Assembly: GCA_902761715.1 (NCBI GenBank) | Contig: CACWLK010000006.1 | Coordinates: 1 to 64,000 of the forward strand | Reading direction: 5' to 3' | Origin: an uncultured Rhodospirillales bacterium | GTDB lineage: Bacteria; Pseudomonadota; Alphaproteobacteria; RF32; CAG-239 | DNA length: 64,000 bases | Shown here: positions 1 through 64,000 of the stretch, in pieces | How the letters are laid out: each line of letters starts with the position of its first letter | How positions within the stretch are numbered: the stretch's first letter is position 1 | Translations under genes and position numbers: made by a program | Notes under the pieces: model-generated | The model's database searches: none | Seen by the model: only the letters and a program-made list of their open reading frames with translations | Told to the model about the DNA's origin: nothing

Positions 1-1491
1 TGTCTTCCACATATATGGGCTACCGATTACACGTGATACTTCAAAACTTTCATCACTGCTGTCCGTATCATTAGGCGCATACAAGAACGCTGTATATGCT
101 CCGTCATAAATATCGGGATTCAACGAGTTGACTATAACATCATAATCACCGCTGACATCACCACTTAAATTAATACGACCGGACTTAGTGGTTTGATTTG
201 CTGCATCAACTTCCAAATCAACCTTGAATGCTGATTTTGAACTTTCGGTTGCGGCTGTGTTTCTTGACAAACTAACTGCATTAATATCTGCATTAACCCC
301 CAACCGAGCAACAGCTCCGTCCGTAATTGTAAAGTTTTTTGCATTATCAACTCTCTGATTAAATACAACTTCACCATTATCATTACCGGTTACGTTCATA
401 TTATAATTGTTACCGGTAATGTTATCATTAAACGTAATGGTTCCGTTGTTTGAGGCCATCAAATTAAGATCAGCTCCGGTAATATAAATTGCATTTGATT
501 CACCGTTTACGGTATTACCTTCAAACAATGAATCATAATTATCTGCAACCAAGTTAAGATCGCCGGTGGAATAAATGGCACCACCGTTAGAGCTTGAGTT
601 TCCGATAACCGTATTATCAATAAAGCTTGAGTTTAGAATACTTCCGATTGAATTACCATTATACAATGCACCACCACGCACCTCACCGTTACCGCTTTCG
701 GCAGTATTGCCGATAAACGTACCGCTCAAAGTACCGATTACACCGCTGAAAGCGTCTGCCGCAGCTGCTTGCGAGCTGTTATTAAGTGCTCCGCCCCATA
801 CGAATCCGGTATCAATTTTAGCATAGTTTCCAATAAAATTAGCATTAATATTATTAATCGTAGCATGGTTATCAATGGCACCGCCATGAATAAACTTTGA
901 AGAACTGCCGCCACGGGTATAAGCGCTATTGTTTATAAAATTTCCTTCAATTGTATCAATTGTGGCCGCAGCAGAAGTTGTAGAATCAAAATAAATTGCT
1001 GATCCGACAACATTACCCGTGCCTGACGTAGCTCTATTGCCGACAAAATCTCCTGATATTGTACCGAGAGTAATCGGTGTTCCTCTCAAAGCCATACCCG
1101 CACCATACGTAGTTGCAGTTGATGTACTTGAAGACGTGTTGTTCAAAAAGTCTGAATAAATATCTATATTACCAACTGCACTGCTTTTGCTGTAGATAGC
1201 ACCGCCATCTGCCGGTCCCGAAATTCCCGTAAACAGTTTTTTATCAACATCGGCAGTTGCTAATGTATTATTAATTCGTGTAGATGTTTCCTCGTAATCC
1301 GTGGGTTTGGTATAGTTATAATAAAAAGTCTTATCCCCGATTGTAACCTCGGTACCTTCACTTTCTGACCAGTTTACTTTCGGACCGGTCAAAGAGTTCA
1401 AGTAGTTTGCATTCATATCAACCGCCCACGCCGGCGCTGACAAAAACGTTGAGCTTAACAATGCAATCACAACAGATGACAGGTTTTTCAT
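1..1491 (-). CDS. Pmp-like beta-helix autotransporter/adhesin, 5' part (cut by window edge)
   Basis: The frame is open for 497 codons from an ATG at 1491 to the left edge. GAGG lies 6 nt upstream of the start. Residues 1-23 are a Sec signal peptide ending in APAWA. The rest is low-complexity and Asn/Gly/Ser/Thr-rich, with recurring GGAI/GGAL tetrapeptides alternating with FxxN motifs (FLNN, FVGN, FINN, FIGN, FIGN, FIDN). That is the hallmark of chlamydial-type polymorphic outer-membrane-protein repeats, which fold as a right-handed beta-helix passenger. The translocating barrel should lie beyond the window. Surface-adhesin role is inferred; the family is not named precisely. Confidence 0.8.
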   Translation of the reverse strand, partial: MKNLSSVVIALLSSTFLSAPAWAVDMNANYLNSLTGPKVNWSESEGTEVTIGDKTFYYNYTKPTDYEETSTRINNTLATADVDKKLFTGISGPADGGAIYSKSSAVGNIDIYSDFLNNTSSSTSTATTYGAGMALRGTPITLGTISGDFVGNRATSGTGNVVGSAIYFDSTTSAAATIDTIEGNFINNSAYTRGGSSSKFIHGGAIDNHATINNINANFIGNYAKIDTGFVWGGALNNSSQAAAADAFSGVIGTLSGTFIGNTAESGNGEVRGGALYNGNSIGSILNSSFIDNTVIGNSSSNGGAIYSTGDLNLVADNYDSLFEGNTVNGESNAIYITGADLNLMASNNGTITFNDNITGNNYNMNVTGNDNGEVVFNQRVDNAKNFTITDGAVARLGVNADINAVSLSRNTAATESSKSAFKVDLEVDAANQTTKSGRINLSGDVSGDYDVIVNSLNPDIYDGAYTAFLYAPNDTDSSDESFEVSRVIGSPYMWKT

Positions 1492-1514
1492 AACACACCT
1501 CACAACTTTAGACT

Positions 1515-1543
1515 ATAGTATATTGTACAGTATACCTGTTCAA
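1515..1543 (-). promoter_or_regulatory. Promoter with overlapping palindromic operator-like site
   Basis: On the minus strand, -35 TTGAAC (1538-1543) and -10 TACTAT (1515-1520) are 17 bp apart, about 24 nt before the autotransporter start. An 18-bp near-perfect palindrome, GTATATTGTACAGTATAC on plus (1518-1535; 8 of 9 position pairs symmetric), covers most of the spacer and half of the -10. A dimeric repressor site is inferred. Confidence 0.5.
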
Positions 1544-1570
1544 TTGTTAAAAACGCCTTAATTTCCAACA

Positions 1571-1602
1571 AAAAAAAACGCTCTCAAGAGAGAGCGGTTT
1601 TT
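1571..1602 (-). terminator. Intrinsic terminator of the rpoBC operon
   Basis: A perfect 7-bp stem CGCTCTC/GAGAGCG with a 4-nt loop (1579-1596), followed on the minus strand by a run of eight or more T. It lies 26 nt after the rpoC stop. A short T-run on the plus side makes it possibly bidirectional. Confidence 0.85.
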
Positions 1603-1622
1603 TATCATTCTTACCACAGAAA

Positions 1623-5816
<4,194 letters not shown>

Positions 5817-5828
5817 TTATCTCCCAAC

Positions 5829-8800
5829 TTAAATGGCTTCGTTCAAAAGTTCTACGTTCAAGCACAACGATTTGATTTCTTTAACCAAAACGTTAAATGA
5901 CTCAGGAACGCCGGCTTCAAATCCTTCTTCACCGCGAACAATAGCTTCATAAACTTTTGTTCTGCCGGCAACATCATCGGACTTAACCGTCAACATTTCT
6001 TGCAAGGTATAAGCAGCACCATAAGCCTGTAATGCCCAAACCTCCATTTCACCGAAACGTTGTCCACCGAATTGAGCCTTACCGCCCAAAGGTTGTTGAG
6101 TAACCAAAGAGTACGGACCGACTGAACGAGCGTGCATCTTTTCATCAACAATGTGGTGCAGTTTGATCATATAAATGATACCGACGGTAACTTTACGGTC
6201 AAATTTTTCACCGGTACGACCGTCGTACAGGTCAATTTGTCCTGAAGTCGGAAGTCCTGCCATGTCAAGCATACGGTTGATATCATCTTCGTGCGCACCG
6301 TCAAATACCGGAGTAGCAACCGGAATACCGTTCTTGACATTCGAAATCATTTCAACTTTTTCAGCATCAGTCAGTTTAGAAATTTCATTCTTATACTGCT
6401 TGTCGCCATAGATTTCTTTCAACTTGTCATTCAGTTGTTTAATGGTCTTTTCACCACGTTTATATTGCTCGCACATTTCATTGAGTTGCTTACCCAATTC
6501 TTTGGCGGCCCAACCGAGGTGAGTTTCCAAAATTTGTCCGACGTTCATACGTGAAGGCACGCCCAACGGGTTCAACACGATATCAACCGGTGTACCATCT
6601 TCCATATAAGGCATATCCTGCAACGGCAAAACGCGTGAAACGGTACCTTTGTTACCGTGACGACCGGCCATTTTATCACCGGTTTGCATTTTACGTTTGG
6701 TTGCAATAAATACCTTAACGGTCTTCAATACACCCGGCAACAAATCATCACCGCGTTGTACTTTTTCAACCTTATCATCAAAGTGCTTTTGAACACCCTC
6801 AACACGTACGTCATAAGCTGCAACAAATTCCTCAACTTTTGACATAACTTTGTCGTCTTTAACCACAATCTTACGCCACTGTGATGACGGAACAGCAGCA
6901 AAATCTTTTTCTTTCAGAACAGTTTTCTTGGCAATACCCTTCGGGGCATCAACAACTGTCTGACCGATTAACATAGATTTCAAGCGTTCTTCAAAAATCT
7001 TACGAATAATCGCAATTTCATCATCACGGTCTTTGGCTAATTGTGAAATTTCTTGTTGCTCAATAGCCAAAGCACGCTCGTCCTTTTCAACGCCGCGACG
7101 TGAAAAGACTTGAACGTCAACCACAATACCCTCAATACCCGGTTGAACACGCAACGAAGTATCGCGGACATCGCTTGCTTTTTCACCAAAGATGGCACGC
7201 AACAATTTTTCTTCAGGAGTTACCGGAGATTCACCTTTTGGTGTAACTTTACCGACCAAAATATCGCCGGCCTTAACTTCAGCACCGATATAAACAATAC
7301 CGGCCTCATCAAGGTTCTTCAAAGCTTCTTCACCGACGTTCGGAATATCACGGGTAATTTCTTCTTGTCCGAGTTTGGTATCACGAGCCATAACTTCAAA
7401 TTCTTCAATATGAAGTGAGGTCAAAACGTCATCACGTGAAACTCTCTCAGACAACAAAATAGCATCCTCGTAGTTCAAACCGTTCCATGGCATAAAGGCA
7501 ACCAACATATTTTTACCCAAAGCCAACTCACCCATATCGGTACAAGGACCATCAGCCATAATGTCGCCGGCTTTTACTTTATCGCCGACTTTTACCAACG
7601 GAACTTGGTTAATGCAGGTGTTTTGGTTTGAACGGCGGAATTTTTGCAGTTTATAAATTTCAACACCGACATCGTTTGAGTTTTTGCTCTCGGAGCGAAC
7701 CACAATACGATTGGCATCAACTGCATCAACAACACCGTCATATTTACATACAACTGTAGCACCGGAATCTTTAGCCACGGTTGCTTCCATACCGGTACCG
7801 ACCAACGGAGCCTCTGAACGCAACAATGGTACGCCTTGGCGCTGCATGTTTGATCCCATCAATGCACGGTTCGCGTCATCGTTTTCCAAGAACGGAATCA
7901 AAGCTGCTGCAACAGACACCAACTGTTGAGGAGCAACGTCAATAAAGTTAATTTCTTTCGGTGTTGCAAACTCAAACTCACCAGCCTTACGGCAAGCAAT
8001 TGTATCTTTTACAAAGCTACCATCTTCCTTAACTGCTGCGTTAGCCTCGGCAATAATATATTTACCCTCCTGATCTGCTGACAAATAAACAACTTCATCA
8101 GTAACCTTTCCGTTTACAACTTTACGATACGGGCATTCAATAAATCCGTATTTGTTGATACGAGCATAGGTTGACAGAGAGTTAATCAAACCGATGTTTG
8201 GACCTTCAGGGCTTTCAATCGGGCAGATACGTCCATAGTGTGTCGGGTGTACGTCGCGGACTTCAAAGCCTGCACGGTCACGAGACAAACCGCCCGGTCC
8301 CAAAGCTGACAGACGACGTTTGTGTGTAATTTCCGACAATGGATTGTTCTGGTCCATAAATTGTGAAAGTTGTGAAGAACCGAAGAACTCACGGATGACC
8401 GAAGCAATCGGTTTTGCATTTACCAAATCTTGCGGCTTAACGTTATTCAAAACTTCAGCGCTCATTCTTTCACGAATAGCTCTTTCCATACGCAACAAGC
8501 CCATGCGATATTGGTTTTCCATCAACTCACCGACTGAGCGAACACGACGATTGCCCAAGTGGTCAATATCATCAACTTCTCCATGACCATCACGCAAACC
8601 TACCAAATGCTTAACAATGCGCAAAATATCGTCCTTACGCAAGGTATGACATGTATCCGGAGCCTCATCAAAAGGAATATCCAATGCCGCATTCAATTTA
8701 ACACGACCGACTGAGGACAAATCATAACGCTCGTTGTCAAAGAACAAACCTTTGAACAACAAGTCAGCAGCCTCATAAGTAGCCGGCTCGCCCGGACGCA

Positions 8801-9992
8801 TAACACGATATACATCGAGCAAGGCCTCTTCACGGCAGTGGTTCTTATCAATTTCCAGTGTATTGCGGATATACGGACCAACATTTGTATAATCAATATA
8901 CAATGTCTTAATCTCGGTAATCTTAGCCTCACGGATTTTTTCCAACAATTCGGCGGTAATTTCTGCACCGGCGTCAGCCAAAACTTCACCGGTCTTTTTG
9001 TCAGCCAAAGCTGTTGCCAAGAATTTACCAATCAGACGGTCATCGGCAACCTTATAAAATTCCAAACCTTCATCGGCCAATTTCTGAGCCATACGCATCG
9101 GCAACTTTTTACCTGTTTCGGCAACTACTTTACCGGTCTTGGCATTAACCAAGTCAAAAGTCAGCTTAACACCTTTCATGCGCTCCGGCACGAACTTAAC
9201 TTTCCAGGCTTTTTTATCGGCAACATACTCTTCGGTATCATAGAAGTAATTCAAGATTTCTTCTTTATCCATACCCTTAACTTCGTTGCGGTCAATCTTC
9301 TTGCCTGACTTAGCCAACTTCTTCAATTTTTCTTCGGTCTCTTTAGAATACAAAGAATACAAAATTGATGTAATCGGCAACTTACGGCGGCGGTCAATAC
9401 GTGCATACAGCAAATCCTTTGAATCAAATTCAAAGTCAAGCCATGAGCCGCGGTAAGGAATAACTCTGGCAGCAAACAAATATTTACCTGAAGAAACAGT
9501 TTTACCTTTGTCGCTATCAAAGAAAACACCCGGAGAACGGTGCATTTGTGATACAACGACACGTTCTGTTCCGTTAACAATGAACGTACCTTTTTCCGTC
9601 ATCAACGGAATATCGCCCATGTAAACATCTTGCTCTTTAATATCGTGAATAGACTTTGCGCCGGTCGATTCGTCGACGTCCCATACTACCAAGCGCAAAG
9701 TAGCTTTTACCGGAGCGGCATAGGTCATATCACGTTTGATACACTCATCAACGTCATATTTTGGAGTTTCGAGCTCATATTTTACAAACTCCAGTTCGCC
9801 TGTTCCTGAAAAATCTTTAATTGGGAAAATTGATTTGAACACTTGATCCAAGCCGAATTCACAGTCTTTTCCTTCAATAAAACTGCGATATGAGGCGGTT
9901 TGGACTTCAATCAAACTCGGCATTTCCGATACAGCATCGATTCTGCCGAAGTTTCTTCTTACACGTCTTTTGCTCGTATAAGATTCCTTCAT
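5829..9992 (-). CDS. rpoB: DNA-directed RNA polymerase subunit beta
   Basis: The frame is open from a TTG at 10001, but the ATG at 9992 ([16 protein letters not shown]) has GAGG 10 nt upstream, whereas GAGG is 1 nt from the TTG. I therefore call 1387 aa. The rifampicin pocket near residues 537-570 keeps the sensitive-type residues ([20 protein letters not shown], then [10 protein letters not shown]). The C-terminus has the usual [20 protein letters not shown] block. Followed by rpoC after 18 nt. Confidence 0.99.
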
Positions 9993-10031
9993 CTTGTACA
10001 ATCCTCATGGTTATGTTCTGCGACAATACTA

Positions 10032-10047
10032 TCAAAAAATTTTTTGA
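10032..10047. repeat. Perfect 16-bp A/T-tract palindrome in the rpoB leader
   Basis: TCAAAAAATTTTTTGA, perfectly self-complementary, 40 nt upstream of the rpoB start. It could be an intrinsically bent A-tract or a weak leader hairpin. No function can be assigned from sequence. Confidence 0.4.
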
Positions 10048-10143
10048 ATCCCGACCGCAGAAGGTTGAAAATATTATTCTTTTAAAAACGGAAAAACCCA
10101 CCAAACCCGCGGAAAAATGTTCCTCTTGATGAGCAGATAAAAT

Positions 10144-10171
10144 AATTGCATGCAATTAGTGCGATTCGCAC
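10144..10171. repeat. Two adjacent perfect palindromes before rpoB
   Basis: AATTGCATGCAATT (10144-10157) and GTGCGATTCGCAC (10159-10171) are each perfectly symmetric and separated by one base. They lie just downstream of the candidate rpoB promoter. They may be operator half-sites or leader hairpins. The remainder of the 10002-10306 gap holds the rplL terminator and the A-tract palindrome. Confidence 0.4.
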
Positions 10172-10188
10172 TTTTAAATTCGAGCGGA

Positions 10189-10217
10189 TAATGACTCACA
10201 TTTTTGATTCTTGCAAG
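10189..10217 (-). promoter_or_regulatory. Candidate internal promoter for rpoBC
   Basis: Minus-strand CTTGCA (10212-10217) and TCATTA (10189-10194) are 17 bp apart, between the rplL terminator and rpoB. The -35 context TTGCTTGCA resembles the rplK promoter in this window. The -10 is weak. Confidence 0.35.
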
Positions 10218-10250
10218 CAAAAATTATCCTCAAACAAAATTTTTATATAA

Positions 10251-10285
10251 AAAAAGCTCCCGCAACTTATTGCGAGAGCTTTTTT
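10251..10285 (-). terminator. Terminator/attenuator between rplL and rpoB
   Basis: Arms AAAAAGCTC-C-CGCAA and TTGCG-A-GAGCTTTTT with a CTTA loop and one mismatch, followed on minus by a T-rich tail. It lies about 20 nt after the rplL stop. An rplL-rpoB attenuator that lets part of the transcripts through is known in enterobacteria; a similar role is inferred. Confidence 0.75.
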
Positions 10286-10306
10286 AAAAAATCGAACCAA
10301 AGAAAA

Positions 10307-10678
10307 TTACTTCAATTCAACCTTAGCACCAGCATCTTCAAGTTTCTTCTTGATTTCTTCAGCTTCAGCCTTAGGAGCACTTTCTTTAATTGTCTTCGGA
10401 GCACCATCAACCAAATCTTTAGCTTCTTTCAAGCCCAATTGAGTGATAGCACGGATTTCTTTAATAACGTTAATCTTGTTGTCACCGGCAGCAACCAAAA
10501 CAACTTCGAATTCGTCTTTTTCTTCAGCGGCAGCAGCACCTGCAGCACCACCGGCAGCAACAGCTACGGCAGCAGCGGCAGAAACGCCCCATTTTTCTTC
10601 TAACATTTTTGAAAGATCAGCAGCTTCCATAACGGTCAAGGCTGACAATTCATCTACTAACTTGGCTAAATCGGCCAT
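10307..10678 (-). CDS. rplL: 50S ribosomal protein L7/L12
   Basis: 123 aa. An N-terminal dimerisation helix region ([20 protein letters not shown]), an Ala/Gly hinge at about 34-53, and the C-terminal factor-binding domain ending DAGAKVELK. Stalk protein that recruits translation GTPases. It lies 60 nt after rplJ and before an attenuator-like terminator. Confidence 0.98.
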
Positions 10679-10738
10679 TTTTTTTCTCCATAAATAAATT
10701 AAATTTGTTCGTATTAAAAATTACAACACACACAGCAC

Positions 10739-11221
10739 TTAAGCTGCTTCTTTTTCTGAATAAGCTTTGGTAACGCGAGCCAGTTGAGCTGCAGGAGCCT
10801 GCAACAAACCGATAATTTTGGCGCGCAATTCGTCCATAGACGGAATGCTTGCCAACTTTTTGATTTCATCAACTGACAAAACACCGGTTCCCATGGCACC
10901 GCCAACAATAACCAGTTTTTCGTTTCCTTTAGCAAATTCTACACAAGCCTTGCAGGCAGCGATAGGATCTTTGGCGAACGCAATAGCGGTCGGACCTTTG
11001 AACATATCGGCCAAATCTGCAAATTTTGTATCTTTCAGAGCCAGACGTGTGATGCGATTTTTTGTTACTCTAAAACCTGCACCGGCTTTACGGATGTTGT
11101 CGCGTAATTCTGAAACCTCGGCAACTGTCAATCCTTTGTAGTGAGAAATGACAACCGATTCGGAATCATTAAACAACTGCTTCAATTCTTCGAGCAACTG
11201 TGCTTTTTCATCACGATTCAC
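10739..11221 (-). CDS. rplJ: 50S ribosomal protein L10
   Basis: The frame extends to an ATG at 11278, but the family N-terminus matches from a GTG at 11221 (VNRDEKAQLLEELKQLF), which has GGAG 8 nt upstream. That gives 160 aa. The upstream codons would run into the structured leader. L10 anchors L7/L12 on the ribosome and, with L12, represses its own mRNA by binding the leader. Confidence 0.95.
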   Translation of the reverse strand: MNRDEKAQLLEELKQLFNDSESVVISHYKGLTVAEVSELRDNIRKAGAGFRVTKNRITRLALKDTKFADLADMFKGPTAIAFAKDPIAACKACVEFAKGNEKLVIVGGAMGTGVLSVDEIKKLASIPSMDELRAKIIGLLQAPAAQLARVTKAYSEKEAA

Positions 11222-11301
11222 TTTTCTATCTCCAAATAAAACATAACCCGAAGGCAATGTCTGATTTAATATTTCCACCGCCTTACGGCCGTGGGGTTAA
11301 T

Positions 11302-11402
11302 CTGTCCAGGAGAAAAATAAAATTTATCAACTCCCGTCTATGTAGGATATTTAAGGTTACCCACCTACAGTCTTGGACAGTCTCTCGGAAATTTTTCCGA
11401 GA
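11302..11402 (-). ncRNA. Ribosomal protein L10 leader (autoregulatory mRNA element)
   Basis: On the minus strand CTGTCC (11375-11380) pairs with GGACAG (11302-11307). That encloses an inner helix of CCTACA (11341-11346) with TGTAGG (11364-11369). A 9-bp hairpin (11383-11402) precedes them. Position before rplJ and the nested helices fit the L10-leader class, where an L10(L12)4 complex blocks translation. Not confirmed by covariance model. Confidence 0.65.
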
Positions 11403-11444
11403 ATGCGGGACGGACGATAGCCCGCCCCAAACTCTTCATGCCTT

Positions 11445-11470
11445 GCGAAAAAGTGTCAAGCAAGGCGCCA
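11445..11470. repeat. 26-bp direct repeat, copy A
   Basis: Identical to 11546-11571. On the minus strand it contains TTGCTTGACA, a good -35-like block, but no convincing -10 follows at 16-18 bp. Confidence 0.7.
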
Positions 11471-11507
11471 CCTCTCAGAAATCTTTAAGGATTGAGCGGA
11501 TTGCGAC

Positions 11508-11558
11508 GACACTTTTGAGCGCAGTGTACCAAAAACAGTACATAAGCGAAAAAGTGTC
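11508..11558. repeat. Hairpin with GTGTAC/GTACAT apex in the rplA-rplJ gap
   Basis: GACACTTTT (from 11508) pairs with AAAAGTGTC (ending 11558). The inner GTGTAC and GTACAT also pair around a short A-rich loop. The apex resembles that of the palindromic repeats at 37.3-37.6 and 42.2-42.5 kb, while the outer stem differs. Confidence 0.5.
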
Positions 11559-11571
11559 AAGCAAGGCGCCA
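11546..11571. repeat. 26-bp direct repeat, copy B
   Basis: Perfect second copy of 11445-11470, start-to-start distance 101 bp. It begins 4 nt after the rplA stop in the direction of transcription. A minus-strand GCCAATC/GATTGGC hairpin spans the rplA stop codon next to it. Confidence 0.7.
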
Positions 11572-11575
11572 ATCA

Positions 11576-12259
11576 TTAAAGATTGGCAAGGTCAACATGC
11601 ACACCGGCACCCATAGTCGAACTTATGCAAATTTTCTTCATATAAGTTCCTTTGGCACCTGCCGGTTTAGCTTTAATGATAGCATCAATTAAAGTTTTGG
11701 CATTTTCATAAATTGCTTCTTCGCTAAAGCTTACTTTACCGATTCCGGCATGAACAATACCGGTTTTTTCAGCACGATATTGAACCTCACCGGCTTTTGC
11801 CTTTTTAACAGCACCGGCAACGTCCATAGTTACTGTACCGAGTTTCGGGTTTGGCATCAAACCTTTCGGACCCAAGATACGAGCAACCTTACCGGCCATA
11901 CCCATCATATCGGGAGTTGCAATGCAGCGATCAAAATCAACTTTACCTGAAAGGATAGAGTCAATCAAATTTTCTGCACCGACAACATCTGCACCGGCAG
12001 CTTTAGCTTCATCGGCTTTTTCGCCTTGAGCCAAAACAGCTACGCGAACGGTTTTACCTGTACCATTAGGCAGAGAGCAAACGCCTCTAACCATTTGGTC
12101 GGCATATTTCGGATCAACGCCCAAATTGATAGCCAAATCGACAGTTTCATCAAATTTAGCATTGGCGTTTTCTTTAACGAGCTTAACAGCTTCCTTCAAA
12201 GAATACAATTTTGACTTATCAATATTCTTATAAAGATTAGTAATTCTTTTTCCTGCCAT
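11576..12259 (-). CDS. rplA: 50S ribosomal protein L1
   Basis: 227 aa, close to the family norm. Carries [19 protein letters not shown] and the conserved [16 protein letters not shown] segment that contacts 23S rRNA. The start lies 4 nt after the rplK stop, so the two genes are translationally coupled. Builds the mobile L1 stalk and can repress the rplKA message. Confidence 0.98.
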
Positions 12260-12263
12260 TGCT

Positions 12264-12704
12264 CTACTCCACTACCTTAATACCCATTGAAACAGCTTGA
12301 CCTTTAACCATGTTCATAGCGGCTTCAACTGTTGAACAATTCAAATCCGGCAATTTAGCGGTAGCAATTTCTTTTACTTGAGCCATTGTAATTTGGCCGG
12401 CAAAAGATTTGCCCGGTTCTTTAGAAGCGGATTTAACTTTAGCAGCGGTCTTAATATAATAAGCAACCGGCGGCAATTTTGTAACGAAAGTGAAAGACTT
12501 GTCTTCATAAGCCGTAATCACAACCGGAACAGGAACACCCGGTTCCATCTTTTGTGTAGCAGCATTGAAAGCCTTACAAAATTCCATAATATTCAAGCCT
12601 TTTTGGCCCAAAGCCGGACCAACCGGAGGAGAAGGGTTTGCCTTTCCAGCGGGGATTTGCAGCTTGATTAATCCTAAAATTTTCTTTTTAGATTTAACAG
12701 CCAT
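12264..12704 (-). CDS. rplK: 50S ribosomal protein L11
   Basis: 146 aa. The proline-rich N-terminal domain ([20 protein letters not shown]) is followed by the rRNA-binding C-terminal domain. Binds the GTPase-associated region of 23S rRNA. Here it is the first gene after the island, with its own promoter at 12814-12841, instead of following nusG directly. Confidence 0.98.
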
Positions 12705-12813
12705 TTTAATACCTCACTTTAGGTTTGTGGTAAGATTATGGCTAATCCCCCACAAGTTATAAATACACGATTCGCGTCTTAAAAGGCAAAAAATCCCTTT
12801 AAAACGTTGCCTT

Positions 12814-12841
12814 TATATACCACAACATTTTATTTTTGCAA
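12814..12841 (-). promoter_or_regulatory. Promoter of rplKA
   Basis: Minus-strand TTGCAA (12836-12841) and TATATA (12814-12819), 16 bp apart. Just downstream the transcript could fold AAAGGCAA with TTGCCTTT around a loop of about 20 nt, ahead of rplK. That may be a leader target for L1, which is inferred. Confidence 0.65.
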
Positions 12842-12875
12842 GCAATTTCTTCACTCGCCACAATTTTATTTATAA

Positions 12876-14099
12876 TTATTTATTTTCAGCATGATAATCA
12901 ATATGACAATCTTTACACAACATAAGGCAGTTTTCAATCGTGGTTTCTCCACCATCAGCAAAAGCTTTTTTATGATGTCCATCAAGTTCTTTTAGCGGAA
13001 AAGGTTTGTGACATCTTGCACATCTTTTTCCTTGATTTTCATAAGCTTGCTTCTGTTGACGCTCGCTGAAAGCACGGTGCCAAATCAGTGTTCTGTCACC
13101 GGACAAACAATATTCGTAAAAACCTTTCTTTTTCAACCCATCGGGATCAACATCGAATAAATCATAAAGATATTTCAATTTTTCTTCTATTTCCGCTGGC
13201 TCAAAGTTTATATCATGGTATTTATTATATAAAAATCCCCAATCAAGCCCTTTCATGTCTGAACGATAGTTAATAAAAGTGTTTTTAACCCAATTAACCA
13301 CTTTTTGGAAATAATTAACAAGCTCGTCAGCATTCTTATCAAAACGATGTTTTCCCATATAGTCTTTTATTTGCGGATATTCTTCCATGTCAGCATCTAT
13401 ACGCCAGTTGAGTGCAAGCTCCAGCAACAGTTGGCGATTGGCTTTGTCTCCGAGACTTCCCATATCTCCCAAAACTTTATCAGCACTCAAATTCAGCAGA
13501 GTTTTTTTATTGTCGTTATCATAATAAGAAATATTTATGGCTTCATTATTATTTTTTTTAGAAAAGAATTGCTTGGCGGAAGTGAGCCATTGTCCTGTGT
13601 AATTGGCATTTAGAAGTTCTTGATTGGTCATTTGTTTGCCGGCAATGTTGATAGTATGAAACCAATCCAATTTTTCATCATCAGTACCTTCACAAACATA
13701 AATTTGCAACTTATAGTCCAAAATATCCTTTTGTTTTTGAAGCGATAAGCCCTCAAAAATTTGCGTATGCTTACCATTGAAATCAATAGCAATCGGGTTG
13801 CCAAAACCATCATCATTGGTAATAAACTGGCAAATTGAAATAATCCGTTGTTGTCCGTCTATCACTTCATAAGTGCCGTCAGGATTAATTGCCCAATACA
13901 TACTATTTAGAGGCATATTATTATAAACCGAAAGCATAACGCGGTCGCGGTCTTCCGGATTATAAACAAATGCACGCTGATACGCGGGGCGAACATTTAA
14001 TTTTCCACCAAAAGCAACCACGCCTTTTTCGCCATTGTCTTGATAGCCTTTTACTAAATCACGGATAGTAACCACCGGTTGTGAAGTTTTCATCGTCAT
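12876..14099 (-). CDS. DUF262 / HNH endonuclease (restriction-like)
   Basis: 407 aa. N-terminal DUF262 (GmrSD N-domain/ParB-like fold) shows RPAYQR near residue 38, a PLNSMYW strand and the signature IDGQQRIISI. The C-terminal HNH zinc nuclease (from about 360) has CARC, DGHHKKAFADGG, the Asn of ENC, and LCKDCH. In characterised systems DUF262 proteins sense or hydrolyse NTP and target DNA, often modified DNA. Starts 1 nt after the methyltransferase stop, so the pair is a coupled operon. The nuclease half of a restriction-modification or defence system is inferred. Confidence 0.85.
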   Translation of the reverse strand: MTMKTSQPVVTIRDLVKGYQDNGEKGVVAFGGKLNVRPAYQRAFVYNPEDRDRVMLSVYNNMPLNSMYWAINPDGTYEVIDGQQRIISICQFITNDDGFGNPIAIDFNGKHTQIFEGLSLQKQKDILDYKLQIYVCEGTDDEKLDWFHTINIAGKQMTNQELLNANYTGQWLTSAKQFFSKKNNNEAINISYYDNDNKKTLLNLSADKVLGDMGSLGDKANRQLLLELALNWRIDADMEEYPQIKDYMGKHRFDKNADELVNYFQKVVNWVKNTFINYRSDMKGLDWGFLYNKYHDINFEPAEIEEKLKYLYDLFDVDPDGLKKKGFYEYCLSGDRTLIWHRAFSERQQKQAYENQGKRCARCHKPFPLKELDGHHKKAFADGGETTIENCLMLCKDCHIDYHAENK

Positions 14100-14100
14100 G

Positions 14101-15051
14101 TTATGATTTCCTTTTGATTAAAATTCGCAGATATTTTGATTTGCCGTTAATTTCTGTTAAGTGAATATGATTCGCCTTTGCCCAATCATTAACTTTTGCA
14201 ACATCTAAAATTGTATAACGATTTAAGCCATCTATTATTTCAAATTGTTCTGGATTATATTTATCCATAAAAGTTATCGGTACACCCATCACACCATCAT
14301 AATCCATCGGAATATCACTGACTTTATCAACATTAATAGCATCATAGTTATCATAATGCGGATACATATTTTCATAACCATAAAATTTTTTGCCGGTACT
14401 AATGATTTCATTTCTTCGACTGTTCTCTAAATTTGTGTACCAACTAACATTACCAAAATTTTGAACTGAGCCATCAGGTTTGCAAAATTGTTTGACATGA
14501 TTTAAGCCACACCAGAATTTGTTTTCCTTAATGAGCGGAAAAATTTCTTTATAGGTGCGGCAATTATCATTCCCGATAATCAAGAATTTCTTTTTATACT
14601 CCATCAGTTGTGCAACATACTCGCGGAACAGCGAAAATGGCGGATTGGTAATCACTATATCTGCTTGTTTCAGGAGTTCTATACATTCGGGGCTGCGGAA
14701 ATCACCATCGCCTTTCATTGGAATTTCGGCAATATCTTCAAAACAAATAACACCATCGCCGGTGTTGTCCTTATCCAAGATATACATCGTTGAGTGGTCC
14801 TTATCTTTTTCATAATGAGTGGCAATCACTTTTTTGATTTGAAAAGCCTCAAAATTATCGGCCAGATATTTCAAAAAATTCGATTTCGGTGTTCCCAAAC
14901 CGATTCCGTTATGGTCATCACAGTTACAATAAATTATTTTGCCCTTAAAATATTTAGCATAATTAACTAATTCTTTTTTGATATCTTCATAGCCGGTATA
15001 AAATTCATCATCTTTGTTTCCATCTGCCGCACGTAAGCTCGCATTTCCCAC
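14101..15051 (-). CDS. EcoRI-family adenine-specific DNA methyltransferase
   Basis: The longer ATG frame (15087) would start inside a terminator stem. The GTG at 15051 has GGGAG 7 nt upstream and gives 316 aa. Recognisable blocks: DDEFYT (14-19), the SAM-side motif YCNCDDHN (41-48) and catalytic NPPF (136-139), followed by KKFLIIGNDN. This layout matches the EcoRI methylase family, N6-adenine methylation. The recognition site cannot be read from sequence. Partner of the downstream DUF262-HNH gene rather than of an EcoRI-type nuclease. Confidence 0.88.
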   Translation of the reverse strand: MGNASLRAADGNKDDEFYTGYEDIKKELVNYAKYFKGKIIYCNCDDHNGIGLGTPKSNFLKYLADNFEAFQIKKVIATHYEKDKDHSTMYILDKDNTGDGVICFEDIAEIPMKGDGDFRSPECIELLKQADIVITNPPFSLFREYVAQLMEYKKKFLIIGNDNCRTYKEIFPLIKENKFWCGLNHVKQFCKPDGSVQNFGNVSWYTNLENSRRNEIISTGKKFYGYENMYPHYDNYDAINVDKVSDIPMDYDGVMGVPITFMDKYNPEQFEIIDGLNRYTILDVAKVNDWAKANHIHLTEINGKSKYLRILIKRKS

Positions 15052-15066
15052 AGTCCATCTCCCAAC

Positions 15067-15094
15067 AAAAAATCGCCTTTGGTGCAAAAGGCGA
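15067..15094 (-). terminator. Intrinsic terminator 15 nt before the methyltransferase start
   Basis: A perfect 8-bp stem TCGCCTTT/AAAGGCGA with a 6-nt loop, followed on minus by six T. There is no room for a promoter between it and the GTG start at 15051, so methyltransferase transcripts must read through it. It probably acts as a regulated attenuator. Confidence 0.85.
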
Positions 15095-15276
15095 CTGGAA
15101 GCTGAAAACTACTCGTTGGGAATAGCGGGCATATTGATTTAAACAGGGTATAATAACCCCTATATAAACTTATTAGCCTCCTTCCAGTCGTGAGACCAGA
15201 AGGAGTTTTTACGCCAATGGTATTGGCAACCAACGATGAGGTTTTCAGTCCTCGGGGCAGACACCAACCTGCCTTG
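15067..15276 (-). ncRNA. Structured leader or small RNA before the methyltransferase operon
   Basis: About 210 nt in minus orientation. Hairpins: GGCAG/CTGCC (15256-15273), GCCAAT/ATTGGC with a 3-nt loop (15213-15227), a 12-bp stem with two G-U pairs and a 4-nt loop (15178-15205), GGGT/ACCC (15146-15159), then the terminator. The 18-nt block GTTTTCAGCTTCCAGTCG (15092-15109, read on minus) is exactly complementary to two earlier, separate segments: 8 nt at 15241-15248 and 10 nt at 15181-15190. The pairings cross, giving a pseudoknot or a switch with the 12-bp hairpin. Class unknown to me. Confidence 0.65.
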
Positions 15277-15282
15277 ACTATG

Positions 15283-15310
15283 AGGTTAAACGATAAGAAG
15301 TAAAAAGCAA
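15283..15310 (-). promoter_or_regulatory. Candidate promoter of the structured RNA/methyltransferase unit
   Basis: Minus-strand TTGCTT (15305-15310) and TAACCT (15283-15288), 16 bp apart. The expected start near 15276 falls immediately before the first hairpin. The -10 is imperfect but the same hexamer fits the pheA promoter here. Confidence 0.4.
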
Positions 15311-15341
15311 GTAAATTTTTATAAAACAACTTTCCTGCAAC

Positions 15342-15370
15342 AAAAAAGCCCCGAAAAATCGGGGCTTAAT
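15342..15370 (-). terminator. Terminator of mscL
   Basis: A 7-bp stem GCCCCGA/TCGGGGC around five A (plus strand, 15348-15365), followed on minus by TTTTTT, 21 nt after the mscL stop. Confidence 0.9.
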
Positions 15371-15386
15371 TTAACATAAGCAAAAA

Positions 15387-15857
15387 TTACTTTGTTGCTT
15401 TGGCTTTTGCCGGCTTTTTAGCAGCTTCAAGCTCTGAAGTACAATGCGGACAACGTGTTGCATTGATGTCAATTGTAGACATGCAATACGGGCATTGCTT
15501 TGTTGTCGGAGCAGCAGCTTCGGCATCAGCAGCTTTTTTATCAACTGTAGATTGGATTTTATTCAGAGCTTTAATCAAAATAAATACTGAAAAAGCAACA
15601 ATCAAAAAGCTGATTAAAGCGTTAATAAATAAACCGTAGTTGATAGCAACAGGATTCTCCCCTGCCGACAAGACCAACTTCAAATCAGAAAAATCAACTT
15701 TACCCAACAGCAATCCAATCGGCGGCATCAAAACATCTTTAACCATAGAGTCTACGATTTTACCGAAAGCGGCACCGATGATGATACCGACAGCCATGTC
15801 AATAACATTGCCACGCATTGCGAATTGTTTAAATTCAGAGAAAAAAGATTTCAACAT
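15387..15857 (-). CDS. mscL: Large-conductance mechanosensitive channel, with C-terminal zinc ribbon
   Basis: 156 aa. Residues 1-100 are a standard MscL: amphipathic N-terminus, TM1 with the pore-lining [20 protein letters not shown], and TM2 near 73-97. An extra tail carries two CxxC pairs (Cys122/125 and Cys136/139), resembling a zinc ribbon, followed by an Ala/Lys end. Releases osmolytes under membrane tension. The tail lies in the cytoplasm and its role is unknown. It sits between nusG and the restriction-like island. Confidence 0.95.
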
Positions 15858-15934
15858 TTTGTTTTTCCTTGCTAGTTATTAATAAAAATAAAAAGGTTGA
15901 AAATCACCATAGCAATTTCCAACCTCCAAAAATT

Positions 15935-16465
15935 CTAGACCTTTTCAACTTGACCAAATTCAAGTTCAACCGGCGTAGAACGCCCGAAAATAGAAACCGA
16001 CAATTTCAGGCGGGATTTCTCAACATCAACGTCCTCAACCAAACCGATAAACGATGCAAACGGACCGTCGCAAACACGAACTTGTTCACCAATTTCGTAC
16101 TTAACAATCGTCTGCGGACGCTCAACACCTTCCTCAATCTGCTTAATAATGCGATTTGCTTCCGCATCAGAAATCGGCAACGGTTTATTACGAGGACCTA
16201 AGAAATTTGTAACACGAGGAGTATTTCTGATTACCATCCAGGCATCATCAGACATTTCCATTTTGACCAAAACATAGCCCGGAAAGAACTTACGCTCGGA
16301 ATTGACTTTTGAGCCTTTCTTAACTTCGACAATATTTTCGGTTGGTACCATAACTTCCAAAATTTTGTCTTGCATATTTTTCAATACGGCTTGTTCTTTC
16401 AGAGATTCGGCAACTTTTTTCTCCGAACCAGAATATACATGCACGACATACCAACGAGCAGCCAT
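15935..16465 (-). CDS. nusG: Transcription termination/antitermination protein NusG
   Basis: I use the ATG at 16465 (MAARWYVVHVYSGSEKKV, 176 aa), with AGGAG overlapping the secE stop, rather than the TTG at 16486. The N-terminal NGN domain contains FFPGYVLVKMEMSDDAW, and the C-terminal KOW domain contains VCDGPFASFIGLVEDVD. Binds RNA polymerase and links to Rho or the ribosome. The start lies 13 nt after secE. Confidence 0.98.
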   Translation of the reverse strand: MAARWYVVHVYSGSEKKVAESLKEQAVLKNMQDKILEVMVPTENIVEVKKGSKVNSERKFFPGYVLVKMEMSDDAWMVIRNTPRVTNFLGPRNKPLPISDAEANRIIKQIEEGVERPQTIVKYEIGEQVRVCDGPFASFIGLVEDVDVEKSRLKLSVSIFGRSTPVELEFGQVEKV

Positions 16466-16478
16466 TACAATCTCACTC

Positions 16479-16667
16479 CTAACCAAAGATTAACTTAACA
16501 ATAAAGCCGAACAGCTGATCTACACAAAAGAAAAACGCTGCGGCAATAGCCACCAACACCAAAACCATTATTGAAGTTTGAGTAACTTCTTTTTTGGTTG
16601 GCCATGTAACTTTTTTAACTTCTTGTTTTACCTGCTTAAAAAACAGAATTGGATTAACTTTTGCCAT
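16479..16667 (-). CDS. secE: Preprotein translocase subunit SecE
   Basis: 62 aa, the short single-span form. Amphipathic FFKQVKQEVKKVTWPTKKEV precedes one transmembrane helix (about 34-58). Clamps SecY in the inner-membrane Sec channel. Upstream of nusG as usual. A CGTCTC/GAGACG hairpin lies in the leader (about 16700-16724). Confidence 0.97.
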   Translation of the reverse strand: MAKVNPILFFKQVKQEVKKVTWPTKKEVTQTSIMVLVLVAIAAAFFFCVDQLFGFIVKLIFG

Positions 16668-16797
16668 TGACTTTACCTAATATAAAAACTTTTTCACCCA
16701 ACGTCTCAAACACAAACCCGAGACGCCCTTGAGCCCCAAAATCATCATTACCAAAACAGGGCCTTGATGACAATCACAGACTCTCAGAATTGAGCTT

Positions 16798-16826
16798 AAT
16801 AAATATCTTTTAAACCAATATGTCAA
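16798..16826 (-). promoter_or_regulatory. Promoter of secE-nusG
   Basis: Minus-strand TTGACA (16821-16826) in the context CTTGACA, 17 bp from TTTATT (16798-16803). It lies about 130 nt before secE. On the other strand this gap (16668-16935) carries only the start region of the Mpl-like gene. Confidence 0.55.
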
Positions 16827-16935
16827 GCACTTATTTTCGGCTGTCCTGAGTTTTGTGCTGTTACCAAGGCGTTTTTTCATGTTGCAAATATGGCAGAAAA
16901 AAAATAGACTGAACATAATTTTATGGGAGGACTTT

Positions 16936-18300
16936 ATGACAAAAGTAGGTTTTTGCGGAATTTCCGGCAGTGGCATGAGCTCGCTTGCTCAAATTTTGAA
17001 ACTTTCCGGCTATGACGTATGCGGCTCTGACCGCAATTTTGATTTGGGACGAGATTTAGCAACCAAAGAAAAAATGGAAAAAATGGGGATTTCCATATAC
17101 CCTCAAGACGGCTCATGGATTTCACAGGACCTTCAATGGCTTTGTGCTTCAACTGCTGTAGAAGACACCATTCCCGATGTTAAAGCCGCCAAAGAAAAAA
17201 ATGTTTTCATCAAAACCCGTCCTCAGTTATTGGCAGAGACTTTTCACTCCTACCGCTACGGCATTGCAGTCGGAGGCACCAGCGGCAAAACCACTACTAC
17301 CGCAATGATTGGTTATATACTGGATAAAGCCGGCAAAAAACCTTGCATGATAAACGGTGGACTTTTACGTGACTATGAGGGTATCAGCGCCATCCCTAAT
17401 ATCATTTACAACCGTGGCGAAATTTGTGTTGTTGAAGCTGACGAAAGTAACGGTAGCATTGACTTGTACAATCCTTATGTTTCGGTCATAACCAACATTT
17501 CAGTCGATCACAAAACTCTGGACGAGCTTTCGGTTTTGTTCCAGAACTTTGCCAACCGCACCGAAAAAGCCGTTATCATTAACGATGACTATGAACTTTG
17601 TCGCAAGCTGAAAATCAGCAAACCTGTGCTCAGCTTTTCAACCCGCAATCCTGCCGCCGACTTTTATGCCTCTGACATAACCCCTCTCGCCGGCGGCGTA
17701 CAATACAGCTTTGACGGACATACATATACCCTAAACCTCATCGGAGAATTTAATATTGCCAATGCTCTTGCCGCCATTGCCGCCTGCTCTGCTATGGGAA
17801 TGGACAAGCACTCTGCCGCCGAAATCTTACAAAATTTCCACGGTACTAAACGCCGTCTTGAGGTAATCGGGCAAAAAAATAACATCACCGTAATCGATGA
17901 CTTTGCCCACAATCCCGACAAAGTTAAAGCTTCCGTCAGTGCACTGCGTAGTTATGACGGGCGGCTGATTATCATGTTTCAGCCTCACGGATTTGCTCCA
18001 ATGCGTACAATGGGCAAAGACATTATGGCCGAATTTGCACGCAATTTAAACGATGATGACATATTAATAATGCCTGAAATATTTTTCGTCGGAGGCACGG
18101 TTGCCAAAGATATTTCATCACAAGACTTAATCAATCACATTGTTGAACTTGGCAAAAAAAATGCCTTTTTTGTTCCCGACAAACCTGCTGCCATGCAAAA
18201 AATTCTTGAATTAGCTCGCTCCGGCGATCGTATCGTCATTATGGGCGCACGTGATAATTCCCTGACCGATTTTTGCCGACAAATATTGGAGAAACTGTAA
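16936..18300 (+). CDS. Mur ligase family protein, Mpl/MurC-like
   Basis: Start at the ATG 16936 with GGGAGG 5 nt upstream; 454 aa, the size of MurC/Mpl. An N-terminal Rossmann segment (GFCGISGSGMSSLA) precedes ATP P-loop GGTSGKTTT at 113-121, where MurC and Mpl usually have His in place of this Ser. Then VVEADESNG and the C-terminal ligase domain with FAHNPDKV. Mpl reattaches recycled murein tripeptide to UDP-MurNAc, while MurC adds L-Ala. Pairing with an LD-carboxypeptidase favours a recycling role. The stop overlaps the next start by 1 nt. Confidence 0.8.
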   Translation: MTKVGFCGISGSGMSSLAQILKLSGYDVCGSDRNFDLGRDLATKEKMEKMGISIYPQDGSWISQDLQWLCASTAVEDTIPDVKAAKEKNVFIKTRPQLLAETFHSYRYGIAVGGTSGKTTTTAMIGYILDKAGKKPCMINGGLLRDYEGISAIPNIIYNRGEICVVEADESNGSIDLYNPYVSVITNISVDHKTLDELSVLFQNFANRTEKAVIINDDYELCRKLKISKPVLSFSTRNPAADFYASDITPLAGGVQYSFDGHTYTLNLIGEFNIANALAAIAACSAMGMDKHSAAEILQNFHGTKRRLEVIGQKNNITVIDDFAHNPDKVKASVSALRSYDGRLIIMFQPHGFAPMRTMGKDIMAEFARNLNDDDILIMPEIFFVGGTVAKDISSQDLINHIVELGKKNAFFVPDKPAAMQKILELARSGDRIVIMGARDNSLTDFCRQILEKL

Positions 18301-19190
18301 TGCATAAAATCAATCCCGGAGATAAAGTTGCCATTATTGCCCCCTGCGGACAAATCGGCGATATGAGCAAAATCGCTTCTGCCGTAGACTATATCAAAAG
18401 CCTCAAGCTCAAACCGGTGTTTGGCAAAAACCTGCTCAAGGTCAGACGCTACATGGCCGGAACCGACAGCGAGCGTGCCGCTGACATCAACTCTGCTTTT
18501 GCCGATTCGTCAATAAAAGCCATATTCTGCGTTCGAGCTTCTGCCGGCGGCACCAGAGTCTTGCCGTATATTGATTATGAACTTGCCCGCACTAACCCCA
18601 AACCTTTCATCGGCTTTTGCGACAATACCGCCGTACAGTTAGCACTTTTGCAAAAAAGCAAACTTGTTTCTTACGATGGATTTGTTATGGCTTACGATTT
18701 CAAAACCGGCAAAATTGACCCTCAAATCAAGACTGACCTTGAAAATCTCCTCAACCACAAGACATATGAAATAAAATCCGGCAAAACTCTGCATAAAGGC
18801 TCTGCTGAGGGAACTCTGATTTGTTCCAATCTTACCGTACTGACACGTATGGCCGGCACGCCTTATTTTCCGAACTTAGCCAACAAAATTTTGCTTTTGG
18901 AAGAAGTTAATGAGCCCGTCTATAAAATAGACTTAATGTTACAACAGCTCAAACAGCAAAAGAACTTTAACAAACTTAAAGCAGTAATTTTCGGGCAATT
19001 TATCGGTGTTAAATCTGCCGAAGAAGACGGTACGGTTGAGGATTGCCTGCACGACTTTTTGCAAGGCACCAAACTTCCGGCAATTTACGACTTTAATTTC
19101 GGACACACACCCTCTCGTCGTGTTCTGCCCATCGGTGCCAAAGTTGCAATGGATGCCACTCGAACAACCTTAAAAATTTTGAAATATTAA
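18300..19190 (+). CDS. S66-family LD-carboxypeptidase (LdcA-like) with Cys in the nucleophile position
   Basis: 296 aa from the ATG at 18300, overlapping the Mpl-like stop (TAATG). Family S66 normally carries Ser in a GxSD nucleophile motif. Here it is GFCDNT with Cys107 (codon TGC at 18618). The other catalytic residues are present: Glu201 in LLLEEVNEPVYKIDL and His269 in NFGHTPSRR. LdcA removes the terminal D-Ala from murein tetrapeptides in the cytoplasm, producing the tripeptide that Mpl uses. The Cys could change chemistry or specificity. Confidence 0.85.
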   Translation: MHKINPGDKVAIIAPCGQIGDMSKIASAVDYIKSLKLKPVFGKNLLKVRRYMAGTDSERAADINSAFADSSIKAIFCVRASAGGTRVLPYIDYELARTNPKPFIGFCDNTAVQLALLQKSKLVSYDGFVMAYDFKTGKIDPQIKTDLENLLNHKTYEIKSGKTLHKGSAEGTLICSNLTVLTRMAGTPYFPNLANKILLLEEVNEPVYKIDLMLQQLKQQKNFNKLKAVIFGQFIGVKSAEEDGTVEDCLHDFLQGTKLPAIYDFNFGHTPSRRVLPIGAKVAMDATRTTLKILKY

Positions 19191-19207
19191 ATTTGCCCCC
19201 AAAAAAT

Positions 19208-19231
19208 AAAACCGCCCTAACGAGCGGTTTT
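19208..19231. terminator. Bidirectional terminator between the LdcA-like gene and tRNA-Trp
   Basis: An 8-bp perfect stem AAAACCGC/GCGGTTTT with an 8-nt loop, and T-runs on both strands. It serves the plus-strand pair and the minus-strand tRNA. Confidence 0.85.
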
Positions 19232-19235
19232 GTTT

Positions 19236-19311
19236 TGGCAGGGGCAGTAAGATTCGAACTCACGACACTCGGTTTTGGAGACCGATGCTCTACCAACTGA
19301 GCTATACCCCT
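19236..19311 (-). tRNA. tRNA-Trp (anticodon CCA)
   Basis: 76 nt with an encoded CCA end. Acceptor AGGGGTA pairs with TGCCCCT. The D-arm is GCTCAGTTGGTAGAGC. The anticodon stem TCGGT/ACCGA encloses loop CTCCAAA, giving CCA. The T-arm has GTTCGAATC. A trnW upstream of secE is the common bacterial arrangement; here the Mpl-LdcA pair lies between them. Confidence 0.97.
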
Positions 19312-19371
19312 AAAGACTGGATAGATTAATACACAATCCAAAAAATAAATCAAGCACTTTTTCTTTTGCCG

Positions 19372-20478
19372 TTAATTTCCTTCCAAATGGAGCAACAGTG
19401 ATGTTGCCACCATTGTAATAATCAACGTTGGTGCCCATACTGCCAATAAAATTGGAATATAATTATTTACGCCAAAAGCATAAATAATCTGCGACATAAA
19501 ATACACAACAAATCCGGTGGTTATTCCACCCACAATCATATACATCACACCGCCACGACGATTATTTCCGCGCAAAGAGAACACAGCTGCAACCAACACC
19601 ATTGCCATCAACAAAAATGGTGACGCCCACAGTGATAAGTAGCGCATTTTGTGCCTTACTACCGAAAAGCCTGACTTTTCATAAAACTCGATCGTTTCTG
19701 GCAGATTCCAAAATGAAATTGCCTCCGGATCAATAAAGTTTTCTTTAATCCGTTCTATGGTCAACGATGTATTATAGTCAAAATCATTCAGTGTTTTCGT
19801 CGGTTTCCCCGGCTCAAATATTTTGACATCTTTCATCTCGACTTTGTCGTTTGAAAGTTCCGCCGCATATGCTTCAACACGTTTCAACAAACGAGAATTC
19901 TCGCTCAGTTCCAATAAGCTGACTTTGCGCAATAACAAAACATCATCTTCCTGGCGGACCGACTTTGCTTCCAACACCAAAATATTGCCGTTTTCTCCGG
20001 CTTCACGTATCCATAACCCCTTGTTTGAAAACAGCACCGCATCAGGGTTTTTGGTCTTAAAACGATAGTTCATCGTTTCATAAACTTCATACATATACGA
20101 TGATATCGGGTTAATAACCGTAATATTCAGCATGCCGACTACAAAAACTATTGTCAGCACAGGTGTCAAAAATCCCCAAATTGAAACACCGGCCGCCCGC
20201 ATAATTACGAACTCGTTTGATCGACTGACTTTCCAAAAAGTTACCATCGCCGCAATCATCATCACAAACGGGAACACCAACTCAAATGAACGTGGCATTT
20301 TAACCAACGCCATTTTTATCACAAAACCAAACCCCACATCAGGCCTGTCGGCCGTACGACGCAACAGTTCGATAACATCAAACATCATGATAATGCCGAT
20401 AATCATTAGCAAAACAGCTAAAAAACTCATCAGCATCTGACGTGATAAATATCTGCCTAAAATTGAATTCGGTTTCAT
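19372..20478 (-). CDS. lptG: LPS export ABC transporter permease LptG
   Basis: 368 aa from the ATG at 20478, with GAGG 6 nt upstream; an upstream TTG in frame is rejected. YjgP/YjgQ layout: an N-terminal pair of membrane helices with RYLSRQMLMSFLAVLL, conserved VKMPRSFELVFPF, MRAAGVS, a large periplasmic beta-jellyroll domain in the middle, and three C-terminal helices. With LptB2F it extracts LPS from the inner membrane. The usual partner lptF is not adjacent. Confidence 0.9.
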   Translation of the reverse strand: MKPNSILGRYLSRQMLMSFLAVLLMIIGIIMMFDVIELLRRTADRPDVGFGFVIKMALVKMPRSFELVFPFVMMIAAMVTFWKVSRSNEFVIMRAAGVSIWGFLTPVLTIVFVVGMLNITVINPISSYMYEVYETMNYRFKTKNPDAVLFSNKGLWIREAGENGNILVLEAKSVRQEDDVLLLRKVSLLELSENSRLLKRVEAYAAELSNDKVEMKDVKIFEPGKPTKTLNDFDYNTSLTIERIKENFIDPEAISFWNLPETIEFYEKSGFSVVRHKMRYLSLWASPFLLMAMVLVAAVFSLRGNNRRGGVMYMIVGGITTGFVVYFMSQIIYAFGVNNYIPILLAVWAPTLIITMVATSLLLHLEGN

Positions 20479-20535
20479 ATTATTCCTCAACTAACTGGGC
20501 AAAGCATAACCAAAAATATTATTTTTGGCAAGCAA

Positions 20536-21204
20536 TCATTTCATTGCCGCCGCTTCTTCCATCAACTCATTGACAAAGTTTTCCAGTCCTTGTTGCTGGC
20601 GAACACGCTTCATTCTCTCGCCGGAAATAATACGGCGGATTTTCTCAACCGTATCCTCCAGATTAGCGTTCACTACCACATAATCAAATTCTTGCCAATG
20701 GCAGATTTTTTCGGTAACCAACTTCATACGTTTTTCAATCACCTCTCGACTGTCGGTTCCTCTATTTTCCAAACGTGATCTCACCTCTTTAATTGACGGT
20801 GGCAACATATAAATAGTAACAACTTCTTGGGGAGCCTTTTCTTTCATTTGGCGAGCCCCCATCCAGTCAATATCAAAAATCACGTCTTCACCGACGTTTA
20901 AAAAACTATCAACCTCAGAGCGCAATGTACCATAACGACTGCCATATTGAGAATCAACATACTCATAAAAAGCATCTTCAGCCTTATATTTGTCATACTG
21001 TTCATCAGAGATAAAATAGTAGTCCACACCGTCAACTTCATTGTGGCGCGGAGCACGTGTTGTAACCGAAATCGAAAATTTAAGTTTGTCATCACGCTTG
21101 AGCAACTCTTTAATAACCGTTCCTTTTCCGGTACCGGAAGGAGCCTCAATCAAAAACATTGCCCCACGTCTCACTCTGCGTAAATAGTTAATGATATCTT
21201 CCAT
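20536..21204 (-). CDS. gmk: Guanylate kinase
   Basis: 222 aa. P-loop APSGTGKGT at 21-29, SVTTRAPRHNEVDGVDYYF (GMP binding) and DIDWMGARQMK. Phosphorylates GMP to GDP with ATP. The C-terminal tail is Met/Gln/Glu-rich and slightly long. Starts 3 nt after yicC, a common proteobacterial pairing. Confidence 0.97.
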   Translation of the reverse strand: MEDIINYLRRVRRGAMFLIEAPSGTGKGTVIKELLKRDDKLKFSISVTTRAPRHNEVDGVDYYFISDEQYDKYKAEDAFYEYVDSQYGSRYGTLRSEVDSFLNVGEDVIFDIDWMGARQMKEKAPQEVVTIYMLPPSIKEVRSRLENRGTDSREVIEKRMKLVTEKICHWQEFDYVVVNANLEDTVEKIRRIISGERMKRVRQQQGLENFVNELMEEAAAMK

Positions 21205-21207
21205 AGT

Positions 21208-22107
21208 CTACTCCATATTTTGTACTTGCTCTCTAAATTGTTCAATCGTTGCCTTCAGTTCCATACCGCAATTTATAATCTCCACATCTGCAGCCTTTGA
21301 ACATGTAGTATTGGCTTCACGATTCAATTCCTGACACAAAAAATCCAATCTGCGCCCCACACTCTGCCCGTCTGCAAGCAGCTTTTCAGCAGTTTTGATA
21401 TGCACCTGCAAGCGGTCGGTTTCTTCTCTGATGTCAGCACGGTTCACTAAAAACACTATTTCTTGAGCCAACCTTTCTTCGCTGACATCTGCATTTTCGC
21501 CCAAAAATTCTTTGATTTGCTGTTTAAGTTTTTCGGCAATTTGCTCCGGCATTTTATCGGCCTTTCCCACAATTTCACCGACAATTGTCTTAATTTTTTG
21601 CAACAATCTCGACAATACGCCGGCAATTTTTTCTCCTTCAAGCCGACGATCATGCTGTAACTCTGCACAACATTTTTCAAATCCTGATTTCAGCTCTTCA
21701 CCAAGCGCAGCAAGCGTTTCATCATCAAAGCTCTTACGCTCGATTTCAATCACACCGTTAACATTCAACAACTCACCCATTGTCGGTAACTGTAATTTCT
21801 CTTTTTCACAAAACTCTCTCGAAACAACTGCTAACTTATTCAATAACTCGCTGTTGATTTTCACATTATCCGAATTTTGTTCGGTTTTCATATCTAAACT
21901 TACACTAATCGTACCGCGTTCAAAATATTTTTGTGCAATCGCTTTAAGTTCGCCGCTCAAATTTTCCAACACTTGCGGCAATCTTGCCTTAAAATCAAAA
22001 TTTTTTGCATTAACGCTTTTGGCTTCAAACGCCCAATCGAACACATTCTCTCCGATTTCGCAATGTCCGCTCGACCGACCGAACCCCGTCATACTGGATA
22101 TATTCAA
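21208..22107 (-). CDS. yicC: YicC family endoribonuclease
   Basis: 299 aa from a TTG at 22107, with AAGGAG 7 nt upstream, so that the protein begins shortly before the family hallmark SSMTGFGRS. Longer in-frame upstream codons lie outside the SD. The C-terminal DUF1732 region ends with RRLDFLCQELNREANT. YicC proteins act on small RNAs in enterobacteria; a ribonuclease role is inferred by family. Co-transcribed with gmk. Confidence 0.93.
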   Translation of the reverse strand: MNISSMTGFGRSSGHCEIGENVFDWAFEAKSVNAKNFDFKARLPQVLENLSGELKAIAQKYFERGTISVSLDMKTEQNSDNVKINSELLNKLAVVSREFCEKEKLQLPTMGELLNVNGVIEIERKSFDDETLAALGEELKSGFEKCCAELQHDRRLEGEKIAGVLSRLLQKIKTIVGEIVGKADKMPEQIAEKLKQQIKEFLGENADVSEERLAQEIVFLVNRADIREETDRLQVHIKTAEKLLADGQSVGRRLDFLCQELNREANTTCSKAADVEIINCGMELKATIEQFREQVQNME

Positions 22108-22177
22108 AAATTTTCTCCTTAAATTAATTTTTTTGCTATTATATCGGTAAAAGATTAACAATTAATGGATAAAACCG

Positions 22178-22939
22178 ATGACCAAATTTAAAAATATTTT
22201 GATAACCGGCGCCTCATCCGGCATTGGCGAAGCATTAACCGCACACTATGCATCAATCAATGCCGAAAACATTTTTATTTGCGGACGTAATGCCGAACGG
22301 CTTCAACAGGTGGCTGAAAAATGCTCTCGAAAAGGAGTTAATATTCATACCAAAATTCTCAATGTTACCGATCGAGAGGCTCTTAAGTCATGGATTGAAG
22401 AAGCCAACAGTTTTTCTCCTCTCAATCTTGTTATAGCCAACGCCGGCGTAGCTACATTGCAAGAAACAACCGACAACGTATATAACACCTTTAACACTAA
22501 TGTCTTCGGTGTACTCAACACCATTCATCCGGCACTTGATATTTTTCAAAACCGCCAAGACGATTCGCCTAAGGCGATTGCTATTTTAAGCTCAATCGCC
22601 GGATATCACGGACTGGCTGCTTGCCCGTCATACAGTGCCAGTAAAGCTTGTGTTAAAGCTTATGGCGAGGCTCTACGTGCTGCCTATCTCAAACAAAATA
22701 TCCAAATCAACGTCATCTGCCCCGGCTTTGTAAAATCCCGCATTACCGACAAAAACACTTGTCCGATGCCGTTTTTTATGTCCGCTGAAAAAGCCGCTGA
22801 CATCATTGCTTCACGCCTCGAAAAAAATGTCGGATTAATTGCATTCCCTTGGCCGATGCGCCTTGCTACCTGGGCTCTTTCCATAGCGCCCAATTGCATC
22901 AGCACTTATATATACGCCAAACTGCCGCATAAGGTTTAA
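22178..22939 (+). CDS. Short-chain dehydrogenase/reductase
   Basis: 253 aa, classical SDR. NAD(P) motif TGASSGIG at 10-17, NAG at 88-90, catalytic Ser at 138-139 and YxxxK at 152-156 (SYSASK). The C-terminus is hydrophobic with KNVGLIAFPWPMRLATW. Divergent from yicC with a 70-nt gap. Substrate unknown. Confidence 0.9.
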   Translation: MTKFKNILITGASSGIGEALTAHYASINAENIFICGRNAERLQQVAEKCSRKGVNIHTKILNVTDREALKSWIEEANSFSPLNLVIANAGVATLQETTDNVYNTFNTNVFGVLNTIHPALDIFQNRQDDSPKAIAILSSIAGYHGLAACPSYSASKACVKAYGEALRAAYLKQNIQINVICPGFVKSRITDKNTCPMPFFMSAEKAADIIASRLEKNVGLIAFPWPMRLATWALSIAPNCISTYIYAKLPHKV

Positions 22940-22940
22940 C

Positions 22941-22972
22941 AAAAAAGCCGCTCTTCACGAGCGGCTTTTTTT
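22941..22972. terminator. Bidirectional terminator (SDR / DsbA-like)
   Basis: A 7-bp stem GCCGCTC/GAGCGGC with a 5-nt loop, flanked by six A and seven T, between convergent genes. Confidence 0.92.
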
Positions 22973-22991
22973 CATTGTCTGCCAAGTCAAG

Positions 22992-23714
22992 CTATTTTGC
23001 TTGGTCAATTTTTTCTTGAATAGCTTTTGGTGCAGGCTGCAACATTTCACCATTCAAAATCAAAGACGGTACACCGTTAATCTGAATTTTTTCAGCCAAT
23101 GAATTATTAGCGGCAAAAGCTGCATTAACTTTTTCAGATTTCATGTCGGCTTTCATTTTTTCTACATCAATACCGGCTTTACCTGCCAATTCATCAACCA
23201 ATTTTTCATCTAACGGTTTTTGAACTGTAAACAATGCAGTATGCAATTCATTGAACTTGCCTTGCTCATTGGCAGCCAAAACCGCACGAGCAGCATATTC
23301 AGAATACGGAGAAACAAAAGCCAACGGTCTGTACATAACTTTGACATCAGCATTTTGTGCAATAATCTCATTCAATTCCGGATAGAGTCTGCGGCAATAT
23401 CCGCAAGCATAATCAAAGAACTCTACCAAAACAATCTTAGAGTCTGCCGGTCCTTGGAACGGAGCATTACCTTCTTTCAAGGCAGCTTCATTGCTCTTAA
23501 CTAAAGCCTGAACACGAGCTTCTTCTTCATCTCTCATTTTTTGTTCATATGCCTGTAACGCGTTTACGACATATTCAGGATGATCTTTCAAAACCTGTTC
23601 AACATTAACTGAAGCGTTTGTGTCAGCTTTTTTTGCGCATGGCAAATAAACTTTTACCAATGCTGCAACTGAGGCCAACAATGCCACAATAGAAATAACA
23701 AGTGCTTTTTTCAT
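22992..23714 (-). CDS. DsbA-family thiol oxidoreductase, membrane-anchored
   Basis: 240 aa. The N-terminal hydrophobic stretch (about 4-25) acts as signal or anchor, with Cys26 after it. A Glu/Ala/Lys-rich helical region precedes the thioredoxin fold with active site CGYC (Cys104/Cys107) and cis-proline loop GVPSL. This matches the Com1/BdbD-like group. Likely oxidises or shuffles disulfides in periplasmic proteins. A second DsbA-like gene sits at 48.7 kb. Confidence 0.92.
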   Translation of the reverse strand: MKKALVISIVALLASVAALVKVYLPCAKKADTNASVNVEQVLKDHPEYVVNALQAYEQKMRDEEEARVQALVKSNEAALKEGNAPFQGPADSKIVLVEFFDYACGYCRRLYPELNEIIAQNADVKVMYRPLAFVSPYSEYAARAVLAANEQGKFNELHTALFTVQKPLDEKLVDELAGKAGIDVEKMKADMKSEKVNAAFAANNSLAEKIQINGVPSLILNGEMLQPAPKAIQEKIDQAK

Positions 23715-23866
23715 AACGTTTTTTCCTTAAGTGTTAATTAACCCTATAAAAATCATAAGACAAAAATAATTTATCCAATCTGAAATAAGATTACAAGCTA
23801 AAAAATATTTATTGTTATTTAACCTTTATGCCCTATGTTATCAGCAGATATCAACGGAGAAAATTT

Positions 23867-24526
23867 ATGTTTAAAATTAAAATTTCGCTTTTTCCCAAGA
23901 CTAAATCATTAGAAAACAAAATTGACAACTTCCACGACAAAGTTATCGATTCGGCCATTTTATTTCGCAAAGCAATCAAAGTATTTTTAAGCCAGGACGG
24001 ACACGAAGAATATCGTTCCGTCAACAAACAAATCAAAAAAATTGAACACGATGCCGACGGTCTCAGACGCGAAATTGAAAACCAGCTCTATGCCCAAAAC
24101 CTTTTGCCAAACTTGCAGGCTGACATACTTGAACTGATTGAAAGCATGGATAAAATCAACAACCAAATCCACGACGTTGTCTACAAATTCCATGTCGAAC
24201 AACCCGAAATCCCCGAAAATCTCCACCGTTCAGTTGAAATTTTGTGCAAACAAGTTGCCGAGTGCTGTGAAAACATGGGTATTGCCTCCCGTGCCTTTTT
24301 TAAAGATTTGAGCATTGTCCGTGACTATACGCATAAAGTATATCTGATGGAGCAGGAATCAGACCTTACCTGCAACGAAATCAAAAAAACAATTTTTGCA
24401 TCAGATTTGCCTTTGGCTAACAAAATCCAACTTGATCTATTAATCAGTGAAATTGACCAAATCGCCGACATTGCTGAAGACTGTGCCGATAAACTTCTTA
24501 TTTTTACCATCAAGCGAGATATTTAA
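23867..24526 (+). CDS. DUF47 family protein (PhoU-like Pit accessory protein)
   Basis: 219 aa from the ATG at 23867, with GGAG 7 nt upstream. All-helical PhoU-like protein with the family order: KIEHDADGLRREIE, DIADIAEDCADKL near the C-terminus. The phosphate transporter starts 1 nt after its stop. DUF47 proteins accompany Pit transporters and are thought to regulate them. Confidence 0.92.
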   Translation: MFKIKISLFPKTKSLENKIDNFHDKVIDSAILFRKAIKVFLSQDGHEEYRSVNKQIKKIEHDADGLRREIENQLYAQNLLPNLQADILELIESMDKINNQIHDVVYKFHVEQPEIPENLHRSVEILCKQVAECCENMGIASRAFFKDLSIVRDYTHKVYLMEQESDLTCNEIKKTIFASDLPLANKIQLDLLISEIDQIADIAEDCADKLLIFTIKRDI

Positions 24527-24527
24527 G

Positions 24528-25577
24528 ATGGGAGCCTTTTTATTTTTCTTAAGCAGCGGACTTTTTCTCGGTTGGTCACTCGGAGCCAACGACGGAGCCA
24601 ATATCTTCGGCACAGCCGTAGGCACTAAAATGCTACGCTTTAAAACTGCTGCTATAATTGCCTCAATATTTGTAATTCTCGGTTCTGTGCTCGCCGGTAG
24701 CGGTGCCGCCGACACCTTAAACGCACTCGGTAATATTAATGCTCTCCCCGGCGCCTTTATGGCCGAACTGGCTGCAGCCCTTACGATTTACCTCATGGTT
24801 CGCTCTCACATTTTGACCTCAACGTCACAAGCAATCGTCGGAGCCATCATCGGGTGGAATATATACAGCGCCAAACCCACCGATATTTCTCTAGTTTCGA
24901 CCATTACCTCAACTTGGATTATCTGTCCGATTCTTGCCGGCATATTTGCTATTGCCATTTATTATTTAACTAAACTTTTTCTCAAACTGCATTGCATGTC
25001 ACTACTCAGACAAGACACCTACACTCGCATCGGCCTTATTATTGCCGGAGCATTTGGTGCATACGCTTTGGGAGCCAACAACATTGCCAACGTAATGGGC
25101 GTATTTGTGGGAGCCAATATGTTGCACGCTCTTCCGTTACCTTATGGCTTTTCGCTTTCACCGAATCAGGTTTTGTTTATGCTTGGCGCTATCGCTGTTG
25201 CTGTCGGCATTTTTACTTACTCACACAAAACTATGGCAACTGTCGGACGCAATATTATGCAAATGAGTCCCATTGCCGCTTGGATTGTCGTCATATCGCA
25301 GTCATTGGTTTTATTTTTATTTGCCTCTCCAAGCCTGCATAACTTTCTAGCCGCTCACAATCTTCCGACTATTCCGTTGGTTCCGGTTTCCAGCTCTCAG
25401 GCAGTAATCGGAGCGGTCATGGCCATTGGTTTGATAAAAGGCGGAAGCACCATTAACTGGCACCTAATCGGCAAAATCATCATCGGTTGGATTGCCACAC
25501 CGATAATCAGTGCGCTTATCTGTTACATTTCGCTTTTTGTACTGGCAAACGTATTTAATTTACAGGTTTATAACTAA
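24528..25577 (+). CDS. pit: Inorganic phosphate transporter, PiT family
   Basis: 349 aa, about ten membrane helices. Both PiT signature halves are present: GANDGANIFGTAVG near the N-terminus and GANNIANVMGVFVGA in the second half. Low-affinity phosphate (metal-phosphate) symport across the inner membrane. Translated by coupling to DUF47. It converges on rlmH with only 3 nt between the stops and no visible terminator. Confidence 0.94.
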   Translation: MGAFLFFLSSGLFLGWSLGANDGANIFGTAVGTKMLRFKTAAIIASIFVILGSVLAGSGAADTLNALGNINALPGAFMAELAAALTIYLMVRSHILTSTSQAIVGAIIGWNIYSAKPTDISLVSTITSTWIICPILAGIFAIAIYYLTKLFLKLHCMSLLRQDTYTRIGLIIAGAFGAYALGANNIANVMGVFVGANMLHALPLPYGFSLSPNQVLFMLGAIAVAVGIFTYSHKTMATVGRNIMQMSPIAAWIVVISQSLVLFLFASPSLHNFLAAHNLPTIPLVPVSSSQAVIGAVMAIGLIKGGSTINWHLIGKIIIGWIATPIISALICYISLFVLANVFNLQVYN

Positions 25578-25580
25578 AAA

Positions 25581-26021
25581 CTATTCACGATGATAGGGAT
25601 GTCCGGCAATTATTGTCTGTATCCTATAGATTTGCTCAGTCAGGACGGCCCGCATTAACATATGCGGCAGAGTCAATTTGCCAAATGACAAGACTAAATC
25701 AGCTTTATCTCTTGTTGACTGCAAATGCCCGTCTGCCCCTCCGATCAAAAAACAAATCTCGGAACAACCGTTGAGTTGCCAATCAGCAACTTTAGCTGCC
25801 AACTCCATACTTTTGATATTAACGCCGCGCTCGTCCAAAACTATGACTTTTGCGCCATGCGGAATTGCCGACTGCAAAAACTTTGCCTCTTCTTCCTGAT
25901 TAGAATTATCAGCTTCCTTAATTACAATATTCCAATTCGAGCGCTTAATATACTCGTCGACCAAGGCTCTCTCCGGAGAGCCGTTTTTACATTTTCCTAT
26001 GGCGGCGACAACCACTTTCAT
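25581..26021 (-). CDS. rlmH: 23S rRNA (pseudouridine1915-N3)-methyltransferase RlmH
   Basis: 146 aa. SPOUT fold with FLIGGADGH and the C-terminal knot YRIQTIIAGHPYHRE. Methylates helix 69 of 23S rRNA in mature ribosomes. Follows rsfS after 2 nt, the standard pairing. Confidence 0.97.
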   Translation of the reverse strand: MKVVVAAIGKCKNGSPERALVDEYIKRSNWNIVIKEADNSNQEEEAKFLQSAIPHGAKVIVLDERGVNIKSMELAAKVADWQLNGCSEICFLIGGADGHLQSTRDKADLVLSFGKLTLPHMLMRAVLTEQIYRIQTIIAGHPYHRE

Positions 26022-26023
26022 TC

Positions 26024-26374
26024 TTATTCTTCACGCATATTAGCAATAGCGTTCCACATCTTTTCCAAATTATAAAACTCTCTGACCTCAGGTCTGAAAA
26101 TGTGGACAATGACATCATACGCATCAATCAGCACCCAATCTCCCTTATTTTCACCTTCGCTGACTGACTTATATCCGGCGGCCTTCAAGTTTTCTTGTAC
26201 ACGTTGTGCCAAAGAAATCACATGTCGGTCAGATGTACCTGAGGCAACCACCATCTCATTGGCAATTGAAGTTTTACCGCGCAAATCAATAACAACAATA
26301 TCTTCAGCCTTACCGTCATCAAGAGATTCTTCTACAATCTTCAAAATTTCATCTTCTGTTTTTTTCTTTATCAA
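26024..26374 (-). CDS. rsfS: Ribosome silencing factor RsfS
   Basis: 116 aa. Family blocks DIVVIDLRGKTSIANEMVVA, SDRHV and GDWVLIDAYDVIVHIF. Binds L14 and blocks subunit joining in starvation. It sits between obgE and rlmH. The proBA and nadD genes, often found in between in alphaproteobacteria, are absent. Confidence 0.96.
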   Translation of the reverse strand: MIKKKTEDEILKIVEESLDDGKAEDIVVIDLRGKTSIANEMVVASGTSDRHVISLAQRVQENLKAAGYKSVSEGENKGDWVLIDAYDVIVHIFRPEVREFYNLEKMWNAIANMREE

Positions 26375-26391
26375 TTTTCAATCCTCACTGA

Positions 26392-27462
<1,071 letters not shown>

Positions 27463-27473
27463 TTATCCATAAA

Positions 27474-27496
27474 GCAAAGGGGGCTTTCCAGCCCCC
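27474..27496 (-). terminator. Hairpin between rpmA and obgE
   Basis: A 7-bp GC stem GGGGGCT/AGCCCCC with a 4-nt loop (27479-27496), followed on minus by TTTGCTTTAT. The T-tract is poor, so this is probably partial termination allowing some obgE read-through. Confidence 0.6.
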
Positions 27497-27517
27497 TCCA
27501 CCTAAAGACTACAACGA

Positions 27518-27769
27518 TTATTCGGTAACAACCGAAACAAAAGTCTTATCGCCGGATTTTCTGAAAGCAACTTTACCTTCAACCAAGGCAAAAATTGTAT
27601 GGTCTTTACCCATACCGACGTTCTCACCCGGATGATATTGAGTACCGCGTTGACGGATAATGATGTTACCTGCAATAACAGCCTGACCGCCAGACTTTTT
27701 CAAGCCCAAACGGCGACCTTCGGTATCACGTCCGTTATCGCTGCTACCACCTGACTTCTTGTGTGCCAT
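27518..27769 (-). CDS. rpmA: 50S ribosomal protein L27
   Basis: 83 aa. The classic [15 protein letters not shown] start, with no cleavable N-terminal extension, then [16 protein letters not shown]. Its N-terminus reaches the peptidyl-transferase centre. Follows rplU. Confidence 0.98.
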
Positions 27770-27799
27770 AACTTCTCTCCTCTATAACCTTCTATCGAA

Positions 27800-28096
27800 T
27801 TAAGCGATTTCGCCAATTTTAACGATAGTAATATTCTGTCTGTGGCCGTTTTTACGACGATAATTCTGTCTTCTTTTCTTTTTGAAGACAACAACTTTAT
27901 CAGCCTTAGCCTGTTTAATAATGGTTGCATTAACTGATGCACCGGCAACCAATGGAGTGCCGACAACACCGTCTTTTGCTAACACTTCGCCGAAAACAAC
28001 TTTTCCGCCTTCTTCGCCGGCAATCTTTTCGATTTTAATGACATCACCGGTGGTTACTTTATATTGTTTTCCGCCTGTTCTAATTACTGCGTACAT
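27800..28096 (-). CDS. rplU: 50S ribosomal protein L21
   Basis: 98 aa from the ATG at 28096 (MYAVIRTGGKQYKV), with AGGTG 6 nt upstream; the in-frame GTG at 28105 overlaps that SD. Conserved FKKKRRQNYRRKNGHRQ near the C-terminus. First gene of rplU-rpmA(-obgE). Confidence 0.97.
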   Translation of the reverse strand: MYAVIRTGGKQYKVTTGDVIKIEKIAGEEGGKVVFGEVLAKDGVVGTPLVAGASVNATIIKQAKADKVVVFKKKRRQNYRRKNGHRQNITIVKIGEIA

Positions 28097-28145
28097 TTTA
28101 TTCACCTAATTTATTTTGATTATTTAAACACAAAACGTTGTTTGC

Positions 28146-28173
28146 AATATACATAAGTTTTTTTTGCTGTCAA
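28146..28173 (-). promoter_or_regulatory. Promoter of rplU-rpmA
   Basis: Minus-strand TTGACA (28168-28173) and TATATT (28146-28151), 16 bp apart. One of the strongest sigma-70-like matches in the window. Confidence 0.8.
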
Positions 28174-28191
28174 CAACATTTTCAATAAAAA

Positions 28192-28701
28192 TTAACTACT
28201 CGACTGTCTGTTTTTGAACCTGAACAGCTCCGGACGCATAAATTTCCCCTGCCAAATACCGAGTTTTTGCTCTTTTGCCGCTTGTTCGGCCCGATTATAA
28301 ATTCCGTCCTCATCACGATACGCAACCGCCCATCCGGCTCTCACCATTGCCTCATTCAGATTTTGTGTTCCCGAATAGCAGGTCGACAGGCTGCGCCCGT
28401 ATCTGTCTTTGGAATCTTCTCGGCACTCAATATTGCCTTGTGCAATCAGCTTTTCCATATATTTCTTGGCCTTAATGCCGCAAGAATATTTCTTATGCTG
28501 CTTGTCATAACAATTTTGGACATACTCCGGCGAGTCGATTCCCAGCAACCTTATCCTTCTGCTACCGATTTCCAAGCTGTCCCCGTCCACTACCTTAATT
28601 TTTTCATTAGCGCTGACCGTAATTATACTGTCCTTTAGCCCGAGATACCACACCCCGAATACCAAAACGGCCAAAATCAGTGCTCTTAAGATTTTCCACA
28701 T
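28192..28701 (-). CDS. Thermonuclease (SNase-like) family protein
   Basis: 169 aa. An N-terminal hydrophobic helix (about 5-22) exports or anchors it. The SNase fold shows VVDGDSLEI, RLLGIDSPE and DRYGRSLSTC, matching the catalytic Asp/Arg/Glu region, then NEAMVRAGWAVAY. Contains extra Cys residues (YSCGIKAK, NIEC). Likely an extracytoplasmic nuclease. Confidence 0.9.
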   Translation of the reverse strand: MWKILRALILAVLVFGVWYLGLKDSIITVSANEKIKVVDGDSLEIGSRRIRLLGIDSPEYVQNCYDKQHKKYSCGIKAKKYMEKLIAQGNIECREDSKDRYGRSLSTCYSGTQNLNEAMVRAGWAVAYRDEDGIYNRAEQAAKEQKLGIWQGKFMRPELFRFKNRQSSS

Positions 28702-28785
28702 ACTATCACTCCTTGCCGAGAGTATAAATTAACAACATAAAATATGCAAACCCTAAATTATCATTTAATAAACTTAAAAAACACT

Positions 28786-28813
28786 TGGTAGTTTATGTTT
28801 TTTATCTTATTAT
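28786..28813 (+). promoter_or_regulatory. Promoter of the 28853 lipoprotein gene
   Basis: TTGGTA (28786-28791) and TATTAT (28808-28813), 16 bp apart, about 40 nt before the GTG start. The gap to the divergent nuclease gene is 151 bp. Confidence 0.6.
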
Positions 28814-28852
28814 AAGCTCAGTTTTAGATTAATTGTTAAAGGATTCAAAGTC

Positions 28853-29716
28853 GTGTCTAGGTTTAGAGCATTTGCCTTGTTTGGTTTAATATTATTTACT
28901 GCCAGCAACTGCAGTTTTTGGAACCGTAGCCTGCAACAAGTATTAAATGATCCGTTTGACAATCAGGGACGTGCCGATGCCACAAAGCGCAACGTATACA
29001 TGGCTCCGTTGCAGATGCCTCGCAACATCATCGTTTGCCGTGCCAAACAATGTGCTCCCCTCAAACTCTCAATGTCTAAAGAATATATATACAACAGTCT
29101 TGTACAGTTAATGCAAAACAATAACAATCAACGTGCATTGCTCTGTACTGCAGACACCGGTAGCCACAACTGCTACATGCATTATGTATCCCTGCCGATT
29201 ACCGTTGGTATTACTCCGGCATATATGTATATAGATTACGTAAAAATCAGCGATGTCCACATTTCAAAAGGCTCATCGTCAATCAAATTGGTACTTAACT
29301 ATAATGTTACCTACAACGGACAAACCCCTGATTGTGCCCCCAACCGCACTCTCATGTTTGTTAAAAATACCGATAATATTGTAATGGAAGATAATGGTTA
29401 TCAATGCAAAATGACCACAATCGGAACTACCACCATCAAAACCCTGTTCCTGATTGATTACATTGATCTTGATTACGGTTTCATCGGCGGTTACTACTCA
29501 ATCGGTCTGTCCGGTCCTGCATACGGCGGTGGCAGCGGGTATATGCTTTTGCGTCTGCCCAACATGTCATATCCGCTAAAAGCTAACTTTACTGCTCCTG
29601 AAGAAAAAACCAAAGCTCAGAAAAAAGCTGATGAATATCTTCAGGCTCCGGCAAGCCAGGAAGATGCCTCTAAGTCAACTAACGGCGTTCAGGTCTTCCC
29701 GATAAACCGCAAATAA
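28853..29716 (+). CDS. Putative lipoprotein of unknown function
   Basis: 287 aa from a GTG, with AAAGGA 9 nt upstream. A signal peptide ends in TASN-Cys20; Asn at -1 is unusual for a lipobox, so lipidation is uncertain. The mature part has several Cys (CRAKQC, CTADTGSHNC, DCAPN, YQCKM), suggesting disulfides, then a Gly/Tyr-rich stretch (GGYYSIGLSGPAYGGG) and an Ala/Lys/Glu tail. I do not recognise the family. It stands alone, with its own promoter and terminator. Confidence 0.75.
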   Translation: MSRFRAFALFGLILFTASNCSFWNRSLQQVLNDPFDNQGRADATKRNVYMAPLQMPRNIIVCRAKQCAPLKLSMSKEYIYNSLVQLMQNNNNQRALLCTADTGSHNCYMHYVSLPITVGITPAYMYIDYVKISDVHISKGSSSIKLVLNYNVTYNGQTPDCAPNRTLMFVKNTDNIVMEDNGYQCKMTTIGTTTIKTLFLIDYIDLDYGFIGGYYSIGLSGPAYGGGSGYMLLRLPNMSYPLKANFTAPEEKTKAQKKADEYLQAPASQEDASKSTNGVQVFPINRK

Positions 29717-29730
29717 AAAGATATTCCTAC

Positions 29731-29763
29731 AAAAAAGGCCACCTTTTAGGTGGTCTTTTTTTA
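29731..29763 (+). terminator. Terminator after the 28853 gene
   Basis: A 9-bp stem AGGCCACCT/AGGTGGTCT with one G-U pair and a 3-nt loop (29736-29756), then seven T. Confidence 0.88.
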
Positions 29764-29775
29764 TTACAAACTTAC

Positions 29776-30654
29776 TTATTGTTTTACCTGATAAGAGAAA
29801 TATCTGGGTTGTTCATAAACCACAATTTTAAGAATACGTTCAAACGAACAACTTCTATCACCATAAATAATCTTTCCGTCTTGACAAGGCAACTCACCAT
29901 GGCGCTCTTGATACTCCTTAACATCACGCAGGCTCATAAACATTCCGTTGTCAAAAAACACATTCCAACCATATGGAGAATCAATACTGACATGAATAAC
30001 TCTGATCGAGTTATCTCCGTCCAAAAACTCCGGCATCTCTGCATTTGATATTTTATAGGTTTTATCTTTCAAAGATCCGGTATACCAGTTTACAATTTCC
30101 TGTTGTTCTGCAGGAGCATCAATCATCGGAGCCTCATCAATTCCGCCTTTTTCAATCGGTAAATCACTAACAGTACTTTCAGATTCGCTACCACCAGGTA
30201 CTGCCTCAATCACTTTTTCTTCTGCGCTATATTCAGGCTCAGCCGAAAACTCACGTTCTTCCGTATAATTAATCTGGGCACCATCCGCAAAAGATGTTTC
30301 CTCTTCAACTGGAGTTTCCTGTTTAGGAGTGCTATTTGTAGCAACCGGCGCCGCTGATACTTTACCGGCCCTTGCCGCCTTAAACGAGTCGAGAGCAGCA
30401 TTAAAATCATTAAGATTGAGATTGGCAAAATCTGCCTCGGTTGTCTCCGGCAAAACGGCAACATCATCACCATCATGAGTATGCGATACTTCGTCCTTAT
30501 ACTCAACTTCAGGCAACTCAACCTGTGTATCAACATCTCCGAGGAAATCATCGAGTCCGGCTTCTTTTGCATCACCAAAACTGATATCGGCAATTTTATC
30601 ATCACTGCTGACAACATCATTCAAATCAATATCCAAATCCTTTTCCACGGCCAT
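29776..30654 (-). CDS. Acidic protein of unknown function
   Basis: 292 aa from the ATG at 30654 (MAVEKDLDIDLNDVV), with GAGG 8 nt upstream; an upstream GTG and ATG in frame lack a good SD. Residues 1-190 are highly acidic, with many Asp/Glu and few aromatics, so probably disordered. The last 100 residues look globular (NWYTGSLKDKTYKIS, SPYGWNVFFDNGMFM, GDRSCSFERILKIV). No signal peptide, so likely cytoplasmic. Family not recognised. The end lies near the convergent terminator at 29731-29763. Confidence 0.7.
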   Translation of the reverse strand: MAVEKDLDIDLNDVVSSDDKIADISFGDAKEAGLDDFLGDVDTQVELPEVEYKDEVSHTHDGDDVAVLPETTEADFANLNLNDFNAALDSFKAARAGKVSAAPVATNSTPKQETPVEEETSFADGAQINYTEEREFSAEPEYSAEEKVIEAVPGGSESESTVSDLPIEKGGIDEAPMIDAPAEQQEIVNWYTGSLKDKTYKISNAEMPEFLDGDNSIRVIHVSIDSPYGWNVFFDNGMFMSLRDVKEYQERHGELPCQDGKIIYGDRSCSFERILKIVVYEQPRYFSYQVKQ

Positions 30655-30747
30655 TTTGACTTCCTCATTCATTTTTACCACTTTACATAATAATTAATTC
30701 AACACCGAATGTTCACTTAACGAAAAACATATTTTCGGACATGCGAA

Positions 30748-32118
30748 TTATAAGGGAATACTAATGAGTACCCTCAAGCCTCCCATCGGTGAATCTTGCA
30801 GTTCAATATTTCCGCCGTGAGATGTAATCACATCTTTAGCAATTGAAAGTCCGAGACCAACGCCTCCGGTTTCTTTATTACGCGATTCTTCAAGGCGATA
30901 AAAAGCCTTAAACACGTCTTCACGCTTATCCGCCGGAATTCCCGGTCCGTCATCATCGATGGTCACTTCGACCTTATTACCGACACTTTCCAAATTAACC
31001 GCAATCGTTTTAGCATATTTGAAAGCATTGCCGATAACATTGCTCAAAGCTCGCTTCAGCGCTTGTTCTCTTCCTTGTACGGCACTTACCTGGTCATTTG
31101 TAGAATAACGTATCAATGCCTTATTAGAAGTTCTAAACTTATTAATAATGCTCAAAATCATCTCGTTCAAATCAACAAAGCTCGGTTCTTCTCCCCCCTC
31201 GCCGCTTACAAACGACAGATATCCTTCAAGCATTTTTTCCATTTCTGTAACATCTTGCAAAAACTCTTCTTTATCCAACCCGTTCTTTTCTTTTTCATCG
31301 GGTAGCAGGGCCAACTGCAAGCGCATTCTCGTCAACGGAGTTCTCAAATCATGCGAAACGCCTGCCAGCATTCTGGTCCGTTCACTAATCTGACGTTGAA
31401 TACGCTCTTTCATCTTAATAAAAGCAATACCTGCCTTGCGCACTTCTGATGAACCATAGGGCTTAAAACTCTTGTCATCAACACCTTTACCAAAGTCTTC
31501 AGCGGCTTCTGCCAAATTTGCAATTGATCTAACCTGAATACGCAAGAAACCGACCGCCACCAAAAACAGCAACAACGAAGTACCCACCATCCACGCCATA
31601 AAACCGAAAATAGATGTTGAGAATATGTTTTTAGAACTTGTCGTAAATTCATACAAACCGTCTTGTGTTTCAACAAATACGACCAAATCAGTATGTTTCA
31701 GATAAATACTTGTCATATAATCCGGAAATTCTCTGTTAAGCGATTCTTCCAAAAATCCGGTAATCATTTTATTATTGCGACGAACCTTGCGAATTACATC
31801 GTGTTTTTCTTCATTATTATAGGTTTTAAAACCTAAATCATAATACTCTGCAGCCAAACGCTGAATCTCATCAATGTTTTCCGGAGCTTCTTCCGCCAAC
31901 TTCATCGTAAACGCCATATTCGATGTCAGGTTTCCCGACAATCTGCGGCCGACACGCCCCCATGAACCATCAAAAAAAGCTACAATCGAAACAATTTGCA
32001 CCACAATCAACGGCACAAAAATCAACAGCATTGTCCTAAAGAACAATGTTTTCGGCATATACTTGATACGCACATACTTCAACATTTCGTCAACTTTATT
32101 TGGAAGTCTTAAATGCAT
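30748..32118 (-). CDS. envZ: Sensor histidine kinase, EnvZ-like
   Basis: 456 aa. TM1 about 27-49, a periplasmic sensor domain of about 120 residues, TM2 about 168-192, then HAMP. Dimerisation/phosphoacceptor box GVSHDLRTPLTR has His256. N-box NVIGNAFKYA, D-box DDDGPGIP and G-box GGVGLGLSIAK follow. Paired with the OmpR-like regulator 13 nt upstream. Envelope or osmotic sensing is inferred from the subfamily. Confidence 0.92.
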   Translation of the reverse strand: MHLRLPNKVDEMLKYVRIKYMPKTLFFRTMLLIFVPLIVVQIVSIVAFFDGSWGRVGRRLSGNLTSNMAFTMKLAEEAPENIDEIQRLAAEYYDLGFKTYNNEEKHDVIRKVRRNNKMITGFLEESLNREFPDYMTSIYLKHTDLVVFVETQDGLYEFTTSSKNIFSTSIFGFMAWMVGTSLLLFLVAVGFLRIQVRSIANLAEAAEDFGKGVDDKSFKPYGSSEVRKAGIAFIKMKERIQRQISERTRMLAGVSHDLRTPLTRMRLQLALLPDEKEKNGLDKEEFLQDVTEMEKMLEGYLSFVSGEGGEEPSFVDLNEMILSIINKFRTSNKALIRYSTNDQVSAVQGREQALKRALSNVIGNAFKYAKTIAVNLESVGNKVEVTIDDDGPGIPADKREDVFKAFYRLEESRNKETGGVGLGLSIAKDVITSHGGNIELQDSPMGGLRVLISIPL

Positions 32119-32131
32119 TACTTTTCTCCGT

Positions 32132-32821
32132 TTATTCAGTCAACAACATATAACCTTTGCCTCTGACTGTCTGCAGATAGCGAGGGTTTTTAGAATCTTC
32201 CTCAATTTTTTTACGCAATCTTGTAACTTGGACATCAATCGAGCGAGGCCCTTGCCCTGCTCCTAACAATTCAGCCAATCTGTCACGACTAAAAATCTGT
32301 CCTGACTTTTGTCCCAAAAGCGACAACATTGCTTGTTCAACCGGTGTAATATGAATAATATGTCCCTGTTTATCGGTCAGCTCTTTTTTATCCATATCAT
32401 AACGACATCTGCCCAAGTTGAGTTTGCTGTTAGCCATTTCATCAACCTGAGGAGTTCGCTTCAAAATATTCTTAATCCTTAATACTAATTCTTTTGGTTC
32501 AAACGGTTTCGGCAAATAGTCATCAGCACCGCATTCCAAACCATTTATTCTATCGCTGCTTTCTCCCATTGCTGTCAGCAAAATAACCGGAACGCTATCC
32601 TCTTTGCGGAGTTTTTCCAAAAACTCCAGCCCGCTTTCTCCCGGCATCATAATATCAACAATCAGCAAATCGAATTTATACTGCGACATCATACCGCGCG
32701 CTTCTGACGCACCCTTTGCCGCAGAAACCATAAATCCGCTCTCTCTTAAAAACCTTGTTAAGAGAGAGCGCAATCTGGTATCATCATCAACTACCAATAT
32801 GTGGGCTTTTTTATCAATCAT
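32132..32821 (-). CDS. ompR: OmpR-family response regulator
   Basis: 229 aa. Receiver domain with acidic pocket Asp12-Asp14, phosphoacceptor Asp56 (LLIVDIMMPGESG) and the KPF lysine, joined to a winged-helix DNA-binding domain (RSIDVQVTRLRKKIEED, RGKGYML). The cognate kinase follows directly. Start MIDKKAHILVVDDD is conventional. Confidence 0.95.
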   Translation of the reverse strand: MIDKKAHILVVDDDTRLRSLLTRFLRESGFMVSAAKGASEARGMMSQYKFDLLIVDIMMPGESGLEFLEKLRKEDSVPVILLTAMGESSDRINGLECGADDYLPKPFEPKELVLRIKNILKRTPQVDEMANSKLNLGRCRYDMDKKELTDKQGHIIHITPVEQAMLSLLGQKSGQIFSRDRLAELLGAGQGPRSIDVQVTRLRKKIEEDSKNPRYLQTVRGKGYMLLTE

Positions 32822-32836
32822 GCCCCAACCCCGAAA

Positions 32837-33610
32837 CTATTTTTCGGCAACGGTAGCCTTTGTTACATTCTTTTTAACCGGACGTTTTACTTTTTTCTTT
32901 GCCGGTTTTTTATTCTGAGCCGGTTTTACAGCGCCGTCATTGGACTTTCCCTTTTGAACCTGCTGCTTTACTTTTTCCGAAACTGCATTTTTAACTTTTT
33001 CGGCAATTTTAATAACTTCTTGCTCAACAGTTTTAACCGGATTCTTCTTGTTGTTCTCAACCGTATAAATATAATCGATGCATTTCTCAAAATATTGATA
33101 TCCGGTAACAAACGTCAAAATACCGGCAATCCACAGCAACCATTCACCGATAAAACCGACAACATCTCCGATTAAATATAATCTTTGCAACAAAATCATT
33201 GAAATTGCAGTCATTTGGCAGGCTGTTTTCCATTTTGCCAAGCGGGTTACCGGCATACCTACACGGAATTCTGCCAAAAACTCACGCATACCCGAAACCA
33301 AAACCTCACGGCACATAATGATAATAACCGGAATATAGGTAATCGGGTTAACCATCTGGTTGGCAACAATAATCAGCAAAGCCGAAACCACCAAAAGCTT
33401 ATCGGCAATCGGGTCAAGCAGACGACCAAGAACGGAATTTTGGTTGCGTGAACGAGCAAAATATCCGTCCAAATAGTCGGTAATTGACGCCATAACAAAC
33501 AGCACACCGGCCAAAATTGACCACAATGCCGAATGAATATATATAGCCAAAAAGATAACAGGGATTACGACAATTCGTGAAATCGTCAAAATATTAGGAA
33601 GATTATACAT
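32837..33610 (-). CDS. pgsA: CDP-diacylglycerol-glycerol-3-phosphate 3-phosphatidyltransferase, basic tail
   Basis: 257 aa. The CDP-alcohol phosphotransferase motif spans DYLDGYFARSR through GRLLDPIAD, in a multispan core of about 185 residues. Makes phosphatidylglycerol phosphate in the inner membrane. Unusual: a C-terminal extension of about 70 residues, very rich in Lys, Ala, Pro and Val, absent from the usual enzyme. It may bind membrane lipid head groups or nucleic acid, which is speculative. Confidence 0.93.
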   Translation of the reverse strand: MYNLPNILTISRIVVIPVIFLAIYIHSALWSILAGVLFVMASITDYLDGYFARSRNQNSVLGRLLDPIADKLLVVSALLIIVANQMVNPITYIPVIIIMCREVLVSGMREFLAEFRVGMPVTRLAKWKTACQMTAISMILLQRLYLIGDVVGFIGEWLLWIAGILTFVTGYQYFEKCIDYIYTVENNKKNPVKTVEQEVIKIAEKVKNAVSEKVKQQVQKGKSNDGAVKPAQNKKPAKKKVKRPVKKNVTKATVAEK

Positions 33611-33663
33611 AGCTTTACACCTATCTGTTAATTAACATTTGTCATCATATTATTGTATAAATT

Positions 33664-35478
33664 TTATTTATGGAAGTAGTTAAATATCTTTTCCGCTGTT
33701 TTTTTACTTATCCCCGAAACTTTTTGCAACTCGGAAACATTTGCCTGACTTATTGCTTCTACCGAACCGAAATGATTCAACAACGTTTTTTTGCGGTCAT
33801 GTCCCACTCCGTCTATCTCGTCCAACTGTGAGACAAACATTGATTTCCCACGCTTTTTACGGTGTGTACCGATAGCAAAACGGTGTGATTCATCACGAAT
33901 ATTTTGCATATAAAAAGCCAACGGCGAGCGGAACGGCAGAGCAAAACTTTCTTTACCCACTTGATGATAAAATTCTTTTCCGGCGTTTCGTTCCGGCCCT
34001 TTTGAAATGGCAATAATCGCAATGCCTGACAAATCATAGTCTTTCAAACATTCGTGCACTGCGTGCAACTGTCCCAACCCGCCATCGAGTAAAATCACAT
34101 CAGGGCGATTAGCCTCGGTCATGCTGTCAAAACGCCGTGTCAAAACCTCTTTCATCATTGCAAAATCATCATTCGTAATTTCGCTGTTTTTTATATTAAA
34201 AGTTCGATACGACTTGCGGTCAAATCCGTCCGGAGTAGCCACAATCATTGCTCCGACGGCATAACTTCCCTGAATATGAGAGTTATCATAAACCTCTATT
34301 CTTTGCGGAATTTTTTCCAAACCGAATACTTGCTGCATCTCTTTCAAATTATTCATCACAGAAGTCTCAAGTGCGACCTTGCGTTCCAATGCCTCTTTGG
34401 CATTTTGCTCAATATTGGAAGCAATTTTTGCTTTTATTCCGCGTTGATATAAATTAATTTTTGTTCCCAACGCTTGCTCCAAAAACTCTTTATCTTCAGG
34501 CTCCGTAGATACAATAATCTCAGCCGGCAATTGGTGTGTGGCATAAAAGCTGCTCATAAAAGCGCCCAATATTTCCGCCGGTTCGGCATCTTCGGTTTGT
34601 CTCGGAAAAAATGCATTGTTGCCGCAATTTTGCCCGCCCCGTATAAAAAACACCTGTATGCAACAATGATTGTGTTCGGTATAAATTGCCAAGACATCTG
34701 CCGATTTAATATTGCCGTATTCAACTGATCTTTCTTGTTGCACATTGGTCAAAGCTCTGATTCTGTCCCTGTACACAATAGCTGCCTCAAAATCACAATT
34801 ATCGCTTGCCGATTGCATTTTTTCTGACATTTTTTCTTGAATATCGGTGTTTTTACCCTCCAAGAAATTTACCGCTTCATCAACCAACTTGCGATATTCT
34901 TCTTTTGAAACCTTACCGACACAGGGAGCACAGCAACGCTTAATTTGATACATCAGACACGGTCGCTCACGATTCTTAAAATTGGCATCACTGCACGAAC
35001 GCAACAAAAATGCTTTTTGCAAAAGATCCATTACATTATTTACTGCACCGACACTTGCAAACGGACCAAAATATTTATACCCGTTTTTCTTTGCTCCGCG
35101 ATATTTTCTTAAAACCGGAAAATCTTCTTTAAGATTAAGGCTTAAATAGGGAAATGTCTTATCGTCTTTAAGTAAAATATTATATTTTGGCTCAAGTTTT
35201 TTTATCAGCTCATTTTCAAGCAACAAAGCTTTTACTTCGCTCTCAACAATAATAAACTCCATTCTCCGAATTTGCGCCACCATTCTTTGCAACCTTGCCG
35301 GAAGCTGGTTAATTCGAGAATAAGCTACAATGCGCTTTTTAATATTTTTGGCCTTGCCGACGTATAAAACTTTTTCATCGGCATCAATCATTCGATATAC
35401 GCCGGGCTTTTCGGGAGCAATTTTGATATTTTGCTCCAAAATTTCCAATCCCTTTTTTATGTCAAATGATGGCGCCAT
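33664..35478 (-). CDS. uvrC: Excinuclease ABC subunit C
   Basis: 604 aa, full length. GIY-YIG nuclease domain (PGVYRMIDADEKVLYVGKAK), Cys cluster near 160-180, UVR/UvrB-binding motif (EKMQSASDNCDFEAA), the second, RNase H-like nuclease (EVYDNSHIQGSYAVGA), and a C-terminal tandem HhH (VSGISKKTAEKIFNYF). Makes both incisions in nucleotide-excision repair. Confidence 0.97.
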   Translation of the reverse strand: MAPSFDIKKGLEILEQNIKIAPEKPGVYRMIDADEKVLYVGKAKNIKKRIVAYSRINQLPARLQRMVAQIRRMEFIIVESEVKALLLENELIKKLEPKYNILLKDDKTFPYLSLNLKEDFPVLRKYRGAKKNGYKYFGPFASVGAVNNVMDLLQKAFLLRSCSDANFKNRERPCLMYQIKRCCAPCVGKVSKEEYRKLVDEAVNFLEGKNTDIQEKMSEKMQSASDNCDFEAAIVYRDRIRALTNVQQERSVEYGNIKSADVLAIYTEHNHCCIQVFFIRGGQNCGNNAFFPRQTEDAEPAEILGAFMSSFYATHQLPAEIIVSTEPEDKEFLEQALGTKINLYQRGIKAKIASNIEQNAKEALERKVALETSVMNNLKEMQQVFGLEKIPQRIEVYDNSHIQGSYAVGAMIVATPDGFDRKSYRTFNIKNSEITNDDFAMMKEVLTRRFDSMTEANRPDVILLDGGLGQLHAVHECLKDYDLSGIAIIAISKGPERNAGKEFYHQVGKESFALPFRSPLAFYMQNIRDESHRFAIGTHRKKRGKSMFVSQLDEIDGVGHDRKKTLLNHFGSVEAISQANVSELQKVSGISKKTAEKIFNYFHK

Positions 35479-35485
35479 CTTTTAT

Positions 35486-35803
35486 CTAAAAAATCAACGT
35501 TGCGAAAAATAACGCTGACAATACTGTCGACAGCACCAACATCCACCAATGCCAAAAAAATCTTCTTGTCGTTGCCAGCCAATCAATTACATTACTATAA
35601 CCTTTGTAAACATGATTAAATGCAAATGTATAGACAAACGCTACACAGCAAGCAATCAAATAGAGATTATAGTCGTAGAAAACTCCGTAAATCTTTTCAA
35701 TCCCAAAACGATACGACAAAAACATTCCGGCCAGCACACCAATCCACACCATCGGGTTTAAAATAGTACCGCTTGCAAACAGAGCAATTATTCCCTTAAT
35801 CAT
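35486..35803 (-). CDS. Small inner-membrane protein of unknown function
   Basis: 105 aa, about three transmembrane helices (about 13-30, 46-64, 83-103) and conserved-looking aromatic/basic ATTRRFFWHWW before the last helix. The ATG overlaps the glmM stop (ATGA) and the stop is 7 nt before uvrC, so it belongs to a glmM-orf-uvrC transcript. Family not recognised. Confidence 0.75.
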   Translation of the reverse strand: MIKGIIALFASGTILNPMVWIGVLAGMFLSYRFGIEKIYGVFYDYNLYLIACCVAFVYTFAFNHVYKGYSNVIDWLATTRRFFWHWWMLVLSTVLSALFFATLIF

Positions 35804-37152
35804 TTTTCCTCCTGAAATTTTTTAACTTCATTTATAATCATATCTGCTGATTCTTTTACAATCTTTTCATCGCTTCCCGAAACCCAAACCCTTATCTTCG
35901 GTTCGGTACCTGACGGGTGCAAAACCACACGCCCGTTTCCAGCCATTTTTTCTTCAGCCTTAGCAACAGCTCCTAAAACTTCAGCAGATGCAGCTGCCTT
36001 GTGAACAGTCTCACGATCTTTTACGGCAACACTTACAAAAACGTACGGGTCAAATTTAAATTCCGGAAAAATCTCGCTCATCTTTTTTCCGCTCTTAACC
36101 AATGCCAAACAAATCAACAAGGCATTAATCATGCCATCACCGCTCTTGCAATAATCTCCGGCAACAATATGGCCCGATTCTTCACCGCCCAGACTACAAC
36201 CGACTTCTTTCATTTTGGCAATAATCGCACGCTCTCCGACTTTTACACTATAATACTCAAAGCCCAAACTTTTAACATAGCGTTCCATTGCCGTATTAGA
36301 AATTACTGTTGAAACAACTGCATTGCCTTTATATTTTCCGTTATCCTTCAGATATCTGGCCAAAAATGCAATCAACGCCTCTGCCGGAATTTTGGTGCCG
36401 TTATCATCACAAACCAACACACGATCACCATCGCCGTCAACAGCGATTCCTACATGCGCATGCGAGCCTTTAACTGTTTCATACAGCTTTTCCGGATGTT
36501 GTGAACCGCAATCACGGTTGATATTATATCCGTCCGGATCATTACCAAGACTGATAACACCGGCACCTAAATTTTTGAAAACCTGCGGCATAATACCGGC
36601 AAAACAACCGTTAGCACAGTCCAAAACCACCTTCAAACCACGCAGGGGGCGTTCATCTTCAACAATTGCATTAAGTTTTTGCAAATATAAATCTACGGCA
36701 TTTTTGTTTTCAATAATACGACCGAGCTTTTCATGACTTAATTCAAAATTTCCTTCAGCAACAAGGGTTTCTATCTTCGACGTAACCTCATCACTAAACT
36801 TTTCGCCATCAGCATCAATCAATTTAATTCCGTTATCATAATATGGATTATGCGATGCCGTAATCATCACCGACATATCAACATCAAGCTCTGACGTAAT
36901 TGCAGTTATCGCCGGCGTAGGCAAAACTCCGAGCAAAACCACATCAACTCCTGCCGCCAAAAAACCTGCAGTTAATGAAGATTGCAGCATTTCTCCCGAA
37001 ATTCGTGTATCCCGACCTATTGCAACTCGACCACGATTCTTGCAAATTTCCAACCCGCAAGCCATACCGAGTTTAGATGCAAAATCAACATTCATCGGAT
37101 ATTGATTCGCCACGCCGCGCACACCGTCTGTGCCAAATAATTTTCCTGCCAT
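35800..37152 (-). CDS. glmM: Phosphoglucosamine mutase
   Basis: 450 aa. Phosphoserine loop MITASHNPYYDNGIK, metal-binding DGDGDRV, sugar loop GGEESGHIV and the C-terminal phosphate loop RPSGTEP-type segment (LHPSGTEPKIRVW). Converts GlcN-6-P to GlcN-1-P for murein and LPS. The usual neighbour ftsH is separated by about 400 bp of repeat DNA. Confidence 0.97.
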   Translation of the reverse strand: MAGKLFGTDGVRGVANQYPMNVDFASKLGMACGLEICKNRGRVAIGRDTRISGEMLQSSLTAGFLAAGVDVVLLGVLPTPAITAITSELDVDMSVMITASHNPYYDNGIKLIDADGEKFSDEVTSKIETLVAEGNFELSHEKLGRIIENKNAVDLYLQKLNAIVEDERPLRGLKVVLDCANGCFAGIMPQVFKNLGAGVISLGNDPDGYNINRDCGSQHPEKLYETVKGSHAHVGIAVDGDGDRVLVCDDNGTKIPAEALIAFLARYLKDNGKYKGNAVVSTVISNTAMERYVKSLGFEYYSVKVGERAIIAKMKEVGCSLGGEESGHIVAGDYCKSGDGMINALLICLALVKSGKKMSEIFPEFKFDPYVFVSVAVKDRETVHKAAASAEVLGAVAKAEEKMAGNGRVVLHPSGTEPKIRVWVSGSDEKIVKESADMIINEVKKFQEEK

Positions 37153-37239
37153 ATCAAAATCTCCTCGTTAGAATAATACATAAATATTCCTAACAAATAG
37201 TAACAAATATCAATAAAAAATTTTGATTTTAGTTACCCA

Positions 37240-37306
37240 TTATACGAGTTTTTCAAAAAGTGCGGAGAATAGTTCAGATAGAGTAAAAATAATAACCAAA
37301 TAGCAC
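37240..37306. repeat. Partial palindromic repeat unit
   Basis: Right-end fragment TTATACGAGTTTTT (37240-37253), then a left arm beginning AAAAAGTGCGGAGAA (37255 onward), nearly identical to the left arm of the unit at 37431-37557 but lacking its own right arm. The rest of the glmM upstream gap, 37153-37239, is AT-rich with no recognised element. Confidence 0.6.
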
Positions 37307-37429
37307 AAAAACTCGGAGAATGAGGTAAATAATAAGAAACAAGAGCGAAAGTACCGCAGTGTACAAAGAAGTACATGAATTTTCCCAGAAGGCGATTTTA
37401 GCTCTAGATGAGCTGTTACACGAGTTTTT
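37307..37429. repeat. Palindromic repeat unit 1 (about 123 bp)
   Basis: Ends are inverted AAAAACTCG / CGAGTTTTT. Arms pair imperfectly over most of their length around a central GTGTAC-N6-GTACAT. The right arm contains GCTCTAGATGAGC, shared with units 2 and 4. The left arm is the most diverged part. Confidence 0.65.
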
Positions 37430-37430
37430 C

Positions 37431-37557
37431 AAAAAGTGCGGAGAATAGTTCAGATAGAGTTAAAATAAAAAAAGGGAAAATTCTAGTGTACAAAGAAGTA
37501 CATGAATTTTCCCTTTTTGCGATTTTAGCTCTAGATGAGCTGTTATACGCACTTTTT
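37431..37557. repeat. Palindromic repeat unit 2 (127 bp), abutting the ftsH stop
   Basis: Ends are inverted AAAAAGTGCG / CGCACTTTTT. An inner perfect 13-bp stem AAAGGGAAAATTC/GAATTTTCCCTTT carries the GTGTAC-N6-GTACAT apex. The two arms align over about 45 nt with a minority of mismatches, several being G-U. It begins 1 nt after the ftsH stop codon on the minus strand, so it is transcribed as a long hairpin and may terminate ftsH mRNA. Confidence 0.75.
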
Positions 37558-37558
37558 C

Positions 37559-39430
37559 CTAGATTTCGGGAATTGAACTCTTAGTCCTCTTCTCTTCCGA
37601 GACCGGAACATCTTTATTTTTCAAGATTTCCTCACCTCGCAGAAGTGCTTTGATTTCATCGCCGCTCAAAGTTTCATATTCTATGAGGGCTTGTGCCAAA
37701 TGCTCCCAATCATCTTTTTTATCTTTCAAAATTTTGAGTGCCGATTCATGGGCTTCGGTAACCAAACGTTTAATTTCATCATCAATCAGACGTGCGGTTT
37801 CTTCGCTCATATTTTTGTTTTGCGTAACTGATTTTCCCAAAAAGACTTCTTCGGAATTATCAACGTACAAAATTGGGCCGAGTTTATCGCTCATTCCCCA
37901 TTCGGTTACCATCGCACGTGCAAGCTTTGTTGCCGCTGCAATATCCGAAGAAGCACCGCTGGTAACTTTGTCATAACCGAATTTAATTTCTTCGGCCGCA
38001 CGCCCACCCATGGTAATAACCAAACGAGACAGCATTTTGGCGCGAGAGTATGAATACTGGTCTTTTTCCGGCAACTGCTGAACCATACCCAGGGCTCTGC
38101 CTCTCGGTATAATTGTCGCCTTGTGGATAGGATCGGTCTCCGGCACATTAAGAGAACAGATGGCATGACCGGCCTCATGATAAGCGGTCAGTTTTTTCTC
38201 CTGCTCATCCATCGCCATTGATTTGCGCTCGTTACCCATCATCACTTTATCTTTGGCATCATCAAAATCTTTTGATGTAACTTTGCGTTTGTTTTTACGA
38301 GCCGCAAGTAAAGCTGCTTCATTAACCAAATTGGCCAAATCCGCACCCGAGAAACCGGGAGTTCCACGGGCTATAACCGCAAGATTAACATCTTTTGCCA
38401 ACGGAACTTTTTTGACGTGAACTTTCAAAATTTCTTCACGCCCTTTTAAGTCCGGATTAGTTACCACCACTTGACGATCAAAACGTCCCGGGCGCAACAA
38501 CGCCGGATCCAAAACATCGGGACGGTTAGTAGCCGCAATCAGAATAACATTTTCGTTTTCATCAAAGCCGTCCATCTCAACCAACAGCTGGTTCAATGTT
38601 TGCTCCCGTTCATCATTTCCGCCGCCGAGACCGGCACCGCGATGACGTCCTACGGCATCAATTTCATCAATGAACAACAGACATGGTGCATTTTTCTTTG
38701 CCTGTGCGAACATATCACGTACACGTGATGCACCGACACCGACAAACATTTCCACAAAATCAGAACCTGAAATCGAGAAGAACGGAACATCTGCCTCACC
38801 GGCAACAGCTTTTGCCAACAGAGTTTTACCGGTTCCCGGAGGACCAACCAACAAAACACCCTTTGGAATTTTACCACCCAAGCGCTGGAATTTTTGCGGG
38901 TCTTTCAAAAAATCAATAATTTCTTCCAACTCTTGTTTTGACTCATCACAGCCGGCGACATCGGCAAACGTAACTTTTTTGGTGTTTTCAATCAATCTGG
39001 CTCGTGATTTTCCGAAACTCATAGCTTTATTATTCCCTGAATTAGCTTGGCGCATAAAGAAAACCCAAACGCCAATCAGCAAAATCATCGGAAACCACGA
39101 AACAAAAATTCCCCAAAAAGTATCAGCGGTATTATCCTGCGGCTTGGCCTCAACCTTAACGCCTGACTTACGTAAGGTCTCATACATTGAAGGATCGTAT
39201 GGTGCATAGCTATAAAACCTTGTGCCATCCGTCATACGTCCGACAACATCACGACCTGATATTTCAACCGATTCTACTTTTTTAGCTTCTACCGAATTCA
39301 TAAAATCAGAAAAAGCCAAATTATTTCTGCGTGTCATCTGCTCCCGACCGTTCATTCCGGCCAAATTGCTCAACAGCGCAATAGCCACGATTGCGGCTAT
39401 CCAAAATAACAAGTTTTTTCCGGCTTTCAT
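37559..39430 (-). CDS. ftsH: ATP-dependent zinc metalloprotease FtsH
   Basis: 623 aa from the ATG at 39430, with AAGGA 7 nt upstream. TM helices about 5-22 and 109-126 flank a periplasmic domain. Walker A GPPGTGKT at 196-203, Walker [12 protein letters not shown] with [18 protein letters not shown], and zinc site HEAGH near 420. Degrades membrane and regulatory proteins, including LpxC in related bacteria. Between tilS and glmM as in alphaproteobacteria. Confidence 0.98.
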
Positions 39431-39474
39431 CACTTATTCCTTATAAAAATTCAACTTTAGATAATATAGTTTTT

Positions 39475-40596
39475 TTATTTATTAAACTCAACAGCTTTAC
39501 CGCATTTTTCAAACAAATTAAGTTTTAGCTTATAAGGCAACCCATGCATCAGCACTTGCGGATTTTTTGATACATATGCATTCCACTGCTCTTTACTCAA
39601 TACCAAACTGGTTTTATTTTCCGGCACGATCCAAATCCGACGATTAAACTTCAGCACCTCACAACCGCCTAAGGTTGCCCCCTTAAAGTCAGCTGTAACT
39701 GCAGCATTACACAACCTTGCCAGAGCCACATATTCCGGAGCATAATTGTCATCACCGACCCTTTTAATCAACTCCGCAATAACACGAGTTTTAATCTCAT
39801 CATGCAACTGTCCGAACAGCTCCGGATTAAAACTCCAAGCGCAATCATACCAACTACGACAATGATTACCTATAAAATCTCCGGCCTGATCTGCAAAATA
39901 TTCTCGTGCCGAATTCAATGCATTAACCGCAGTACCGATTTTTTGAATGGTTATTCCCAGCTTGCTTTCCAACTCCGGTAACATTTTTCGCACTCTTACC
40001 CGCAAAAAATCATCACATTCGTTTGAAGCATCTTCTTTCCAAACAATATTTTGCTCCGATAAAAAATCACGCAATTTTTGCGGCTCAATATTCAATAACG
40101 GCCTAACGATTCGTACATCGCAACGCTCGGTAACACAAGCCATTGAAGCCAACCCGTCCACACCGCTGCCACGTTGCAATCGCATCAAAAAAGTTTCAGC
40201 CTGATCCCGCAAATGATGTGCCGTCAGTAGATTTTTTACTTTATGTTTTTTACACCATTCCAAAAGCAAATTATATCTAGCTTCTCGTGCCTTAGTTTCA
40301 ATACCCGATACGACTTTATCATGATTCCATTCCAATACATGATGCTCGATTCCGTTTTTCTGCATCAATTCTGCAACATATTCGGCCTCTTCTTTTGCCT
40401 CAGCTCGCAGATTATGATTAACCGTCAAAGCAACCACTTTAATATTGAACTTTTCAGCATATTGTTTCATCAAAAAAGCCAACGCCAAAGAGTCGGCGCC
40501 GCCTGATACGGCAACCGCCATCTTCTTTTGCTCAAGATTGTATTGTTTTGCGATTCTATTTAATTCTGAATTAAAAACTTGTTGCAAATTCGGCAT
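39475..40596 (-). CDS. tilS: tRNA(Ile)-lysidine synthase
   Basis: 373 aa. PP-loop SGGADS at 31-36, then the family HHLRDQAETFLMRLQRGSG block. Converts C34 of the CAU-anticodon tRNA-Ile to lysidine. Shorter than the enterobacterial enzyme, with a compact C-terminal domain. The start overlaps the cpoB stop by 1 nt (TAATG). Confidence 0.95.
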   Translation of the reverse strand: MPNLQQVFNSELNRIAKQYNLEQKKMAVAVSGGADSLALAFLMKQYAEKFNIKVVALTVNHNLRAEAKEEAEYVAELMQKNGIEHHVLEWNHDKVVSGIETKAREARYNLLLEWCKKHKVKNLLTAHHLRDQAETFLMRLQRGSGVDGLASMACVTERCDVRIVRPLLNIEPQKLRDFLSEQNIVWKEDASNECDDFLRVRVRKMLPELESKLGITIQKIGTAVNALNSAREYFADQAGDFIGNHCRSWYDCAWSFNPELFGQLHDEIKTRVIAELIKRVGDDNYAPEYVALARLCNAAVTADFKGATLGGCEVLKFNRRIWIVPENKTSLVLSKEQWNAYVSKNPQVLMHGLPYKLKLNLFEKCGKAVEFNK

Positions 40597-41423
40597 TACT
40601 TACAGCCCAAATTTTTCTTTTCCGCCGCAGCTTTATCTTTTACATTTTTATCCGCTTTCGGAAACTCTGTCGGCAAACTGGTAAAAGCTGCACACGCTTC
40701 TTTATTCTTTTTCAGCGCTTTCATCGACATGCCCAACTTTAACAAACTATCGGCAGCCTTTGCATTACTGTGGTACTGCTGATATCCTTTTGCAAAAGCA
40801 ACAGCTGATTTTTCATATTCCTGACGGGCATAAAAAGTCTCACCTAACCAATATTGTGCATTACCGGCCAGTTTATCATCAGAAAATCTGGTTACGACTT
40901 TTGTAAAAGCCTTTTCGGCATCAGCATAACGATTAGCCTTCAATGCTTCCAAGCCAGATTGATAAATTTCCGGAGCGGTATCTCCATTAGCGGGTTTCAA
41001 ATCACCTCCGCTGATACTGCCACCGACAATTGATTGTGGAGCATCTGTTGCGACCGGAGCCGCAAACTTCGGAGTATTATCCGGAACATTAGCACTTACC
41101 GAACTGTCAATTTTTTTACCTTCAAGCAATTTGATTCGCACATCAATATCACGATTGATCATATCAATTTTTTCATCAAGTTGTCTGATTTTATATTCCA
41201 ACTCGTCCAACTTTCCTGATGTACTCCGAACTTGTTCATCAAGTCTGCTCACTTGTACTACCGTATCACCTCGATCTTCATTATTATATGCACGACGTTG
41301 CAATATTTTGATATCCTCACGCATATCCTCCAACTCTTGTTGCAACACAGAAACATCTTGAGCTTTTGCGACAGATACGCCGGTCAAAGCAGAAATAAAA
41401 ATCAACAACCAAAATTTTTTCAT
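40596..41423 (-). CDS. cpoB: Cell division coordinator CpoB (YbgF)
   Basis: 275 aa. Signal peptide cleaved near VAKAQ, an N-terminal coiled coil (about 25-105) that trimerises, a linker, then TPR repeats (YQSGLEALKANRYADAEKAF, NAQYWLGETFY). Periplasmic partner of the Tol-Pal system. Downstream of pal and overlapping tilS. Confidence 0.94.
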   Translation of the reverse strand: MKKFWLLIFISALTGVSVAKAQDVSVLQQELEDMREDIKILQRRAYNNEDRGDTVVQVSRLDEQVRSTSGKLDELEYKIRQLDEKIDMINRDIDVRIKLLEGKKIDSSVSANVPDNTPKFAAPVATDAPQSIVGGSISGGDLKPANGDTAPEIYQSGLEALKANRYADAEKAFTKVVTRFSDDKLAGNAQYWLGETFYARQEYEKSAVAFAKGYQQYHSNAKAADSLLKLGMSMKALKKNKEACAAFTSLPTEFPKADKNVKDKAAAEKKNLGCK

Positions 41424-41482
41424 TTTCTTATCCCAAAGTTATTTTCTTTCAAAATATTGCAAAATTTTCAATATCTCAAGAC

Positions 41483-41515
41483 AAAAAAAGAGGTATCCAA
41501 CGGATACCCCTTTTT
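41483..41515 (-). terminator. Terminator after pal
   Basis: Perfect 7-bp stem GGTATCC/GGATACC with a 3-nt loop, followed on minus by TCTTTTTTT. It lies 21 nt after the pal stop, so cpoB probably depends on read-through or its own promoter. Confidence 0.85.
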
Positions 41516-41535
41516 GAACACGTAAGTCTGTCGTA

Positions 41536-41991
41536 TTAGCGAGCAGATTTAACAACTGTTACAGCACGACGGTTTTGAGCCCAAGCAGCTTCGTTGCTAC
41601 CCAAAACAGCCGGTCTTTCTTTACCATAAGAAATGGTAGAAACTCTGTCAGCAGCAACACCGTTGTTTACCAAGTAAGCTTTAACGGCATTGGCACGACG
41701 TTCACCCAAAGCCAAGTTGTATTCTCTTGTACCGCGTTCATCGCAATAACCTTGAACTACAACGTCAACTTTCTCGTGTTTCTTCAACCATTTAACTTGA
41801 GTATCAAGAGCTTCTTTAGCATTGTTTGTCAAAGCTGAGCTATCGAAGTCAAAGAATACTCTGTCTTCAGCATTAGCCATAAAGTTGCGAGCGTCTCTAG
41901 AGTCGCATTCGCTACCGCCAAAAAGTTCACTTGTGGTAGAGCATGCAGACAACAAAGCTACTACACAAAACAGACCTAAAAGTTTTTTCAT
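41536..41991 (-). CDS. pal: Peptidoglycan-associated lipoprotein Pal
   Basis: 151 aa. Lipobox LLSAC gives Cys17 as the first mature residue. OmpA-like domain with FDFDSSALTNNAK and the diaminopimelate-binding region VVQGYCDERGTREYN, LGERRANAVK. Tethers the outer membrane to murein. SD GGAG lies 5 nt from the ATG. tolQRA-tolB, the usual upstream genes, are not here. Confidence 0.97.
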   Translation of the reverse strand: MKKLLGLFCVVALLSACSTTSELFGGSECDSRDARNFMANAEDRVFFDFDSSALTNNAKEALDTQVKWLKKHEKVDVVVQGYCDERGTREYNLALGERRANAVKAYLVNNGVAADRVSTISYGKERPAVLGSNEAAWAQNRRAVTVVKSAR

Positions 41992-42217
41992 ATTATTTCT
42001 CCATATATGGTTTTATATTCATAAATATACAATAGCTAAATTAAGCAATAAGAATTAATTTTTCAATAACAAAATACAAAAAAAATAAAAAATATAACTT
42101 TTTTCTTATATTTCATTGTTCAAAACCCGACTTAAAAATTCTACACACCCTATAAATTCGATTCGTATATAAAGGTCTTAACCAAGCTTTCCGATTCTCA
42201 AATATATAATTGATAAG

Positions 42218-42280
42218 AAAAAACTCCTTTAGCGACAAGAGCGTACATAAACGTACATAATTTAACTAAAGGAGTTTTTT
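42218..42280. repeat. Perfect 15-bp hairpin of the palindromic repeat family
   Basis: AAAAAACTCCTTTAG (42218-42232) and CTAAAGGAGTTTTTT (42266-42280) are exact reverse complements. Between them sits GCGTACATAAACGTACAT, the family's GTAC apex. The flanking runs of A and T make it a bidirectional terminator candidate. In the gap upstream of pal, 41992-42217, I see only AT-rich DNA and a weak pal promoter (TTATTG, 16 bp, TATATT on minus). Confidence 0.65.
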
Positions 42281-42314
42281 ATGTATTAGGAGCCCATAAG
42301 GCACCTTCTGATTT

Positions 42315-42345
42315 CGCAATTTTGGCTCTGGATAAGCTGTTATAT
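42315..42345. repeat. Right-arm fragment of the palindromic repeat
   Basis: CGCAATTTTGGCTCTGGATA and the following AGCTGTTATA match the right arm of the unit at 42355-42483 (CGCAATTTTGGCTCTAGATG). No matching left arm is convincing, so this is a decayed unit. Confidence 0.55.
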
Positions 42346-42354
42346 ACCCTTTCA

Positions 42355-42483
42355 AAAAAACGCAGAGAACAGCCCAGATAGAGTTAAAATAATAAAGGGA
42401 AAAATTCTAGTGTACAAATAAGTACATGAATTTTTCCCTTTTCGCAATTTTGGCTCTAGATGAGCTTGTTATATGCGTTTTTT
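42355..42483. repeat. Palindromic repeat unit 4 (129 bp), overlapping the ppdK stop
   Basis: Ends are inverted AAAAAACGCA / TGCGTTTTTT. The inner stem AAAGGGAAAAATTC/GAATTTTTCCCTTT has the apex GTGTAC-N6-GTACAT. Compared with the ftsH unit, both ends changed together (AGTGCG/CGCACT to AACGCA/TGCGTT), preserving pairing. The last bases fall inside the ppdK stop codon. Confidence 0.75.
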
Positions 42484-45175
42484 AGCAGGCTTTTTTGCAG
42501 CAGCAACTATCACTATCTTCCTGCTTGTCATTTTTATGACGAACCGCAGCCTGAGCAGCAGCAAGGCGTGCTACAGGTACACGGAACGGTGAACATGAAA
42601 CATAGTTCATACCGCAAGTTTGGAAGAAGTCGATAGATGCAGGATCACCACCGTGCTCACCGCAAACACCGAGCCAAATCTTCGGATTCGATGAACGAGC
42701 CTTGTGGCAAGCCATCTTAACCAACATACCGACACCTTCAACATCGATTGATGCAAACGGATCGGCAACATAAACACCGCGAGCACGATATTCATCCAAG
42801 ATAGCGCCTGTATCATCACGGCTCATACCGAGAGTTGTTTGTGTCAAGTCATTGGTACCAAAACCAAAGAATTCGGCAGATTGAGCCAACTCATCAGCTT
42901 TCAGAGCAGCACGCGGCAATTCAATCATTGAACCTACTTCGTACTTAACCTTTTTGCCTTTTTCAGCAAAAACTTTCTCGGCTGTTGTATCGATAATGTT
43001 TTTAACGATATCGAGTTCTTTCTTAGAACCTGTCAACGGAACTTCGATTTCCGGTACTACTTTAATACCGGCATCGGCACATTCGATTGCAGCTTCCAAA
43101 ATAGCACGAGTCTGCATTTCGCAAATTTCCGGATAAGTAATCGGCAAACGGCAACCACGGTGACCGAGCATCGGGTTAGCTTCGTGCAATGAGTCGGCAC
43201 GTGTCTTAACCTGTTGCAAAGTCATACCCATTTTGTCAGCCAATTCCTGCATTTCTGCATCTGTGTGAGGCAAAAATTCATGAAGCGGAGGATCGAGCAA
43301 ACGAATAACAACCGGCATACCTTCCATGATTTTGAACAAATCTTTGAAGTCTTGTTTTTGATAAGGCAACAAACGAGCCAAAGCGGCACGGCGACCTTCT
43401 TCATTGTCAGACAAAATCATAGCACGCATATCAGGAATTCTTTCAGCGTCAAAGAACATGTGTTCGGTACGAGCCAAACCGATTCCTTGTGCGCCGAAGT
43501 CACGAGCCTGTTGTGCATCTTTCGGAGTTTCAGCGTTGGCACGAACTTCCATTGTACGGAGTTCATCAACCCAACCCATCAATTTACCGAAGTTACCGCT
43601 GTTGGTATCAGCTTTAACTGTCGGAACCTGACCTTCAATAATCTGACCTTTTGCACCATCCAAAGATACCCAGTCGCCTTCTTTAATAACAACGCCTGAC
43701 TTTGTAGACATAGTCTTATCTTTGTAGCTGATAACAATGTCATGAGAACCTGAAACGCAAGGAGTTCCCATACCGCGAGCAACAACGGCTGCGTGAGAAG
43801 TCATACCGCCACGAGCAGTAATTACACCTTGAGAAGCATGCATACCGCCGATATCTTCAGGAGAAGTCTCGTTACGGATAAGGATAACTTTTTCACCTTT
43901 TGCAGCCCAAGCTTCAGCGTCTTCTGCACAGAACACTGCACGACCTACGGCAGCACCAGGAGATGCCGGAAGACCTGTAGCAATAACATTTTTCTTAGCT
44001 TTTGGGTCAAGCATCGGGTGCAACAACTGATCCAATTGGTCAGCACCGACACGCATGATAGCTTCTTCTTTATTGAGCAAACCTTCTTCAACCATTTCTA
44101 CGGCCATACGAACAGCGGCTTGTGCTGTACGTTTACCATTACGGCATTGCAACATCCAAAGTTTACCGTGTTCAATGGTGAATTCCATATCCTGCATATC
44201 TTTGTAGTGAGCTTCGAGGTTGTTACGAACATCAACCAACTCTTTATAAAGGTGCGGCCATTTTTCTTCCAAAGAAGTTCCATCGCCTTTTGAGCCCATC
44301 GGTTGCGGAGTACGAATACCGGCCACAACGTCTTCACCTTGTGCATTAACCAAATATTCGCCGTAATATACGTTTTCACCGGTTGCCGGGTCACGTGAGA
44401 AGCAAACACCTGTAGCACAATCATCACCGGCGTTACCGAATACCATGGTCTGAACGTTAACTGCAGTACCCCAGTCGCCAGGAATGTTGTTCAATTTACG
44501 ATAAGTGATAGCACGGTCTACCATCCAAGAACCGAATACGGCACCGATACCTGCCCACAATTGATCCCATGGATCTTGCGGAACAACTTTACCGATTTTC
44601 TGACCGATCTCTTTATATTGAGCAACCAATGCTTTCAAGTCATCAGCGGTCAAATCTGTATCAGATTTATAACCTTTTGACTTTTTCATATTTTCCAAAG
44701 CTTCTTCATACAATTCCAGGTCAGCACCCAAAACCACGTCAGAAAACATTTGGAGAAAACGACGATATGAGTCATACGCAAAACGCTCTGAACCAGAAGC
44801 CTTAGCCAAAGCTTTAACAGTTTCATCATTCAAACCGAGGTTCAAAACCGTATCCATCATACCCGGCATAGAAACTCTTGCACCTGAACGAACTGAGAAG
44901 AGCAAAGGATTGTTAGCGTCAGCAAATTTTTTGCCCATAATTTTCTCAACTCCGGCAACAGCCTCTTTTACCTGTTCTTTCAAATCAGCCGGATAGGTAT
45001 GATTGTTGTTGTAATAATATGTACAAACTTCAGTAGTAACCGTAAATCCCGGAGGAACAGGCAAACCAACCTTGTTCATTTCTGCAAGGTTAGCACCCTT
45101 ACCGCCAAGGAGATTACGCATGGTGGCATCACCTTCGGCTTTGCCGTTTCCAAATGTATATACCCATTTACTCAT
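42482..45175 (-). CDS. ppdK: Pyruvate, phosphate dikinase
   Basis: 897 aa. N-terminal ATP-grasp domain (LLGGKGANLAEM, VRSGARVSMPGMMDT), the central phosphohistidine domain with TARGGMTSHAAVVARG, and the C-terminal PEP/pyruvate barrel ending near GVCGEHGGDP. Interconverts pyruvate, ATP and Pi with PEP, AMP and PPi. Common in alphaproteobacteria. Odd: it ends with DSCCCKKAC, a four-cysteine tail I do not associate with the family. A palindromic repeat follows immediately. Confidence 0.97.
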   Translation of the reverse strand: MSKWVYTFGNGKAEGDATMRNLLGGKGANLAEMNKVGLPVPPGFTVTTEVCTYYYNNNHTYPADLKEQVKEAVAGVEKIMGKKFADANNPLLFSVRSGARVSMPGMMDTVLNLGLNDETVKALAKASGSERFAYDSYRRFLQMFSDVVLGADLELYEEALENMKKSKGYKSDTDLTADDLKALVAQYKEIGQKIGKVVPQDPWDQLWAGIGAVFGSWMVDRAITYRKLNNIPGDWGTAVNVQTMVFGNAGDDCATGVCFSRDPATGENVYYGEYLVNAQGEDVVAGIRTPQPMGSKGDGTSLEEKWPHLYKELVDVRNNLEAHYKDMQDMEFTIEHGKLWMLQCRNGKRTAQAAVRMAVEMVEEGLLNKEEAIMRVGADQLDQLLHPMLDPKAKKNVIATGLPASPGAAVGRAVFCAEDAEAWAAKGEKVILIRNETSPEDIGGMHASQGVITARGGMTSHAAVVARGMGTPCVSGSHDIVISYKDKTMSTKSGVVIKEGDWVSLDGAKGQIIEGQVPTVKADTNSGNFGKLMGWVDELRTMEVRANAETPKDAQQARDFGAQGIGLARTEHMFFDAERIPDMRAMILSDNEEGRRAALARLLPYQKQDFKDLFKIMEGMPVVIRLLDPPLHEFLPHTDAEMQELADKMGMTLQQVKTRADSLHEANPMLGHRGCRLPITYPEICEMQTRAILEAAIECADAGIKVVPEIEVPLTGSKKELDIVKNIIDTTAEKVFAEKGKKVKYEVGSMIELPRAALKADELAQSAEFFGFGTNDLTQTTLGMSRDDTGAILDEYRARGVYVADPFASIDVEGVGMLVKMACHKARSSNPKIWLGVCGEHGGDPASIDFFQTCGMNYVSCSPFRVPVARLAAAQAAVRHKNDKQEDSDSCCCKKAC

Positions 45176-45343
45176 GGTTTATCTGTGCTCCTATTAGCAT
45201 TAGGTTAAAAAACAAAAATCATAAAAACTACGATTTTTCACTTAAAATTCGGGCATAATTTATAACAGTTACATTGATTCTTCAAGAAAAAAATATATTA
45301 CTTTCACAATCAATTACTTTGGCGCACCTCTTTGATGATTCGT

Positions 45344-45372
45344 TTGACATATTTCAATATTTTTTCTAACCT
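45344..45372 (+). promoter_or_regulatory. Promoter of pheA
   Basis: TTGACA (45344-45349) and TAACCT (45367-45372), 17 bp apart, about 20 nt before the ATG. The 215-bp gap also carries the minus-strand ppdK leader, where TTGAAG with TATAAA or TAAATT is a weak promoter candidate. Confidence 0.6.
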
Positions 45373-45390
45373 TTACCGCGGAGAACAAAT

Positions 45391-46218
45391 ATGAAAGTAA
45401 CTTATCAAGGGGTTGCCGGCGCCTATTCGCATATTGCGGCAAAAAGCATCTTTCCCAATGCCCAATACATATCCTGTGAAACATTTGAACAGGCCATGCA
45501 ACAGGTTCAAAATCACTCTGCCGACTATACTGTCATTCCGGTTGAAAATTCAACGGCCGGACGAGTCGCTGATGTACACTTTCTTTTGCCCGATACAAAT
45601 CTTTTCATAATCGGAGAATATTTTCTGCGAGTAGAACACCAATTACTCGGCTTACCTGACAGCTCACTTGAAGAAATTAAATCAGCCTCATCACACCCTC
45701 AGGCGCTGAGTCAATGCTCAACTTTTCTTAAACAGCACAATCTTACCCCGATTGCCCGCATTGATACCGCAAAATCGTGTCAGGACATTATTGCCCTTCA
45801 AGACAAAAGCAAAGCTGCCATCGCCTCTTCACTGGCCGCAGATATTTATGGTCTGAAAATTTTAGCCTCAAATATTGAAAACACCAAAAATAACACCACA
45901 CGTTTTCTGATTATGGGATCATCTTCAGCAATGCCGCAAGATGACAATTCATTGTTTATTACATCATGCATATTTAACGTAAAATCGATTCCTGCCGCTT
46001 TGTACAAAGCATTGGGCGGATTTGCCACTAATGGCATAAACCTGATAAAACTTGAAAGCTATCTGCTCAACGGACAATTTACTTCAGCTCGTTTTTACGT
46101 CGAGTTTGAATCACACCCGCAACGTCAGGCCTTCAAAAACGCTATGGAAGAGCTGAATTTTTTTGCCCAAGATATTCACATCCTCGGCACCTATAAGGCA
46201 ATGAGACAACGTTACTAA
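45391..46218 (+). CDS. pheA: Prephenate dehydratase with ACT domain
   Basis: 275 aa, single-function form. Catalytic domain with YQGVAGAYSHIAA, VIPVENSTAGRV and NTTRFLIMG, then a C-terminal ACT domain (about 195-270). The phenylalanine-binding ESRP of enterobacterial enzymes reads ESYL here. Converts prephenate to phenylpyruvate. GGAG lies 7 nt upstream of the ATG. Convergent with the ATP synthase genes. Confidence 0.93.
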   Translation: MKVTYQGVAGAYSHIAAKSIFPNAQYISCETFEQAMQQVQNHSADYTVIPVENSTAGRVADVHFLLPDTNLFIIGEYFLRVEHQLLGLPDSSLEEIKSASSHPQALSQCSTFLKQHNLTPIARIDTAKSCQDIIALQDKSKAAIASSLAADIYGLKILASNIENTKNNTTRFLIMGSSSAMPQDDNSLFITSCIFNVKSIPAALYKALGGFATNGINLIKLESYLLNGQFTSARFYVEFESHPQRQAFKNAMEELNFFAQDIHILGTYKAMRQRY

Positions 46219-46227
46219 AAACTGTTC

Positions 46228-46845
46228 TTACTTCAGTTCTGATATTGCTTGTATTGATTTATCAATCAAACTTTTTTTGCTTTTTGTACTCAATCCCGAG
46301 CTGATTGCGCTTTGCAAAACTACTGTCGCACGCTCGACAATAACCTTTGACGATTCTGCCACCATTTTTTCTTCATTTGATTTAATGATTGCCTCAATCT
46401 GCTTTTTTTGGGCAGCAAGTTCCTCATCAATTTTTTTCAGTTCGGCAGTTTTAAAGGCCTCCGTATCATTTTTGGCTTTGCGCACGATTCGCATTGTTTT
46501 TGATTTTAAGCCTTCAACCTTTTGCTCATATTCGGCCAAAATCTCACGAGCCTCATCACGGAGTTGCTCCGCATCCTTTATTTGTGCCACAACGCTGTCA
46601 ATTTTTCCTTGCAACAATTTTGCAAAAACTTTTCGCAGCGGGACATATAAAACCACTACCACGGTTACAAAAGCCATGCCTACCCAAAACTCCGGAGACT
46701 GGTAGAAAGGTTCATGCCCCCCGTTGGCAATACCCTCTGTCGTGGTCTTAATAATATTACCTACATCGCTTACCGCATCGATTACCGCTTCTTGCGTTGC
46801 TTCAATCAGCTCTTTTCCGGCGCTGTTTTCCAGTATCTCACTCAT
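46228..46845 (-). CDS. atpF: ATP synthase F0 subunit b
   Basis: 205 aa, taking the second of two adjacent ATG codons (46845) with AGGAG 7 nt upstream. One membrane helix (about 45-65), then a long coiled coil rich in Lys, Glu and Ala, the peripheral stalk. Overlaps the b' gene by 8 nt, so translation is coupled. No F1 genes follow, as usual in alphaproteobacteria. Confidence 0.92.
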   Translation of the reverse strand: MSEILENSAGKELIEATQEAVIDAVSDVGNIIKTTTEGIANGGHEPFYQSPEFWVGMAFVTVVVVLYVPLRKVFAKLLQGKIDSVVAQIKDAEQLRDEAREILAEYEQKVEGLKSKTMRIVRKAKNDTEAFKTAELKKIDEELAAQKKQIEAIIKSNEEKMVAESSKVIVERATVVLQSAISSGLSTKSKKSLIDKSIQAISELK

Positions 46846-47326
46846 CATGATTCTCCTGTTCCAGCACCTTTTCGATATCATCACGATTGATATCGGCAAG
46901 CTCAAGTTTATTTACAACGACCTCAGACAAATCTGCCACCATGGCGTTGACTTTTGCTTTTACCATTTGCTCAACTCGGTTCAGATTTTTGTTGCTTTCG
47001 GCAAGCTGTTTTTTTAAACGCTCATTCATATCCGAATGCAACTCTTCGGACTGACGTTTTATTTCATCATGTACAGCCTGCCACGTGTCTTCCGCCTGTT
47101 TTTCGGCTTTACTCACCGCCGAATTATAACGATTAATCAAATCTTCGGCCGTTGTTCTAAACTCCTCGGCAGCCGCAACACAATCATCAATTTTTCTTTG
47201 ACGACGTTTCAAAATATCACTGATTTTAGGCACAATAAAATGTCCCACAATCAGCCACATCATCATAAAGCTGATCACAAGCCAAAAAAACTGTGATACA
47301 AAAGTTGCACTGTTTAGTTGCGGCAT
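46838..47326 (-). CDS. atpF2: ATP synthase F0 subunit b'
   Basis: 162 aa. Starts MPQLNSATFVSQFFWLVISF with one N-terminal membrane helix, then a charged coiled coil. The b' paralogue pairs with b in the heterodimeric peripheral stalk typical of alphaproteobacteria and phototrophs. Also named atpG or atpX in some annotations. Confidence 0.92.
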   Translation of the reverse strand: MPQLNSATFVSQFFWLVISFMMMWLIVGHFIVPKISDILKRRQRKIDDCVAAAEEFRTTAEDLINRYNSAVSKAEKQAEDTWQAVHDEIKRQSEELHSDMNERLKKQLAESNKNLNRVEQMVKAKVNAMVADLSEVVVNKLELADINRDDIEKVLEQENHDE

Positions 47327-47342
47327 TTTACGGTCCTATATA

Positions 47343-47570
47343 TTAGTTGCTTCCGCCTGTAAGCATAACCAGAGCAATAACCAACGCGTACAAAGCAATA
47401 GCTTCAACTGCCGCAAAACCTGCCCAACCGTAGATATCGACATCTTTTTTAACCTGCGGATTACGTCCGACGGTAGTAATAATTGTTGTCCAAACTTTGG
47501 TAACACCCCAAGCGGCAACTGTCATTGTAATAGCGCAGATTGCAGCGCCGATATAAGCCATAGGTTCCAT
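47343..47570 (-). CDS. atpE: ATP synthase F0 subunit c
   Basis: 75 aa, two-helix hairpin. The polar loop is GRNPQVKK. The ion-binding carboxylate is the Glu of AAVEAIALYALVIA, followed by Ala rather than Ser/Thr, which favours proton over sodium coupling. Forms the rotor ring. 16 nt before the b' start. Confidence 0.95.
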   Translation of the reverse strand: MEPMAYIGAAICAITMTVAAWGVTKVWTTIITTVGRNPQVKKDVDIYGWAGFAAVEAIALYALVIALVMLTGGSN

Positions 47571-47595
47571 TTTTTATCCTTTCAAAACAATTAAA

Positions 47596-48318
47596 TTAGT
47601 GACTGTGTATTGCATCGCTCAAATAAATACAGCTCAACACCGTATATATAAAAGCTTGCAACAACGCAATAAACAACTCAAATACAATAATAACGGCATC
47701 AAAGAGCAGCGGCACCACACCGGCAACTCCCAGAGCCACAATAAATCCGGCAATTATCTTTAACATAATATGCCCGACTGTCATGTTTGCCACCAGACGA
47801 ATGGTCAGGCTGAAAGGTTTTGATAATAGCGAAATAGTCTCAATCGGCATCACCAACGGAGCTAACGCCCAAGGAATACCTTTTGGCATAATGGTTCGAA
47901 TATATCCCCATTTTTTCTTTTTTATACCGATTACAACATTAAACAACAATGCCAACAGCGACAATGTTCCGACTGCCGCCACATGCGATGTAAAAGTAAA
48001 AGCATATGGGAAAAGCCCTAAAACATTACCGAAAGCCACAAATAAAAACAAAGAGAAAATAAAACTGAAATATTTCAGCCCTTCGGCACCGACATTATTT
48101 TTTACCAATCCGTGTACAAACCCGTAAACCATTTCCGCAAAGGCTTGACCTTTCTCGGGTACAATGGTTCTTTTTCTCAGACACAACGTAAACAATGCCA
48201 AACAGGCTGCAACTGCCAGCAACATAAACAACGACGAATTCGTAAATGAAATATCATAATTTCCGATATGTATAGGAATAATCGTCTTGATATTAAATTG
48301 TTCCATTGGATTTGACAA
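47596..48318 (-). CDS. atpB: ATP synthase F0 subunit a
   Basis: 240 aa. The TTG at 48318 has AAGGAG 7 nt upstream and gives the family-like start SNPMEQFNIKTIIPI; the ATG four codons later is too far from the SD. The essential Arg is in FSLTIRLVANMTVGH. Forms the proton half-channels with the c-ring. Confidence 0.94.
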   Translation of the reverse strand: MSNPMEQFNIKTIIPIHIGNYDISFTNSSLFMLLAVAACLALFTLCLRKRTIVPEKGQAFAEMVYGFVHGLVKNNVGAEGLKYFSFIFSLFLFVAFGNVLGLFPYAFTFTSHVAAVGTLSLLALLFNVVIGIKKKKWGYIRTIMPKGIPWALAPLVMPIETISLLSKPFSLTIRLVANMTVGHIMLKIIAGFIVALGVAGVVPLLFDAVIIVFELFIALLQAFIYTVLSCIYLSDAIHSH

Positions 48319-48333
48319 TAATATACTCCTTTG

Positions 48334-48636
48334 TCACTTTCCTTTTTTTTCTTCATTCTTCACGGTGCGATAAACATTCAAAAAACCCGCAGCTCCGCCA
48401 AAGAGCAAAAAGACAGCCAACATAATCGGACGCACTCCCAAAATCATATCCAATACATATCCGACCCCGGCTCCGACCAAAACTCCCGCCAACAAATCGG
48501 CAGCAATCTGAACGCCCACACCGGCCGCCGAAACATATTCCGACGTTGATAGGCTCTTGTTGTTTTCAACTCCGCGCATTCTGCATATTTTTGCTTCCAG
48601 CGCTTGCAGGTTTTCAGGAATATTTTCGCTGTTCAA
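48334..48636 (-). CDS. atpI: ATP synthase protein I
   Basis: 100 aa. Two membrane helices (about 41-62 and 70-90) with GVGVQIAADLLAGVLVGAGV and a basic tail EEKKGK. AtpI/AtpZ-family assembly factor for the c-ring. First gene of the F0 operon, 15 nt before atpB. Confidence 0.88.
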   Translation of the reverse strand: MNSENIPENLQALEAKICRMRGVENNKSLSTSEYVSAAGVGVQIAADLLAGVLVGAGVGYVLDMILGVRPIMLAVFLLFGGAAGFLNVYRTVKNEEKKGK

Positions 48637-48667
48637 GACTTTATACTCCCTAAAAGTTACTGACTTA

Positions 48668-49381
48668 TTAATCTAGAAGTTTTTTATTTAAAACCTCTCT
48701 GAATTCTGAGTAACTTGGCACGCCGGTAATTAATTCATCCCCGCCGGATGAACGTACCAAAAACGACGGTGTAGCCTTTATATTCAACCTCTCCATAGCC
48801 TGCTGGCGCACATACATAATCTCTGCCGCCATCTTATCATCTTTCATACATTTTTGCGCTGTCTCCGAATCAAGCCCAAAGCCGCCGGCATATCCGGCCA
48901 ACAACTTTTCGGTTTTGAATGACAGCCCCCAAGTCAGCTGTTTTTTAAACAACAGCCCCAAAAAATCAAAATATTTATCCTGAGCCATACAATGAGCCAA
49001 CATTGCCGCCTGCATAGATTTCTTGTCAATCGGAAAATCAGCAAACACCAGCTTAACTTTTCCCGATTCGATATAATCCTGCTTTAGCTTTGGCAATATT
49101 CCTAAATGAAAATCGGCGCAATGTGTACACCCCAAAGACGAAAACTCATAAATCGTAACCGGCGCATTTGGTTTGCCCAAAACATACTGAGCATTAATCT
49201 TAAATGATCTTGTATCAATGTTTTGCAATGACGATTCTGCTGCTTGTGCCGACCGTAACAACTCTATTTTTCCGTCATTTAGCACAAACCCCTTTTGTGT
49301 CAGATAGAAACTATCCGCCAAAAAGAACATTACCAACACCGTCAATACATGACTAACCAATTTTATACTTTTTTCAAACAT
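48668..49381 (-). CDS. DsbA-family thioredoxin-like protein
   Basis: 237 aa. An N-terminal helix (about 9-28) anchors or exports it. Active site CTHC at Cys85/Cys88 in the segment EFSSLGCTHCADFH, cis-proline loop ATPSFL. Related to the 22992 gene but with a different CxxC. Periplasmic disulfide chemistry is inferred. It lies 5 nt before the stop of the DciA-like gene in the same direction. Confidence 0.9.
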   Translation of the reverse strand: MFEKSIKLVSHVLTVLVMFFLADSFYLTQKGFVLNDGKIELLRSAQAAESSLQNIDTRSFKINAQYVLGKPNAPVTIYEFSSLGCTHCADFHLGILPKLKQDYIESGKVKLVFADFPIDKKSMQAAMLAHCMAQDKYFDFLGLLFKKQLTWGLSFKTEKLLAGYAGGFGLDSETAQKCMKDDKMAAEIMYVRQQAMERLNIKATPSFLVRSSGGDELITGVPSYSEFREVLNKKLLD

Positions 49382-49386
49382 ACCCT

Positions 49387-49908
49387 TTACTCACGATTCT
49401 GATTAAACACTGCCTCGCCCAGCATCTGAAGTTTTTCTTTCAGCTCGGCATTAGCAATATCGCCTGTTACCTCTTTAATATAAATTTCTTCTTCTTTGCT
49501 TACAAGTTTTTTTTGCGGCTGCGGTTGATTACTTCTGCTCATAATTTTTTTAACAAATTCCGCATCTTGCACAATTCTTAGGTTTGCCACCGCATTATAG
49601 CCGAAAAAGGTATTAACTTTATCAATAACAAATTTTTCTCGGTGTCTTAGCTCCAAGGCAAAAGCCCCGCCCGGCACTTTCAGCCACAACGTTCCCTGGC
49701 TACGCTCCCCGCGAGAAAACTCCAATTTTTCGGGAAAAGTATATTGCGCCATGTCCTCACCGACAATCTGTTCCCACATTGTAACAATATCGGCGCTGAC
49801 CATTCCTTTTTTATGCATGATTTTTCTTAGCAACGGCAACGCCGCCACCGCCAGCGAACTCAGTCCGCCGCTTGTTCTTTCTTCGTATGTCTGCATATCA
49901 TCATTCAT
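49387..49908 (-). CDS. DUF721 family protein (DciA-like)
   Basis: 173 aa. DUF721 core LAVAALPLLRKIMHKKGMVS, MWEQIVGEDMAQYT, LWLKVPGGAFALEL. DciA is the ancestral bacterial loader of the replicative helicase. The C-terminal 60 residues are charged. Pairing with a DsbA-like gene is common in alphaproteobacteria. Confidence 0.85.
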   Translation of the reverse strand: MNDDMQTYEERTSGGLSSLAVAALPLLRKIMHKKGMVSADIVTMWEQIVGEDMAQYTFPEKLEFSRGERSQGTLWLKVPGGAFALELRHREKFVIDKVNTFFGYNAVANLRIVQDAEFVKKIMSRSNQPQPQKKLVSKEEEIYIKEVTGDIANAELKEKLQMLGEAVFNQNRE

Positions 49909-50057
49909 ACATATATAAATACCACAATATTAACTTTTTTTTCAATATTTTTGTTTAATCTAAAGAAAATTGATAAAAAAACTTGATTTTATACAAAAAT
50001 TATTGTATTTTCGAAATTGCTACAAAATTTTGTCCAACTCATTTAGGGGAATTCTAT

Positions 50058-50687
50058 ATGTTAAATAAAATGATGATCGGTATATCCGCCGTAGTATTAG
50101 GCTTAGCAGTAGCCGGATCAGCTCGTGCAGAGTGCGACGGAATCTATCTTGCCGTTCGTGGTGGTGGCTCTAGTCCGACCATCGACGACACACATAAAGG
50201 CGAAAACCGCTTTGATATTGGGGGCACAGACATTATGGTCAGCGGTGCTTTAGGTTATCGTTATGAATACTTCCGTGCTGAAATCGAGTACATTTGGCGC
50301 GACACCAATGAAGATGAAAAAACTATCATAACTCCGATTGAAGGCCGCGAAGATATTGTTAGTAAAAGTAGAGGCGAGTTTGATTACACCTCTTACATGT
50401 TCAACGTATATTGGGACTTGGCTCCTTACTCTTGGTTCACTCCTTACTTGAACGCCGGTATCGGTTGGTCTGAACTCGAATACACATTCACATATAACAA
50501 CTCTGACGGCGGATCTGACAGCTACAAAAAAGATCGCTTTACTTGGTCGGTCGGTGCAGGTCTCTCTGCCAAGATGACCAACCGCTTGAATCTTGATGTC
50601 GGTTACCGTTACTTCGACTTTGGTAAACTCGGCGACGGACAAATCCATGACCACGAAATTTATGGTGGTCTGCGCTACGTATTCTAG
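50058..50687 (+). CDS. Outer-membrane beta-barrel protein (OmpW/OmpA-barrel-like)
   Basis: 209 aa from the ATG at 50058, with AGGGG 8 nt upstream. Signal peptide ending ARA, then alternating amphipathic strands (YLAVRGGG, DIMVSGALGYRYEYFRAEI, FTWSVGAGLSAKM, LDVGYRYFDFG) and a terminal aromatic (GGLRYVF), so probably an eight-stranded barrel. Opacity-type porin-like proteins of this size are abundant in alphaproteobacteria. Function not assigned. Confidence 0.85.
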   Translation: MLNKMMIGISAVVLGLAVAGSARAECDGIYLAVRGGGSSPTIDDTHKGENRFDIGGTDIMVSGALGYRYEYFRAEIEYIWRDTNEDEKTIITPIEGREDIVSKSRGEFDYTSYMFNVYWDLAPYSWFTPYLNAGIGWSELEYTFTYNNSDGGSDSYKKDRFTWSVGAGLSAKMTNRLNLDVGYRYFDFGKLGDGQIHDHEIYGGLRYVF

Positions 50688-50704
50688 TCATAAGTTGCTT
50701 TTCG

Positions 50705-50732
50705 AAAAACCTCCTTTTTCAAGGAGGTTTTT
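50705..50732 (+). terminator. Terminator after the 50058 OMP gene
   Basis: AAAAACCTCCTT pairs with AAGGAGGTTTTT around TTTC, 12 perfect base pairs, with two more T following. Confidence 0.93.
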
Positions 50733-50817
50733 TTATGCCCAACTTCAGCAAAAACTCTTGACTCTTCCACGCTTTAATGGAGTAAATTATATACAATTTA
50801 TAAAATATGGGAATGCC

Positions 50818-51996
50818 ATGACTAAAACACTTTATCTCACCCGTCCTCAGTTTGAAGCGGAAATCAGCCGTTGCCTCAACTGTAAGAATCGTCCTTGCAT
50901 GAAGGCGTGCCCAATCGGTTGCAACCCGCAAGAGTTTATCAAACTTGCCAAAGACGGAGATTTTGAAGGTGCCGTCAACTCAATAGTTTCCGCCAACCCC
51001 ATGGGACAAACTTGCGGCTTGATATGCCCTGACAAATTCTGCATGAAATCATGCACGCGTTCTCATATCGATTTTCCGGTCAATATTCCCAAGGTTCAGG
51101 CTTCTATTATGCATGAACACCACAATTTGCCCGGCTCGGCTCCTCAAGCAAAATCAAACGGACACAAAATTGCCGTAATCGGCGCCGGTCCTGCGGGAAT
51201 TGCCGCCTGCACCCAGCTTCTCAAAAACAATTTTGCCGTTACCCTTTTTGAAAGCACTGACCATATCGGTGGAGCCTTAAACTTAATCCCATCCAACCGC
51301 CTGCCGGTTGAAGTCCTCAATAAAGAATGGTCATTTGTCAAACAAAATCCTTTGCTTGAAACCCGCTTTAACACCAAAGTTACCGACATCAATGCCCTTT
51401 TAGCACAGGGGTTTGAACATGTAATAGTAGCCTCCGGCGAGCCCAATGGCATTGATTTGAATGTTGAGGGAGAAAACTTGGCTGTCTCTTATCTTGATTT
51501 TCTTAATCACCCGCAAAAATATATTGCAACTGGCAACGTTGCCGTAATCGGCGGCGGTGCCGTAGCCGTAGACTGCGCCATAACCGCCAAACAGAACGGT
51601 GCCTCATTTGTTGAAATGTTTATTCGACGTCGTGTCTCCGATATGCGTATTACCAACGACGAGCGCCAAACTTTGCTTGACAATGGCATTGATTTGACCT
51701 CAATGACAAAAATCAAAAAAATCAGCCACCAAAACAGCTTACTCACTTTGTATACCTGCAAAAATCGTTTTACTGACGGCAAACTTGAAGAAATCCCCGG
51801 AACTACGGTCGCCAGACCTGACTTTGAACTTGTCATCAAGGCAATCGGCAGCTCGGCTCCGCATTTTGATGACACCGACAAGATTATTTATGCCGGTGAT
51901 TGCAAAACCGGCGGTTCAACAGCTGTTGAAGCTCTCGCCTCGGGAAAATCCGCCGCACTTTCCATCATTTCAAAATACATCAAAAAGGCCTCATAA
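50818..51996 (+). CDS. GltD-like NAD(P)/FAD oxidoreductase with N-terminal Fe-S domain
   Basis: 392 aa from the ATG at 50818; earlier in-frame codons overlap the preceding terminator. N-terminal Cys-rich helical domain (CLNCKNRPCMKACPIGC, then CGLICPDKFCMKSC) as in GltD and dihydropyrimidine dehydrogenase, which binds 4Fe-4S clusters. FAD motif VIGAGPAGIAA and NAD(P) motif VIGGGAVAVD follow. No large subunit lies nearby, so the electron acceptor is unknown. A weak -35 TTGACT lies at 50758. Confidence 0.88.
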   Translation: MTKTLYLTRPQFEAEISRCLNCKNRPCMKACPIGCNPQEFIKLAKDGDFEGAVNSIVSANPMGQTCGLICPDKFCMKSCTRSHIDFPVNIPKVQASIMHEHHNLPGSAPQAKSNGHKIAVIGAGPAGIAACTQLLKNNFAVTLFESTDHIGGALNLIPSNRLPVEVLNKEWSFVKQNPLLETRFNTKVTDINALLAQGFEHVIVASGEPNGIDLNVEGENLAVSYLDFLNHPQKYIATGNVAVIGGGAVAVDCAITAKQNGASFVEMFIRRRVSDMRITNDERQTLLDNGIDLTSMTKIKKISHQNSLLTLYTCKNRFTDGKLEEIPGTTVARPDFELVIKAIGSSAPHFDDTDKIIYAGDCKTGGSTAVEALASGKSAALSIISKYIKKAS

Positions 51997-52012
51997 CGAG
52001 GCCTTTTCTTTT
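51983..52012. terminator. Bidirectional terminator (oxidoreductase / autotransporter protease)
   Basis: AAAAGGCCTC/GAGGCCTTTT with a 5-nt loop. The oxidoreductase stop codon lies in the hairpin. T-rich on both strands between convergent genes. Confidence 0.85.
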
Positions 52013-52023
52013 CAATATACAAA

Positions 52024-54954
52024 TCAGAATGCCCAAGACAAACCGAACATTGCCCGATAATCAGTTTCTGCATCTTTTTGGTGGTCAGGATGCAAACGCA
52101 CCGCAAACTCACTCTTAAACAACACGCTCTCGGTTATTTCCCGATTATGGTACAATGCAAACTTATATTCTCTTGAAGACGGCTTCAAACTGGCTCTGAC
52201 TTTCTCACGATAAACCTCACTAGAGTAATTATCACGTCCCGTAGCAATATCAAAATCAGCATGACCGCTGTAAATTCTCAATGGAGATGAAATTTGCAAA
52301 CCGATAACGTCTGTGTCATTAATATTATAATGTCCGTCAAGTGCAAAACTGTCACTCATCAGTTGTGAAGTACTGATCATGCTGCCGTAAACTTTTGAAG
52401 CATCGGTCCAACCATGATAATATGCACCGCCGAAACTCCAATTTTCAAACGGCTGCCAATTCAATACCAAACCGGCATAATAGGTGTTGCTGTCGCCGAT
52501 TGACAAAGCTCCGCGTCCGTTCATACCGAGCAACGCATCATCTTCAGCCAACATACCGGTTGTGGCTGTTACATTAAATTTAGGTGTAACCTGATAAGAC
52601 ACCTCTGTGCTGAATGCATATGAGCGGTTATCAAAGTCATAATCATGATAGTTACTATCGCCATCATACAATCCGTTTTCACCGGTCATAAAGCTCATCT
52701 TAAAGCTCAAGTCATCATCCCAATACATTTTATGCCCAACACCATAAGCATCATTCATTGCCAAATACGGGTTAAACATTGCCTTGTCGTTATAATTTCC
52801 GGTGCTATACAAACTGTTTTCGGCAAAGAAGAACGAAGTCTCGGTATTATCGTTTTTGTACGAAACATCGGCAATCCCGATACCGCCGTCATTATTGCTG
52901 TACGAAGAAGGCGCATAAGCAAATGCAAAACTGTCATCGCTGACCGTCTTCTTAGGCTGATGACGTGAAAAGTTATACAAATCATTCTTAAAGTTTTTAT
53001 GTCCGCTGTGCGTTGTTTGTACCATTGAATCAAACTTAATATTAAACGGACGTTTATACTTATCAAATACCGCCATGGTTTTTGGCATATTATTCTGCAA
53101 AGCTTCCTTAAACACTGACGGAACAACGACTTTACTTGAGTTTATATTAACTACACTTGAATCTGTGCTTGTAGTCGAAATTGTTCCCAAATATCCCTGC
53201 GGGTTAGTCGCTGCCGCCAAATCAAGCATACCGTTTCCGTACAAAGCCTGATTTGCATATATGCCTGACTTATTTGCACTTTCAAAAATCAAAGACACAA
53301 TCTGTTGCGGTGTCAGATACGGATATGCACCCATCAACAGAGCAACACTGCCCGAAACCACCGGTGCCGCCATGGATGTACCATACGAACCGTACATTGT
53401 TACATCATAAGTGCCGGTTGACCATATTCTGCTTGAAGACTCTCCGCCCGGTGCGGCAATACAATAGTTTTTAGCGCTACCGCACGCATTTGAATATCCG
53501 GCAAGTGAGCCGTCAGCGCCTGTAGCCACAACCGTAATAAACAAATTGTTCAACGCCCCGTTTAAGGCCGTAAGGTTAGGCAAAGCGTTGTACATACCCG
53601 GTTCCGAATACGATTCGTTACCGGCCGCCATAACCATAACCACATTGTTACTTGCCGCTTTCAGAGCGCCGGTTACAATATAGTTATTTGTACTTGTACG
53701 ATACTGACTGTAATAGCTGTCGTTCAGCATTGTCGCCGGAAAAGCACGCGCATCAAGCCCAAAACTCATATTAATAACCTGAGCACCTTCATCAACCATG
53801 CGTGAAATCACATCACCGGGGCGAGACATAAAGTCCCAACGTCCGGCTAACAACGCTGCGTTTGAGAAAGCTACACCATGCATATTAGACCCGTTTTTAT
53901 CCGCAGCAATAATACCGGCAACGTGCGTTCCATGTCTGTTGCTTGCGCCCCTTTCAGGGAAATAATTGTCCTTATTGTTATCCCAGTTATACGAGCTGTC
54001 ATACTCGTCTACCCAAGCATTATACTCGGTCTGCGACATTGTGTAATACAAAGTGCTGTCTTCCGAAAAATAAACTTTTCCGCCCGAATATTTCCAACAA
54101 TTTTTATTATCACCGTTCAAGCACGGACCATAATCGGCATTAAAACCACCGGTAATTGTTGTTGTAAAATCAGCATTATCCGTATAAACACCGGTATCAA
54201 TAATACCTACCAAAACTCGGTTCAAATTGGTTGCTAAATTTCCGTCTTCATCCAAACCGTAAAAACGGGAATACGCCTTTGAAGCATTTATCTTGCTCAG
54301 GAAATTACCCTGATTATATTCACTTGTCTCGAAATAACTTGAATTAAGCGGTGTAACAATATTTTTATTGGTAATAATTCCGCTCTCTCCACCAGAACCT
54401 GAACCACTACCCGAACCGCTACCTGATCCGCCAGAGCCGGAACCACCGCCGGAGCCACCACCCGAGCCACCGCCGGAGCCGCTATCATCGCCTGAACCGC
54501 CACCCGAACCGCCGCCGGAAGAATGATGTGAACCGCCGCCACCTCCGCCACCTCCGGCAAGAGCTGCGGCCACACCGGCACCGCCGAGTATAGCAACTGC
54601 TCCGACTGTATAAGCCGGCTTCCACTCAAAGCCCGAGCCTGAATATCTGGTTGTCGCATATGAATTACCGTTTATATATCTGGTACAAATATGCCGTCCG
54701 TCAGCACCAAAGCGTCTTAAATACCCGTATGCATAAGAGTCTTTATACAACAATGCCAAACACAAAGCCGTATTTCCGTTTGCATCAGTCGTATCTATTG
54801 AATATCCGCTGTTTATAATTCGCTGAATTGCACCGCCGTTACCACGGCTCGCATTTGCATACAGGCTGCTTGCTATCGCTCCATATTGAGCAAAAGCATT
54901 GGAACTTACCGCCAATGTCGCAGCTAAAATACAACCTGTAAGCCTCTTTTTCAT
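52024..54954 (-). CDS. Autotransporter subtilisin-like serine protease with N-terminal ankyrin segment
   Basis: 976 aa. Signal peptide (1-22, SNAFA). Ankyrin-like helices about 26-85 (GGAIQRIINSGYSIDTTDANG, NTALCLALL). A hydrophobic helix about 116-133, then a Gly/Ser linker 134-190. The S8 peptidase domain has Asp253 (GIIDTGV), His341 (HGTHVAG), Asn446 (AAGN) and Ser527 (GTSMAAP). The last 270 or so residues are strand-rich and end GLSWAF, an autotransporter barrel. Surface or released protease. The ankyrin part between signal and protease is unusual for the family. Confidence 0.92.
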   Translation of the reverse strand: MKKRLTGCILAATLAVSSNAFAQYGAIASSLYANASRGNGGAIQRIINSGYSIDTTDANGNTALCLALLYKDSYAYGYLRRFGADGRHICTRYINGNSYATTRYSGSGFEWKPAYTVGAVAILGGAGVAAALAGGGGGGGGSHHSSGGGSGGGSGDDSGSGGGSGGGSGGGSGSGGSGSGSGSGSGSGGESGIITNKNIVTPLNSSYFETSEYNQGNFLSKINASKAYSRFYGLDEDGNLATNLNRVLVGIIDTGVYTDNADFTTTITGGFNADYGPCLNGDNKNCWKYSGGKVYFSEDSTLYYTMSQTEYNAWVDEYDSSYNWDNNKDNYFPERGASNRHGTHVAGIIAADKNGSNMHGVAFSNAALLAGRWDFMSRPGDVISRMVDEGAQVINMSFGLDARAFPATMLNDSYYSQYRTSTNNYIVTGALKAASNNVVMVMAAGNESYSEPGMYNALPNLTALNGALNNLFITVVATGADGSLAGYSNACGSAKNYCIAAPGGESSSRIWSTGTYDVTMYGSYGTSMAAPVVSGSVALLMGAYPYLTPQQIVSLIFESANKSGIYANQALYGNGMLDLAAATNPQGYLGTISTTSTDSSVVNINSSKVVVPSVFKEALQNNMPKTMAVFDKYKRPFNIKFDSMVQTTHSGHKNFKNDLYNFSRHQPKKTVSDDSFAFAYAPSSYSNNDGGIGIADVSYKNDNTETSFFFAENSLYSTGNYNDKAMFNPYLAMNDAYGVGHKMYWDDDLSFKMSFMTGENGLYDGDSNYHDYDFDNRSYAFSTEVSYQVTPKFNVTATTGMLAEDDALLGMNGRGALSIGDSNTYYAGLVLNWQPFENWSFGGAYYHGWTDASKVYGSMISTSQLMSDSFALDGHYNINDTDVIGLQISSPLRIYSGHADFDIATGRDNYSSEVYREKVRASLKPSSREYKFALYHNREITESVLFKSEFAVRLHPDHQKDAETDYRAMFGLSWAF

Positions 54955-55037
54955 AGCCCTAGTCCTCGTCCAAAAGTATTTAGACTACATAATATATATT
55001 ATTCATTAAAATGGGGTTAAAAGCAAGCTTAAACGTA

Positions 55038-55424
55038 CTAAGATTTGTTAGATTCGTCTTTTTTTTCTTCAGTATTGTCTGAAACAAACCATTTTTTGGA
55101 AATTCCGCCCATTTTTGAGGTATATTCGGTACCCCATTCAATCATGGAATCAATCATTGGTTTCAGCTTTTTGCCCAAAGCGGTCAACCGATATTCAACC
55201 TTAGGCGGAATTTGAGCATAGACTTTGCGGATAAGCACACCGTGTTCTTCCAATTTGCGCAAGTTAGAGGTCAAAACCTTTTGTGTAATATTGCCGACCG
55301 ACTTCTTCAGCTCACCGAAACGCTGAGTACCATCCAGCAAACTTTCAACGATTTTCACTTTCCAGCGATCGCCTATCACATCAAACACAATTTCTGTCAG
55401 AGTCTTATCATTTTTTTTCAACAA
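55038..55424 (-). CDS. HxlR-family transcriptional regulator
   Basis: 128 aa if started at the TTG 55424 (GAGG 6 nt upstream); a GTG at 55436 is also in frame and the start is not certain. Winged helix with VIGDRWKVKIVESLLDGTQR, FGELKKSVGNITQKVLTSNL and VEYRLTALGKKL. It lacks the Cys found at the N-terminus of redox-sensing members. The tail is Lys/Glu-rich. Divergent from the FadL-type gene, with a palindrome between them. Confidence 0.88.
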   Translation of the reverse strand: MLKKNDKTLTEIVFDVIGDRWKVKIVESLLDGTQRFGELKKSVGNITQKVLTSNLRKLEEHGVLIRKVYAQIPPKVEYRLTALGKKLKPMIDSMIEWGTEYTSKMGGISKKWFVSDNTEEKKDESNKS

Positions 55425-55460
55425 TTTTAACCTCACCTTACCCGCAGAAAATATACAATT

Positions 55461-55476
55461 GTTTCCAAATGGAAAC
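55461..55476. promoter_or_regulatory. Palindromic operator candidate between hxlR-like and fadL-like genes
   Basis: GTTTCC-AAAT-GGAAAC, perfect 6-bp arms. It overlaps the spacer region upstream of a minus-strand -10 candidate TATATT (55450-55455) for the regulator itself. HxlR proteins typically bind such palindromes in divergent promoters. Autoregulation and control of the porin are inferred. Confidence 0.55.
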
Positions 55477-55565
55477 TATTCTCCCTCACGGTGCCTACTT
55501 TACTAAATAACACAACTCATTACTATAAGCAACAAATTTATTTGTTAACTGTTAGGACTAATTTC

Positions 55566-56816
55566 ATGAAAAATTATACTAAGTTTTTACTGTTGGGATT
55601 GAGCCTTATTGCCGCTAACAATGCCAACGCTTCAGGCTATCAACTTAACGAATATTCGGCTACCGGTCTCGGCCGTGCTTTTGCCGGTATCGGCGTTGTC
55701 GGCGATGACTATTCTGCCATTTCTTTCAACCCTGCCGGTATGATTTTGAAAGGCACCGGCGGACAGTTAGGCTTATCAACCGTGCAAATGCACTCTTTTG
55801 TAAATGGAAATATGGGACTTCAGACACCTAACGGAAACATGGATCTCCCCAACAGACCCTATGGTAAAATGAATTTTTATAAATTCCTGCCTTCGGGATT
55901 CGCACAGTATAAAATCAACGATCGCGCCGTAATCGGTGCCGGTGTTTATACCCCGTTCGGCTTGGCCTCTATCTACAACAAAGACTGGTTTGGTGCCACC
56001 CACGGCGTAAGCACAGAATTAGACGTTATTGATACCGCCGTCGGTGCTGCTTATAAAGTAACTGATCAGGTAACTTTGGGCGCAAGCTTAATCTACCGCT
56101 ATGTTCATGGTGATCTTATGAACACCCTAAATCCGAGAAACCCCGGAAGCCACAACCGTTTCGACCTCGATGGCTGGGAGTGGGCATATAACTTTGGTAT
56201 TATGTATGAACCGGTCAAAGATACACGCTTTGGTGTTTCTTACCGCTTAAATACCGCTCAAAAAGTTACCGGCGACCGCTCTATCAAGAACACCATGCCT
56301 GGAATAGACGGCAAATATCCCGGTGTTTCCAAAATGACTTTACCTAACCAATTGTTATTCTCTGCTTATCACAAAGTAAATGACAAATTTGGTCTTTCCG
56401 GTGCCGTCCGCTGGACCAAATGGGATGTTTTTGATAATTTTGTAATGAGCTCACCATCTTTGAACTTAAATCCAACAGTTGTTGTTCCCGAAAAATGGAA
56501 AAATACCTGGACATACTCACTGGGATTGGACTATTACTACTCTCCGGAATGGACATTCCGCGCCGGTGTATCTTATGACCCGACACCGATTCGCGACAAG
56601 TTCCACCGTACAGTACGCATTCCGGATTCAACCCGCTATTGGGCAACCTTGGGTGCTAGTTACAAAGCCAAAAACTGGCAGTTTGACCTCGGCTATGCCC
56701 ACTTGTTCATGGCCAAAGGCAGAACCCATGAACTCAGCCAAATGGGAAGCACCATCAAAGCTGAACATGACAACTACAGTAACATGGTTGGAGTTCAATT
56801 CCAATATAACTTCTAA
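55566..56816 (+). CDS. FadL/TodX (OmpP1) family outer-membrane transporter
   Basis: 416 aa from the ATG at 55566, with AGGA 8 nt upstream. Signal peptide ending ANA, then the family N-terminus SGYQLNEYSATGLGRAFAG and ISFNPAGM, which plugs the barrel. Fourteen-stranded barrel expected; ends VGVQFQYNF. Takes up hydrophobic molecules such as long-chain fatty acids. Substrate not determined. Probably controlled by the divergent HxlR regulator. Confidence 0.92.
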   Translation: MKNYTKFLLLGLSLIAANNANASGYQLNEYSATGLGRAFAGIGVVGDDYSAISFNPAGMILKGTGGQLGLSTVQMHSFVNGNMGLQTPNGNMDLPNRPYGKMNFYKFLPSGFAQYKINDRAVIGAGVYTPFGLASIYNKDWFGATHGVSTELDVIDTAVGAAYKVTDQVTLGASLIYRYVHGDLMNTLNPRNPGSHNRFDLDGWEWAYNFGIMYEPVKDTRFGVSYRLNTAQKVTGDRSIKNTMPGIDGKYPGVSKMTLPNQLLFSAYHKVNDKFGLSGAVRWTKWDVFDNFVMSSPSLNLNPTVVVPEKWKNTWTYSLGLDYYYSPEWTFRAGVSYDPTPIRDKFHRTVRIPDSTRYWATLGASYKAKNWQFDLGYAHLFMAKGRTHELSQMGSTIKAEHDNYSNMVGVQFQYNF

Positions 56817-56839
56817 ACTCGCATAGTTTAGTTCTCCTG

Positions 56840-56876
56840 AAAAGACCGCGGTTCTCCAAGTCCGCAGTCTTTTTTT
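56840..56876 (+). terminator. Terminator after the FadL-type gene
   Basis: AAAGACCGCGG pairs with CCGCAGTCTTT with one internal mismatch and a 10-nt loop, followed by further T. Confidence 0.8.
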
Positions 56877-56937
56877 ATCGCTTGCATAAACTCCATCGTT
56901 TTGGTATTATTTTTCACAAACAACGCAGGCGATCATA

Positions 56938-57546
56938 ATGAGAATATTTTGTTTACTGCTCACATTTCTAGTCTCCGGGTGCGCAATGCCTCATTTTCCG
57001 GACCAAAACGATGTTGCCACCGTTGAATTGACTTTTAACCCCGAAGTATTCAGCCGTGGCGGCAAAGCCGTTATTGTTATTCAGGAACAAAATAACATTC
57101 CCTCCGGCATAAAACTTAAGGGCAAGCTCATTTTTTCCGACTTTGACGGCAACGACATAACTCTTAACATTGACGGCACTTCCGTATTCATGCTCGACCC
57201 CGGCATTTATACACTCAAAAACTTTACTCTTTACGGACAATTTGCTTATTGGAGCACTCGTATTGATTATTCTGACCGCTATCGGGCACACTTTAACATT
57301 GCTGCCGGCGATGTCGTTTACCTTGGCAAACTTGATACCAAAACAATGTTTTCCGGCACCAAAATTCACGATACTGAACAAAACAAAACCACTCAAGAAG
57401 TCATAACCGTAACTACCTTATCTGACCAAATGAATGAGTTGCCATTGCCCTTTTTATCAGCCATTCAAAAACAGACCGGATTAGGCCTAAGCCCACGTTT
57501 GCTTTCTTGGCACGATACTTTTGCTAAGGAGGTTGAACATGAATAA
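56938..57546 (+). CDS. Putative lipoprotein of unknown function
   Basis: 202 aa. Lipobox LVSGC with Cys15 as the predicted lipidated residue. The mature part is strand-rich (GGKAVIVIQEQNN, LDPGIYTLKNFTLYG, AAGDVVYLGKLDTK), suggesting a beta-sandwich. The last 8 nt overlap the start of the next lipoprotein gene, so the two form an operon. Family not recognised. Confidence 0.82.
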   Translation: MRIFCLLLTFLVSGCAMPHFPDQNDVATVELTFNPEVFSRGGKAVIVIQEQNNIPSGIKLKGKLIFSDFDGNDITLNIDGTSVFMLDPGIYTLKNFTLYGQFAYWSTRIDYSDRYRAHFNIAAGDVVYLGKLDTKTMFSGTKIHDTEQNKTTQEVITVTTLSDQMNELPLPFLSAIQKQTGLGLSPRLLSWHDTFAKEVEHE

Positions 57547-57910
57547 GCTTCTGGTTTTGCCTTTGTTGCTATTGGTGTCCGCTTGCGCCTCTGTCGGCAA
57601 CTCTGATTTCGCCAACTCGGACAAAGCCCGCAAAGTAATTATCGCCAATATAACCTCTCCCGAACAGTTGGTTGCCGAGTATGGACAACCGCAACAGATT
57701 TTTACCAAAAACGGTGAACAGGTTTATGAATACAGACACATTTCCGTAACTGGCATTCCCGATGGCGAATACACCACCGGTGCCCGCCATTACAAACTTG
57801 ACTACGTTTATGTTTATTTTGACGAGGGCATATTAACCCGGGTAGAAAACATCTCCCGTCATGGCAAATATCCGCCCGAAGACATTTTTGCACCTTATTT
57901 AAAACAATAA
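57539..57910 (+). CDS. Small lipoprotein, SmpA/BamE-like
   Basis: 123 aa from the ATG at 57539, with AAGGAGG 6 nt upstream inside the preceding gene. Lipobox LVSAC (Cys16). The mature core LVAEYGQPQQIF...YEYRH...VYVYFDEGILTRVE has the alternating pattern of SmpA/OmlA (BamE-fold) proteins: a short helix with a Gly-x-Pro turn, then strands. A role at the outer membrane is inferred; not necessarily BamE itself. Confidence 0.78.
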   Translation: MNKLLVLPLLLLVSACASVGNSDFANSDKARKVIIANITSPEQLVAEYGQPQQIFTKNGEQVYEYRHISVTGIPDGEYTTGARHYKLDYVYVYFDEGILTRVENISRHGKYPPEDIFAPYLKQ

Positions 57911-57934
57911 AAGTTCGGATTTCTCCGAACTTTT
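57909..57934. terminator. Terminator after the lipoprotein pair
   Basis: AAAAGTTCGGA/TCCGAACTTTT, 11 perfect base pairs around TTTC, between convergent genes; usable on both strands. Confidence 0.92.
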
Positions 57935-57954
57935 ATTGTCATCTTGCACGCTTT

Positions 57955-58506
57955 TCAGCGCCGACCATTACGCTTGCCACGTGTACCGAAGTTGCGCATC
58001 CTCCCCTTTTCAAACGTTGGGAGTCCCGGAATCTCATTGTAGAAAACACGATTGAGCTGGGACCACTTGTCGCGGGGGTTGATGTTCTCTCCATGACGCT
58101 CTTTTCTGAGCCGCATGTACTCTGCAATCGGCACATAATCATCCATCAGATTGTTCATGCCGACGAGTGTTTCGGGCACATAGGTCATACGGGGCAGGAG
58201 CGACTGCATCAGCAACGCATTCAGCGGACCATGGAAACTCACTTCTGCACCATCGGGTTGCTTGTCAACGATTGTATAAACAAACCCCCGCACTGTGGTA
58301 ATAACCATGGTATGCTTTCCTTTGACTTCAACCTTGGTCTGATTGTCCTGCTTTTCCGCCCCTTCAGGGTAAATCTGGTGCAGGATAAGGCCGCCATCCA
58401 CATTTTCTACCGTCCAGCGCTTGCCATCACCCATACGCATTTTGTAGAGCAAAACCGACACTGTCTGCTTAATCTCAAAACAAAAGTAGCTTGCAATTTT
58501 TTCCAT
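57955..58506 (-). CDS. Hypothetical protein, atypical composition
   Basis: 183 aa, no signal peptide or membrane segment. Contains RWTVENVDGGLILHQIYPEG, TMVITTVRGFVYTIVD, then a basic C-terminus (GRMRNFGTRGKRNGRR) that could bind nucleic acid. Codons are GC-richer than the neighbours and the ATG has no clear SD, so the true start may be Met23 (MRMGDGKRW). Recent transfer is inferred. Family not recognised. Confidence 0.65.
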   Translation of the reverse strand: MEKIASYFCFEIKQTVSVLLYKMRMGDGKRWTVENVDGGLILHQIYPEGAEKQDNQTKVEVKGKHTMVITTVRGFVYTIVDKQPDGAEVSFHGPLNALLMQSLLPRMTYVPETLVGMNNLMDDYVPIAEYMRLRKERHGENINPRDKWSQLNRVFYNEIPGLPTFEKGRMRNFGTRGKRNGRR

Positions 58507-58588
58507 ACCAAAAAAAATTAGTTAATAATAAAAACATTGCGGTCAATATACCACAATTTTCTGCTCTTATCAAGTTTTTTGTCAAAAA

Positions 58589-58690
58589 TTAGACAGATTT
58601 TATATATGAGCGGATTTTTTCAAGCAAATTCAATGCGTCGCTTCGTCCCAGTTCATACATTTCACGAACAATATCCAAATTTTGTTCCAT
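58589..58690 (-). CDS. Possible 33-residue small protein
   Basis: An open frame of 33 codons begins 14 nt after the patatin stop in the same direction. The product starts MEQNLDIVREMYELGRSDAL and continues with an amphipathic helical pattern to SYIKSV. No obvious SD; translation by coupling to the patatin gene is possible. Sequence pattern looks protein-like, but the length prevents certainty. Confidence 0.4.
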   Translation of the reverse strand: MEQNLDIVREMYELGRSDALNLLEKIRSYIKSV

Positions 58691-58704
58691 TTTACTGATT
58701 TTTA

Positions 58705-59436
58705 TCAGTCGACTTGTCTTATCACTAATATTTTGCCGGCTTTTTCCTGTTTTTCAATATAATCCAGTTCATCATTATACATTTTGTGCCGATTCTCAAA
58801 CGCCTTTACAAAGTTTGGATATTTACGATAAACCCAAGCAATCAGCCACCCTAACGAGGCTTTCTTTTTTCGATATCCCTGCGGACGGGTCAGGACCACA
58901 ATATTTTTATCAAAGCCATGATTTTCTGCCGCTTTTAGCGGAATGCTGTCCGCAATTCCACCATCAAGCAACTTTTTCCCGCCAGCCTCAACAATTTGTG
59001 AAACCAAAGGCATAGATGCCGAAGCCCTTATATAATCAATTTCGGCAAACATATCTTTGCATTTTATGTACTCCGGCTTTCCGGTCTCAACATTTGAGCA
59101 CACGGCATAAAAATCAATCCCCGACTTCACAAAAGCATCATTGTCATAAGGATCGAGTTTTTCCGGCAAATCGTGATAACAAAACTGCGTATCAACCATA
59201 TTGCCGCTTAAAAACAACGACTTAAAACTCATAAAGCGGTAGTCATGCCCGTATTTCATATTATAGCGTATACTTCTGCCCGCCTGCATTGAAGCATATG
59301 AACAGCCATGTATTGCTCCGGCCGAAACTCCGAACACTCCATCCACCAACAATCCGTGCTCAAGCATAACATCAAGCACACCTGCGGTATAAATACCTCT
59401 TTTGGCTCCGCCCTCAAGTACCAATGCTGTTTTCAT
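58705..59436 (-). CDS. Patatin-like phospholipase
   Basis: 243 aa, cytoplasmic (no signal). Oxyanion-hole loop LEGGAKRG at 8-14, nucleophile elbow GVSAG with Ser38, and catalytic Asp158 in LLDGGIADSIP. Compact bacterial patatin with Ser-Asp dyad; lipid acyl hydrolase activity is inferred. Divergent from the DUF2130 gene. Confidence 0.92.
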   Translation of the reverse strand: MKTALVLEGGAKRGIYTAGVLDVMLEHGLLVDGVFGVSAGAIHGCSYASMQAGRSIRYNMKYGHDYRFMSFKSLFLSGNMVDTQFCYHDLPEKLDPYDNDAFVKSGIDFYAVCSNVETGKPEYIKCKDMFAEIDYIRASASMPLVSQIVEAGGKKLLDGGIADSIPLKAAENHGFDKNIVVLTRPQGYRKKKASLGWLIAWVYRKYPNFVKAFENRHKMYNDELDYIEKQEKAGKILVIRQVD

Positions 59437-59511
59437 TTTTTTCTTTCCTGCAAAAATATTTTAGTATAAAGTACGCAATATCATACAATTTGTCAAACGG
59501 AGAGTCTTTTT

Positions 59512-60720
59512 ATGCCAGAGATCAAATGCCCTAAATGCGGTCAGGTTTTTACTGTTGACGAGAGCGGATACGCTGAAATTGTCAATCAGGTGCGCAATAC
59601 TGAATTTGCTAAAGACCTGCAGGAACGTGAGCGCCAACTCCTTAAAGATAAAGACATTGAAATCAAGTTGTTGACCACTCAGGCGCAGGCTGAAAAAGAG
59701 AAAAGTCTTGCTGATTTACACCGCGAAATTGAACAACTTAAGGCTCAAATCAACAACCATGAACAGGCTCAAACTCTAGCCGTCCTAAACGCCGTCAATC
59801 GTCAAAAAGACGAGATTGCCGCCAAAGACCAAAAAATCATTTTGCTTGAAAGCAAGATAAAAGAAGCCGAAAAAGACAGTGAAATCAAAGAGAAGTCCTT
59901 GAAAGAAAATTTTGAAATCCAGCTCAAGGCCAAAGATGAGACCATTGAGTTTTATAAGGACCTCAAAACCAAAATGTCTACCAAAATGGTCGGAGAAACT
60001 TTGGAACAGCACTGCGAAACCGAGTTTAACAAAATCCGTGCCGGCGCCTTTCCCAATGCCTATTTTGAAAAAGATAACGATGCTCGAACCGGCAGCAAGG
60101 GAGACTATATTTTCAGAGAGAGTACCACTGACGGCATTGAATTCATCTCTATTATGTTTGAAATGAAAAACGAGATGGACACCACCGCCACCAAACACAA
60201 AAACGAAGACTTTTTTAAAGAGTTGGACAAGGACCGGCAGGAAAAAGGCTGCGAATATGCGGTTCTGGTCTCTCTTTTGGAGGCCGATAACGAACTTTAC
60301 AACTCCGGCATTGTTGACGTCTCTTACAAATATCCTAAAATGTATGTCATTCGTCCTCAGTTTTTCATTTCAATGATTACCGTACTTCGCAATGCTGCCC
60401 TGAACTCGGTGCAATATCGTCGTCAATTGGTCGAATATAAAAATCAAAACATTGATATTTCTCACTTTGAAGACGATATGAACGATTTCAAAGAAAAATT
60501 CGGGCGCAACTACCAACTGGCCAGCGACAAATTTCGCAAAGCCATTGAGGAAATTGACAAGACCATCGACCACTTACAAAAGACTAAAGATGCCCTGCTC
60601 TCGTCTGAAGACAACCTGCGACTTGCCAACAACAAAGCGCAGGATTTATCGGTCAAACGACTAACCAAAAACAATCCGACCATGGCTCAAAAATTTGCCG
60701 AGCTCGATTCCGGCAAGTAA
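59512..60720 (+). CDS. DUF2130 domain-containing protein
   Basis: 402 aa. N-terminal CPKC (Cys6/Cys9), a long coiled coil (about 25-165, Glu/Lys/Gln-rich), then the DUF2130 core ([41 protein letters not shown]) and a second helical C-terminus. The DUF2130 core has been linked to restriction-endonuclease-like folds; SIMFEMKNE resembles an E-x-K core. Biological role unknown. Confidence 0.88.
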
Positions 60721-61042
60721 ACACTTGTTAACGGCTAAAAATTGTGCTATAATAACTTTTGTCATTTGATTATTATGACAATTATAAGTTTTGGCGGATT
60801 TGGGCTTTCCTTTTGATTACATCAAATGCAAACCGTCAAGATAACATAAACCAAACGAAAGCACCCCAAGAGCCGGCATATTCCAACAAATATGTTAACT
60901 TATTGATTATGACTGAAAGAGCATGTGCAAGCTGCCCGCCATTTTTATGGATATAACTGCGTGTTATAGGGAAAAGTTAAGGTCAGAAAGATAAAAACAG
61001 TATGTTTGAAAGAACTGCTCACGGGAAAATAATCTTTTGTGT
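60721..61042. other. Gap of about 320 bp with no recognised element
   Basis: No tRNA, terminator hairpin or well-spaced promoter is visible. Short open frames here lack an SD and protein-like composition. The sequence is AT-rich for the first 240 bp, then leads into the GC-richer gene at 61043. Confidence 0.5.
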
Positions 61043-61522
61043 ATGGCAAGTAAAAAAAGCAACTGCACAATTTTAGTAGCCTCTCTCACCAAAAGCGGTC
61101 TCGTTTCAGTATGGGAGAAAGGCGGCGGAGCTACAAATACAGGTGATGCCACCATCATCTGCAAGGCCGACGGCACCAAGCCCACAGCCACTTTCATCCG
61201 CCGCAGCGGCCATCTGGCAGGCGCCGAGCATGCGCTTGTTCCCGTCCATCCCGGCTACTATCTCATCAAGTCCTACCATCATCGTGGAGATTTTATTCAC
61301 GAAGTGTATAGGATAACCAGAGCCTTCAAAGAGGGCGAAGGAAAAGATGCCTTGGGGAAAATCGAGGTCATTCAGGTCAACAAATACGACCAAGGCGAGT
61401 GGGAACACCCTCTGCCCGAGGGCCTCATAAATGCCGTCAACGCGGCCGAGGACAAGGCCACGTGCTACCATTGCCGCGAGGCAATGTACGTGACGGAAAA
61501 AGAAAACAAGGAAAAAGACTGA
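61043..61522 (+). CDS. Hypothetical protein, atypical composition
   Basis: 159 aa from the ATG at 61043; a TTG two codons earlier is also in frame. Central TATFIRRSGHLAGAEHALVP and GYYLIKSYHHRGDFIHEVYR, with a CYHC pair near the C-terminus (possible half zinc site) and a charged tail. Codons are markedly GC-richer than in flanking genes (runs of GCC, GGC, CGC). Acquired gene is inferred. Family not recognised. Confidence 0.65.
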   Translation: MASKKSNCTILVASLTKSGLVSVWEKGGGATNTGDATIICKADGTKPTATFIRRSGHLAGAEHALVPVHPGYYLIKSYHHRGDFIHEVYRITRAFKEGEGKDALGKIEVIQVNKYDQGEWEHPLPEGLINAVNAAEDKATCYHCREAMYVTEKENKEKD

Positions 61523-61540
61523 AAAATTCCTGCATATCTT

Positions 61541-61577
61541 CCGCTCTTCCCTACCGGGTAGAGCGGTTTCTTTTATT
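61541..61577 (+). terminator. Terminator after the 61043 gene
   Basis: CCGCTCT (61541-61547) pairs with AGAGCGG (61560-61566), with an inner CCC/GGG, followed by TTTCTTTT. Confidence 0.85.
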
Positions 61578-61730
61578 GCTACTCTATATACTCTTAACAC
61601 ACAAAAAATAATTACAATTAAAAAATGTTGTAAAGTAAATAAGGTTAATAAAAAAACATCTCTCTTGACAAAAAAAGATCAAGATTATATAGCCAAAATT
61701 AATATTGTTAAGACAGAGCATTACTTAAAT

Positions 61731-62594
61731 ATGAAACTTTTATTCCTATTTATCATCAAACAATTTTATGACATTGGCTACAAATTACATCTGCTTTCTC
61801 CTCACAAATATCGCCAATTAAAAAAAACATACTACCGAGAAAAGATGGAAATATACTCGTTTTGGCACAATTTATGCGCCAAAAAAAGAATAGCCCAATA
61901 CTTTTCAGCGCATTCAAAAAAGTCAGACAAAGTAATATACACATGCATAATTGGAGACTATGACCAACTCTTAGCTCCAAATTACATAAATTCTGATTAT
62001 GACTACATTTGCTTCACAGATAGCCAGGAAATGATTCAAAAAAAATACGTTGGCCCATGGGAAATCAAGCCATTACAATTTTCCCAACTCAATAACAGCC
62101 AAAACAACCGTTGGCATAAAATGCATCCTCACATTTTATTTCCAAACTATCAAACAAGTATTTATATTGATGCAAACATAAATTTTAAAACCGACAAAAT
62201 ATATAAATACATAAATGCATTGCCCGATAACTGTTTTATAGCATTACCACGTCATGCCAAACGCGACTGCATTTATGAAGAAGCAATATCTGTTATTGAG
62301 AACGAGCTTGATACACCGGAAAGAGTAAATGTTTTACTTAATAAATATCGAAAAGAGGGCTTCCCTACCCATTTTGGCCTAGCAGAAAATAACGTTATTT
62401 ACAGGCGCCACAATGATCCAGAATGTATAAAACTAATGAACGAGTGGTGGAATATTTTTCTTAAATATTCACAACGTGATCAACTAACTTTGTTTTACCT
62501 TTTTTGGAAAAATAAAATTAATTTTACTTTCTTTGATCACACCCCCTTCAAAAAAGATCATAAGAATTTTCGCATATACAAACACAAAGGGTAA
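61731..62594 (+). CDS. DUF616 family glycosyltransferase-like protein
   Basis: 287 aa from the ATG at 61731; the frame is open to a TTG at 61665 and the start is uncertain because neither has a good SD. Family features: YTCIIGDYDQLLAP, DYDYICFTDS, NRWHKMHPHILF, and SIYIDANINF with the D-x-N motif expected to bind the nucleotide-sugar metal. Very AT-rich. Likely modifies a surface glycan; no other glycan genes are adjacent. Horizontal origin is inferred. Confidence 0.78.
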   Translation: MKLLFLFIIKQFYDIGYKLHLLSPHKYRQLKKTYYREKMEIYSFWHNLCAKKRIAQYFSAHSKKSDKVIYTCIIGDYDQLLAPNYINSDYDYICFTDSQEMIQKKYVGPWEIKPLQFSQLNNSQNNRWHKMHPHILFPNYQTSIYIDANINFKTDKIYKYINALPDNCFIALPRHAKRDCIYEEAISVIENELDTPERVNVLLNKYRKEGFPTHFGLAENNVIYRRHNDPECIKLMNEWWNIFLKYSQRDQLTLFYLFWKNKINFTFFDHTPFKKDHKNFRIYKHKG

Positions 62595-62648
62595 TTTCAA
62601 ATTTTTCACACAATGGAATCCATTTTAACCTTAAAACCAAATTTAAGG

Positions 62649-62677
62649 TTGACTTATATTGCGCCCCTATATACATT
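62649..62677 (+). promoter_or_regulatory. Promoter of the 62745 gene
   Basis: TTGACT (62649-62654) and TACATT (62672-62677), 17 bp apart. A CCGTG/CACGG hairpin follows at about 62716-62732, just before the start codon, where an SD would be expected but is not seen. Confidence 0.5.
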
Positions 62678-62744
62678 ACATGCACAAAAGCAATTATTAT
62701 ATAAATATTAAACCCCGTGCCAAGGACACGGTCATATTATTAAA

Positions 62745-63191
62745 ATGGAAAGCAACAAACGTAAACCCAACGCTTTTGATTTACTCTACGTCTATGACGA
62801 TGACAAAATGGTCCGTCTGCCTTTCAGCTTTCGTCATTTGTTAAAGCCGATAGGCATATTTCCTTTTGCCGAAGACAATCGCTACATTGAGCTTGAAGAG
62901 TGCGAAAACAAAAAGCACACCGATCGTGATGTTGATACACAGCGCTTGCTGGACGTTAAGTTTTGTAACGAAGTTTTCAAAATCAAAGAACAGCTGAACC
63001 AGCGTTTAACCGAGCTCAAACAACCTCTGTTGAAAGGTATCTATTTGGCAGAAAGCGACTATATGCACGGTTGCGGCTGGTTGATTGGTTTTGACGACAA
63101 TGAATTCAACACCCTGAGTGCGGATTATTACGGCGGAAATCAACCGGCAAAACTCCGTTATCAAGGCAAATACAACAAAAAAAGCACCTGA
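62745..63191 (+). CDS. Hypothetical protein
   Basis: 148 aa, soluble, no signal. Features MVRLPFSFRHLLKPIGIFPF, a charged middle (ELEECENKKHTDRDVD) and MHGCGWLIGFDDNEF. Stop codon lies in the loop of a terminator hairpin. Family not recognised. The start is the only ATG that keeps the frame with its promoter. Confidence 0.65.
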   Translation: MESNKRKPNAFDLLYVYDDDKMVRLPFSFRHLLKPIGIFPFAEDNRYIELEECENKKHTDRDVDTQRLLDVKFCNEVFKIKEQLNQRLTELKQPLLKGIYLAESDYMHGCGWLIGFDDNEFNTLSADYYGGNQPAKLRYQGKYNKKST

Positions 63192-63207
63192 AAAGGTGCC
63201 TTTTTTG
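63177..63207. terminator. Terminator overlapping the end of the 62745 gene
   Basis: GCACC/GGTGC with a 6-nt loop containing the stop codon, flanked by A-run and TTTTTT; may serve the convergent lipoprotein gene too. Confidence 0.85.
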
Positions 63208-63234
63208 TATATAAACTGTTATTTTTTTAAACTC

Positions 63235-63498
63235 TTATTTATTGCCACCGTTACACTTTTGACAAGCACTTGCACCTTTTAACTTGGCATCTGCTTTTGT
63301 AGTTACAATACAATTTTTAGAACAACTTTTTGCAATTTTACATTTTGGATCGTGATAAACACGCGTATTTGTGTTCAAAACCACCATACGATTGTCATCT
63401 GCCTCTGAAATAACAAAATTGTTTGTATTCAGCAAACCATCAAGCTCCTGACACGCCGGCAACAAACACAATAAAATCAAACATATAATCTTTTTCAT
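63235..63498 (-). CDS. Small lipoprotein with Ada-type Cys motif
   Basis: 87 aa from the ATG at 63498, with AAGG 6 nt upstream. Lipobox LLPAC. The mature part ends with VYHDPKCKIAKSC, then about 20 residues and GASACQKC. The pattern YHxPxC...GxxxCxxC recalls the zinc-binding Ada/Me-Ada motif that also occurs at the end of some exported nucleases. Metal or disulfide binding in the periplasm is inferred. Confidence 0.75.
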   Translation of the reverse strand: MKKIICLILLCLLPACQELDGLLNTNNFVISEADDNRMVVLNTNTRVYHDPKCKIAKSCSKNCIVTTKADAKLKGASACQKCNGGNK

Positions 63499-63685
63499 TT
63501 TGCACCTTTCCAAACAGAAGTAATACTACCCTCAAACTCATACTTCGTCAAGTTCTGCTTAAAAACTATCATTTGACACATTCCCATTGTGGTGCAAAAC
63601 AACGTGAACAAAAGCATCTTTACTCACAAAATTAAAGACTTTCAATGTAAATTTAATTTTTTTTTTAAACATTAAACCATACAAT

Positions 63686-63715
63686 TAGACAGTCTATAGT
63701 AGGTAAATTTATATA
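63686..63715 (+). promoter_or_regulatory. Candidate promoter of the right-edge gene
   Basis: TAGACA (63686-63691) and TATATA (63710-63715), 18 bp apart. The palindrome TAGACAGTCTA overlaps the -35. The rest of 63499-63739 is AT-rich with no other element. Confidence 0.4.
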
Positions 63716-63739
63716 AATTTTAACATGAAGGTAAAGACA

Positions 63740-64000
63740 ATGTTGTTTTTTCGTCAATCAAAAAAAATAAATACTACATTAAACAACAGATTTGCTGTGG
63801 CCACTGTTTTGTTCTTCTACATTTTTTTATTTTCATTACCATCTGCCGCAGAAACCGCATGGGAACGGTCTAATGCAACATCAGAAAGCTACGACTTTGC
63901 CGTCAATGATGGAAGCGGAAGTACGCAATATTACAATATCAATCTTAAAAATTTTGATAACATTTCCTGGACAACAGGAACTGCAGATGCCCATTGGGAT
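63740..64000 (+). CDS. Secreted protein, 5' part (cut by window edge)
   Basis: 87 codons from the ATG at 63740, with GAAGG 8 nt upstream; an ATG at 63725 is in frame but overlaps that SD. An extended signal peptide (positively charged start, hydrophobic TVLFFYIFLFSLP, cleavage near SAAE) is followed by Ser/Thr/Asn/Asp-rich sequence with WxT and YYNINL, resembling the first mature residues of the left-edge autotransporter. Probably another surface beta-structure protein. Confidence 0.65.
   Translation, partial: MLFFRQSKKINTTLNNRFAVATVLFFYIFLFSLPSAAETAWERSNATSESYDFAVNDGSGSTQYYNINLKNFDNISWTTGTADAHWD

Follow-up and report, generated by a model that had tools for sequence, protein, structure and literature searches.

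The DNA analysed here, a stretch of 64,000 nucleotides from an alphaproteobacterium of the gut and referred to below as the window, carries two adjoining genes that encode an M.EcoRI-family adenine methyltransferase (M) and a nuclease (R) in which a DUF262 domain is combined with a C-terminal HNH domain. The pair is a real and widespread two-gene module for distinguishing self from non-self DNA. Judging from sequence comparisons, the module most probably operates as a restriction-modification (R-M) system in the manner of type II, where M would protect the host and R would cut DNA unmethylated at the same motif.

The gene pair and its chromosomal islet

The features of the locus are collected in Table 1. 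M matches the EcoRI_methylase family PF13651 along its entire length (Pfam, 4.2e-107) and has kept the NPPF motif. The M stop codon and the R ATG are 1 nt apart, the order is M then R, and the two minus-strand ORFs are intact, with neither a frameshift nor the loss of a catalytic residue in either protein. The original prediction had read the gene content in this way, as an M.EcoRI-family methylase spaced by 1 nt from a DUF262-HNH nuclease, and both Pfam and the ORFs agree with it. The GTG codon at 15051 is more likely to be the M start than the TTG at 15087, because the latter falls within a terminator-like hairpin.

Table 1. Features of the M-R locus (positions in the window).
Feature	Position	Strand	Basis or remark
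R, restriction nuclease, DUF262/GmrSD_N + C-terminal HNH, 407 aa	12876..14099	-	Pfam, PADLOC
DUF262 (GmrSD_N) domain of R, residues 36-167, QR/DGQQR/FxxxN	13599..13994	-	Pfam 3e-19
HNH nuclease domain of R, residues 360-404, CxxC...H376...N390...CxxCH	12888..13022	-	PF01844, 1.1e-10
M, M.EcoRI-family adenine methyltransferase, GTG start, NPPF motif	14101..15051	-	PF13651
Leader RNA, structured, with a terminator-like hairpin at its end, immediately 5′ of M	15069..15275	-	Fold and covariance model
Islet (R + M + leader RNA)	12855..15336	.	Empty-site comparison with L114 and L115; ends approximate by a few nt
rplK (L11), conserved flank	12264..12704	-	
mscL, conserved flank	15387..15857	-	
nusG	15935-16486		Beyond mscL, then secE

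In R, the DUF262 motifs QR (residues 41-42), DGQQR (81-85) and FxxxN (147-151), as well as His376 and Asn390 of the HNH domain, were invariant or near-invariant among 51 homologues. The Pfam search found no DUF1524 in R, the C-terminal domain being HNH (PF01844). PADLOC assigned R to type II restriction enzymes (PDLC03418 REase_II, 2e-90, residues 7-399) and M, at full length, to type II methyltransferases (2e-100). The EcoRI-R profile gave no match to R, and the SspE profile aligned with it over a short stretch without significance (E = 0.03); the neighbours of the pair are mscL and rplK instead of SspABCD. Against solved structures, R had no more than weak HNH matches, and no relevant structure came up with M.

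The window M is ~45% identical to a methylase from an EcoRI plasmid (L021). At alignment position 236 (Met counted) it has Asn, the residue in M.EcoRI being His; the M.EcoRI mutant H235N, altered at this very position, is reportedly a better site discriminator.

The two genes and the leader RNA form an islet of ~2.5 kb (start ~12852-12855, end ~15334-15336) inserted between rplK and mscL-nusG-secE. No islet is present at this place in two congeners, G008 (rplK protein 100% identical to that of the window) and G012 (99%), where the flanking genes are ~213 bp apart. The GC content of the islet is 0.34-0.36 vs. ~0.42 in its surroundings; no integrase was found within it and no obvious repeats at its boundaries. 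The host assembly comprises 1.43 Mb, and another family member (G055) encodes an R that is 82% identical to that of the window.

M and R occur together across phyla

A census seeded with M covered the best 80 of 563 genome loci (L028-L107), which represent many phyla and are biased toward the window's M. The partner of M was a DUF262-HNH protein in 66 of these 80 loci, an EcoRI-type nuclease in 8 and neither in 6. Within this M-seeded sample, DUF262-HNH is the commonest partner of the M.EcoRI methylase family, contrary to the original prediction that the family usually goes with a PD-(D/E)xK enzyme. The neighbourhood search, which had itself been proposed as a check, also contradicts the possibility that the two genes are rarely found together. 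Chance adjacency of M and R was considered and is ruled out by the conservation of the pair across phyla.

The M-then-R order is found again in many phyla, in plasmids and in phages, and the two genes frequently overlap by 4 bp. Among 79 distinct pairs, R follows M within -100 to +30 nt in 64 and overlaps it by 4 bp in 25; R lies ahead of M in a single pair. Full-length R is present in 4 of 398 Pseudomonadota genomes (the window's genome counted), with M adjoining in all four; in these genomes the scores divide full-length R (at least 394 bits) from other DUF262 proteins (at most 86 bits). Among the plasmids listed, all 40 with full-length R carry M, mostly directly adjacent and in a few cases with 1-3 kb between the genes. 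M is likewise found in all four phage records with full-length R (3 distinct phages) and in 5 of 5 relatives with full-length R. We saw no full-length R without M in the 40 listed plasmids, the 4 R-bearing genomes of the 398, or the 4 phage records.

Several loci deviate from the simple arrangement. On an Enterococcus dispar plasmid (L194 61-4699), M and R are separated by a predicted optrA resistance gene, and a 309-aa ORF, with the first 60 residues the same, is located between them in two Paludibacteraceae genomes (L031 5165-6094, L041 5625-6554). Tandem M.EcoRI-family methylases were seen both with a DUF262-HNH gene (L046 2929-6224) and without it (L085 2734-5041).

M and R co-diversify, as the mirror-tree correlation of their distances was r = 0.49 for 70 pairs, the maximum of 2000 permutations being 0.34. 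To place the partners on the methylase phylogeny, we used a tree of 92 methylases, midpoint rooted and with no outgroup, and a second version with phage sequences added. The ten EcoRI-partnered methylases fell into one clade (support 0.986, and 0.996 after adding the phage sequences), which under the midpoint root is nested, with good support, among the DUF262-partnered methylases. This rooting makes the EcoRI nuclease look like the younger of the two partners; which partner replaced which is something that we infer, the tree having no outgroup.

Phages that keep M without R

M without R was found in Mycobacterium phages; two phages from the gut and one Lactiplantibacillus plasmid carry it, again without R, as a fusion with a cytosine-5 methylase (M-Dcm). 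The M proteins of Marchy and Norz, two of the Mycobacterium phages, share 89% identity with the M that is paired with a DUF262-HNH protein on the Gordonia plasmid pGKT1. The 82% DNA identity between Marchy and pGKT1 spans M and enters the start of R, at which point R breaks off: 46 residues of the 50-residue ORF after M in Marchy (L189 3565-3717) match the R N-terminus (~46 of 382), and Norz bears an ORF of equal length in the equal position (L193 3559-3711). Such a pattern, with R dispensable and M retained, would be expected if methylation served anti-restriction, and it favours protection by M over methylation as a target mark.

The original prediction had left two alternatives, M as a protector in a type II-like system or M as the maker of a signal that R reads, and the first of them holds up better. 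In the second, type IV-like (GmrSD-like) version, R would attack the DNA methylated by M. The DUF262 domain is indeed common to R and modification-dependent enzymes (PMC4619093), but a single operon encoding both M and R would then lead to cutting of the host chromosome, and phages that keep M and lose R would be exposed to such nucleases; hence, we regard this version as very improbable.

The M-cytosine-5 methylase fusions are proteins of ~700 aa with the nuclease absent (plasmid, L023 2180-4282; gut phages, L190 622-2748 and L191 609-2717) and are perhaps two-motif anti-restriction enzymes.

A structured leader RNA precedes M

The leader of ~207 nt lies within the islet, with its 3′ end ~18 nt ahead of the M start, and it folds much more stably than its shuffles (z = -5.75). 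No Rfam 15 family matched it at the gathering threshold. A copy 89% identical to it is present in the congener G011 (L136 2455-5329), ahead of an N6-methylase/Methylase_S (specificity) pair unrelated to the window R-M genes; the first residues of this G011 pair, MGNENLRNA, resemble those of the window M, VGNASLRAA. The covariance model found matches in 47 of 64 family genomes, with up to 37 copies in one of them (G028), and further ones in alphaproteobacteria of other families, the total for the class being 14 of 240 genomes. For 31 distinct leader sequences, in an alignment whose pairing is inflated because it was fitted to the model, 93.1% of cells pair and the covariation score is 0.511 vs. 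0.200 for shuffled and at most 0.082 for slid alignments. The copies reside mostly ~0-40 nt upstream of same-strand genes that look like those for glycosyltransferases, outer-membrane barrels, lipoproteins, pilin-like proteins and R-M enzymes. Members of the leader family (L149-L178 and copies from other alphaproteobacteria) are ~170-210 nt long and have a terminator-like hairpin at the 3′ end. The leader may be regulatory, attenuating or antiterminating transcription.

The hairpin between the leader and M would fit a silent module in the window copy, with intact but unexpressed genes held off, for example, by the terminator-ended leader RNA. A probable case of the same pair in Prevotella was called inactive (PMC5608340), which also speaks for silence; the absence of frameshifts and of lost catalytic residues in M and R speaks against it. 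We find silence of the window copy rather unlikely; it would be compatible with the type II-like reading.

Discussion

Three features of type II R-M systems are seen in the pair: a dedicated methylase coupled to the nuclease; a nuclease that is not found without the protective methylase, the methylase being able to stand alone; and a full-length match of R to a type II nuclease profile in PADLOC. What counts against the type II-like reading of R is that, to our knowledge, type II nucleases normally have no NTPase-type domain. Two further points weigh in the same direction, namely the lack of GAATTC methylation in a probable Prevotella intermedia counterpart and the number of GAATTC sites in the window, both described below.

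We infer the following mechanism, including protection, cleavage, the common motif and NTP gating. M would methylate adenines of a short DNA motif across the host genome, and R would cut DNA bearing unmethylated copies of this motif, such that incoming phage or plasmid DNA would be cleaved. The DUF262 domain of R would probably bind and hydrolyse NTP, thereby gating the HNH nuclease; the analogy with BrxU and SspE, where DUF262 gates the nuclease, suggests this (PMC12707154, PMC10952713). NTP-independent cleavage by R appears doubtful because the DUF262 motifs are intact, and for the same reason R may depend on NTP, which would be uncommon among type II enzymes. As to the motif of M and R, GAATTC or a similar sequence can only be guessed at; GAATTC occurs 17 times in the window vs. 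14.9 expected and so is not avoided, 64 kb being too little to tell.

The intact DUF262 motifs would also suit an SspE-like mechanism, in which R would detect, via DUF262, the mark that M places on the host, switch on its NTPase and nick unmarked invaders, M being required for R rather than restraining it. SspE is a DUF262 nuclease that depends on host phosphorothioate marks (PMC9646914; PMC10952713), and the absence of R without M fits as well, R alone being useless. However, the C-terminal domain of R is HNH (PF01844) and not DUF1524, the SspE profile match is weak (0.03), and in the EcoRI pairs of the same M family the role of M is clearly protective. We therefore hold an SspE-like mechanism to be unlikely and prefer the type II-like one.

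The observations may be joined into one reading, which we put forward tentatively as possible: the pairs would form a distinct, widespread R-M class with an NTP-gated DUF262-HNH enzyme, of a design known chiefly among modification-dependent enzymes, acting on unmethylated DNA, and the textbook EcoRI system would have arisen by the substitution of an EcoRI-type nuclease for the DUF262-HNH partner. Because midpoint rooting points to DUF262-HNH as the more ancient partner, the origin of EcoRI becomes testable. The pair joins two nuclease worlds that are kept separate in reviews, the modification-dependent (type IV) DUF262 enzymes and methylase-protected restriction. A need of R for NTP would break the type II definition, whereas NTP-independent cleavage would mean that DUF262 does not act as an NTPase switch in every case. 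In addition, DUF262-HNH pairs are a possible source of new restriction specificities.

The original prediction took the pair as not known to be a described system, and this was correct only in part. The pair is already catalogued as type II by homology, through the PADLOC matches of R and M, and its biochemistry seems unreported. Its probable counterpart is Pin25611FORF1345P of Prevotella intermedia, an M.EcoRI homologue with a 1104-bp nuclease gene just downstream, which was named by REBASE as type II with GAATTC as the predicted site; GAATTC was not found to be methylated in that study, whose authors regard the system as inactive (PMC5608340). We assign it to the DUF262-HNH kind from gene size alone, because 1104 bp fits this kind and not EcoRI (834 bp in L021). 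In the open-access literature, we found no paper characterising a DUF262-HNH enzyme with a cognate M.EcoRI-type methylase, which does not prove that none exists; the papers on DUF262 in Campylobacter and V. cholerae deal with SspE-like and TgvAB systems.

Among the known systems, the type IV enzymes GmrSD, BrxU and TgvAB resemble R in the N-terminal DUF262 domain with QR, DGQQR and FxxxN, but they have DUF1524 where R, a protein of about 360-410 aa, has HNH PF01844. Moreover, the GmrSD family stands alone without a methylase, whereas R always comes with a dedicated one in the samples examined. SspABCD-SspE is similar to the M-R pair in coupling a DUF262 nuclease to a host DNA-marking system, and differs in that the mark is a phosphorothioate introduced by SspABCD and that SspE ends in DUF1524. 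The EcoRI R-M system shares the methylase family PF13651 with the window M; its nuclease, however, belongs to the EcoRI family rather than to the DUF262-HNH kind, and its methylases constitute a separate clade.

Follow-up and report, generated by a model that had tools for sequence, protein, structure and literature searches.

A putative antisense-type attenuator leader related to sRNA-Xcc1 and phage C4 RNA precedes a predicted restriction-modification operon in an uncultured alphaproteobacterium

The antisense RNA C4 of phages P1 and P7 (RF01695, clan CL00128) lies upstream of its target, a phage antirepressor operon, on the same strand. RNase P excises C4 from a longer transcript, and the C4 loops a' and b' pair with the ribosome-binding site (PMC5320573). 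In the public record of phage P1 the annotated order is a1, b1, C4 RNA, a2, b2 and icd, where a1-b1 are decoys complementary to a'/b' and a2-b2 are the targets around the ribosome-binding site. Another RNA, sRNA-Xcc1 (RF02221), was mapped as an 88-nt RNA (PMC2996969) and was found upstream of symE in a survey of Xanthomonas integrons (PMC12444791). Rfam classes sRNA-Xcc1 as an sRNA gene and places RF02221 in no clan, with c4-2 in CL00128. The two families have been presented side by side without being linked (PMC12189769), and no report of an sRNA-Xcc1-C4 link was found in the open-access literature.

The stretch analyzed here (the window) comprises 64,000 nucleotides of one contig from an uncultured Rhodospirillales bacterium. 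On its minus strand, between mscL and the gene of an EcoRI-type methyltransferase, lies a leader RNA of ∼215 nt (15283-15067) whose nested fold, at -82 kcal/mol, is far stabler than those of shuffled sequences (z -6.0). An earlier note on this DNA had described an 18-nt segment with two crossing partners and a competing hairpin of 12 pairs, all of which are present on the minus strand. The segment GTTTTCAGCTTCCAGTCG (15109-15092) is the exact complement of CTGAAAAC plus CGACTGGAAG, its pairings with the two cross each other, and the 10-nt CGACTGGAAG also forms the 3' arm of the 12-pair hairpin H2, which includes two G-U pairs. The parts of the leader and the genes behind it are listed in Table 1.

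Table 1. Predicted parts of the leader RNA and the gene pair downstream, in window coordinates
Feature	Position	Strand	Evidence
Promoter-like stretch TTGCTT-N16-TTTAAC, 5' of leader	15283..15310	-	Weak: no sigma-70 scan match in window
P1, leader 5' hairpin	15255..15275	-	Fold; present with different sequence in relatives
a:a' hairpin (GAGG..CCTC), b in its loop	15238..15253	-	a:a' 96% paired, two-sided changes
Decoy b CTGAAAAC, a1-like segment	15248-15241	-	b:b' 99% paired, two-sided changes
Decoy c ATCGTTGG, b1-like segment	15230..15237	-	c:c' 94% paired, two-sided changes at all pairs
H1 hairpin	15212..15229	-	Fold; 74% paired in alignment
H2 hairpin d:e, alternative partner of e	15178..15205	-	Perfect 12-pair stem, -17.5 kcal/mol; conserved on MAFFT alignment
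e CGACTGGAAG, first strand of C4-like domain	15181..15190	-	Pairs with d or e'
h hairpin	15109..15125	-	95-97% paired
c' CCCAACGA, in h loop	15120-15113	-	Partner of decoy c
b' GTTTTCAG, a'-like segment	15102..15109	-	b:b' 99% paired; 6/6 pairs with two-sided changes
e' CTTCCAGTCG, closing strand, overlaps terminator foot	15092..15101	-	e:e' 98% paired
Intrinsic terminator	15067..15094	-	Terminator scan
Ribosome-binding site GTTGGGAG	15059..15066	-	Complementary to c' in window copy, 7-8 bp; weak
EcoRI-type adenine methyltransferase	14101..15051	-	PF13651 E 5e-107; PADLOC MTase_II E 2e-100
GmrSD_N(DUF262)-HNH protein, scored as type II restriction enzyme	12876..14099	-	Pfam; PADLOC REase_II E 2e-90

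As judged by covariation, the pairings of the leader, crossing ones included, exceed what chance would give. In an alignment of 55 distinct sequences, for which some of the tested helices had been part of the covariance model, the full pseudoknotted fold was 94.7% paired as compared to 37-47% with partners slid by 1-3 columns, and its covariation score was 0.455 as compared to 0.05-0.09 slid and 0.18 shuffled. The unfitted helices e:e', a:a' and h were recounted on 121 distinct relatives and were 97.2% paired, as compared to 36-51% when slid. In this set the crossing helix e:e', left out of model building, was 98% paired, with two-sided changes in 7/9 pairs; comparative alignment thereby upheld the crossing pairs of the earlier note. 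The competing hairpin H2 was 95.7% paired in an independent plain MAFFT alignment (20-52% slid). Since H2 and e:e' are both kept, strand e has two conserved and mutually exclusive partners, d and e', as had been proposed from the window alone. The energies of the two helices are nearly equal (-17.5 kcal/mol for H2 and -15.8 kcal/mol for e:e'), and removal of its foot nearly abolishes the terminator (-11.7 to -1.9 kcal/mol).

Between the end of the window terminator and the methyltransferase start at 15051 lie 15 nt, as the note had stated; a scan recovered the terminator, and the start, a GTG in the window, is backed by the close relatives L014 and L015, which have ATG in this position. The scan found no promoter between terminator and start codon, again as claimed. 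The promoter candidate upstream of the leader fared less evenly: the window copy does not pass a sigma-70 scan, but over all copies a promoter-like signal is enriched at this place (57% as compared to 21% in shuffles). A terminator follows e' in 77% of the copies from the window's family, with none recognized in the other 23%, and in 50% of other alphaproteobacterial copies, as compared to 4% in Gammaproteobacteria and 0-2% in shuffles. In 125/144 copies, a plausible start codon lies a short way downstream on the same strand.

Contact with the ribosome-binding site appears to be made at the junction of b' and e'. Among Alphaproteobacteria this junction matches the ribosome-binding site of its own locus over 5.65 nt as compared to 4.84 nt for swapped loci (p 0.0005), and the match stays when the two genomes with most copies are left out (p 0.0002). 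The anti-Shine-Dalgarno segment covaries with the downstream gene in four variants, e.g., AACTTCC/GGAAGTT and AACTCCC/GGGAGTT, and the same anti-Shine-Dalgarno and Shine-Dalgarno sequences are common to many family copies. In alphaproteobacterial copies, no other part of the RNA farther than 50 nt from its 3' end was complementary to the ribosome-binding site in a locus-specific way. In the window, c' could pair with GTTGGGAG over 7-8 bp; this weak match deserves little weight because it is lost in the closest relative, L014. A pair equivalent to a2/b2 is not clear in the window and is mostly missing from alphaproteobacterial copies. By this comparison, what sets the alphaproteobacterial form apart is the gain of a terminator and of an anti-Shine-Dalgarno segment, with a2/b2 mostly absent. 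The terminator before the gene and the covarying anti-Shine-Dalgarno support, at the level of sequence, the attenuator-like, gene-linked control that had been suggested. They also bear on whether the RNA is a small RNA gene of its own, unconnected with the operon behind it, which would use another promoter. Its unit of promoter, RNA and terminator is complete, and the Rfam class of sRNA-Xcc1 would suit such a gene; the closeness of same-strand start codons, the locus-specific matches to ribosome-binding sites and the short, apparently promoterless gap in the window all argue against it, making this explanation very improbable.

At gathering score the sole Rfam match in the window is a tRNA. 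RF02221 aligns with the leader over the full model length at 29.4 bits (E 0.0039 in a 501-base search), below its 53-bit gathering cut-off. This low score was first taken as chance, a view overturned by bridging sequences above the cut-off. Bridging sequence L158 scores 58.4 bits with R2, a covariance model tuned to alphaproteobacterial copies, and 56.2 bits with RF02221; L164 scores 51.7 bits with RF02221. The remote copies that R2 matches in GC-richer Alphaproteobacteria are recovered by RF02221 as well, and two gammaproteobacterial sRNA-Xcc1 leaders match R2 at full length (E 1e-8 and 1e-7). Through these bridging sequences, sequence comparison indicates that the alphaproteobacterial leader is homologous to sRNA-Xcc1. 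L158 also carries a second, diverged sRNA-Xcc1 match (1197-1280) on the opposite strand, ∼300 nt from the first. Across the phylum RF02221 has matches in 54/398 genomes, and it has none in 14 well-known control genomes. Both RNAs have an outer stem (e:e') and an inner stack of hairpins, followed by h, whose loop contains c', and then by b' and e'. They differ in that sRNA-Xcc1 has a tight tetraloop where the window loop is larger, and in that the 87-nt Rfam sRNA-Xcc1 covers the 3' half only, whereas the window-type leader is ∼120 nt longer and carries the decoys b and c.

Reading of the gammaproteobacterial loci indicates that the sRNA-Xcc1 leader likewise extends further upstream than the mapped 88-nt RNA, with the same GGGG-b-CCCC-c arrangement outside the 87-nt model. 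Downstream of most, though not all, of these loci, second copies of b and c flank the Shine-Dalgarno. Complementarity within the own locus exceeds that of swapped loci both upstream (15.3 vs 10.6 nt) and at the ribosome-binding site (12.5 vs 9.5 nt), each with a permutation p of 5e-5, which is the floor of the swapped-locus test. About eight loci in L239-L268 (e.g., L241, L242, L253 and L265) have no second copy of b-c at the ribosome-binding site, and their targets may lie elsewhere. The genes behind gammaproteobacterial sRNA-Xcc1 encode antirepressor-type proteins (Bro-N, Rha, P22_AR_N and KilA-N) and SymE. A related spacer also joins these leaders to C4: the best match of their spacer profile in ∼115 kb falls in P1 between b1 and C4 (E 7.5e-4). 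The Rfam C4 model itself has no match in the window and none at sRNA-Xcc1 positions. In layout, as far as sequence comparison goes, the gammaproteobacterial sRNA-Xcc1 loci are arranged like the C4 antisense system of phage P1. The alternative offered by the earlier note, in which a small RNA has its promoter in common with the gene, is how C4-type systems are built.

Searching 90 related genomes with blastn found diverged leader copies before unrelated genes. A covariance model built from 14 of these diverged copies, R1, placed the leader in 29/33 sampled genomes of the window's family, usually with 1-10 copies per genome (a few of the single-copy matches being weak), four in the window's own genome and at least 50 in two others. 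R2 found it in 31/289 alphaproteobacterial genomes from 20 families, and on a phylum-wide sample its matches lie in Alphaproteobacteria alone because the model is tuned to them. The genes behind alphaproteobacterial copies mostly encode outer-membrane barrels, surface antigens, pilins and glycosyltransferases, with a few restriction or immunity genes. The two genomes with many copies, G028 and G004 (L129-L139), hold at least 50 leaders each in 1.6 Mb, and about half of the genes read behind the leader in the two encode Bundlin/PilS-like pilins. Leaders precede paralogous pilin-like genes in G028 and small secreted proteins in G004, where the pilin-like products are small and have signal peptides; these copies are a possible reservoir of surface variants. 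One further copy (L130, 7445-7584) lacks the closing strand e', the terminator and a nearby gene start, and is probably a broken leader.

Many copies before different genes, two exclusive folds with a terminator, and the unpaired stretches GTAAAA, AATAAG and CACTAT conserved among the copies would also suit a metabolite or ion riboswitch, in which these stretches form an aptamer and the ligand selects the fold. No metabolic theme or ligand hint was found among the genes behind alphaproteobacterial leaders, segments of the RNA match the ribosome-binding site of the gene behind it, and the RNAs most closely related to the leader are antisense RNAs from phage antirepressor operons. A metabolite riboswitch is thus not the best interpretation and appears improbable.

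The two genes behind the window leader, adjacent and on one strand, score as a predicted type II restriction-modification operon. mscL and rplK are neighbors ∼213 nt apart in two same-genus genomes, and the window has ∼2.47 kb more. The additional segment (12855-15330), consisting of the RNA and both restriction-modification genes, interrupts a nusG-mscL-rplK cluster, and the site between mscL and rplK is empty in same-genus G008 (L272) and G012 (L273). No target-site duplication is evident at 12855-15330. The best reading of these alignments is that the RNA and the restriction-modification genes were inserted together between mscL and rplK. A leader with a related methyltransferase (81-85% identical) occurs in two other genomes. 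Across related methyltransferase loci, some of them cut short upstream, these two close relatives are the only carriers (2/82), and the RNA precedes many other genes; the idea that the element belongs to methyltransferase/DUF262-HNH operons was therefore rejected. In same-genus L002 (1501-1758) an RNA 89% identical to that of the window stands before a different gene of no known family, for which no Pfam or PADLOC match was found. Its product begins MGNENLRNA, resembling GNASLRAA of the window methyltransferase. These loci and L002 together indicate that RNA and gene travel together yet can be re-paired. Overall, what the earlier note observed was confirmed, and what it made of the observation was partly supported.

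We consider it probable that the leader is an antisense leader of the sRNA-Xcc1/C4 type, derived from a phage-like control unit and converted into an attenuator of the downstream gene. With e held in H2, e' would be free, so that the terminator could form and/or e' could mask the ribosome-binding site, and the gene would be off. Closing of the C4-like fold (e:e', P5, b:b' and c:c') would dismantle the terminator foot, free the ribosome-binding site and turn the gene on. The closed domain may also be excised by RNase P, as is C4, and act in trans on sister copies. We infer this direction of switching, its on and off states and the trans action of the processed RNA from the likeness to C4 and from the way e' overlaps both the terminator and the ribosome-binding site. 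The window copy of the unit would gate the restriction-modification cassette inserted along with it.

A rival account, unlikely in our estimate, keeps the RNA closer to classical C4. After termination of the leader, the e..e' domain would be released by RNase P and would repress, in trans, its own and sister ribosome-binding sites, so that copies may cross-regulate. RNase P cutting in C4 (PMC5320573) and the 88-nt size of sRNA-Xcc1 despite a leader that continues upstream (PMC2996969) agree with such processing, as does an RCY motif 3' of e' in 113/137 copies, and the anti-Shine-Dalgarno and Shine-Dalgarno sequences shared by many family copies would permit cross-talk. Against it, the segment that matches the ribosome-binding site in Alphaproteobacteria is the start of e', which would be paired in the freed domain, and a2/b2 are scarce there. 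For the attenuator reading, a broader and more tentative extension is that a phage immunity antisense system of the C4/sRNA-Xcc1 type has been domesticated into a genome-wide regulon, in which dozens of paralogous leaders with their own decoy codes and a shared anti-Shine-Dalgarno attenuate surface antigens, pilins, sugar transferases and restriction genes, possibly with cross-talk in trans that limits expression to some of the variants at a time.

If the attenuator reading holds, sRNA-Xcc1, so far seen as a trans-acting small RNA of plant pathogens and integrons, would make up the 3' half of a C4-type leader that extends further upstream, and C4-type control would reach bacterial genes far from phage immunity, in some genomes with at least 50 copies. 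With a corrected, full-length RF02221-type model, the annotation of many loci would change. The control of surface variation in uncultured gut Alphaproteobacteria would become testable, as would the way in which a mobile restriction-modification cassette may be kept in check on arrival.

Among described systems, the C4-like group 1 sRNAs of Acinetobacter baumannii (PMC5320573) likewise comprise many phage-derived C4-type copies in one genome with inferred processing from longer transcripts; unlike the present leaders, they match the C4 model and are not described as terminator-bearing leaders of surface genes. The window leader resembles C4 itself in lying upstream of its putative target gene on the same strand, in having b:b' and c:c' as counterparts of the a1-b1 decoys, and in the order c', b', which corresponds to b' in a hairpin loop of C4 and a' just before its closing strand. 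The a2-b2 targets around the ribosome-binding site have their match in most gammaproteobacterial sRNA-Xcc1 loci, whereas Alphaproteobacteria use the b'/e' junction as anti-Shine-Dalgarno and the window has only the weak match of c'. An antirepressor operon as target is likewise true of gammaproteobacterial sRNA-Xcc1, which precedes antirepressor genes or symE, but not of the alphaproteobacterial copies or of the window, where a restriction-modification operon follows. The main departures from C4 are a terminator after the domain of the leader and a contact with the ribosome-binding site that has moved to e'. On the attenuator reading, the type II restriction-modification pair in the window would be governed by an antisense-type leader instead of a controller protein.
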